Below are positions 1 through 35,471 of a DNA stretch of 35,471 nt, piece after piece. Under the pieces are notes generated by a model. That model saw nothing but the letters and a program-made list of their open reading frames with translations, did not search any database and was not told where the DNA came from. The stretch comes from Planctomycetales bacterium. Lineage in GTDB: Bacteria > Planctomycetota > Phycisphaerae > SM23-33. Both the position numbers and the translations under genes were made by a program. The stretch is taken from NCBI GenBank assembly GCA_030612725.1, contig JAUWNJ010000032.1, positions 1-35,471 on the forward strand, given 5' to 3'. Each line of letters begins with the position of its first letter. Position 1 is the stretch's first letter.

Positions 1-793
1 GCAACCCTCGCGTCGGGGACATCCATCCCTGATAGAGCAAGATTCCCACGTCATCGGGGATGGGCATTGTCTCACGGAAGCGATTCGGCGCATCGGTCGG
101 ATTAAAGCCGTCCGGCCTGTTGACGGCATTATAAACAACCATCGGCTCGGCGATTTTGTATCGTTTGGCCATCTCTTTGGCGATGAACGGATTCACGGTG
201 ATAACCTGATCGCAGTAGCGGATGAGACGCTTTTCCAGGCGCGAGAGAGTTTGCTTCTGTGGCCAGGAGAGCGTGTTGATTTCCGGATACAACTCGTGCG
301 AGTCGTAAATCAGGGGCATGCCGAAACGCTGTTTGGCATAGACGGCAACCTTCAGACGGGGCAGGTCGTGGGCATGGATGACATCAGGGTCATACCGCTG
401 CACACGTTTGACGATTGCTGATTCGAGGCATGATAAAGCACTTTTGCGGACCGGCCCCCGCATAACGGCCTCTGCGAACAGCCCCAGCCCCTTCAGGCAA
501 TACGCAGCCATTCGCTTCAGACGGCGATTCAGCACTTTGAGTTTATCCATCGGAAACATTGATGGTGTGCCGTCGTCGCCCGGTCCATTCGAGACCATGC
601 GTTCGGACGACGGCGCCATAAGACAGTGCCGCACCCGCTCAACCTTCACCCGGCCGATTAATTCGAACTCCGGTATGGTTTCGGGACCGTCGGCCAGGAG
701 AATAACCTCGTGCCCCTGGTCGATCAGCGTTTCTGCCTCCTGAATGATCCGCCGATCAATCGCCACGTCATCTGTCAGCATAAGGATACGCAT
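1..793 (-). CDS. Glycosyltransferase family 4, C-terminus beyond window
   Basis: An open frame runs from ATG at 793 to the window edge, about 264 codons. It starts MRILMLTDDVAIDRRI and continues with DVIHAHDLPRLKVAVYAK, then IYDSHELYPE. The H-x-H-D and DSHE(L/Y) pattern is typical of the N-terminal Rossmann half of GT-B retaining glycosyltransferases acting on nucleotide sugars. The visible part ends just after the interdomain segment (VVYNAV), so the nucleotide-sugar-binding E-x7-E half is missing only because of the window edge. It lies 5 bases downstream of the preceding glycosyltransferase and is the last visible gene of the polysaccharide cluster. The family assignment is solid; the transferred sugar cannot be read. 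Confidence 0.85.
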   Translation of the reverse strand, partial: MRILMLTDDVAIDRRIIQEAETLIDQGHEVILLADGPETIPEFELIGRVKVERVRHCLMAPSSERMVSNGPGDDGTPSMFPMDKLKVLNRRLKRMAAYCLKGLGLFAEAVMRGPVRKSALSCLESAIVKRVQRYDPDVIHAHDLPRLKVAVYAKQRFGMPLIYDSHELYPEINTLSWPQKQTLSRLEKRLIRYCDQVITVNPFIAKEMAKRYKIAEPMVVYNAVNRPDGFNPTDAPNRFRETMPIPDDVGILLYQGWMSPTRGL

Positions 794-798
794 GATTA

Positions 799-1836
799 TT
801 ATGAATCCTTTTGGTATGCGTTGATGCACATTCCGGCCACCGCATACATGTCGTGTACTTCCTTTACGTACCGTTTCGATTTTTCACCGGTCTGTGCCCA
901 CCATTCCGGATGCGTAACCCACCGGCCCAGCGTTTCCGCGAAATCATCGACAGAGACGTTTATTATAGGGCAATCCTGATGATACAGACGGAGGACATCC
1001 GGGCGAATATAGCAACATGTGGGTATTCCCAACGCCATCATCTCAACCGCGCATTGCCCATAAGCGCCGATGAGCAACTGGTCCACACCCAAATCGCACG
1101 TGGCGCATATCGACATCGCTTCGGCGTATGTCTTGTTCTGTACAAGGACGAGTTCCAGTTTCAAACCCTGCTTGTTGAGCCGATTAACGGCGTCAACGAT
1201 TATGTCCGTCCCCTTCATTTTTGGGTTCGAGGGTGCGTGAGCCAGTCGAACCGGACGGTCAACACCGGGCCGACCTGGCGGGGTTGCGTCATTGTGCCTG
1301 CTGACAATTGCCTCCAGACGCTCCAGATTAATTGGCTGGGGAAGCAGCGTTGCGCCCGGTACATACTCAAGCAGATCGGGCGTGCTGACAAATATCCCGT
1401 CGGCGTATTCCAGGGCGATGCGTCTTGCGCGTTTGCGATTTCGGCTGCAATTCATAGGCCAGCAGACTGCACACGCGCTGGTTTCGTAAGTTGCTATGGT
1501 ATGTTTGCTGTCGCGGATATCGCATCCGCAGAAGTAGAAAAAGACGCGTTTTCCCATTCGCTTGAGCCACGGTACGTCCCAGAGTTTCGGTCCGCAAAGC
1601 GATTCGCCGAAATAGAAGTGGAACACGTCGAATCTCATCGACCTCGTCAGAAGAAAGAGCGCCCATTGGCCTATTCTACCGGTCGTTGTCGGTGAACTGA
1701 GTGTCTCGTCGCAGGGAAAATCGAAACCTGTGGGATGATAGTTGATGGACCATGCATCGTATCCGAGTTGGCGTTGCGCTTTTGCCAAAACGCCCGCCAT
1801 ACCACCGGTATTTTTCGGTCCGTGAAATATTTTCAT
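799..1836 (-). CDS. Glycosyltransferase (GT4-like), 345 aa
   Basis: The N-terminus MKIFHGPKNTGGMAG resembles the nucleotide-fold start of GT-B enzymes, and the C-terminal half has the expected LAHAPSNPKMKGTDI and GAYGQCAVEMMALGIP segments. The latter matches the region around the family's conserved acidic/Gly-rich sugar-nucleotide site. A cysteine-rich stretch (CGCD, then CAVCWPMNC, residues about 103-128) is unusual for the family and could bind a metal or form disulfides. Its ATG overlaps the stop of the upstream epimerase gene by 4 bases, which indicates translational coupling. It probably adds a sugar to the lipid-linked repeat unit in the cytoplasm; acceptor and donor are unknown. Confidence 0.75.
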   Translation of the reverse strand: MKIFHGPKNTGGMAGVLAKAQRQLGYDAWSINYHPTGFDFPCDETLSSPTTTGRIGQWALFLLTRSMRFDVFHFYFGESLCGPKLWDVPWLKRMGKRVFFYFCGCDIRDSKHTIATYETSACAVCWPMNCSRNRKRARRIALEYADGIFVSTPDLLEYVPGATLLPQPINLERLEAIVSRHNDATPPGRPGVDRPVRLAHAPSNPKMKGTDIIVDAVNRLNKQGLKLELVLVQNKTYAEAMSICATCDLGVDQLLIGAYGQCAVEMMALGIPTCCYIRPDVLRLYHQDCPIINVSVDDFAETLGRWVTHPEWWAQTGEKSKRYVKEVHDMYAVAGMCINAYQKDS

Positions 1837-2927
1837 GACAGCATGGCCTCAATTGCCTCTGCCACCCGTTCGGCGGCAAGGCCCCCCCCGAAAACTTCAT
1901 CCCGCACGTTTTGTGGGATATCCGGATATTGGTTGTCGATGCGTTCGTATGCGTTCAGAATATCTTGGCTGCGCCAACCTGAGAGGATGGACCAACCGCC
2001 CTCGACTATTTCTCGCCACTCGGTCGTCTCACGAAGAACTACGCTGGGTTTGCCCCAGAAAAAGGCTTCCCTCTGAACGCCGCCGGAATCCGTAAAGATA
2101 CATTTAGCGCCCGCTTCCAAAGCCAGCATCCCCAGGTAACCGACCGGTTCAATCGGACGCAACGCTCCGGGCGAATCGACGCTATCGGTATATTCCCGTA
2201 TTTTTCCGGCGACGCGGGGGTGGACCGGAAGGATTACCGGAAGCGGCAGGGCGTCCAGGGCGCTGAGAATGCTCCTTAACTTCCCGGCATCGTCGGTGTT
2301 TTCGGCCCGATGTACGGTTGCCAGGAAATAATCACCCGCCTTCAGGCCCAATCGGTCCAGGATCGTCTTGTCGGCCCGCTCCTTGAAACTGTTGAAGCAG
2401 TCGTACATCAGGTCGCCGGTTCGCACCACGTTTTTGCTCAGGCCTTCTTTATCGAGATTGGACACTGCCGTCGTTGTAGGCGCGCAAAGCAGGTCTGCGA
2501 GACAATCCGTTACTATCCGGTTGACTTCTTCGGGCATTCGCATGTCGAAACTGCGAAGCCCTGCTTCTACGTGTACCAGCGGTATGTGCATCTTGGCCGC
2601 TACCAGCGCGCCGGCGAGAGTTGAATTGGTGTCGCCATCGACCACCAACGCATCGCATGGATGCTCCAGAAGAAACTCCTCCAATGCCGACATCATACGT
2701 CCGGTCTGAGCACCGTGTCCGCCTGAACCTGCCTCCAGGTTCACGTCGGGGCGGTCCAGACCCAGATCGTCGAAGAATATCCTGCTCATTGCCTCGTCAT
2801 AATGCTGACCGGTATGAACGAGAATTTCCCTGTGCCCGCGGCGCATAAGTTCCCGCCGCAGGGCCGCCGCCTGCATGAACTGGGGACGCGCCCCGACAAC
2901 CCGTGTCAATGTAACTGCTTTTACCAT
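1833..2927 (-). CDS. wecB: UDP-N-acetylglucosamine 2-epimerase, non-hydrolysing (first of two)
   Basis: The protein (364 aa) shows the whole family signature: VGARPQFMQAAAL at the N-terminus, HTGQHYDEAMS, GDTNSTLAGAL, HVEAGLRSFDMRMPEE, HRAENTDD, HPRVAGKI, and TDSGGVQREAFFWGKP near the C-terminus. These enzymes interconvert UDP-GlcNAc and UDP-ManNAc, or related 2,3-diacetamido sugars, without releasing UDP, and so supply an N-acetylmannosamine-type donor. The length is normal. It sits 22 bases after a paralogue that carries an insertion. The exact substrate (WecB or WbpI type) cannot be separated by eye. Confidence 0.92.
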   Translation of the reverse strand: MVKAVTLTRVVGARPQFMQAAALRRELMRRGHREILVHTGQHYDEAMSRIFFDDLGLDRPDVNLEAGSGGHGAQTGRMMSALEEFLLEHPCDALVVDGDTNSTLAGALVAAKMHIPLVHVEAGLRSFDMRMPEEVNRIVTDCLADLLCAPTTTAVSNLDKEGLSKNVVRTGDLMYDCFNSFKERADKTILDRLGLKAGDYFLATVHRAENTDDAGKLRSILSALDALPLPVILPVHPRVAGKIREYTDSVDSPGALRPIEPVGYLGMLALEAGAKCIFTDSGGVQREAFFWGKPSVVLRETTEWREIVEGGWSILSGWRSQDILNAYERIDNQYPDIPQNVRDEVFGGGLAAERVAEAIEAMLS

Positions 2928-2949
2928 ACCACCTGATACTCCGTAACCA

Positions 2950-4104
2950 CTATTTCAGTAGTGCGATGATTTTTTCGGCGCTGTGCCCGTCGCCGTAGAG
3001 GTCGGTGGGGCGGTTGGCCGGCAGTAAGCAGCCGGCCTGCTCAAACTCATCCACAGCCTCGACGATTTTCTGTGTATCCGCGCCGACGACGCGGTTGCAC
3101 CCAGCCTGGACCAGTTCGACCCATTCGGTCTCATCTCGCAGTGTAACGCAAGGCTTCTCGAACCAATACGCCTCCTTCTGCACGCCGCCGGAGTCGGTGA
3201 GGATGATACGGGCGTTGGCTTCCAGCGTCAGCATGTCCAGATACGTGACCGGTTCGATTAAAATAGGGGACGCTAACCTATTTTTGCTCTGGTGGCGGTG
3301 CCGAGGATGCGTACGTGAGGGCTGGGAAGGCAAAAATAGGTTAGCGTCCCCTATTTTACCACGCGTACGCGGGTGCATCGGAAGAATAATCGGCATATCA
3401 ATCTGCTCGAAGGCCTGGGCGATACTGTTCAGTCGGTCGGGGTCGTCGGTATTTTCAGCCCGGTGGATCGTGGCGAGATAATACGAATTCGGCTGAAGTT
3501 TCAGCGTCTGCATTATGTCGCTTTTTTTCCGTGCAAGTTCGGCATTGAACAGTACCGAATCGTACATCACGTCGCCGACGTTGTGGACGCCTTCGGTAAT
3601 GCCTTCTTCGGCGAGGTTGCTGACGGCTGTCGGCGTCGGACACAGCAGCAGCGTCGAGAGGCGGTCTGCGACGATGCGATTGATTTCTTCGGGCATCCGC
3701 CGATTGTAACTCCGCAGGCCTGCCTCGACGTGCGCTACGGGGATGTGAAGTTTGACAGCGGCGAGCACACCGGCCAGTGTTGAATTTGTGTCGCCATAGA
3801 TGAGCACCCAATCGGGTTTGGTTTCGGTCAGGACAGTTTCGAGTTTTTCCAGGATTGCGCCTGTTTGTCGGCCATGGGGTCCTGAACCGACTTTGAGGTT
3901 CACGTCCGGGCGTGGAATGTGGAGTTGGTCGAAAAACACCTTCGACATGTTTTCATCATAATGCTGCCCCGTGTGAACGATGCGCTCGTTGAGCGTGATG
4001 GGCGTTTCTTTCCGGTTAAATTCGGCGACGGCCCGGCTGACCGCAGCGGCTTTGACGAACTGTGGACGTGCGCCCACGATGGTAATTATTTTGATGCCAT
4101 TCAT
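2950..4104 (-). CDS. wecB: UDP-N-acetylglucosamine 2-epimerase with in-frame REP-pair insertion
   Basis: All family motifs are present: VGARPQFVKAAAV, HTGQHYDENMS, GDTNSTLAGVL, HVEAGLRSYNRRMPEE, HRAENTDD, HPRTRGK, TDSGGVQKEAYWFEKP. Between HPRTRGK and IEPVTYLDML, about residues 249-282, the coding sequence is made of an inverted pair of REP hairpins that is read through in frame. The neighbouring paralogue has a much shorter, unrelated linker there. In the family this segment is a surface connection between two strands of the C-terminal domain, so the fold may tolerate it. The protein is 384 aa against 364 for its neighbour. Whether it is still active is unknown. It is transcribed away from the DUF354 fusion gene. 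Confidence 0.88.
   Translation of the reverse strand: MNGIKIITIVGARPQFVKAAAVSRAVAEFNRKETPITLNERIVHTGQHYDENMSKVFFDQLHIPRPDVNLKVGSGPHGRQTGAILEKLETVLTETKPDWVLIYGDTNSTLAGVLAAVKLHIPVAHVEAGLRSYNRRMPEEINRIVADRLSTLLLCPTPTAVSNLAEEGITEGVHNVGDVMYDSVLFNAELARKKSDIMQTLKLQPNSYYLATIHRAENTDDPDRLNSIAQAFEQIDMPIILPMHPRTRGKIGDANLFLPSQPSRTHPRHRHQSKNRLASPILIEPVTYLDMLTLEANARIILTDSGGVQKEAYWFEKPCVTLRDETEWVELVQAGCNRVVGADTQKIVEAVDEFEQAGCLLPANRPTDLYGDGHSAEKIIALLK
3259..3358. repeat. REPIN-like inverted REP pair inside wecB
   Basis: Two 29-bp arms (3259-3287 and 3330-3358) are perfect reverse complements across a 42-bp spacer. Each arm also folds by itself: stem AAAATA/TATTTT around the 13-nt loop GGGGACGCTAACC. Two inverted REP hairpins with a short spacer is the defining layout of a REPIN. 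It keeps the host gene open and adds residues such as IGDANLFLP to it. Confidence 0.9.
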
Positions 4105-4237
4105 GGCGTAACATCATACAAGAGGTTTTCTCGAACCGATAGAGTCTTGACCGGAGAAGCGAAACCGGGACAATCTCTATTGGATGGTTTTGGTTTGCTT
4201 GTGGAGTTGGTTTGAATAATTTATCGGAGCGTAACAG
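4105..4237. promoter_or_regulatory. Divergent intergenic region between wecB and DUF354 fusion
   Basis: The 133 bases separate two divergently read genes, so promoters for both are expected here. On the plus strand TTGCTT (4195-4200) lies 16 bases before TAATTT (4217-4222), a plausible but weak sigma-70-like pair. CGGAG stands 9 bases before the ATG at 4238. No operator palindrome is evident. Confidence 0.3.
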
Positions 4238-5971
4238 ATGAGGTTTCTTTTCGATTTGGGTCATCCTGCGCACTTTCATTTGTTCAAGAACGTCATAAGT
4301 ACGCTGAAGGACCAGGGGCATCGCGTTTTGATAGTTGCCCGTCAGAAGGATTGCCTTCCTGAATTGCTTCATGAATCCGGTTGGCCTCACATTTTTATTC
4401 GTCGCAAGCGGCGTGGGCTTGTTTCCCTGGGGGTCGAGGCCTTGAAAGTGCTTGGGCGGGTATCGTTCAATGGGTTTGTTAAACCGGTCGATTTGATGAT
4501 AGGCACTTCCATCGTGATAGGTCCGGCATCACGTTTGACCGGTGCTACTTCGGTTGTATTCTGCGAGGATGACGCTTCGGTGGTTCCGATGTTCGCCCAG
4601 GTTGCGTACAAAGCATCTCACTACATTGTTACGCCGCGCTCGCTGGAGCACGAGGCTTATGGCCCTAAGCACCTGACATACCAGGGTTATCACGAATTGG
4701 CTTATTTGCATCCTGATGTATATCGTCCGGATCCCGGTGTGCGCGAATTGCTCGGCGTAAAACCCGATGAAAAATACTTCGTTCTTCGCCTGGTCGCGCT
4801 GACTGCCCATCACGACATCGGTCAGAAGGGCGTCAGCCCCGCCCAGGCACAGGCAGTGGTTGACCGGCTCAGTCCGCACGGACGGGTTTTTATCAGCGCC
4901 GAAGCCGGGGTTCCCGAAAACCTCAAACAGTACATTCTCCCGACGCCGGTGGAGAAGATTCTCGATGTAATGGCCTTTGCCGAGATGGTCGTAGGCGACA
5001 GTCAGACCATGACAATCGAGGCTGCGGTGCTTGGAACGCCCTCATTACGCTGCAATACCTTCGTGGGGCGGTTGTCCGTCCTTGAAGAGTTGGAGCATCG
5101 TTACGGACTTACCGTCGGCATCAGGCCCGAGAATTTCGACAAAGTACTCGAACAGATAGACACCTGGCTTGCCCATGACGATCTGAAGCAGCAGTGGGCG
5201 CGGAAGCGGGAAGTCATGCTGGAAGAATGTGTCAACCTGAACGACTGGATGCTTAAACTGTTTGAACGTCTCGCGCATCACAAGAGTATCGGGTCTGGTG
5301 GTATTTTTCGCACGCAACGCAGGCTTCCAAAACGTGCTCCCGTTTCTACAATAAGTTTCATGGAGACCTATGGCCCACTCGAAAGGGACAAGCCTCTCCA
5401 GGATAAATATGCGATACGCGAACCTGTCGCTCGCTCCCTGGTGAAGCATTTTTTCAAGTCGCTGGAGGAGTTGCTGCACATCGCCTCCGGTCGGATTCTG
5501 GACGTCGGCGCAGGTGAAGGTGACGCATACCAGTTTCTCTCGCCTGAGATAGTTGCCCGTGGCGTTACGGCGTTGGAGATTAATCCAGCCTGCTTTGCCC
5601 GCATGGCAAAGATTGCCCCTTCGCTAACACCCATCGAGGGTAGTATTTACGAAATACCGTTTAAGGATAACTCATTTGAAACCGTGCTTTGTTCGGAGGT
5701 TCTGGAGCATCTTGATGATCCGGACAAGGGTCTGCGCGAATTGCTGCGGGTCAGTCGTGGATGGGTTCTTATCAGCGTGCCCCGCGAACCGATATGGCGG
5801 ATTCTGAACATGGCGAGAGGGGCTTACTGGCGTCAATTCGGTAACACTCCGGACCATGTGCAGCATTGGAGCAAGCGAGGTTTCATCCGTTGGGTGGGAA
5901 AATATGCCGAAGTAAAGGTCGTCCGCTCTCCGCTGCCATGGACTATCATCCTGGCATCACCGCGAGGCTAA
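4238..5971 (+). CDS. DUF354 glycosyltransferase-like domain fused to SAM methyltransferase
   Basis: Residues 1 to about 345 match the DUF354 family, which has a GT-B-like fold: MRFLFDLGHPAHFHLFKNV, and the C-terminal FAEMVVGDSQTMTIEAAVLGTPSLR. Residues about 385-577 form a class I methyltransferase: motif I ILDVGAGEGDAY near residue 416, a LEINP acidic residue for the SAM ribose, and a VLCSEVLEHLDDP segment near 484-496. DUF354 proteins occur in surface polysaccharide loci; the methyltransferase half suggests coupled sugar transfer and methylation, possibly capping. That is inference. It is the only plus-strand gene within the polysaccharide cluster, and its stop overlaps the converging TPR gene by 4 bases. 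Confidence 0.85.
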   Translation: MRFLFDLGHPAHFHLFKNVISTLKDQGHRVLIVARQKDCLPELLHESGWPHIFIRRKRRGLVSLGVEALKVLGRVSFNGFVKPVDLMIGTSIVIGPASRLTGATSVVFCEDDASVVPMFAQVAYKASHYIVTPRSLEHEAYGPKHLTYQGYHELAYLHPDVYRPDPGVRELLGVKPDEKYFVLRLVALTAHHDIGQKGVSPAQAQAVVDRLSPHGRVFISAEAGVPENLKQYILPTPVEKILDVMAFAEMVVGDSQTMTIEAAVLGTPSLRCNTFVGRLSVLEELEHRYGLTVGIRPENFDKVLEQIDTWLAHDDLKQQWARKREVMLEECVNLNDWMLKLFERLAHHKSIGSGGIFRTQRRLPKRAPVSTISFMETYGPLERDKPLQDKYAIREPVARSLVKHFFKSLEELLHIASGRILDVGAGEGDAYQFLSPEIVARGVTALEINPACFARMAKIAPSLTPIEGSIYEIPFKDNSFETVLCSEVLEHLDDPDKGLRELLRVSRGWVLISVPREPIWRILNMARGAYWRQFGNTPDHVQHWSKRGFIRWVGKYAEVKVVRSPLPWTIILASPRG

Positions 5972-7686
5972 CTTACTGCGTGCATTTGCTTCAGGTTTCG
6001 CCATGTAGCCGCTACGCGGTCCATCAAACCCATATTCTGGAGCGACAGCGCCAATGCCGCCCGGACCTGCCTGTTTCCCGGCGCAAGCGAAGCAGCCTTT
6101 TCCATATGCTCAACGGCTTTGGAGAACTGCCGACGGTCCGTCTGCAACAACGCAAGGCGATAGTGCAGGTCCACGTATTCGCCCTTCAATTCCAGGGCCT
6201 GCTTGAAGGTTTCAACGGCTTGGTCTGTCTGTCCCAGTTCCTGCTGGGTAATTCCCCGTCGGATAATTGCGGCGACGTACGTCGGATTGATACGGACGGC
6301 TTCGGTGAACTGTTCGAGCGCCTCGCCGAGGCGCCCTTCAGCCCGAAGAAGCACGCCGTATCGGTATCGCAGGTCGGCGTATTCGGGTTTATCGGCGACC
6401 TGTTCGGCGTGGCGTTCGACCTGGATTTGCAGCAGGTCGTCGTGGTCGAGTTCGTCGTCGGCGTGAGGCGATTCACCGGACGAATTCAGGCTTCGCTGGA
6501 ACTGTTCGGCGGTTGAGGCTTTGAGTTGCAGTTTCGCCATTTCCGACAGGAGCAGGGTCGAGTTGGGTTCAACCGCTCCCGCCAGTTGAAACGTTTCGAT
6601 GGCTTGGGTTTCATGTCCCGCGGACGCCTGGGCGACCCCAAGACCGACGTAACAGGTCAGCAGGTTATCGTTGGTTTCAGCGGCGTGATGAAATGCTTCA
6701 GCCGATTCGGTCCATCGACCATACGCGAGATAATGCCTTCCCAGCCCAATTCTTGCTTCGAGGTAATCCGGGTCGGCCTGAAGCGCCAGGAGGTATTGGT
6801 TCGTCGCCTCGCTGTCTGCGCCCATCTCGCTGAGCACGTCGGCAAGGCGGAGATGCAGATCGGCGAATGGTCCCTGGACTTCGATAAGCCTGTAAAGTCG
6901 TTCAGCCGCTTCGCGCAGTTGCCCGGTCGTCACGAGCAATTCGACCTCGTCATCCATCAACGCCCAGTTGTCGGGTTCCATTGCAATGGCGGTTTCAAAT
7001 TCCTTAATGGCTTGGTCGTATTGCCCCGATCGGTAGTACAGATGCGCCAAGGCGGCACGAATGGACGTATCGGCAGGGTCAATGGTGTGGAGGTGTTCGT
7101 ATTGTTCGATGGATTCATCGATGTCATCGTTGAGCATTGCCACAGCGGCCAATCGTTGTCGGGCGGGAACCATGTCTTCGTCTATTGCGATGGCATCGCG
7201 ATAAAACTCACCGGCCTCGTTGTTGCGGAAAAGTTTTTCCAGGCAGTACCCTATGGCGAACAGGACCGTCGGTATTCCCGGATGTGTCTGGTTGGCGATT
7301 CGGAGGTGTTCCAGAGATTTTTGCGATTGACCCATCTCGTCGTATGCCGACGCCAGCGCCAGACGGGCCTGAAGGAGGTCGGGTTTATGTCGGCAGGCGC
7401 AGAGCAGGTGTTCGGCTGCGTCGGAAAACCTCATGGCGTTCAGAAGGGACAATCCGAGTTGGTATCGTGCATCCGGATGGTCGGGATGTTCCCTGACCGT
7501 TTCGGCGAGTTCTTCCAGTGGTTTTGTAACTTGTTTTGTTTGCCGGCTTTCCGGTAAGCAGGAGTGGTAGGGCGTGCATTGGGTATCGTGGGTTCCCATA
7601 GCGACGCCGTCGCGAAGGTGGCGATCCAGCGTCTCTCCGACGTTGGACTCAAGTCCCTTCGAAAGAATTTCCAGCAGGTAACTCAC
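5968..7686 (-). CDS. Large tetratricopeptide repeat protein, 572 aa
   Basis: Repeated 34-residue helical units are visible through most of the protein, for example HPDHPDARYQLGLSLLNAMR, DTSIRAALAHLYYRSGQYDQ and PTYVAAIIRRGITQQELGQ. I estimate more than a dozen TPRs. No signal peptide or membrane segment is seen. The start is GTG at 7686; a six-codon reading frame (MEIFKR) ends across it as GGTGAG, so initiation may be coupled to upstream translation. TPR proteins in export loci usually act as scaffolds (compare AlgK or the TPR part of BcsC); such a role here is inference. It follows another TPR gene, separated by 35-bp tandem repeats. Confidence 0.85.
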   Translation of the reverse strand: MSYLLEILSKGLESNVGETLDRHLRDGVAMGTHDTQCTPYHSCLPESRQTKQVTKPLEELAETVREHPDHPDARYQLGLSLLNAMRFSDAAEHLLCACRHKPDLLQARLALASAYDEMGQSQKSLEHLRIANQTHPGIPTVLFAIGYCLEKLFRNNEAGEFYRDAIAIDEDMVPARQRLAAVAMLNDDIDESIEQYEHLHTIDPADTSIRAALAHLYYRSGQYDQAIKEFETAIAMEPDNWALMDDEVELLVTTGQLREAAERLYRLIEVQGPFADLHLRLADVLSEMGADSEATNQYLLALQADPDYLEARIGLGRHYLAYGRWTESAEAFHHAAETNDNLLTCYVGLGVAQASAGHETQAIETFQLAGAVEPNSTLLLSEMAKLQLKASTAEQFQRSLNSSGESPHADDELDHDDLLQIQVERHAEQVADKPEYADLRYRYGVLLRAEGRLGEALEQFTEAVRINPTYVAAIIRRGITQQELGQTDQAVETFKQALELKGEYVDLHYRLALLQTDRRQFSKAVEHMEKAASLAPGNRQVRAALALSLQNMGLMDRVAATWRNLKQMHAVS

Positions 7687-7690
7687 CTTT

Positions 7691-7795
7691 TAAATATCTC
7701 CATCACACTGCCAGCGAGTCCATATTAAATATCTCCATCGCGCTGCCAGCGAGTCCATATTAAATATCTCCATCACGCTGCCAGCGAGTCCATAC
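7691..7795. repeat. Three tandem 35-bp repeats at TPR gene junction
   Basis: Units at 7691-7725, 7726-7760 and 7761-7795 each contain TAAATATCTCCATC followed by CTGCCAGCGAGTCCA, with only one or two differences. The last unit covers the final codons (GMDSLAA) and stop of the upstream TPR gene, so the extra units are copies of its 3' end placed before the next gene. Confidence 0.92.
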
Positions 7796-9053
7796 CGTCG
7801 GTGGCTCGCGGGTAACGCGGTTTCAGTTCCAGTGCCCGGGTGTAGTGCTTTTTGGCGGGGACGTTCATTCCTCGCTGCTTCATCAGGTCTCCGAGGCGTG
7901 CGTGAATGTCCGGGAAATCCGCACCGGCAAGAACTGCCCGCTGGAGGTTTGCGATTGCTTCGTCAATCTCGCCTTGATGTGCGTCGATTTCTGATAGATG
8001 TATCAGTGCCTTGGTATATCGAGGGTTAATCCTGACGGCTTCGGCGGCATATTCCCTTGCCTGTTCGCTCTTGCCCAGTCGCCACGAAGCCACGCCGGCG
8101 TAGTAATGCAGGTCGGCGTAATCGGCGTGGTATTCCAGGGCGGTTTGAAGTATCGACAGCACCAGGCCGAAGAGTTCTTCGTCGGTGTCGCTTGGTGGGA
8201 GGGCGAGGAAGGTTTCGATGAAGTCCGGTTCGGAGGATACGTATTCCGCCAGTTGGCGTATTGGTTTGACCTGTGCGTCCGATATGTCCTGATCGGTTCT
8301 TTCCGGGTTGAATTCCGGCATCGCCAGCGTCATGGGGTGGTTTGTCTTTTTGGCTGCGTCTGCCGCCAGGCACAACTGGTAGGTAAGCAGCAGGTTTCGC
8401 GGTGCAAGATCGCAGGCTCGCTGGAATGATTTGGTTGCGAGATAAAATTTACCGCGCGCCGATTCGATAAGTCCGAGGTGGCGATGGGCTGCGACTGATG
8501 TGCAATCGCACTCGACAGCCTTGCGGAGGTGTTTTGCGGCGGTGTCGAATTCTTCCCTGGATGCGTAAAACAGTCCCAGGTTCAGATGCAGTTCGGACTT
8601 ATCGCCGAATTCGCGAAGAGCGCTTTTCAGCGTCATAATGGCCAGTGGACGCCGACCGGTGTGCCATTGGGCCTGGGCCAGACGGACGCGAGCGGAAACA
8701 TCGTCGTGTTTCAGTTCGCTCAGCACCTCGGCTACGTCGGTGTAGCGGTCGTACTGGGTTGTCCTGGCGTAAAGTATAAGGAGGTACTCCGCCAGTTCCG
8801 CCTTATTTCCGATTAGTGCGACTGCTTTTCGGAGATGTCCAGCCGAGGCCGAAAATTCGCCCGCTTCAAGATATTCAATTCCCATTTCCCGATGCGCCAT
8901 AGCGCAGTAATAGCGAGCCAGTTTACCGGGGAGGTCTTCTCGACCGGTCATGGTATTGAGGATATCGACAGCGGCGGGATAATCGCCGTTGCGGTATGCA
9001 CGCATTCCTTCAGTGAAATTGGTCAGATTGCCCATGCTTCTCGTCGCTCGCAA
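7773..9053 (-). CDS. Tetratricopeptide repeat protein, 426 aa
   Basis: TPR-like units occur along the length, such as NTMTGREDLPGKLARYYCAM, KSELHLNLGLFYASREEF and ADLHYYAGVASWRLGKSEQ. No transmembrane segment or signal sequence is evident, so it is probably cytoplasmic or peripheral. The start is uncertain: TTG at 9053 has AGGAGG only 3 bases upstream, while ATG at 9035 has it 21 bases upstream. Its stop lies inside a 35-bp tandem repeat. It is transcribed after the sugar phosphotransferase gene but separated from it by a hairpin pair, which may attenuate or stabilise the message. Function is unknown beyond protein-protein scaffolding. Confidence 0.82.
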   Translation of the reverse strand: MRATRSMGNLTNFTEGMRAYRNGDYPAAVDILNTMTGREDLPGKLARYYCAMAHREMGIEYLEAGEFSASAGHLRKAVALIGNKAELAEYLLILYARTTQYDRYTDVAEVLSELKHDDVSARVRLAQAQWHTGRRPLAIMTLKSALREFGDKSELHLNLGLFYASREEFDTAAKHLRKAVECDCTSVAAHRHLGLIESARGKFYLATKSFQRACDLAPRNLLLTYQLCLAADAAKKTNHPMTLAMPEFNPERTDQDISDAQVKPIRQLAEYVSSEPDFIETFLALPPSDTDEELFGLVLSILQTALEYHADYADLHYYAGVASWRLGKSEQAREYAAEAVRINPRYTKALIHLSEIDAHQGEIDEAIANLQRAVLAGADFPDIHARLGDLMKQRGMNVPAKKHYTRALELKPRYPRATDGMDSLAA

Positions 9054-9114
9054 AAGCCTCCTGATGACAGGACAATACCTTTATCGGCACAGCAGGGGGG
9101 GAGTGAATTAGTAA

Positions 9115-9201
9115 AAAGCAATAAGCCCCCCGCATTGCGGGGGGATTTGATGCGCTCCATGTGCGGACAGACTATCCCCCGGCAGTGCCGGGGGCTTATT
9201 A
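9115..9201. repeat. REPIN-like pair of GC-rich hairpins
   Basis: Two hairpins, 9126-9144 (CCCCCCGC loop ATT) and 9176-9194 (CCCCCGGC loop AGT), are inverted relative to each other. Each is preceded, in its own orientation, by AATAAG and followed by GGGGGAT. The outer flanks (TTAGTAA) are also inverted. The pair fills the gap between the stop of the sugar transferase and the next TPR gene, and may also act as a transcript-end structure. Confidence 0.8.
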
Positions 9202-9924
9202 CTAATATGCTCCGTGTGCCGACAGGACGGCGGGGATGGTTTGCACGATGATTATCAGGTCGAGCAGCAGGCTGCGATGGCGGATGTAGTACAGGTCCAT
9301 GTGCATCCATTGTTCGAATGTCAGTTCATTTCGTCCTGATATTTGCCACAGGCACGTCAGTCCGGGTGTGACTGTTGTCCGGAGCCGGCCTGCACCCCGG
9401 ACATTTTCGGCTTCGGCGACCGGTAGAGGTCTGGGTCCGACCAATGACATCTGGCCGGCAAGGACGTTAATCAGCTGGGGAAGTTCATCGAGACTGCTGC
9501 GACGGAGGAAACGTCCGATGCGTGTTACGCGCGGGTCGCGTTTGATTTTGAAGGCCGGTCCGTTGCTCTCGTTGAGTTTTTCCAGAATGGGTCTGGCGTC
9601 TTCGGCCCCGGCGGACATGCTGCGAAACTTGTACATCGTAAAGGTCCTGCCGTTCAAGCCTGTACGTTTCTGCCTGAAGAATATCGGTCCTTTTGAGGTC
9701 AACTTTATCGCTATTACCGCCAGGATCATCAGCGGCATCGAAAGTACCAGCATGACAGTTCCGGCGATGATGTCGAAAACGCGTTTGCTGAAGCCATAGA
9801 GACGGTTTGCTCCGTTCAGGAGCATCCGGGCGCCTTCGCTCTCTACATCGTCCAGGACACGCAACAGTTCGTCCGGATTCATTACTGTGGTGTTGGTGTA
9901 CGTTGTTATCTCCGCGCTGCACAT
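9202..9924 (-). CDS. Undecaprenyl-phosphate sugar phosphotransferase (WcaJ/WbaP type)
   Basis: This is a bacterial sugar transferase (PF02397 type), the initiating enzyme that moves a sugar-1-phosphate onto undecaprenyl phosphate at the inner membrane. A hydrophobic segment (residues about 50-75) precedes the catalytic part: KGPIFFRQKRTGLNG, MYKFRSM (98-103), RRSSLDELPQLINVL (141-154), SLVGPRP (160-166) and TPGLTCLWQISGR. These are the family's invariant motifs. At 240 aa it is the short form, lacking the four-helix N-terminal membrane region of full WcaJ/WbaP. The start overlaps the upstream glycosyltransferase by 19 bases. A hairpin pair follows the stop. Confidence 0.93.
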   Translation of the reverse strand: MCSAEITTYTNTTVMNPDELLRVLDDVESEGARMLLNGANRLYGFSKRVFDIIAGTVMLVLSMPLMILAVIAIKLTSKGPIFFRQKRTGLNGRTFTMYKFRSMSAGAEDARPILEKLNESNGPAFKIKRDPRVTRIGRFLRRSSLDELPQLINVLAGQMSLVGPRPLPVAEAENVRGAGRLRTTVTPGLTCLWQISGRNELTFEQWMHMDLYYIRHRSLLLDLIIIVQTIPAVLSAHGAY

Positions 9925-11009
9925 TGGTAAAGTCTTTCGTACTGTCGGGCGATTGCAGGCCAGGAAAACAGTTCTGTAACCCGTCGTTTCGCCTCTTCGC
10001 CTTTTTCTCGGCTCAGGTCGGGGTCATTGAGGCATTTTACAATTGCCTCGCCGAGCGACTCGGTCGAATCGTCTCCGAATGTTATTACCCCGTCGCCGAG
10101 CGCGTCGCGCGTAGCGGGCATATCCCGCGCCACTACGCACCGCCCATACGCAGCCGATTCCAGCAGCACCAGCGACATCCCTTCCAGTTCACTTGGCTGG
10201 ACCACTACGGCGGCGTTACTGTACAGTTCAGCCAGTTCGTCTCCGAACCTGGGCCCGACGAAGCGGACCAGTTCATTCGCCTCGCGTCTGCACGCTGCTT
10301 CATAGGCCGGTTCCTGCTTCCCGTCGCCGGCCACTACCAGCGGTACGGCGATTTTCTTCTCACGCCAGGTGCGAACCAGCAGGTCCAGACGCTTCTCCGG
10401 TACGATCCTTCCGACATAGAGGCAATATCCCCGGGGCTCCAGACCCCAGCCGGCTATTTGCTCAGGACGGCGCGGTTTGACTGAACGGACGCCGTTGGGG
10501 ATATATTCAACCTCTCTATTATAGGCATCGGTCAGAAAATCACGAAGATTAAGTGAAACCGCACTGACATCGGAGGCGAATTTCATTCCGCAATTTAACC
10601 CTGCTTTCAGCGCCATCTTTCCCAGGCGCGACCACCTCGCCCGGCTCCATTCCGGCGCGTGAACGGTAAAGACTACAGGTAGCGACGCCGCCCACGGGAG
10701 AAAACTCAACAATGCCGGTCCTGCGCAATGGATATGCACCACATCGACCTTTCGCCGGAGCATGTCGAACATTGCGGTGGCGGTGTGGGTCAGCGCATCG
10801 GCGCTTTTACCGGCCAGTCCGGGAGTTGTTATCACCATGCCGCCTTTTTTCCATAGCGGTCGGTTTTGCTCTCGGATGTACCACGGGCGGGCATAGACGA
10901 GCGTTTCGTGTCCGAGGGCGGTCAACTCGACCGTCAATTCCTCGACCACGCGCTCCACGCCGCTCAATGCAGCGGGAATACCACGGGAACCAATCATCGC
11001 AATGCGCAT
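9906..11009 (-). CDS. Glycosyltransferase family 4, 367 aa
   Basis: The start MRIAMIGSRGIPAALSGVER is the G-x-R-G-I-P nucleotide-fold entry seen in a subgroup of GT4 enzymes, often rhamnosyl or related transferases. The C-terminal domain has LYVGRIVPEKRLD, VVAGDGKQ and PSELEGMSLVLLESAAYG, the last being the E-x7-E motif that binds the donor. It should be cytoplasmic and act on the lipid-linked oligosaccharide. It overlaps the preceding GT4 gene by 16 bases and the next gene by 19, so the three are probably co-translated. The sugar specificity is not readable. Confidence 0.9.
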   Translation of the reverse strand: MRIAMIGSRGIPAALSGVERVVEELTVELTALGHETLVYARPWYIREQNRPLWKKGGMVITTPGLAGKSADALTHTATAMFDMLRRKVDVVHIHCAGPALLSFLPWAASLPVVFTVHAPEWSRARWSRLGKMALKAGLNCGMKFASDVSAVSLNLRDFLTDAYNREVEYIPNGVRSVKPRRPEQIAGWGLEPRGYCLYVGRIVPEKRLDLLVRTWREKKIAVPLVVAGDGKQEPAYEAACRREANELVRFVGPRFGDELAELYSNAAVVVQPSELEGMSLVLLESAAYGRCVVARDMPATRDALGDGVITFGDDSTESLGEAIVKCLNDPDLSREKGEEAKRRVTELFSWPAIARQYERLYQCAARR

Positions 11010-12196
11010 CGGTCGATAGCGTCCTCATAAAATCTGTCCAGTTGACTAATTATATGCTCCGGATTATGCCGTTGGTCAACAAGTGTCTTTCCGGTGAGAG
11101 CGATTTTTTTGCGGCTTTCCGGGTGGCCTAGAACTTCTTTAGCGACTTTTACGAGCGAGTCGGCGTCACCGGGGCGAAAAAGTCGTCCTGTCAGTCCGTC
11201 GCTTATCCATTCGCGCAACGGCGGATGGTCCGGTACGATTACGCATCGACCGGCCAGCATCGGTTCAAGCATAGCATGGGGGCTGTTTTCTATCCACCGG
11301 CTTGTAACGACCACAGTAGTCGCCCGCGCCAGATACGCCCCCAAATCCTCGTGATTGACGTGCCCGGTGATGGTTATGTTCGTCAGGCCTGCGGTGGCGA
11401 CTTTGTCGCGAAGTTTTCCCAGAAGGGGACCTTCTCCGACGATAACGATATGCGCTTCCGGCAGCAGACGGGCGAGATCGAGCATGAGATGAGGCGATTT
11501 TTCGACAGTCAGCCTGCCTACAAACAGAATCTCGCAATCCGACTGTTTTTCATCCGCCGGCAGGGCGATAGGCTCGACGATATTTCGCAGAACGACGGCT
11601 TTGTTGGCGGGAAGATGCGTTTTCAACAGTGTCTGCCGCATGTACCGCGTCGGGCAGAGGAATAGTTCTATTGGCTGATAGTAGCGGCGGAAGAATCGTT
11701 GGATGTAACTTTCAATTGCCAGCGCGATCCCGCCCAGGCCCGCGCACTTTGGGCTTGCGGCATGGTAGAACCGGTTCGGCAGGCAGCGGAGGCACACGCC
11801 GTCGGAACGTAGAAAATGCTTCGTCGGGCACATCAGACGGTAGTCATGCACCGTCATAACGATTGGGATCCGTCGTGCTGACAGAACTTCGAGAACGGAT
11901 GGCGTCAGGTGGTGATAGAGATTGTGCACATGCGCGATATCGATCCGCCGGTTTCGCAGGAACGATGATAAGTCCGCCGCGGCTTGGCGATTATGGATCA
12001 TTCGCAGAAGCGTCAGGGGATTTCGCGTTTTTGTGAAGTCGAAATACCGCACATGGTCGGTCGGTTCGTCGGGGTCTGCGCAGCCGAAACTGCACACTTC
12101 ATGCCCGCGCCGGCGTTGATAATCGCTCAACCCGCGAACGTAACTCGTTACGCCGCTGGTGCGAAAAAGCATCTTGTCTATGTGAAGTATCCGCAT
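10994..12196 (-). CDS. Glycosyltransferase family 4, 400 aa
   Basis: N-terminal GT-B half: MRILHIDKMLFRTSGVTSYV, DIAHVHNLYHHLTPSVLE and VMTVHDYRLMCPTK. The C-terminal half has ILFVGRLTVEKSPHLMLD, IVIVGEGPL and SRWIENSPHAMLEPMLAGR, which contains the E-x7-E type donor site. A CLRCLPNRFYH cysteine pair follows the HDYR segment, as is common in this GT4 subgroup. One base separates its ATG from the stop of the preceding GT4 gene. The likely role is addition of one residue to the repeat unit; substrate unknown. Confidence 0.9.
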   Translation of the reverse strand: MRILHIDKMLFRTSGVTSYVRGLSDYQRRRGHEVCSFGCADPDEPTDHVRYFDFTKTRNPLTLLRMIHNRQAAADLSSFLRNRRIDIAHVHNLYHHLTPSVLEVLSARRIPIVMTVHDYRLMCPTKHFLRSDGVCLRCLPNRFYHAASPKCAGLGGIALAIESYIQRFFRRYYQPIELFLCPTRYMRQTLLKTHLPANKAVVLRNIVEPIALPADEKQSDCEILFVGRLTVEKSPHLMLDLARLLPEAHIVIVGEGPLLGKLRDKVATAGLTNITITGHVNHEDLGAYLARATTVVVTSRWIENSPHAMLEPMLAGRCVIVPDHPPLREWISDGLTGRLFRPGDADSLVKVAKEVLGHPESRKKIALTGKTLVDQRHNPEHIISQLDRFYEDAIDRCALR

Positions 12197-12197
12197 T

Positions 12198-13325
12198 TCA
12201 CGAATCCGTCAGCAGGCGATAGAATTTATCGGCCATTCGTTCCGTGGTGAATTCTTCAGCCCGTTTTCGACCGGCATCGCCAAATTGTTGTCGGAGGGTT
12301 TCATCATCCAGCAGGCGTTCGATCGCCCCTGCAAGCGCATCGGCATCGCCGGGACGGACCTTCAGCCCTTCGGATTCGTGCGTAAAAACTTCTCGCAGCG
12401 CGGGCACGTCGCCGGCGACGACAGGAAGACCTGAAGCCATTGCTTCAAGCACCGCGAGGCCGAAACTTTCGGTTTTCGTCGAAAGCACGAGCATATCAGT
12501 CGAGGCCAGTATTTCCGGAACATCTTCACGCTTGCCCATCGGCGTAATAAATTCGTCGGCACCGGCCTGTTCGATGGCGCGTGCGATTTCCGGTCCTTTG
12601 GTTCCCTCGCCGATGAGGACCAGGTGGAAATCGTCGCGCCTTTTCGCCAGGCGGGCTGTTGCTTCTATCAACGTTTGGAAATCCTTGTCCGGTACGACGT
12701 TAGCGACCTGGACGATAATATGCTTATTCGCCGGCAGGGACAGGTACGTACCACGGGCGTCTCGCCCGTGTTCACTTTCACGGGCGGGACGCCCGTGGTA
12801 CGTGAAGTGTGACAGATTAATACCGTTATGGATGACGCAAACGTCCCGTTGCGACAGGCGTTGAGAAATTAATTCCTCGCGCAGGTATTGGCTGACGCAC
12901 ACAACGTCATCCAGCATCCCGGCCGATCTGTACCATCGGAGCCGACGAACGAATCGTCCTGCCTGCCCGCCGGGGACGGAATGGCACCAGCAGATTATCC
13001 TGACGTTTCGCCCGCTCAGCAGCGAACCGAGAGTCGTAAAGAGCATCCCGTTTCGCAGCGTATCGACGATGATTACCGACTCGATTTGTTCCTGGCGGAT
13101 GATTCGCGCGATGCGAACCGCCGCCATAAGGTCGAACCTGTTGGAGGTAAGTCCGTCGTGGACTACTGTCGCGGCGCGGGCGAATTCGTCTCGTCTTCCG
13201 CCGCCGCTGCGAACCGAGGCGATGGAGACATGACAGCCTCGCTTTTTCAGCGCACCGGCCAGTTCCAGCGCGACCGTTTCCGCCCCGCCGAGAATCAGCC
13301 TGCTCATTACCATCAGGACTCGCAT
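12198..13325 (-). CDS. Glycosyltransferase family 4 with in-frame HGRDARG insertion, 375 aa
   Basis: I start this at ATG 13325 (MRVLMVMSRLILGGAETVAL), the canonical GT4 N-terminus; the longer frame would run deep into the upstream gene. It overlaps that gene by 13 bases. C-terminal motifs: QVANVVPDKDFQTLIEA, LVLIGEGTKGPEI and STKTESFGLAVLEAMASGLP (E-x7-E). Between HNGINLSHFTY and NKHIIVQVANVV, about residues 175-193, the protein reads HGRPARESEHGRDARG, encoded by an inverted hairpin pair. This falls in the linker between the two Rossmann domains, where extra residues are least likely to destroy activity. Confidence 0.9.
   Translation of the reverse strand: MRVLMVMSRLILGGAETVALELAGALKKRGCHVSIASVRSGGGRRDEFARAATVVHDGLTSNRFDLMAAVRIARIIRQEQIESVIIVDTLRNGMLFTTLGSLLSGRNVRIICWCHSVPGGQAGRFVRRLRWYRSAGMLDDVVCVSQYLREELISQRLSQRDVCVIHNGINLSHFTYHGRPARESEHGRDARGTYLSLPANKHIIVQVANVVPDKDFQTLIEATARLAKRRDDFHLVLIGEGTKGPEIARAIEQAGADEFITPMGKREDVPEILASTDMLVLSTKTESFGLAVLEAMASGLPVVAGDVPALREVFTHESEGLKVRPGDADALAGAIERLLDDETLRQQFGDAGRKRAEEFTTERMADKFYRLLTDS
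12747..12802. repeat. Inverted hairpin pair (HGRDARG repeat) inside GT4 gene
   Basis: Two 24-bp arms (12747-12770 and 12779-12802) are inverted copies with one mismatch around an 8-bp spacer. Each arm folds on CACGGGCG/CGCCCGTG. In translation it gives the HGRDAR-type peptide that recurs in predicted proteins of Planctomycetes and relatives, which marks it as a dispersed nucleotide repeat rather than a protein motif. Confidence 0.85.
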
Positions 13326-14257
13326 GACGGACCTGTAATTCCCTTTGCAACAGCGTGGACGATTCCCGAAATCAGCCCCCGAACCACGCCGAAGTGAAAT
13401 TTGTGATTTCCCAGCGGGATATATATAGTATGCACCAGCACCAACCCCGCCATGTTCCACGCCAGGAGCATCCACTTGCCGACGCCCGGCTCAAGCACCT
13501 CCGAAACAATATGGATTTGATTCATTACCAGCATTCGGCCATAGGTGAACGCATCGGGTCTGGCGTTTTTGTCGAAGTGATGAGTCAGTTTCAGCGACGG
13601 CGCGACAAACATCGCGTATCGCTGCGTGGCGCGGTAGCAGAAATCGCGATCCTCAAAGAGGGCGTAGCCTGCGAATGTCTCGTTGAATCTCACGTCCTCG
13701 ACCACACGTCGTCGGACGCCGACCCTGCCGCCGATCAGAAATTTCGCCGGTTTGAGAAGTCCCCGCAGCGACGCAGGTAGCCGAGTCGTGTTGGCCCGGC
13801 ACCTTCGGGGCATCCATCGCAGGTGTCCCGTCAGGAACATAAGGACTCCCCACAGGCGGTTTTTCGCGGTTGGAATGACGCTGAAGTCGGTTCCCACCGC
13901 ACCGATTCCATCGACCTGTCCGGCCTTATCGGCTTCGAACATCCCCGACATCTCTTCCAGGAATTTCCGCTCCAGTTCCACGTCGTCGTCCAGAAGGAGA
14001 AGTATCGCGCCGCTTGAGGCGTCTATACCGACGTTTCTCGAAGCCGGTAGCGACGGATAATCGCGCCGCCTGTAAATGAACCGCACACCCGCCTGCCGCA
14101 CCTCGTCGGAAATGTCGGCGGGTATCTCATCGTCGCCGTCATTGACGATTATCAACTCATCGGGCACGAGGCTTTGCGACAGTACCGACCGGACAGTCCT
14201 TTTTAGCGACTCCGGACGGTTATGCGTGGGCAGGATAACGGAAATGCTTTCGGTCAT
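13313..14257 (-). CDS. Glycosyltransferase family 2, 314 aa
   Basis: Start chosen at ATG 14257 (MTESISVILPTHNRPESLKRTV), which overlaps the flippase stop as ATGA and gives the standard GT2 beginning. The GT-A fold motifs are visible: IIVNDGDDEIP, then ASSGAILLLLDDDVELERKFLEEM, where the DDD is the metal-binding aspartate cluster. FEDRDFCYRATQRY is the conserved ED motif of the catalytic base region. A hydrophobic C-terminal stretch (MLLAWNMAGLVLVHTIYIPLG) suggests membrane association. It most likely transfers a sugar in the cytoplasm to the growing lipid-linked unit. Confidence 0.9.
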   Translation of the reverse strand: MTESISVILPTHNRPESLKRTVRSVLSQSLVPDELIIVNDGDDEIPADISDEVRQAGVRFIYRRRDYPSLPASRNVGIDASSGAILLLLDDDVELERKFLEEMSGMFEADKAGQVDGIGAVGTDFSVIPTAKNRLWGVLMFLTGHLRWMPRRCRANTTRLPASLRGLLKPAKFLIGGRVGVRRRVVEDVRFNETFAGYALFEDRDFCYRATQRYAMFVAPSLKLTHHFDKNARPDAFTYGRMLVMNQIHIVSEVLEPGVGKWMLLAWNMAGLVLVHTIYIPLGNHKFHFGVVRGLISGIVHAVAKGITGPSCES

Positions 14258-15882
14258 GCACTCGTGGCTCCCCGGCGTATTCGCGCCGGCATGAATCGCT
14301 TGAGTATTCGTCGTCCTGATGAACTCAGTATCTGTTTTTGTCTGGAATCCAGCAACCATGTAGTAAATATCGTCACTATAAGTACGGCTATCCACACAAG
14401 CCCCAGTGTCCACTTCGACAGTAGCAGCATGGCGGGGGCGGCCATGAGGAGATACGTGCTTATTTGGAACTTGGCGCGAACGATAAGGAAATACCCCAGC
14501 GAGACCACAATCATTCCGGCGTACATACCAACCCCGGATGCCAGGGCGGCGCCTTCAGGTCCGTAGCGGTTCATCCAGCGTATCGCCAGCGGTACAATCA
14601 TCGCTATGCTCAACAGCGGCGCAATCACAGCGATAACCGGTCTTTCGTGAAGCCAGGCAAGGATGTTCAAAAGCGACAGGTGGATGCTCGCTTGGAAGAA
14701 CAGCAACAACCCGCCAAGGAGAACAAGCCCATTGTGGAAGCCGGCGGGGAATATTTTCACCCACCACTGCGAGGTAACGTAAAGCAGCACCGCCAGTGTC
14801 ATCGTCGCCAGCACCAGGGCCTTGTAGGCGGTCTGGAGAACGAATATGGCTGGGCGGCGCTCGCCGGTCTCCCAGAGTTTCGCAACGTGCGCGAATATCA
14901 CCGCGCTGACGGCATTGGACAGGGCCAATATCGCCTGGCCCATGGGCAGAAAGGCGAAGAATATCCCCGCCTTGACTTCGCCGTATTTTCGCGAAGTCAT
15001 AAGGAAACTTGTGTACCCCGCACCCTGCCAGAGGAAAGCGGCGATTGTGGCGACGAATCCGAAGCGAAGCACGCGGGCGAAACACCCTTTAAGCCCAATC
15101 GGTTCGGCGGCTTCGACCTTTCGGACCGGAAGCGGCATGGCGCTGTCAATTCCTACCGCATCGCTGTCGGGTTCGGGAATCAGCGTTTCTTTTGTTCGGG
15201 CGGCGGAACCGGACGCTTCGGTAATCGCTTCCGGCGATTTTAACGCCAACTGCAAGAGGAACATTCCCGCGACAAAAACTATCAACACCGAGATAAAATG
15301 CGCGAACATCAGCCACAAAGGATCGGCCGTTACAGTCAACGCGCCGACGCCGAGGATGGTAAAGCAGGCGGCGAAGGTAACTTCGAGGGCAGAGACCGCT
15401 CGATAACGCCTCATGCCAACCAGGAAACCGAGCATATTGTGATACAGCCCCAGAAGTCCCGCATTGGTCAAAGCCGCCCAGCAGAGATGGAGTTGGTGGT
15501 GATGTTCCACCTGCGAGACACGAGACCGCGTCAGGAGTACCAGTAGATCGCTACCGAGCAGGGCGACGGCGGTAATCGCAACGGCAAGGGCAAGGATGAG
15601 AAACCGTACCCGGCGGTAAAATTCCTGAAGTTGCCCACGGGCTTCGTAGAAACTGATGTATCGCACCAACCCGTGATGACTACCCAGGGTTACCAGCGAT
15701 GAGGTCATAGTGAAAGTTACGACGCCAAGCCCCCAAAGCCCGTATCCCGCTTCCCTGAGCAGGTACACAAACAGCAACATGCGCCCCAGAGAGACAAATC
15801 TCTGGAAGATGGTGGCGGGGATATAAACACCCAGCGACTCTGTCATCGAGCCGACCTTCAGCAGTCGCGACAGAACGGGCAA
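14254..15882 (-). CDS. Wzx-like polysaccharide flippase (MATE/MOP superfamily), 542 aa
   Basis: The protein is polytopic, with about twelve to fourteen hydrophobic segments, beginning TIFQRFVSLGRMLLFVYLL, and a G-x-WGLGVVTFTMTSSLVTLG segment typical of oligosaccharide-repeat flippases. These carry the lipid-linked repeat unit across the inner membrane. A charged, Ser/Ala/Glu-rich loop of about 55 residues (after LLQLALKSPEAITEASG) splits the two halves and is longer than usual. I keep the TTG at 15882 because AGGAG stands 8 bases upstream; an ATG lies 12 codons later. The next gene starts inside its stop codon. Confidence 0.87.
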   Translation of the reverse strand: MPVLSRLLKVGSMTESLGVYIPATIFQRFVSLGRMLLFVYLLREAGYGLWGLGVVTFTMTSSLVTLGSHHGLVRYISFYEARGQLQEFYRRVRFLILALAVAITAVALLGSDLLVLLTRSRVSQVEHHHQLHLCWAALTNAGLLGLYHNMLGFLVGMRRYRAVSALEVTFAACFTILGVGALTVTADPLWLMFAHFISVLIVFVAGMFLLQLALKSPEAITEASGSAARTKETLIPEPDSDAVGIDSAMPLPVRKVEAAEPIGLKGCFARVLRFGFVATIAAFLWQGAGYTSFLMTSRKYGEVKAGIFFAFLPMGQAILALSNAVSAVIFAHVAKLWETGERRPAIFVLQTAYKALVLATMTLAVLLYVTSQWWVKIFPAGFHNGLVLLGGLLLFFQASIHLSLLNILAWLHERPVIAVIAPLLSIAMIVPLAIRWMNRYGPEGAALASGVGMYAGMIVVSLGYFLIVRAKFQISTYLLMAAPAMLLLSKWTLGLVWIAVLIVTIFTTWLLDSRQKQILSSSGRRILKRFMPARIRRGATSA

Positions 15883-16100
15883 TGCGGTTACTCCTAAACA
15901 AGTTGCAGTAATGTTTGAACAGTATTATGGACAAATCCGAATTTTCGAATGTTCAAAACATCGAACATCGGAAGTAAATGTTTGTCTTTTTATGTTTCGG
16001 GTTTTGGTCATTTGAATTTCGACATTGTTTCGTATTTCGATATTCGATATTCGGATTTTAAGGATCAGTTACCTTACTGTTCAAACTTTTCAAAGGTAAC
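15883..16100. other. AT-rich intergenic region with TTCGA-rich degenerate repeat and hairpin
   Basis: The 218 bases between polymerase and flippase genes contain no credible gene. From 15,938 to 16,060 the sequence is a degenerate run of TTCGAAT/TTTCGATATTCGA-like words. An inverted repeat (GTTACCTT 16068-16075, AAGGTAAC 16093-16100) directly follows the polymerase stop and could be a weak terminator or processing hairpin, although no T-tract follows. A promoter for the flippase operon could lie here. Confidence 0.5.
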
Positions 16101-17654
16101 TTATATTCCGGCGGGGGTGGTGATGGAAAGGTCCGGTTGATTTTGCTCGCGAGAGTCCAGCAGGCGGTTATATCCGACCATTAAACCGGCAATAGCCCAG
16201 AAAAACCCATTATCAATCACGTGCCACACCATATCTCGAAACATCGCATCAGTAAAATAATTAAGAAGCACAATCCAGAAAAGCACGACGAATTCCTTGC
16301 TGAGCCAGCCGGTGGATGTCGCCGGCAAGCGGCGATACAGTTGTCTCGACTGGCGGTATATCAACAGGAAAACCACTACCAGGCATGTCAATCCCAGCAG
16401 TCCCATTTCGACCGCGGTGTTGAGGAACAGGTTGTGTTCGACCAGGATTCCGGTTGTCATTGCCGACATCGTTCCCGGATCCCACTGATGCTTCAGGACG
16501 GCATCGACGAAATGGCCGAACCCCACTCCGGTAAGCGGGCGCTCCTTGAACAATTCCCAACTTCTTTCCAGAAGGATCATTCGCGTAACGATAGGCCCTT
16601 TTTGCGCTATTCCCCCGGTCGCTCGCCTGGATTGGGCCAGGTTCGCCCAGGACATCGTTACGCCGATTATCACTACCAACGACACCAGCGTCAGTTTTAT
16701 CTTTCCGAAGCGTTCTTTGTTGGCCCAGAGGCACCAGACAACCCCGCAGAGTATAAAACTCAGATAAGAGGCGCGGACACCGGTGAAAAATATGGCAGGT
16801 GGAATTAGAATCGCCTGAACAATCAGTGCGGTGCGATAAGGTCCGCGAATCCTGCGGATGAGGAACAGGTTGGCAAAAAACATCAGCACAAGCAGACTGC
16901 CCTGAGGATACGCCGAGGAAAACGCCCCGCGCGCTCGCTCGAAGTGAATACCGTACGCCGGCCAGTTTATATATGCAGGCCAGATAAATGCCCTGGCGCC
17001 CTCAGCGCCCATGATCGCGGCATACTGAAGGTAACCTATATATAGCGCGTACCACCCATACAGCGACAGGAGCAGCAGCACCTTGGGAATCTGTCTTTCG
17101 TTCCGCGTAGTGTTATAGACGCAGAAAAACATGATGAAGGGGAGCAGAAACATCCCCAGAAAGCGGTAGTACGGAAGGGTGCTGACTTCGGTCGTGCTGG
17201 CCAACCACCCAGTCATCGTGGCGCTGACGGCGCTATAGACCAGCAGCGCCAGCATCGCCCACAGCACCGCGCGGTCGTATCGGAGGCGTTCTCTGCGGAG
17301 CAGAAAGTGCAGGCTGAACACAAATACCGCCCCGATGAAGATAAATCGAGGGACGGTCATGTTAAAAAAGCCGGTGATCTCTATCCGCCACTGGGGCCAT
17401 TCCAACAGGCCATAGGAAAGCAACCATATCCAGGCCCACGGGGTTACATCCCACTTTATGGACCAGTAAACCAGGATTGCCCCGGCAGCCAGAGCGAGGA
17501 ACGACCACGGCATCGTAGATGGACGGACAACAGCGACAGCCACTGCCGCCAGCACCATCGCCAGTATGACCCACAGAAGTCCCCCGGACGTCGCGTTCCG
17601 CGACGAGAGCATCGGTGTAAAGGGTTCCGTCTTGCGCCGGGTCAGTTCGGTCAT
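16101..17654 (-). CDS. O-antigen ligase/polymerase family membrane protein (Wzy-like), 517 aa
   Basis: About a dozen hydrophobic segments are present, starting LLWVILAMVLAAVAVAVV. A large periplasmic region carries the Wzy_C-type pattern: MILLERSWELFKERPLTGVG, then a HNLFLNTAVEMGLLGL segment, with an invariant-type His and Glu-Gly. Members either polymerise undecaprenyl-linked repeat units or ligate glycan to lipid A; beside a Wzx, Wzz and Wza set, polymerase is the better reading. It is 28 bases downstream of the P-loop gene and 218 bases before the flippase gene, the largest gap in this part of the operon. Confidence 0.87.
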   Translation of the reverse strand: MTELTRRKTEPFTPMLSSRNATSGGLLWVILAMVLAAVAVAVVRPSTMPWSFLALAAGAILVYWSIKWDVTPWAWIWLLSYGLLEWPQWRIEITGFFNMTVPRFIFIGAVFVFSLHFLLRRERLRYDRAVLWAMLALLVYSAVSATMTGWLASTTEVSTLPYYRFLGMFLLPFIMFFCVYNTTRNERQIPKVLLLLSLYGWYALYIGYLQYAAIMGAEGARAFIWPAYINWPAYGIHFERARGAFSSAYPQGSLLVLMFFANLFLIRRIRGPYRTALIVQAILIPPAIFFTGVRASYLSFILCGVVWCLWANKERFGKIKLTLVSLVVIIGVTMSWANLAQSRRATGGIAQKGPIVTRMILLERSWELFKERPLTGVGFGHFVDAVLKHQWDPGTMSAMTTGILVEHNLFLNTAVEMGLLGLTCLVVVFLLIYRQSRQLYRRLPATSTGWLSKEFVVLFWIVLLNYFTDAMFRDMVWHVIDNGFFWAIAGLMVGYNRLLDSREQNQPDLSITTPAGI

Positions 17655-17682
17655 GTAAGCCTCTCACGCTGCCGGCCTTCGG

Positions 17683-18381
17683 TCAAACGCGTCGATAGAC
17701 GAACCTTGGGATTGGGTAAGTCCGCATGTTCAGAACGACGCCGGCGATCTTTCCGCCTCCCGCCTGAAGCCTCTTTTTCGCCTGGAGCAGCGCTTCGCGA
17801 TGGATATGTTGACAACGGGCAACCAGCACAATGGCTTCGACAGCCTCGGAAAGGACCTGTGCGTCGGGATACTGATTAACCGGAGCGACGTCGATAATAA
17901 TTTGGTCGTAACGTTGCTGTAACTCATCCAGAATACTCTTTACACGATCGGCGCGAAGGATATCCAGAACCTTCCCGCATTTGCTGCCTGCGGTCAGGAC
18001 GTCCATCTTTCCCGGTCCGACGTGCTGGATCGCCTCGGATAAATCCATTTTCCCCACCAGGACGTCTGAAACGCCCATGCCGTTGGCGACGTTCAGTGTG
18101 TTGCCCACCGCCGGGGTGCGAAGGTTTAAATCCACCAATACGACCCTTCCGGCTGAACGGGCCATTTCTGATTCGTCGTTCGCTTCGCCGTCGTCGGAAC
18201 CGTTGCTTCCTGCCAGCGCCAGTCCGCAGGCGATGGTCGTAGCGCCCTCGCGGGGGTTGGACGAACAGAACAGCACGGACTTCGGCGCTTCCGAAGTGTA
18301 AAACAACGACGCCCACAAACCTTTTAATATGTCCCCAGCCTGGGGTGTCAGTTTGGCAGCGGCTAATTGATTCTCGGCCAT
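17683..18381 (-). CDS. CpsD/BY-kinase-like P-loop protein lacking the Walker A lysine
   Basis: The fold and position match the cytoplasmic BY-kinase domain that partners Wzz/GumC proteins: SVLFCSSNPREGATTIACG (residues about 35-53), Walker A' VVLVDLNLRTP (80-90) and Walker B IIIDVAP (161-167). In the family the Walker A reads P-G-E-G-K-S/T; here residue 47 is Ala where the ATP-binding Lys belongs, and Arg44 replaces Gly. The C-terminus has a single Tyr (FVYRRV) rather than a Tyr cluster. It is therefore either an inactive regulator or binds nucleotide differently. The gene lies 12 bases after the Wzz gene, so the two are surely co-expressed. Confidence 0.85.
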   Translation of the reverse strand: MAENQLAAAKLTPQAGDILKGLWASLFYTSEAPKSVLFCSSNPREGATTIACGLALAGSNGSDDGEANDESEMARSAGRVVLVDLNLRTPAVGNTLNVANGMGVSDVLVGKMDLSEAIQHVGPGKMDVLTAGSKCGKVLDILRADRVKSILDELQQRYDQIIIDVAPVNQYPDAQVLSEAVEAIVLVARCQHIHREALLQAKKRLQAGGGKIAGVVLNMRTYPIPRFVYRRV

Positions 18382-18393
18382 GTCTATATACCT

Positions 18394-19941
18394 CTATCTG
18401 GTGCGAATTATCTTGTGAGTGAACTTAGGTACCGACGCCAGTACATTGGTTTCAATGTGTCGCTCAACGTCCTCGATGCCCTTGACCGTGTGGTCGAAGT
18501 GGTCGGCCATGAAGGCATAGACCAATGCCAGTACCAGGCCGGCGAAGATGCTGATAAGCACGTTTGCCCACAGTATTGGGCGGTGCGGTTTAGATACGTC
18601 CGGTAACGACGGACCACTGATTACAGAGACACGATTCGGTATCTTCGCCGCCATTTCGGCGCTCTTGGCTTCGCGGTATCCTTCCATCTGCTTGCTGTAC
18701 CCCTTTTGCGCGTCGTTGGCGTTTTTGTCAAGGAGGCCCAGCATCATTGCTTTGGGTCCCAGTTCGATCATTCTTTTCTTGTCGTCATCTACCTTTTTGG
18801 CAAGCACTGTCCGTTGCGCCTTCAAAGCGGCGATTTCCTGGTTCAGCATGATGCGCTGCCTGGTCAATTCGTTCCTGAGGTCGGTCAGGTTAGCGACCAG
18901 CTCCGCTCGGGTCTCTTTTATTTCCTTGTAGGAATCCTCAAATTGCGGGGTGAGAGTGTTCAGTTTAATCCTCAGGTCTGCAATCGCTTCGATAATCTTG
19001 CTGATCCCCAGGTTGTCCACTGTAAGCAGCACCTTCGGTATTACCACCTGCTTGTCGGGGCCTTTTTTGAGTTCTATGTCGATTTGCTCATTCAGCGTTT
19101 TCAGTTCCGCCAGACGGGTATCAATCGTGCTTATTTTTTTCTGGTTTTCCGTTCTTTGGGTCTGAATCCCCGTCTCTCCGACACTGCTGCTGCTTATAAT
19201 CTTTGCCTCAGTAAGATCGGCTCCGATTTCTTCGGTGATGTATTTTACCAGTTCCTCCTGGGCGTCGTCCATGTTCTTCCTGGCATCGGCGGTTGTCTCT
19301 TTCATCAGGGCGATGGAACTTTCTTTTGCCTGTCTTACTTCGAGACTTGACCTGCGGAACTGGTAAGCGTCGATGAGGTGTTTGGTAAATTGTTGGGCGC
19401 GTTGTGTCGCCAGTGTCCTGCTGTCGGTCTTTCCGTCGCCCGGCCGGTCTTTTTCTTCAGGCCAGTCCACAATGACGTTGAATATTTGCGTGAAGGCTGC
19501 GCCCACGCCGCCGGGCGTCGTAACCTTCACCCGCTTTCGCACTTCGGCGAGGCGATTGAAGTTTTCGGCAGTGAATGCCGCGATCTGCGCATCGGTGTAC
19601 CAGTGTTCTCCGCTCAGGTCCGTTGGTTCGTCTGATGCCGGCGCTACGCCGTCGAGTTTCATCAGCGCCGATGCCTGAACGTATTCGGTGGTAATTAATT
19701 CCCGCTGTTTGAGAATGAACAGACTCAGCCTGTCTCTCATGGTTGTGGGGGTTTCCAGCGACGAGATTGTTATGCCCTTCGGATTGGCCATTAACATTGC
19801 CTTGGAGCGATATTGCCATGGACCAAGGAAGGTCGCCGTCAGCACACCTGCCACGACGATCACCAGGATCAGTAAGATCCCCAGGAGTCGGGAAAAGATC
19901 ACCCGCGATAGTTCACGAAGCGTCCGTGTGGGATAAGCCAT
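18394..19941 (-). CDS. Wzz/GumC-type polysaccharide co-polymerase, 515 aa
   Basis: There is one transmembrane segment near residues 19-40 (GILLILVIVVAGVLTATFLG) and another near 447-470 (ILWANVLISIFAGLVLALV), with a long periplasmic region in between rich in predicted coiled coil (LTQRIMLNQEIAALKAQ-like heptads; residues about 200-400). A proline-containing motif precedes the second segment (SLPDVSKPHRPI). This is the layout of polysaccharide co-polymerases that set chain length and contact the outer-membrane Wza channel. The cytoplasmic tail (HTVKGIEDVERHIETNVLASVP) is the usual partner region for the kinase encoded next. A 145-base gap with an inverted repeat separates it from the export lipoprotein gene. 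Confidence 0.9.
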   Translation of the reverse strand: MAYPTRTLRELSRVIFSRLLGILLILVIVVAGVLTATFLGPWQYRSKAMLMANPKGITISSLETPTTMRDRLSLFILKQRELITTEYVQASALMKLDGVAPASDEPTDLSGEHWYTDAQIAAFTAENFNRLAEVRKRVKVTTPGGVGAAFTQIFNVIVDWPEEKDRPGDGKTDSRTLATQRAQQFTKHLIDAYQFRRSSLEVRQAKESSIALMKETTADARKNMDDAQEELVKYITEEIGADLTEAKIISSSSVGETGIQTQRTENQKKISTIDTRLAELKTLNEQIDIELKKGPDKQVVIPKVLLTVDNLGISKIIEAIADLRIKLNTLTPQFEDSYKEIKETRAELVANLTDLRNELTRQRIMLNQEIAALKAQRTVLAKKVDDDKKRMIELGPKAMMLGLLDKNANDAQKGYSKQMEGYREAKSAEMAAKIPNRVSVISGPSLPDVSKPHRPILWANVLISIFAGLVLALVYAFMADHFDHTVKGIEDVERHIETNVLASVPKFTHKIIRTR

Positions 19942-19973
19942 GTTTCACCTCATCTGCTAGTAGCCTGTAGTCG

Positions 19974-20022
19974 GTAATCAGTATCCGGGAACAACGGATT
20001 GCTTTTCCCGGATGCTGGTTAC
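19974..20022. repeat. Imperfect inverted repeat between wza- and wzz-like genes
   Basis: Arms 19974-19990 and 20006-20022 (17 bp, two mismatches) share the core ATCCGGGA and enclose a 15-base loop. It lies in the only sizeable gap within the export part of the operon. It could be another REP-type hairpin or an attenuating structure; no T-tract follows. Confidence 0.6.
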
Positions 20023-20086
20023 TTACTTTTCATCATGTACGCTTTTTATTACGGTCTGCAGCGTTATACCAATCCATTGGGTTTGG

Positions 20087-21202
20087 TTACGGGTTCGGTC
20101 CGAGCCAGTCCACGGCGTCGCCGGCGGTGTAGTTCGCGGTGCTGGTAAATCCACCGACGGCGCGGATACCGCGTACCCAGACGTATTCTATGTAATCGGC
20201 GCGTTTGGCAATACCACTGGTCGGGACATAGACCATGTCGCCGTCCTCAAGCCAGATGTCGTACCGATATTTCGCCATGTCGCACTTGACTGATTCGCCG
20301 TCGGCGCGTTTGCGATTTTCCAATAGTTGAAAGACATTGATAATCGCCGCCGACGGCCTCGGAAGATGACGGCGACGAATCAGAACGACTTGGCTCAACT
20401 CGGCGCGGGCGGGAATATAACTACCCGACAAGGCAATTGCCTGAAGAAGTGAAACATCTTTGCTTGCCTTGAGCATTCCAGGGCGATGGACCTCGCCGAA
20501 TACATATATATTCGTGGCTGCGACAGCCTGGACGTTCACCGTTACTTCCAGTTCGTCCAGCCCCAGGGCCTTGTACGCCCCGTTGAGGTCCCTGTGCAGT
20601 TCTTCGACGGTTTTTCCGGCTGCACGGAGACTGACAATGAAAGGAACCGAAATCGTACCGTCAGGCGTAACGGGAACCAATCGACCTTGGCCACGCGGTG
20701 CGGTCTTGATTGCCTCTTTCAACTCGGCAATCCTGACGTTCGACTCCATGAAACTAACAGTAACCACAGGCTTCTTGATGTACTTGCCGTACTTCTCCTT
20801 GAGGTCCTTTTCCACTTCCTTGATTGTTCTATCGTAGGCCAGTATTCTTCCAATCAGGTCGAGGTTGATCGTTCCATCGGACTGAATCCGCTCGATCTGG
20901 TTCATCGTTGGTTTATAAGGGAAGCGGACAGCGATGAGGTCCTGTATCTTGGCGCGATAGTCGGGGTTCCGCCGGTGTCGGACGTGATATATCACTTCCA
21001 GCGAGTCGCCTTCGCGGATGCGATAGTCCCGCCTGACGATGTGCGCGACGGGAACTTCCGAAGCAGGCCAATGCTGTTGAAACAAAGCCGGAGCAACCTC
21101 AGGCTTGACCTGGTCGTCCGTTTTGCAACCAGTCGTTACAAGGGACAACATCGCAATTGTAATTAACATTCCGAATAAACGCAGTCTGTTCATAATTTTC
21201 AC
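20087..21202 (-). CDS. Polysaccharide export lipoprotein (Wza/GumB type), 371 aa
   Basis: A signal peptide ends in the lipobox LVTTGC (Cys26), giving an outer-membrane lipoprotein. The poly_export domain begins near YRIREGDSLEVIYHVRH and contains DGTINLDLIGRILAYDRTIKEVEKDL. SLBB-type segments follow (VTPDGTISVPFIVSLRAAGK; NIYVFGEVHRPGMLKASKDVSLLQAIALSGSY; LEDGDMVYVPTSGIAKR). Such proteins form the octameric outer-membrane channel for the polymer. The GTG start at 21202 overlaps the stop of the upstream SPOR gene as GTGA; an ATG lies three codons later. No C-terminal amphipathic Wza helix is obvious. Confidence 0.92.
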   Translation of the reverse strand: MKIMNRLRLFGMLITIAMLSLVTTGCKTDDQVKPEVAPALFQQHWPASEVPVAHIVRRDYRIREGDSLEVIYHVRHRRNPDYRAKIQDLIAVRFPYKPTMNQIERIQSDGTINLDLIGRILAYDRTIKEVEKDLKEKYGKYIKKPVVTVSFMESNVRIAELKEAIKTAPRGQGRLVPVTPDGTISVPFIVSLRAAGKTVEELHRDLNGAYKALGLDELEVTVNVQAVAATNIYVFGEVHRPGMLKASKDVSLLQAIALSGSYIPARAELSQVVLIRRRHLPRPSAAIINVFQLLENRKRADGESVKCDMAKYRYDIWLEDGDMVYVPTSGIAKRADYIEYVWVRGIRAVGGFTSTANYTAGDAVDWLGPNP

Positions 21203-21990
21203 CTCGCCGATGTAATAAAGGCATCGGAAACAATTCTTCTGACTCTTCTCAAATCCGCATGCGCCTGCTCGTATGTATGATAGGAGCCGACGCGAACCAG
21301 TCGCATTACCCGTCCACTTTTGAGTTCCAGGTCGGTTCGGGCATTAAGCCCGGCGTGTCGAAGCCGACCCTGAAGATGCTTTGCCGAAGTTACTTCGCTC
21401 ATCGCTGCCGCCTGGATAGACCATTGCACGGCATGTGAATGGTCGGCTGCTCGTTCGGCAAGCGCGGTACCCTCGAAAAAGTGTACTACCTTACTGAAAA
21501 ACAGGTCCGCCTCACGCCAGCGACCCTCTCGCTGAAGGATACATCCAAGCCGGTACATCGCCTCGTCTGCCGGTGGTACTCCGGGGCGAACGTTCTCCAA
21601 GGCTGCGCGATAGTGCTTTTCCGACGTCGCCATTTCACCGGACTGATAAGACATGTCTCCAAGCCGGCAGTGAACCAGGGCGACGAGGTCCTTGCGTTTT
21701 GTAAGTGTCAGCGCAATTCGCAGATCGTCTTTACCGGCGCTGCTTTGTTCTTCCCGGCAGCGTGCCAGCCCCCTGATGTAATATGCTTCGCCGGTCTCTT
21801 CCAGGCGCGGGTACATTCGGATAAATTGTGAAGTCGCTTTAATGGCGACCTGGTCATCCCCGTGACGGAAGGCTGTGTCGGCAGATCGCAAATAGCCCTT
21901 TGCTTCCGGACTGATGGCGGTGTTACATCCTGCCAGCAATGCTGCCAGAGAAACGACCGTAGTTATGCCCGCAAGAAAACGTATCAACAT
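21199..21990 (-). CDS. Lipoprotein with TPR-like helices and a C-terminal SPOR-like domain
   Basis: Start taken at ATG 21990 because it gives a clean lipoprotein signal (MLIRFLAGITTVVSLAALLAGC, with Cys22); a longer frame from 22065 would bury it. Residues about 30-180 form TPR-like helices (RSADTAFRHGDDQVAIKATS; LVALVHCRLGDMSYQSGEM). The last 75 residues (WSIQAAAMSEVTSAKHLQGR, MRLVRVGSYHTYEQAHADLR) resemble a SPOR domain, which binds denuded peptidoglycan. Being first in the export operon and translationally coupled to the Wza gene, it may anchor or assemble the secretion channel at the cell wall; that role is inferred. Confidence 0.8.
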   Translation of the reverse strand: MLIRFLAGITTVVSLAALLAGCNTAISPEAKGYLRSADTAFRHGDDQVAIKATSQFIRMYPRLEETGEAYYIRGLARCREEQSSAGKDDLRIALTLTKRKDLVALVHCRLGDMSYQSGEMATSEKHYRAALENVRPGVPPADEAMYRLGCILQREGRWREADLFFSKVVHFFEGTALAERAADHSHAVQWSIQAAAMSEVTSAKHLQGRLRHAGLNARTDLELKSGRVMRLVRVGSYHTYEQAHADLRRVRRIVSDAFITSAR

Positions 21991-22181
21991 TACTCTCCAT
22001 CCGTGCCGGGTTTTGCCTACGCACAAAAACACTTCTTTGGCGACGTTATAACATTTTTCGTCCATACCCGTTCAGAACTTGAGGTTATGAACGCATCGCT
22101 CGCGGCACAAAGCGCCGTTTGCGAAAAAAAACTCTTGCCGTGTGCGTGTGGATAATATCCAATCGGATAACGACTTGGCAA

Positions 22182-22952
22182 TCAAATTCCTGCAATTTTT
22201 TGCAGTGCCGACACTTCCGACGCTTCAAGGCGTCGGAACCGTCCTATCTTCAATCCACGATCATTTATAGACCCTACGGACGATCGATGCAAACGATAAA
22301 CTTTATGCCCCACTCGCGCCAGCATCCGACGCACCTGGCGATTTCGCCCTTCGGATATTCGCAACTCCAGCAAACTCTCCTTTGCTCCGCGACGAATTAC
22401 CCTTACCGACGCCTTGGCGGGGGACTTCGGGCTTTTGCGCTTGGCCCTGCCGTCGGGCGATTTTTGCGGGCCCAGGAATATCCCGCGACGGAGCGAAGCC
22501 AACTCTTCTACGGTTACTCGCCCTTCAACGCGGGCGATGTAAGTCTTTACTACGCCGTAGCGCGGATGTGTCAGGCGGTTGGTCAGTTCGCCGTCGTTGG
22601 TCAGGATGATAAGCCCGGTGCTGTCGGCATCGAGCCTGCCTACGCAGTACACCCGCAGACCCGCCCACCCAACGACGTCGATTGCACGGGGGCGATTCCG
22701 TCCGGTTTCGTCCCGTTGTGTGCAGATTACGCCGCGAGGCTTGTTCAGGAGGATATAGACCTTCTTTTCCGGGCGATTGCGGATGGTCTGACCGTCAAGG
22801 CGGATTTCGTCGGCTTCGGTAACGAAGCATGGCAATGCCGAGACAATCTCCCCGTTGACACTGATTCTGCCTTCAGTAACCATCTGCTCGACAGCTCGGC
22901 GTGAAGCCACGCCCGCTGCCGCCAGAACTTTTTGAATACGAATCTTTTCCAT
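22182..22952 (-). CDS. rluB: 23S rRNA pseudouridine synthase, RluB/RsuA family
   Basis: An N-terminal S4 RNA-binding domain (RIQKVLAAAGVASRRAVEQMV) is followed by the pseudouridine synthase domain: YILLNKPRGVICT, GRLDADSTGLIILTNDG with the catalytic Asp in GRLD, KTYIARVEG and ISEGRNRQVRRMLARVGH. These define the RsuA/RluB/RluE/RluF group, which isomerises a uridine in rRNA. A basic insertion (SPDGRAKRKSPKSPAK) precedes the last segment. I use ATG 22952; a GTG four codons earlier falls inside a hairpin repeat. This housekeeping gene is not part of the polysaccharide operon by function. RluB rather than RsuA is the better guess from length. Confidence 0.9.
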   Translation of the reverse strand: MEKIRIQKVLAAAGVASRRAVEQMVTEGRISVNGEIVSALPCFVTEADEIRLDGQTIRNRPEKKVYILLNKPRGVICTQRDETGRNRPRAIDVVGWAGLRVYCVGRLDADSTGLIILTNDGELTNRLTHPRYGVVKTYIARVEGRVTVEELASLRRGIFLGPQKSPDGRAKRKSPKSPAKASVRVIRRGAKESLLELRISEGRNRQVRRMLARVGHKVYRLHRSSVGSINDRGLKIGRFRRLEASEVSALQKIAGI

Positions 22953-22960
22953 TATCGGTG

Positions 22961-23022
22961 GCACAGGTTTTCGATCTGTGCTGTTCCATTAGACATTAGG
23001 TGCACAGGTTGAAAACCTGTGA
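22961..23022. repeat. Inverted pair of GCACAGGTT hairpins upstream of rluB
   Basis: Hairpins 22961-22981 (GCACAG/CTGTGC stem) and 23002-23022 (GCACAGGTT/AACCTGTG-C) are arranged in opposite orientation 20 bases apart: in its own direction each reads CACAGGTTTTC. It is another REPIN-like pair, lying just upstream of the rluB start codon where it may alter the leader. Confidence 0.75.
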
Positions 23023-23120
23023 CACCCGTGAGTATAGATTGGAATGAAAAACGGAACAATGAAAAACTGAATCAAAAGGGACATTAGGGTTATTGAAAAA
23101 ATCCTGTAATGGAAATTGTT

Positions 23121-23172
23121 GGCTCCGTCCCCTTAATCCAAACGTATTCCCACGTTTGTAAAGACACGCCAT
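23121..23172 (-). pseudogene. Truncated start of a phage-type (tyrosine) integrase gene
   Basis: ATG at 23172, preceded by AAGGAAG at good spacing, reads MACLYKRGNTF and then leaves any integrase-like sequence. This opening is typical of site-specific tyrosine recombinases of Planctomycetes (M-A-x-L-Y-K-R-G-N/K). The break coincides with GATTAAGGGGACGGAGC, one half of the REP hairpin found repeatedly at 30-35 kb; the other arm is missing. The fragment sits 200 bases from a tRNA-derived attachment repeat, so it is probably the stump of an island integrase. The frame stays open to 22996, but that stretch looks non-genic. Confidence 0.6.
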
Positions 23173-23318
23173 GGCAGTCTTCCTTTCTGACTCTTGTTCG
23201 AGTCTAATGGAGACTGCCCCAGCGGCACTTGCGACGCGATGACGGGCCGAAAACGTCGCCAAATGATTACAGTTTGATGACATTTTGGCCTTTTTCGGGC
23301 CGTTTTACCCATGGCGCA

Positions 23319-23351
23319 ACAAAAAAGGGATAGGCATTACTGCCTATCCCT
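23319..23351 (-). terminator. Rho-independent terminator for the original tRNA transcript
   Basis: A perfect 11-bp stem (AGGGATAGGCA at 23326-23336, complement at 23341-23351) with a 4-base loop is followed, on the minus strand, by a run of six T residues. It stands 19 bases beyond the tRNA 3'-half copy, where the terminator of the undisturbed tRNA gene would be. Confidence 0.85.
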
Positions 23352-23367
23352 ACGCAACTTACAGCTG

Positions 23368-23411
23368 ACTAGCGGGGACAGGATTCGAACCTGCGACCTC
23401 CGGGTTATGAG
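23368..23411 (-). repeat. tRNA-fMet 3'-half copy (att direct repeat)
   Basis: 44 bases are identical to 26777-26820, covering the intact tRNA from its anticodon loop to the 3' end. They are in the same orientation. A directly repeated 3' tRNA half is the usual scar of tyrosine-recombinase integration. The 5' half is absent here, so no functional tRNA is encoded. Confidence 0.92.
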
Positions 23412-23642
23412 GGGTACCGCCGCCGGTTTATCGGCTTCACGCGTAATCACCGTAACCTTTTGCGGCGTAGGGGGCAATGAATCGGCGTCAAAGCCAAGCT
23501 GCTTCTGTGCATTCATTGCACTTATTTCGCCCCGGTTTCAAGGAGTGCGTGCGATTGCGCGTAATTACGCGTGCAGGACATGTTGGTTCTGGTCGCTCGG
23601 CGGCCTATGCTCGCGGGAAAAGAGTAGTTACTCGCGCCGTCC
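23412..23642. other. Island edge without recognisable gene
   Basis: Between the attachment repeat and the ATPase stop codon I see no convincing gene. On the minus strand a short frame from the ATG at about 23517 (MNAQKQLGFDADSLPPT...) runs into the tRNA repeat, as the ends of island integrase genes often do, but it cannot be matched to a family by eye. Confidence 0.4.
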
Positions 23643-26369
23643 TTACGCGGCGAGCGTCCCGTGCACCTTGAGCCGCTTGAGGATTTCGTCGACGATCAGG
23701 ATCGAACTGCTCACGACCAGGATCAGCAGCCAGTCGATCACAGTCAGTGGCTCGGTGCCAAACAGCAGGTGTCCGAAGGGCGTATACACCACCAGCAGTT
23801 GCAGCACGACGGCTACACCGATGCCCAGCCACAGCCACAGGTTGCCCAGCAGTCCCACCGACAGGATCGACACGTAGTTCGTGCGGGCGTTGAGGGCGTG
23901 GAACCACTGGAAGGCCGCCAGCGTCGTGAACGCGACCGTTTGGGCGTGCTTGGCGCTACCGGCATACAGCTCGTAGGCGAACAGCCCCAGTGTCCCGACC
24001 GCCATCAGCGGGGCCAGGATAAGCATGCGGCGGATCAGTTTGGCACTCAGCACGCCGGCCCCGGGAGGGCGAGGCGGCTGCTTGAGCACGTCCCAGTGCT
24101 TGGGCTCGACGCCCAGCGGAACGGTACAGGCCCCGTCGGTCACCAGGTTGATCCACAGGATCATGATGGCCGTCAGGGGCAGCGGCATGCCGATCATCAG
24201 GGCTGCCGCCAGTGTGATGATCTCGCCGAGGTTGGTGGTGATCAGGAAGAATACCACCCGCTGGAGGTTGGAGAAGGTTACCCGCCCATCCTCGACTGCA
24301 TGGACGATGGTGGCGAAGTTATCGTCGGACAGGACCATGTCGGCAGCCTCCTTGGCGACCTCGGTACCGGCCCGACCCATGGCCACGCCGATGTCGGCGC
24401 CCTTCAGGGCAGGGGCGTCGTTGACCCCGTCGCCGGTCATGGCCACAATCTCGCCGTTGGCCTTCAGCGCCCGAAGGATATGAAGCTTATGGGCCGGCGA
24501 GACCCGCGCGAAGACCGACACGGTCTTCACACGCTCCTTGAGTTGCTCGGGCGTCATGGCATCGATGTCCTGTCCGGTAAGCACTTCATTGAGACCGTCG
24601 CCTATGATGCCTGCCTGCCGCGCGATCGCCTCGGCCGTCACGCCGTGGTCGCCCGTGATCATCACCACGCGGATGCCGGCCCCCTGGGCATCGGCCACCG
24701 CCTGGATCGCCTCCGGCCGCGGCGGGTCCACCAGCCCCCACAGACCCACGAAGACCAAGCCCTGCTCGACATCCTCGCGCTGGAAAGTCTCGCGGTCGGG
24801 AGGCATCGACCGAACGGCACCGCCCACCACGCGAAGCGCCTGACTGGCCAAATGCTGATTGGCCGCTACGATCTCTGCACGCCGCTCGTCGGTCAGTTCC
24901 ACCGCCTGCCCCTCAAGCAGCACGTGCGTGCAGAAGGCCAGCACCCGGTCGGGCGCGCCCTTGACCATCGCCACCGTGCCGTCTCGCTCGGTGGGGTGAA
25001 GCGTGGCCATGTACTTGTGCTCGCTGGAGAAGGGCACCTCGTCCAGGCGAGGCTGGGCCTTGACCAGCGCCTCAACGTCCATGCTCGCCTTGTGCACCGC
25101 CACCAGGATCGCCCCCTCCGTCGGCGTGCCGCGGATGCTCCAAACGTCGTCGGCGCGGTTCAGCGAGGCATTGTTGCACAGCAGGCCGATCCGCAGCAGC
25201 GTCCGCATGTCGTCGCTAAGTTGCCCGTCTCGATTCGGCTCGCCGTGGGGGTGAATCTTGCCGACAGGCTCAAAGCCGGAGCCGGTGACGGCGTACGCGC
25301 CGCCGGGCGTCCAGAGGCTGGTAACGGTCATCTCGTTGCGAGTGATGGTCCCGGTCTTGTCCGAGCAGATCACCGTCGTGGAGCCCAGCGTCTCCACCGC
25401 CGGTAGGCGGCGGATGATCGCGTTGCGGCGGGCCATGCGCTGCACGCCCAGCGCCAACGTCACGCTGATGACCGCCGGCAGACCCTCGGGTATGGCCGCA
25501 ACCGCAACCGCCACCGCGAACAGCACCATTTCGACCAGGTCGTAGCTGCGAAGCAGCCCCAGAAGGAAGATCAGCACCGCCAAGCCTATGCCCGCCACGC
25601 CCAGCATCACGCCCAGTCTGGCCATGCGTCGCTGAAGCGGCGTCTGCTCCCGCCCTGCCTGTCGGACCTGACCGGCGATACGCCCAAGCGTAGTGTTCAT
25701 GCCCGTGCCGACGACGACGGCCCGGCCCCGCCCGGCCGTCACGGCCGTGGACATCCAGACCATGTTCCGAAGATCCGCCAGGGGGCGGTTAGCCTCCAGC
25801 ACCCCAGGGGTCTTGTGCACCGGATCGCTCTCGCCCGTCAGGGCCGATTCGTTGGTGTGAAGCTCGGCCGCCTGGATCACGCGGGCGTCGGCGGCGACCA
25901 GGTCGCCCGTCTCAAGCACCAAAATGTCGCCCGGCACGATTTCCTCGGCGGAGATTTCGACCTCCCGACCGTCGCGGATCGCCCTGGCGTGCGGGGCAGC
26001 AAGATTGTGCAAAGCCTCCAGCGCCCGCCCGGCCTTGTACTCCTGCGAAGCGCCCAGAACCGTGTTCAGCAGCACCACGCCGGCAATGACGGCAGCGTCG
26101 ATGGCATGGCCGGTGACCAGCGACAGCGCGGCCGCGCCCAGCAATAGGTAGATCAGCGGGTTGTGAAGCTGCTCGAGGACCAGCTTGGCCAGGCTGACGG
26201 TCTCGCCGGCCTCCAAAGTATTCCGCCCGAACTGAGCCAGACGACGGGAGACTTCAGTCGCCTGGAGACCTTGCTCGCCCGATGCCACCTTCTGTAACAA
26301 CTCCGAATCGCCGTAAGTATGCCAAGGGTGCGATTTCTCATCAGTATCATCCACCCTGTCGGTATGCAT
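23643..26369 (-). CDS. P-type cation ATPase, SERCA/PMR1-like (probable Ca2+ pump), 908 aa
   Basis: Domains in order: cation ATPase N-terminus (EVSRRLAQFGRNTLEAGETV); actuator domain with TGES (about 177-180); M4 with AIPEGLPAVIS, the PEGL motif of type II Ca2+/Na,K-type pumps; phosphorylation site CSDKTGTITRNE (Asp337); KGAPDRVL in the nucleotide domain; hinge MTGDGVNDAPALKGADIGVAMG near 643; and a C-terminal membrane domain ending EILKRLKVHGTLAA. Length is normal. AGGAG precedes the ATG by 9 bases. It exports cations, most likely Ca2+, across the inner membrane. It is the only cargo gene between two tRNA-derived repeats and looks clearly GC-richer than its neighbours, so it was probably acquired with the island. 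Confidence 0.95.
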   Translation of the reverse strand: MHTDRVDDTDEKSHPWHTYGDSELLQKVASGEQGLQATEVSRRLAQFGRNTLEAGETVSLAKLVLEQLHNPLIYLLLGAAALSLVTGHAIDAAVIAGVVLLNTVLGASQEYKAGRALEALHNLAAPHARAIRDGREVEISAEEIVPGDILVLETGDLVAADARVIQAAELHTNESALTGESDPVHKTPGVLEANRPLADLRNMVWMSTAVTAGRGRAVVVGTGMNTTLGRIAGQVRQAGREQTPLQRRMARLGVMLGVAGIGLAVLIFLLGLLRSYDLVEMVLFAVAVAVAAIPEGLPAVISVTLALGVQRMARRNAIIRRLPAVETLGSTTVICSDKTGTITRNEMTVTSLWTPGGAYAVTGSGFEPVGKIHPHGEPNRDGQLSDDMRTLLRIGLLCNNASLNRADDVWSIRGTPTEGAILVAVHKASMDVEALVKAQPRLDEVPFSSEHKYMATLHPTERDGTVAMVKGAPDRVLAFCTHVLLEGQAVELTDERRAEIVAANQHLASQALRVVGGAVRSMPPDRETFQREDVEQGLVFVGLWGLVDPPRPEAIQAVADAQGAGIRVVMITGDHGVTAEAIARQAGIIGDGLNEVLTGQDIDAMTPEQLKERVKTVSVFARVSPAHKLHILRALKANGEIVAMTGDGVNDAPALKGADIGVAMGRAGTEVAKEAADMVLSDDNFATIVHAVEDGRVTFSNLQRVVFFLITTNLGEIITLAAALMIGMPLPLTAIMILWINLVTDGACTVPLGVEPKHWDVLKQPPRPPGAGVLSAKLIRRMLILAPLMAVGTLGLFAYELYAGSAKHAQTVAFTTLAAFQWFHALNARTNYVSILSVGLLGNLWLWLGIGVAVVLQLLVVYTPFGHLLFGTEPLTVIDWLLILVVSSSILIVDEILKRLKVHGTLAA

Positions 26370-26379
26370 CGATTGTCGC

Positions 26380-26743
26380 TCCTTGTCTCTATTGGTTGCC
26401 AGGCCGGCAGCCGAGTTTCCGTCATAAGTGTGCTGCCGTGCCGGGACAGAACTTCACTCATGTCAGGCTGGGGGGAGACCTGGCTGTTGAAGATGTTTAT
26501 GTTCGGGGTGCACTGTACCGCACCAGACGGGGCGGACAAGCACTTTTTCGCCCCGACGACCGGCACCGCGCCGCAAGTTCGGTCAGTGGTTCCAGGTCCG
26601 GCAGCTTGCCGGTGCCCTGGTAGACCTTGCGGGCTTCGCGGATGGCGACGTGGAGGGTCGGGGCACTCCTGCGTACTCGTCCTCGGCCTCGAAGAGGTGG
26701 CCGATGGCGCCGCGGCGGCGGAGCCTCGGCGTTTGCGTTAACC
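26380..26743 (-). pseudogene. Unidentified decayed coding remnant upstream of ATPase
   Basis: The 375 bases between the ATPase and the tRNA terminator hold no intact recognisable gene. Around 26560-26700 one minus frame reads HLFEAEDEYAG, and a shifted frame continues TLHVAIREARKVYQGTGKLP, which together look like one protein broken by a frameshift. The composition is GC-rich like the ATPase. I cannot name the family. Confidence 0.35.
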
Positions 26744-26776
26744 AAAGAGGCCAACCGTTTCTAACCGGTTGGCCTC
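26744..26776 (-). terminator. Terminator hairpin directly behind the intact tRNA-fMet
   Basis: GAGGCCAACC (26747-26756) pairs with GGTTGGCCTC (26767-26776) and is followed on the minus strand by TTTGG. It begins 2 bases after the tRNA 3' end. It differs from the terminator beside the att copy, so the integrating element seems to have brought its own. Confidence 0.75.
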
Positions 26777-26778
26777 AC

Positions 26779-26852
<74 letters not shown>

Positions 26853-26863
26853 ATCATGGATTT

Positions 26864-26893
26864 ATAGTATGGTTAAAAAAGCGGGGCTGTCAA
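26864..26893 (-). promoter_or_regulatory. Sigma-70-type promoter of tRNA-fMet
   Basis: On the minus strand TTGACA (26893-26888), a perfect -35, is separated by 18 bases from TACTAT (26869-26864), and the tRNA begins 11 bases later. It lies on the native, non-island side of the tRNA. Confidence 0.75.
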
Positions 26894-27075
26894 ATGTTTT
26901 TCTGAATTTATCATCTCGTATAATGTCGGAGCAGTGCGATTGACTGAAATGACCCGACCAACAGAATAGTGGAAAAACAAAATCATCGGCGGTACGATAT
27001 GCGGCTTGAACGTTTTATGTTGTTTTAGTAACCTCGGTAAGACGACGGTAAAAGGCTTTTTATTTTGAGGCAACG

Positions 27076-28620
27076 ATGCTCCGATTTGATGTTTATCGCG
27101 GCGACGGTCCGGCAGAGCACATTGATCTGGCGGGGGCGTACGTTTTCGGTCAGGACAGAATCCCCGTTCGGGCTGACATCGTAGCAGATAAAGGTCAGAT
27201 TTCGTGTATGAGTCGCAGCAGCGGTGTCTGTGGACTGGCGTTGCTGTGGGATGCCGGAAAACCGGGAAAGATGTTCCTTCCGACCACTCGCCTTCCCGAT
27301 CGCAAAACCCCTTACAACCTCAACGTCGAACTTGCCCGCGCACGCGTAATGCATCTGATTCAAAAACGGGAAGATTGGGGGCTGTTCGATTATGACAAGG
27401 CCCATGCCCTGAACGACGAATTTGAACAGGTTCGTCGTTTATTCATCAACTCGCTTACCTGCGATGATCCTGCGAAAGCGGCGACCGCTGCCGACGATGC
27501 GCTTGCCGAAGCCATTGTTCTCAGCGAGAAGATAACACTCTTCCACGGCGATATTTTTCTCAGTCGTCGTCGGCAAAACACTGCCGCCAGACGCGTAAGC
27601 TTCGGATGCGTCGTGGACCTGCTCAGCAAAAACCAGCGTTACCGTCAACGGCTCGGTAGCGTATTCGATTTCATCTCCATACCGCTTTCCTGGAAGCATC
27701 TTGGGCCAAAGGAACGGTCGTATAAATGGGAAAATGTCGATGATTGGGTCAACTGGGCAGTGGCCAATCGTCGTCCCATTCATGCCGGACCATTGGTGAG
27801 TTTTGACCCTGCCGACATTCCGGAGTGGCTTTACCTCTGGGAGCACGACTACGAAGCCCTTCGCGATATGATTTACGAACATATCCAGCGAGTCGTCCAG
27901 CGTTACGAGTCGAAGGTGAGTCTTTGGCGAGTGGCCTGCGGTCTGCACGCCTACAACAGTTTCAATATGAGTTTTGAGCAGATTATGGAACTGACGCGGA
28001 TGAGTTGTTCTCTTGTGAAGAAACTTGCGCCGAAGTCGATTGTGTTGATAGATATTGTGCTGCCTTGGGGCGAATACTACGCCCGCAACCAACGGACCAT
28101 TCCGCCGATGCTGTACGCAGGTATGGCTGTCCAGAGCGGTATCAGGTTCGACGCTTTCGGCGTTCAGGTATATATGGGTGCTCCGCAGGATGGGATGTAC
28201 GTTCGCGACTTCATGCAGATTTCCTCAATGCTGGATGAATTCGTCGGTTTTGGCGTTCCACTGGAGATTACTGGTGTCCAGGTGCCTTCGGACGTTTCGT
28301 CTGATAAATGGGACGCTTGGGGCGGACAAAAACTCGCAAAGGATGCAGGGCATTGGCACACACCGTGGAATCAGCGCCTACAGGCCGAGTGGTTGCAGGC
28401 ATTTTATCGAACAGCCATTTCCAAACCGTTCGTCGAAAGCGTTTGCTGGCGCGACCTTGCCGATTACGAAGGTCATTACCTTCCTCACGGCGGACTGTGC
28501 CGGAACGATATGCGCGGGAAACTGGCCTTTAATGAACTGCGAAATTTCCGGTCGTCCCTGCATCCCGACGGGGAGTCCGGCACAGACCCGGATGAGTCAA
28601 ACGAGGCGGGTAAAACGTGA
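27076..28620 (+). CDS. GH10-like TIM-barrel protein without the expected catalytic glutamates, 514 aa
   Basis: After an N-terminal beta-rich domain of about 110 residues, the sequence follows a GH10 (endo-xylanase) barrel: LSKNQRYRQRLGSVFDFISI, WVNWAVANRRPIHAGPLVSF, the beta-4 segment KVSLWRVACGLHAYN (about residue 284), a beta-7 segment VPLEITGVQVPS (about 395), and FVESVCWRDLADYEGHYLPHGG near the end. In true GH10 enzymes beta-4 reads W-D-V-V-N-E and beta-7 I-T-E-L-D. Here both Glu positions are Gly, so ordinary xylanase chemistry is unlikely. No signal peptide is seen. GAGG precedes the ATG, and TTGAAC/TAACCT around 27007-27035 is a possible promoter. It is the first gene of an overlapping three-gene operon with comEA-like and galE. 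Confidence 0.7.
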   Translation: MLRFDVYRGDGPAEHIDLAGAYVFGQDRIPVRADIVADKGQISCMSRSSGVCGLALLWDAGKPGKMFLPTTRLPDRKTPYNLNVELARARVMHLIQKREDWGLFDYDKAHALNDEFEQVRRLFINSLTCDDPAKAATAADDALAEAIVLSEKITLFHGDIFLSRRRQNTAARRVSFGCVVDLLSKNQRYRQRLGSVFDFISIPLSWKHLGPKERSYKWENVDDWVNWAVANRRPIHAGPLVSFDPADIPEWLYLWEHDYEALRDMIYEHIQRVVQRYESKVSLWRVACGLHAYNSFNMSFEQIMELTRMSCSLVKKLAPKSIVLIDIVLPWGEYYARNQRTIPPMLYAGMAVQSGIRFDAFGVQVYMGAPQDGMYVRDFMQISSMLDEFVGFGVPLEITGVQVPSDVSSDKWDAWGGQKLAKDAGHWHTPWNQRLQAEWLQAFYRTAISKPFVESVCWRDLADYEGHYLPHGGLCRNDMRGKLAFNELRNFRSSLHPDGESGTDPDESNEAGKT

Positions 28621-29009
28621 GTAATCCGAGCCGGAAGCCCCATCAACCGGAGCGTTACCCGTTCTGGAATCGGTCGGATCGGTCGGCATTGGTGGTACTG
28701 CTGGGGTTATGGGGCGGTGGGCTGATTTATTTTTCAGCCACCCATACAGCGGCGCTTGGTTGCCCGCCGACGGTTAATCCCGATAAAGTCGGACTTGTTC
28801 TTGAGAAGATAAACCCTAATACCGCCACGTCGGCATCGCTTCGCCGACTACCGATGATAGGGCCGGTAAAGGCCGATACGATTGTCGCTTACCGACAGGC
28901 GGGTCATGCTTTTAAATCTGCCGGGGACCTGGAAAACGTCTCCGGCATCGGCCCTGCAACGGTTAAACGAATCGGGAAATACCTGACATTTAACAAGAGG
29001 CTTAAATGA
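28617..29009 (+). CDS. ComEA-like helix-hairpin-helix protein, membrane anchored
   Basis: 130 aa with a single transmembrane segment at about residues 24-42 (ALVVLLGLWGGGLIYFSAT) and a C-terminal helix-hairpin-helix pair: INPNTATSASLRRLPMIGPVKADTIVAYR and ENVSGIGPATVKRIGKYL. The two G-I/M-G-P turns are the DNA-backbone-binding hairpins of the ComEA family. ComEA binds incoming DNA in competence, although many short homologues have no proven role. The GTG start overlaps the stop of the GH10-like gene, and its own stop overlaps the galE ATG, so the three genes are translationally coupled. Confidence 0.85.
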   Translation: MSNPSRKPHQPERYPFWNRSDRSALVVLLGLWGGGLIYFSATHTAALGCPPTVNPDKVGLVLEKINPNTATSASLRRLPMIGPVKADTIVAYRQAGHAFKSAGDLENVSGIGPATVKRIGKYLTFNKRLK

Positions 29010-30061
29010 ATGTATTAGTTACAGGCGGAGCCGGTTATATCGGTTCGCATCTGATTGGCGTATTGGCGTCGGCTGGGCATAACTGCACGGTTTATGACAA
29101 TCTCGCAAAGGGCCACGCCGAAGCGCTTCGTAACACGGGCGTCTCGCCCGCCAAACTCGTCGTCGGCGACATATCCGACGCGTCGGCCCTGACGGCGGCT
29201 ATGCGCGAAAATGATATCGAAGCCGTCATTCACCTGGCTGCGTTCATCGAAGCCGGCGAGTCGGTCGAAAAACCCGAAAAATATTTCCGCAACAACACGC
29301 TCGGCGGGCTTACGCTCTTAGAAGCGATGCGGGATGCCGGCGTGTCGAAAATGGTCTTCTCATCGACGGCTGCGGTTTATGGTCAGCCTGAGCAAATCCC
29401 TATCCGCGAGACGGATCGCACCGAACCGATTAATCCCTACGGCTCCGGCAAGTTGTGCGTCGAGTTCATGCTGCGTGCGTTCGCCGAAGCCTATGGAATG
29501 GGATTCGTCGCGTTGCGGTATTTCAACGTAGCCGGCGCTCATCCCGACGGGCTTATCGGCGAAGCCCATAGCCCTGAAACCCACCTCATCCCATTGGTTC
29601 TGGAAGTTCCATTGGGTAAGCGTGAATCGATTAAGATTTTCGGCGACGATTACGACACGCCCGACGGAACCTGCATCCGCGATTACATCCACGTAATGGA
29701 CCTCTCTGCCGCCCACGTTCTTGCACTGGACGCGATAGAAGCGGCCGCTCGACCAGGCTCGCGACAGGGCCGGGTGAAGGTTTTCAACCTGGGTAATGGC
29801 GAGGGTTTTTCGGTCAGACAGGTAATCGAGACCTGCCGGGCCGTTACTGGCCATCCTATCCCTGCTGATGTCGCTGCCCGTCGTCCCGGCGACCCGCCGA
29901 GCCTGGTTGCTTCCAGCCAAAAGGCCAAAGATGAATTAGGCTGGAGGTGTCAATACCCCAGCCTGGAGACCATCGTCGCCCACGCCTGGGAATGGCATAA
30001 GACGCATCCGAACGGGTACGAGCAGGACGGAAAGGGACAATTAAGTGTTCCGTCCCCTTAA
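29006..30061 (+). CDS. galE: UDP-glucose 4-epimerase, stop codon supplied by a REP
   Basis: Extended SDR protein, 351 aa: NAD-binding GGAGYIGSH (7-15), DISDAS for the adenine site, FSSTAAVYG (118-126) and the catalytic Y-x3-K as YGSGK (Tyr145, Lys149), then LRYFNVAGA and DGTCIRDYIHVMDLS. It interconverts UDP-glucose and UDP-galactose, or the N-acetyl forms, and could feed the polysaccharide locus. A GalE normally ends close to HAWEWHKTHPNGY; here the frame runs on as EQDGKGQLSVPSP, where the last residues and TAA lie inside a REP palindrome. Copies of this extended tail recur at 32331, 32993 and 34796. Confidence 0.95.
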   Translation: MNVLVTGGAGYIGSHLIGVLASAGHNCTVYDNLAKGHAEALRNTGVSPAKLVVGDISDASALTAAMRENDIEAVIHLAAFIEAGESVEKPEKYFRNNTLGGLTLLEAMRDAGVSKMVFSSTAAVYGQPEQIPIRETDRTEPINPYGSGKLCVEFMLRAFAEAYGMGFVALRYFNVAGAHPDGLIGEAHSPETHLIPLVLEVPLGKRESIKIFGDDYDTPDGTCIRDYIHVMDLSAAHVLALDAIEAAARPGSRQGRVKVFNLGNGEGFSVRQVIETCRAVTGHPIPADVAARRPGDPPSLVASSQKAKDELGWRCQYPSLETIVAHAWEWHKTHPNGYEQDGKGQLSVPSP

Positions 30062-30063
30062 TT
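30039..30063. repeat. REP palindrome, AATTAA-stem family
   Basis: 25 bp: stem AATTAA/TTAATT around a 13-nt loop that reads GGGGACGGAACAC on the minus strand. It contains the galE stop codon. Near-identical copies (loop GGGGACGGAGCAC) are at 31566-31590, 32306-32330, 32388-32412, 32414-32436, 32875-32899, 32939-32963, 33081-33104, 33108-33130, 34031-34055, 34771-34795, 34853-34877 and 34900-34924. Confidence 0.93.
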
Positions 30064-30064
30064 T

Positions 30065-30086
30065 CCGACGGATAGCTATCCGTCGG
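30065..30086. repeat. 22-bp perfect palindrome (CCGACGGATAG half-site), first of three
   Basis: The same palindrome recurs at 30736-30757 and 32452-32473, where it is part of a longer duplication. It directly follows the REP behind galE. It could be a protein-binding site or a further REP-type hairpin. Confidence 0.88.
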
Positions 30087-30113
30087 CTTTGATTCACCGA
30101 AGCGGGGGAACAT

Positions 30114-30290
30114 TTTCGGTCCGTAGTCCGTAGTCCGTAGGACTCTGCGAGGACTCTGCGAGGACTCTGCGAGGACCACGTTGTGGAACGAAACGGAACG
30201 AAACGGAACAATTCGGAACAATTCGGAACGAATGGGAACGATTGGGAACGAATGGGAACGATTGGGAACAATTGGGAACAATTGGGAAAG
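30114..30290. repeat. Cluster of short tandem arrays (7-, 11- and 10-bp periods)
   Basis: Within 180 bases three different arrays follow each other: a 7-bp unit GTCCGTA three times (about 30118-30140), an 11-bp unit AGGACTCTGCG three times (30139-30171), and about eleven copies of a 10-bp unit GGAACRAWTS (30185-30290). No gene is seen; long frames across it are simple consequences of the periodicity. Confidence 0.85.
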
Positions 30291-30724
30291 TTTCCAAAAT
30301 TCACAAATCCTTGGCGTGTATGGGTTTGCGTATTTTGAGGTCGTTTTTACGCCCATTTTAAAAAATCCGCCATTGCCTATCTTGCCTAAACGGCCCAAGT
30401 TGATGGTTGATTAGTTGACTGGTTGATTGGTTCATCTGTTTTTCTTTTCTTCTGTTCCTCTGTTTTTCTTTTCCCTAGTCCCTAGTCCCAAGTCCCTAGT
30501 CCCTGTCTTCTCATATTCACTTATCAAAGAACACATAAGCGTACCAAGGACGCTCTGTATTAACTTTTGCGTTCGCGTTTGCGCGCGCAAAGGCGAACAC
30601 AAAACAGATAGCGACGGCATAAGTCCGTTGCGGCCTTGGGAAAAGTTTTTTTGGAATTTTTCGCCTCCCTGATTTTTACGTTCGCCTTTGCGCGCGCAAA
30701 CGCGAACACATGGATTTTTTCATA
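30291..30724. other. Repeat-rich, gene-free stretch
   Basis: Contains pyrimidine-rich sequence and a CCCTAGT-type 7-bp array at about 30474-30505, plus an inverted hairpin pair annotated separately. I see no gene here. Confidence 0.6.
30571..30707. repeat. REPIN-like pair of GTTCGC/TTTGCGC hairpins
   Basis: The 28-bp hairpin at 30571-30598 (GTTCGCGTTTGCGC followed by GCGCAAAGGCGAAC) recurs at 30680-30707 as its exact reverse complement, with 81 bases between. Each copy is itself a near-perfect palindrome with one off-centre mismatch, and that asymmetry shows the second copy is inverted. Confidence 0.88.
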
Positions 30725-30857
30725 AGCGTATAAAGCCGACGGATAGCTATCCGTCGGTGGTCTGCCCCAAAAAAAACTGTATCAGTTGAGTTTCAGGAAG
30801 GTTTTCCAGGAGGCACACAATATAAAGAAAAAAACATGGGTAGCGTCCCCATGTTTT
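30725..30857. repeat. 133-bp duplicated segment, copy 1
   Basis: Nearly identical to 32441-32573. It includes the 22-bp palindrome, a TTGAGTTTCAGGAAGG-containing stretch that in minus translation looks like an old gene 3' end (FILCASWKTFLKLN), and a REP of the AAAACAT-stem family. Confidence 0.88.
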
Positions 30858-31010
30858 TCATGTTTTTCCATGTTTTCCCATGTTTTCCCCATGTTTTCCC
30901 CCATGTTTCCTCCCCATGTTTCCCATGTTTCTGTTTCTCGAAAACATGGGCAGCGTCCCCATGTTTCCTCCCATGTTTCCTGGGTAGCGTCCCCATGTTT
31001 CTTCGTATTT
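30831..31010. repeat. ACATG-stem REPs with CCCCATGTTTT array
   Basis: REP hairpins with stem AAAACAT/ATGTTTT and minus-strand loops GGGGACGCTACCC or GGGGACGCTGCCC occur at 30831-30857 and 30941-30967, with a half copy at about 30980-31002. Between them lie roughly ten tandem CCATGTTTTCC-like units of slightly varying length, apparently expanded from the hairpin arm. Confidence 0.85.
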
Positions 31011-31031
31011 CCGAGAATTATCCGTCTTTCA

Positions 31032-31060
31032 CGGCCGGATAGAGTTTTCGGTAGGGACAA
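31032..31060. repeat. Gene-end module, copy 1 (TTTTCGGTAGGGACAA)
   Basis: A 29-bp module, CGGCCGGATAGAG then TTTTCGGTAGGGACAA, that also occurs at 32612-32640, 33261-33286 and 34961-34984. Here it lies 12 bases beyond the stop of the membrane-protein gene, between that gene and a short-period array. Confidence 0.8.
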
Positions 31061-31072
31061 GAGACAGGTCCA

Positions 31073-31510
31073 TTATTGTTTAATTAAGCCAGCAAGGAAG
31101 CTCATGATATAGTAAAAAACTGCCGTTTGCAGTAATGTTACGATAAAAATACCCACCCCAAAGTTACGCTTTTCTCCAGATATGACCTTTCGGAGTCCCA
31201 ACGAAGACAATCTGGCCCACTCTGCAGAAAGCGGATAAATAATAGGCAGGGTAAAACTGATAAGCGAGGCCCAGTATAGTTTGCTAAGAGGGGAACTCGT
31301 AATCTTTACATGGTCCGCTAGAAAGAAATGGAAAAATAGTATTAGTAAAGGGATTTCGTATATGTACAGTAGAAACCTCTTTGAAAAGCCTTTCCTGATG
31401 CACAGGATAATAATACAGACTAGCGCCGTCATTGCGATTACACTTTCCAAAACGACTATAGGAAGGCAGAAAAGATATAGCATGTTTTCTGGGGTAGTCT
31501 CTATTCTCAT
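31073..31510 (-). CDS. Small polytopic membrane protein of unknown function, 145 aa
   Basis: The ATG at 31510 (MRIETTPENMLYLFCLP) gives a protein with four hydrophobic segments: about residues 11-37 (MLYLFCLPIVVLESVIAMTA...), 48-66 (LLYIYEIPLLILFFHFFLA), 80-97 and 120-140 (GVGIFIVTLLQTAVFYYIM). The loops are short and the connecting segment LSAEWARLSSLGLRKVISGEKR is basic, so probably cytoplasmic. AT content is visibly higher than in galE and the polysaccharide genes, suggesting foreign origin. It is flanked on one side by a RAYT unit and on the other by the gene-end module and array. I do not recognise a family. Confidence 0.6.
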   Translation of the reverse strand: MRIETTPENMLYLFCLPIVVLESVIAMTALVCIIILCIRKGFSKRFLLYIYEIPLLILFFHFFLADHVKITSSPLSKLYWASLISFTLPIIYPLSAEWARLSSLGLRKVISGEKRNFGVGIFIVTLLQTAVFYYIMSFLAGLIKQ

Positions 31511-31588
31511 GGTTCTTATTTCCAATTAAACTCTTTAGCATTCTTGCAGTTGCAGTAATTACAGTAATTAAGGGGACGGAGCACTTAA

Positions 31589-32266
31589 TTATCCTTTCTT
31601 CTGGTTTTGCTTCTTGATTTTTGGGCCTGGTTTTCTTTTTGTCAAGATTCGTCCCAGCAAAGTTTCCAGGTGTTCGATAAATGCGGGCATTCCGCAAGGA
31701 CGGCCAGTCTTCGTGTGGTGGCGAAGACGCTCAACGGCCGCCTCTTCCTCATCCAGCAGCCATTCCCGCCAGTCGCCGACATGATCGGATTTTTCCAGGC
31801 CACCGGATAGAAGCGAATCCTTCCGCAGACCACAGTGGGCCGATGCGCTGCTCCAGGGATACTCTTCTGCCCGCTCGGCCAGACCGGCACGCACCGGATT
31901 TCGCTCGACGTACCGAACGGCTGACCAGAGGTGCCGCTCGTCCAGCGGGCATGAGTAAAACCGCCCCTGCCAGAGGTGTCCGCACAAATCTTGCCGCCGG
32001 TTGATATATGAGGTGTACTGAGAGTTCATCCGTCGCATCGCCTGGCCGAGGGCGTCGGCTGTCTTCGGGACCACCACCAAATGCACGTGATTGGTCATCA
32101 GGCAATATGCCCAGACCTCCAGCCCATACAATTCGCATTGGTCTTTCAGCAAAAGGAGATACTTCTGGCGATCCGCCTCGTTGAAGAAAATATCCTCACG
32201 CCGATTACCACGTTGTGTCAAGTGATGAGGAATATCAGGAACTACGATTCTGGCCAACCTTGCCAT
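31589..32266 (-). CDS. REP-associated tyrosine transposase (RAYT, Y1_Tnp family), copy 1
   Basis: 225 aa starting MARLARIVVPDIPHHLTQRG at ATG 32266; longer frames only add translated REP. The HUH motif is NHVHLVVVP (His60, His62), and the nucleophile is probably Tyr84 or Tyr87 in MNSQYTSYINRR. FNEADRQKYL and RYVERNPVRAGLAERAEEYPWSSA are typical of the REP-associated branch of the IS200/IS605-like superfamily. These single-strand endonucleases recognise REP hairpins. The TAA stop lies at the edge of a REP, and 39 bases of leader separate the ATG from the other REP. All key residues are present, so it may be active. Confidence 0.93.
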   Translation of the reverse strand: MARLARIVVPDIPHHLTQRGNRREDIFFNEADRQKYLLLLKDQCELYGLEVWAYCLMTNHVHLVVVPKTADALGQAMRRMNSQYTSYINRRQDLCGHLWQGRFYSCPLDERHLWSAVRYVERNPVRAGLAERAEEYPWSSASAHCGLRKDSLLSGGLEKSDHVGDWREWLLDEEEAAVERLRHHTKTGRPCGMPAFIEHLETLLGRILTKRKPGPKIKKQNQKKG

Positions 32267-32330
32267 GCAGTAGTAACTACCACGGAAAACGGCCTGCGTC
32301 AAAATAATTAAGTGCTCCGTCCCCTTAATT

Positions 32331-32412
32331 TCGCATGGGAATGGCACAGAACGCATCCGAACGGATACGAGCAGGGCGGAAAGGGGCAATTAAGTGCTCC
32401 GTCCCCTTAATT
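32331..32412 (+). pseudogene. Captured galE 3' tail, copy 1
   Basis: Read in the galE frame it encodes AWEWHRTHPNGYEQGGKG followed by QLSAPSP and stop, the same REP-extended ending as the intact galE (HAWEWHKTHPNGYEQDGKG). It starts abruptly at a REP and ends in one. Several codons differ from the intact galE, so it did not come from that copy recently. Confidence 0.85.
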
Positions 32413-32440
32413 CATTAAGTGCTCCGTCCCCTTAATTCTA

Positions 32441-32573
32441 AGTGTATAAAGCCGACGGATAGCTATCCGTCGGTGGTCTGCCACCAAAAAAACTGTATCA
32501 GTTGAGTTTCAGGAAGGTTTTCCAGGAGGCACACAATATAAAGAAAAAAACATGGGTAGCGTCCCCATGTTTT
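32441..32573. repeat. 133-bp duplicated segment, copy 2
   Basis: Matches 30725-30857 with only a few changes, including the 22-bp palindrome (32452-32473) and the AAAACAT-stem REP (32547-32573). A shortened CCCCATGTTTT array (32574-32605) follows. Confidence 0.88.
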
Positions 32574-32611
32574 CTCCCCATGTTTTCCCCATGTTTTCCC
32601 ATGTTTTCTTA

Positions 32612-32640
32612 CGGCCAGATTTAGTTTTCGGTAGGGACAA
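32612..32640. repeat. Gene-end module, copy 2
   Basis: Same module as at 31032 with two differences in the CGGCCAGATTTAG part. It lies 30 bases beyond the stop of a truncated gene. Confidence 0.8.
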
Positions 32641-32670
32641 CAACAGGCTGTCCCTATTTTCCTTCAAACC

Positions 32671-32874
32671 CTATTGTGGGAGTCGAACTTCACACTCGCC
32701 AGTTTCAATGGTTCCTTTCCAGCAGGGGGTCTCGTCGGCCGGAGCAAAGACAGCCTCCACCTCTCCTTTCAAACGGATAACTGACCCGGAGAGCATACGT
32801 GGCGCCACGCCGTGGCTGAATCTCACCACTTCAGTCCCACCGGGAGGAATCAGAAGTTCCTTCCTCCAATATCC
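32671..32874 (-). pseudogene. C-terminal fragment of an unknown gene cut by a MITE
   Basis: A minus-strand frame of about 67 codons reads WRKELLIPPGGTEVVRFSHG, then MLSGSVIRLKGEVEAVF, and ends GECEVRLPQ with TAG at 32671-32673. It looks like real protein, a beta-rich C-terminal domain, but its 5' side ends exactly at the REP of the 89-bp MITE, and the frame is stopped within that element. No family recognised. Confidence 0.55.
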
Positions 32875-32963
32875 AATTAAGGGGACGGAGCACTTAATTA
32901 TTTTGACGTAGGCTGTTTTCTGTGGTAGTTTCGGTAATAATTAAGTGCTCCGTCCCCTTAATT
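32875..32963. mobile_element. 89-bp MITE/REPIN derived from the RAYT element
   Basis: Two REPs (32875-32899 and 32939-32963) in inverted orientation enclose 39 bases. The first 30 of these (ATTTTGACGTAGGC...GTGGTAGTT) match the reverse complement of the RAYT leader, adjacent to the same REP, with three differences. It therefore has the ends of the autonomous element with the transposase gene lost. Confidence 0.85.
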
Positions 32964-32992
32964 ACCCTTAATTACCTTTAATCTTTAATTTC

Positions 32993-33103
32993 GAGTATCC
33001 CGATTTGGAGGCCATCGTCGCCCACGCATGGGGATGGCACAAGACGCATCCGAACGGATACGAGCAGGGCGGAAAGGGACAATTAAGTGCTCCGTCCCCT
33101 TAA
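32993..33103 (+). pseudogene. Captured galE 3' tail, copy 2 (longest)
   Basis: The galE frame reads EYPDLEAIVAHAWGW then HKTHPNGYEQGGKG and the REP-encoded QLSAPSP stop. It covers more of the gene end than the other copies and differs from the intact galE (QYPSLETIVAHAWEW), pointing to a donor that was a different galE allele. Confidence 0.85.
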
Positions 33104-33250
33104 CTTCATTAAGTGCTCCGTCCCCTTAACTTCGTCCCCTTAACTTCCGGAACTCCCCGGAACTCTGTCCCCGGAACTCCCGTGTCCTGGGAACTCCTGG
33201 GAACTCCTGAACTCCTGTCCCCGGAACTCCGGGAACTCCGGAACTTCTTC
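33081..33250. repeat. Two REPs followed by GGAACTCC array
   Basis: REPs at 33081-33104 and 33108-33130 carry a slightly changed right arm (TTAACT). They pass into roughly ten tandem GGAACTCC-type units, several joined by GTCCCC, the core word of the REP loop. No gene is seen. Confidence 0.8.
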
Positions 33251-33821
33251 ACTTTTCGTCCCGGATGGATTTTTCGGCAGGGACAACAGGGACAATTATC
33301 CATTTACCTTTATTCGTATCAAACTCAAAAACGCCTTGATCCGTAAGTGCTGACCGGCCTACTGCCTTCTTTGCTCGCACCCATTGGTTGTCTATTAGAA
33401 TCTCAAAATTCTTCCCGATAAGACGCTCGTCGAAGTATCCATCCGCATTCAGATCCACCCAAATCCGTCCCTCGTCGATAGGACCGCCGCCGATAGGACC
33501 GCCTGCGTACAATGCCGATGGAGTACCAAGTTCGCCAGCCACTTTATACTCAAAAATAGCCCCTACTTCCTCTTTCATAACATCAATAGACTGCAATCTG
33601 TCGCTCGTAGGTTTGTGGGCTATCTGTACCACGATTCCATCTTTAAGCAGTGGTACCAACAGATTTCCGTCCTTATCTTCACAAATCCCCCATTGCTGTA
33701 CCAAGCGCTCGGCGGGTGTAACAGCCAGATCGAGGATATCTATGACAGCACCCAATATGAGTGCGCAACCAAAACCAAACAAAAAGGTTACAAGGAGTAT
33801 AAGGTATCTGCGCTTTTTCAT
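33249..33821 (-). CDS. Membrane-anchored protein with an EF-hand-like loop, unknown function, 190 aa
   Basis: ATG 33821 (MKKRRYLILLVTFLFGFGCA) is preceded by GGAGAG at 5 bases. A signal anchor spans residues 5-30, so most of the protein is probably outside the cytoplasm. WVDLNADGYFDERL contains D-x-N-x-D-G-x-x-D-E, an EF-hand/dockerin-like calcium loop. The C-terminus (IVPVVPAEKSIRDEK) is encoded by the gene-end module at 33261-33286, so its last residues come from a repeat shared with unrelated neighbours. Base composition is more AT-rich than in the polysaccharide genes. I do not recognise the family. Confidence 0.65.
   Translation of the reverse strand: MKKRRYLILLVTFLFGFGCALILGAVIDILDLAVTPAERLVQQWGICEDKDGNLLVPLLKDGIVVQIAHKPTSDRLQSIDVMKEEVGAIFEYKVAGELGTPSALYAGGPIGGGPIDEGRIWVDLNADGYFDERLIGKNFEILIDNQWVRAKKAVGRSALTDQGVFEFDTNKGKWIIVPVVPAEKSIRDEK
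33261..33286. repeat. Gene-end module, copy 3, coding
   Basis: CCGGATGGAT then TTTTCGGCAGGGACAA. On the minus strand it encodes VVPAEKSIR at the end of the 190-aa protein. Confidence 0.8.
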
Positions 33822-34030
33822 AAGAACTCTCCTTATCAAAGGGCCTTGCGCCGTCTGATTATTTTCATTGATTATCAACTCGCGGCACACAAATGCTCGC
33901 CAGGTCTAATTGTCATTTCTTATCTGGACACTTCTTTTCCGTCCCGCTTGTTTCATCTTCTAACTCTAACTCTTCTTCTAGCGAATCCTCCAACCACTCC
34001 TAATCATCTAAATATAATTAAGGGGACGGT
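33822..34030. other. Intergenic, nothing recognised
   Basis: AT-rich and pyrimidine-rich sequence upstream of the 190-aa protein gene. Apart from a half REP at 34016-34030, I see no structure or gene. The promoter of the downstream minus-strand gene should be here. Confidence 0.5.
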
Positions 34031-34053
34031 AATTAAGGGGACGGAGCACTTAA

Positions 34054-34731
34054 TTATCCTTTCTTCTGGTTTCGCTTCTTGATTTTGGGGCCTGGTTTTC
34101 TTTTTGTCAAGATTCGTCCCAGCAAAGTTTCCAGGTGTTCGATAAATGCGGGCATTCCGCAAGGACGGCCGGTCTTCGTGTGGTGGCGAAGACGCTCAAC
34201 AGCCGCCTCTTCCTCATCCAGCAGCCATTCCCGCCAGTCGCCGACATGATCGGATTTTTCCAAGCCACCGGACAGAAGCGGATCCTTCCGCAGACCACAG
34301 TGGGCCGATGCGCTGCTCCAGGGATACTCTTCTGCCCGCTCGACCAGGCCGGCACGCACCGGATTTCGCTCGACGTACCGAACGGCTGACCAGAAATGCG
34401 ACTCGTCCAGCGGGCATGAGTAAAACCGTCCCTGCCAGAGGTGCCCGCACAAACCTTGCCGCCAGTTGATATATGAGGTGTACTGAGAGTTCATCCGTCG
34501 CATCGCCTGGCCGAGGGCGTCGGCTGTCTTCGGGACCACCACCAAATGCACGTGATTGGTCATCAGACAATACGCCCAGACCTCCAGCCCATACAATTCG
34601 CATTGGTCTTTCAGCAAAAGGAGATACTTCTGGCGATCCGCCTCGTTGAAGAAAATATCCTCACGCCGATTACCACGCTGTGTCAAGTGATGAGGAATAT
34701 CAGGAACTACGATTCTGGCCAACCTTGCCAT
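34054..34731 (-). CDS. REP-associated tyrosine transposase (RAYT, Y1_Tnp family), copy 2
   Basis: 225 aa, with about seven substitutions relative to the copy at 31589 (for example INWRQGLC for INRRQDLC, DESHFW for DERHLW, LVERAEE for LAERAEE). The HUH pair (NHVHLVVVP) and the YTSYIN tyrosines are intact, so neither copy can be called dead from sequence. The leader differs from copy 1 at one position, which it shares with the MITE at 32875, suggesting this copy is closer to the MITE's source. Confidence 0.93.
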   Translation of the reverse strand: MARLARIVVPDIPHHLTQRGNRREDIFFNEADRQKYLLLLKDQCELYGLEVWAYCLMTNHVHLVVVPKTADALGQAMRRMNSQYTSYINWRQGLCGHLWQGRFYSCPLDESHFWSAVRYVERNPVRAGLVERAEEYPWSSASAHCGLRKDPLLSGGLEKSDHVGDWREWLLDEEEAAVERLRHHTKTGRPCGMPAFIEHLETLLGRILTKRKPGPKIKKRNQKKG

Positions 34732-34795
34732 GCAGTAGTAACTACCACGGAAAACGGCCTACGTCAAAATAATTAAGTGCTCCGTCCCCTTAATT

Positions 34796-34877
34796 TCGCA
34801 TGGGAATGGCACAGAACGCATCCGAACGGATACGAGCAGGGCGGAAAGGGGCAATTAAGTGCTCCGTCCCCTTAATT
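34796..34877 (+). pseudogene. Captured galE 3' tail, copy 3
   Basis: Identical over 57 bases to copy 1 at 32331 (AWEWHRTHPNGYEQGGKG, then the REP-encoded end). A further 19-base piece of the same tail (GAGCAGGGCGG...) is repeated at 34881-34899 before another REP. Confidence 0.85.
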
Positions 34878-34960
34878 CTCGAGCAGGGCGGAAAGGGGCA
34901 ATTAAGTGCTCCGTCCCCTTAATTCTAATTCTTTCCCCAGCGTCCCCTATTTCCCTATTT
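34878..34960. repeat. Partial tail plus REP duplication and CCCTATTT array
   Basis: 34881-34924 repeats the last 19 bases of the galE tail with its REP (34900-34924). It is followed by AGCGTCCCCTATTTCCCTATTTCCC, a short array whose word TATTT matches the arm of the TATTTT-stem REP seen inside wecB. Confidence 0.75.
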
Positions 34961-35471
34961 CCCGGAGTTTTCGGCAGGGACAACAGCAGTGTTTGCGAGC
35001 AGGCGCCAGAACACTTGCTCTGCAACTTTTGGATCCATGTCCTCTGGTGGGATCAGATGCGCGATTCCTATGTACCGACCATCCCTATCGCAAATATCAG
35101 CGGATAGGTGGCCTCCCTTCCAAGAAGACGAAAATGCTGTCAGATGTGGAAGATCCAGACGAGTAACCGGCGAGTTGTTGATCTTAAGAAGTAGAAGCGT
35201 CTTTATCTTCCGTGCGTCGGCCCCTTTGGCCTTGTCCAAATCTGTCGGTGTCACGTCATATACTGCCGTAAGCAATTCGACGTCAGATTTGTAAGTTTCC
35301 AAGAAATCCCTCGGATTCGGATAGAACCGGCCTATAATATTGAGAACCTCCGGAGAAGGGGCATTGACATAACTCCAATTATCTCCATGATACGCAAATA
35401 TCGCTTTGAATCTGTTACCGAGATGAGTTCCTTGTACTTCTAACCTGCTGAATACTCCTCCATCTTTCTTT
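34955..35471 (-). CDS. Hypothetical protein, N-terminus beyond window
   Basis: The minus frame is open from the window edge to the stop at 34955, at least 171 codons. It reads GGVFSRLEVQGTHLGNRFKA near the edge, then DVELLTAVYDVTPTDLDKAK, and ends VFWRLLANTAVVPAENSGK. No signal, membrane segment or known motif is visible; it looks like a soluble alpha/beta protein. The last residues VVPAENS are encoded by the gene-end module (34961-34984), as in the unrelated 190-aa protein at 33249. The direction of transcription is the same as for the other genes beside this module. Confidence 0.6.
   Translation of the reverse strand, partial: KKDGGVFSRLEVQGTHLGNRFKAIFAYHGDNWSYVNAPSPEVLNIIGRFYPNPRDFLETYKSDVELLTAVYDVTPTDLDKAKGADARKIKTLLLLKINNSPVTRLDLPHLTAFSSSWKGGHLSADICDRDGRYIGIAHLIPPEDMDPKVAEQVFWRLLANTAVVPAENSGK
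34961..34984. repeat. Gene-end module, copy 4, coding
   Basis: CCCGGAG then TTTTCGGCAGGGACAAC. It encodes the VVPAENSGK terminus of the last gene and adjoins a short-period array on its other side. Confidence 0.78.

Follow-up and report, generated by a model that had tools for sequence, protein, structure and literature searches.

The window, the whole 35,471-nucleotide stretch analyzed here, is the entire contig C6 of its source genome (G000), a 3.16-Mb MAG of a Planctomycetales bacterium that is 96% complete. Between 31 and 35.5 kb, the sequence TTTTCGGYAGGGACAA occurs four times without mismatch, at 31045-31060, 32625-32640, 33271-33286, and 34968-34983, always on the plus strand. Each copy overlaps the 3′ end of a reading frame on the minus strand or follows that end closely. 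The first-pass annotation had reported this arrangement, and that observation was accurate and well placed. The first copy follows a 150-aa hydrophobic reading frame of unassigned family (31073..31525, minus strand), whose stop lies 12 bp away. The frame before the second copy, whose stop (32671-32673) is 30 bp away, is no intact gene: only its 3′ part remains (32671..32880, minus strand; ..TGECEVRLPQ and stop), and a palindrome of the AATTAAG type truncates it on the 5′ side. The third and fourth copies lie inside their host frames, a 213-aa frame of unassigned family (33249..33890, minus strand) and a frame of at least 171 aa whose 5′ part is beyond the contig (34955..35470, minus strand), and are indeed translated there as VVPAEKS and VVPAENS. 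A homolog search for the 213-aa frame in 34 relatives found none. In a Pfam scan, the three host frames had no match, and two RAYT genes accounted for every family hit from 31 to 35.5 kb. Protein homology as the cause of the common ends was rejected, since the host frames in the window have neither a Pfam or NCBIfam match nor relatives.

The repeat is far more frequent than composition predicts. With up to three mismatches allowed, eight sites were found in the window, compared to a mean of 0.50 and a maximum of 3 in shuffled sequence, and the whole genome holds six exact copies, while the reversed pattern, used as a control, gave 0. The two exact copies outside the window lie in tandem close to the end of contig C45 (C45:103801 and C45:103818), and all six face in the same direction. 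The true repeat is longer than originally described: the sequence stands as reported, but similarity extends about 10 to 40 bases farther left, and the final A of TTTTCGGYAGGGACAA belongs to the flanking DNA. Beyond the motif, the right flanks of the four window copies are mutually unrelated.

The copies are interspersed with a second type of mobile DNA. A REP-associated (Y1/RAYT) transposase unit at 31566..32330 on the minus strand (PF01797, E 1.6e-14; NF047646, 69.4 bits against a cut-off of 80) is bounded by inverted AATTAAGTGCTCCGTCCCCTTAATT palindromes, and a second RAYT unit at 34031..34795, also on the minus strand (PF01797, E 1.9e-13), matches the first at 97% over an aligned 673 bp. 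RAYT/REP sequences were rejected as the source of the motif: these units have palindromes of their own, and the motif lies outside them, as a neighbor and not a part. The palindromes found between 30039 and 34926 (for example, 32306-32330 and 30831-30856), like those in relatives, have in common a CGTCC segment in the loop, which is combined with three different self-complementary stems (AATTAAG, AAAACATGG, and AAAATAGG). Stems of 6 bp or more flank 18 of 124 CGTCC sites, compared to 0 to 3 for six other 5-mers and 14 for the overlapping CCGTC. The CGTC-tagged repeats described in PMC3733652 are reported there not to flank RAYTs, whereas both RAYT genes in the window are bounded by AATTAAG-type palindromes, which may or may not be of that kind. 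A perfect 22-bp palindrome, CCGACGGATAGCTATCCGTCGG, lies at 30065-30086, 30736-30757, and 32452-32473 and has many dispersed copies in the genome and the genus. Short imperfect tandem units of the GGAACGAAAC type, the GGAACTCC type, and AGGACTCTGCG adjoin palindromes at 30120-30300 and 33140-33250.

The origin of the motif emerged from other genomes. When public genomes were scanned for the 16-mer, most matches, spread across phyla, were due to chance, but a subset carried a GAYGGAR extension on the left, and only matches with this extension behave as element ends. For instance, a Marinicaulis locus (L119) has outward-facing motifs at 755-777 (minus) and 1832-1854 (plus), 1,100 bp apart, which enclose a 346-aa rve_3 transposase, and an Actinomadura locus (L115) has an outward-facing pair, separated by 1,121 bp, on either side of a degraded transposase. 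A search of the relatives with the L119 transposase led to an intact 348-aa homolog (50% identity) in a congeneric genome (L174, on G003:C62; 1492-2538, minus strand), and here the motif, in the form TATGGAGTTTTCGGTAGGGACA, terminates 177 bp beyond the stop codon of the transposase. Because the motif ends the element past the L174 transposase and bounds the L119 transposase on both sides, it very probably represents the outer right terminus of an insertion sequence, one with an rve (DDE) integrase-core transposase intermediate between IS3 and IS481. Membership in the IS3 or IS481 family proper was rejected, as the transposase group scores below both curated NCBIfam cut-offs (109.7 of 160 bits for IS3 and 94.6 of 224 bits for IS481); its plasmid relatives are annotated only as "integrase core domain-containing protein." End sequences are now available for a widespread transposase group that lies beneath these cut-offs. 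The L174 transposase also contains an in-frame dispersed repeat, GCCTGTGGTGAGCCTTGTCGAACCGCTG, at about 2010-2040, which recurs elsewhere in G000, G002, and G003.

Between this element and the window copies lies a graded series that points to progressive truncation. A transposase remnant followed by the same right end is found at L228 (G003:C220), and right-end remnants without it lie behind unrelated genes in G003 and G001 (L052, 94 bp at 91%; L054, 78 bp at 95%). The C45 copy matches the L228 right end over 60 bp at 85%, and the window copies retain only about 20 to 56 bp, the two shortest 20 to 25 bp. A right-end HMM, trained on six related copies and on no window sequence, recovers exactly four sites in the window, after which the next match has an E value of 0.77. 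The best-preserved site, at 33230..33285 (plus; E 2.7e-11), also matches the L052 and L054 right ends over 38 bp at 89%, and the site at 31011..31059 (plus; E 1.3e-8), whose outer end GGGACA falls at 31059 and whose element would extend leftward, matches the C45 right end at 84% over 49 bp. The other two are the short remnants at 34963..34982 (plus; about 20 bp; E 2e-4) and 32615..32639 (plus; about 25 bp; E 7e-4). Judged by sequence, then, the window copies are the same element end, each a putative solo right end. A 41-bp internal match of L052 to the element was discarded as evidence, because the stretch overlaps a dispersed palindrome. No intact element was found in G000, where degraded transposase fragments remain at C63:463-633.

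The boundary of the element can be placed to the base. The nucleotide after GGGACA differs among copies (A, G, C, or T), and for this reason, the element ends are TGTCCC...GGGACA, which gives the TG..CA termini expected for such elements. The junction on C45 fits the same limit. C6 and C45 both break off in one duplicated reading frame, that of the frame at 34955..35470, with eight differences in the last 506 bases, and their identity stops exactly after the GGGACA of an extra C45 copy, where one element end sits inside an older one. That segmental duplication by itself copied one accidental gene end to new places, the earlier likeness to an element end being of no further significance, is highly unlikely. 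Duplication is plainly at work here, in the RAYT units, in 135-bp units, and in the C6 and C45 ends, but the unrelated right flanks of the four window copies and the independent copies that follow unrelated genes of G001 and G003 run against it as the sole cause.

The same divergence exactly at the motif, along with the shared orientation and 3′ position of the window copies, is what would be expected if the motif were a recombination site of the attC type, with each gene and its motif forming a mobile cassette. We nevertheless regard this as extremely improbable, because the motif terminates an intact DDE element and the G026 copies lie upstream of regulators. Moreover, attC core sites (RYYYAAC/GTTRRRY) were not seen, nor a folded attC with R′/R″ core sites: fold z-scores for three of the four window copies (−0.3 to −1.0) are those of shuffled sequence, and in the fourth (−2.3), the motif base-pairs with its flanking sequence. 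No G000 integrase exceeds the TIGR02249 cut-off, the best reaching 87.5 of 265 bits. The first-pass annotation had already reported neither an attC fold nor an integron integrase, and this holds. Its suggestion of a recombination joint stands in one respect, since the motif is a DNA boundary common to unrelated genes, but the boundary is that of a DDE insertion sequence and not a cassette joint; cassette arrays, which it had proposed to look for downstream, were not found. A true integron integrase above the cut-off (381.6 bits) does occur in a genome of the same family (L234; G012:C21:9194-10135).

The left end of the element is less tractable. Inverted terminal repeats are seen in L119, L115, and the outward-facing motif pairs of the planctomycete MAG_44, but they are not recognizable in L174, where the best candidate left end matches at 12 of 22 positions, no better than shuffles. 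As the L174 left end is not recognized, solo right ends might derive from a MITE or from an element whose two ends differ. By-eye comparison of the L119 and L150 flanks revealed no clear target duplication, which solo ends cannot show. A MITE derivative that spread in place of decayed full copies, with left ends too divergent to see, is unlikely yet plausible. Its attributes, two inverted ends, short length, and no transposase, are found together in MAG_44, where motif pairs lie 124, 262, and 264 bp apart, and window copies 31045 and 32625 have a common 135-bp unit on their left (98%). However, that unit carries other dispersed palindromes, which are also present at places lacking the motif, a paired left end is absent from both the window and G000, and the uniform facing of the six exact copies is not that of outward-facing pairs. 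The MAG_44 miniature elements (124 to 264 bp; L107 and L113, 1-134; L150, 2173-2436; L085, 713-974) have the same terminal repeats in several copies, and one ends in GGGACAAGGGACAA.

Whether as a full insertion sequence or a shorter derivative, the element end has a coding consequence. Read inward, one frame gives V V P T E N S I R D K K and a stop, while the other two run on. The tail is carried by the two window frames and by L051, L052, L054, and L227 of the genus; in the window, the last ~12 residues (VVPAEKSIRDEK) and the stop of the 213-aa frame are encoded by the element end, and the frame at 34955..35470 ends VVPAENSGK within the element end. Such tails had been proposed as something to look for in otherwise unrelated proteins, and they proved to be shared by unrelated genes in a way that protein homology does not explain. 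A homolog of the L052 host protein in G011 ends GDDIIVLLEDVRLR, compared to GDDIVVCLGEA-VVPTENSIRDKK in L052, each followed by a stop, so that the tail took the place of only about five native residues.

The proposal that the motif always marks gene ends did not survive outside the window. Over all copies that were classified, a frame runs into the motif at 22 and points away from it at 12 (about 2:1, a rough figure from mechanical ORFs), and several lie upstream of genes, with both G026 copies upstream of regulator genes. We consider it very unlikely that the element preferentially inserts at the 3′ ends of genes, its right end toward the gene, and regularly rewrites C termini, with tolerance or possibly selection of the result; were it so, the rewriting would consist of a fixed 12-residue tail and a stop. 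Still harder to credit is recruitment of element ends as functional gene ends, supplying a stop, an mRNA 3′ end, or a protein tail and kept by selection. The same tail does recur in at least five unrelated small proteins of the genus, but copies decay freely, the host frames are lineage specific, and there are copies that lie past a stop or in front of a gene. VVPTENS-type C termini should not be taken for a domain or a recombination signal; they are transposon debris.

A history that accommodates these observations begins with copies of the element inserting near or inside gene 3′ ends. Their interiors would later have been lost through decay and through invasion by the REP/RAYT repeats that fill the region, so that only solo right ends, some 20 to 95 bp long, remained. 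A gene that enters such an end in the one frame that soon stops would gain a VVP(T/A)E(N/K)SIRDKK tail and then an immediate stop, and unrelated proteins would come to have a common C terminus as a result. Because genes survive insertions near the C terminus, the concentration at 3′ ends needs no special targeting, and the common orientation and placement of the four window copies may reflect chance, the ancestry of local duplications, and tolerance of insertion. The order of insertion before decay and the neutrality of the tails are what we infer. The identity of the motif as an element end, the graded truncation, the derivation of the tail from element DNA, and the end-in-end junction, by contrast, can be read directly from the sequence.

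This is a known kind of genome litter, ordinary in mechanism, and not a new gene-swapping system. The source element resembles the IS3 and IS481 families in its rve_3 integrase core, HTH, transposase of about 340 aa, TG..CA ends, and inverted terminal repeats; it differs in scoring below both family cut-offs, and the window holds only its end and no gene. Like integron attC cassettes, the window copies lie after genes in a shared orientation, but they do so without IntI, an attC fold, or core sites, and with a DDE transposase instead. In Rickettsia palindromic elements (RPEs), one mobile repeat is translated inside unrelated proteins. Those repeats are palindromic and lie in frame within proteins, whereas here a transposon terminus is found at C termini. 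RPE-4 and RPE-6 are named in PMC3733652. The parallel with QMITE1 and QMITE2 of Coxiella burnetii extends to the position in the gene: in many genes, the 3′ end is overlapped by a QMITE end, which contributes C-terminal residues and a stop, and EnhC of C. burnetii strain Dugway gains 33 residues from a MITE (PMC5896051). The QMITEs are complete MITEs of 150 to 400 bp, whereas the copies described here are solo right ends of 20 to 95 bp.
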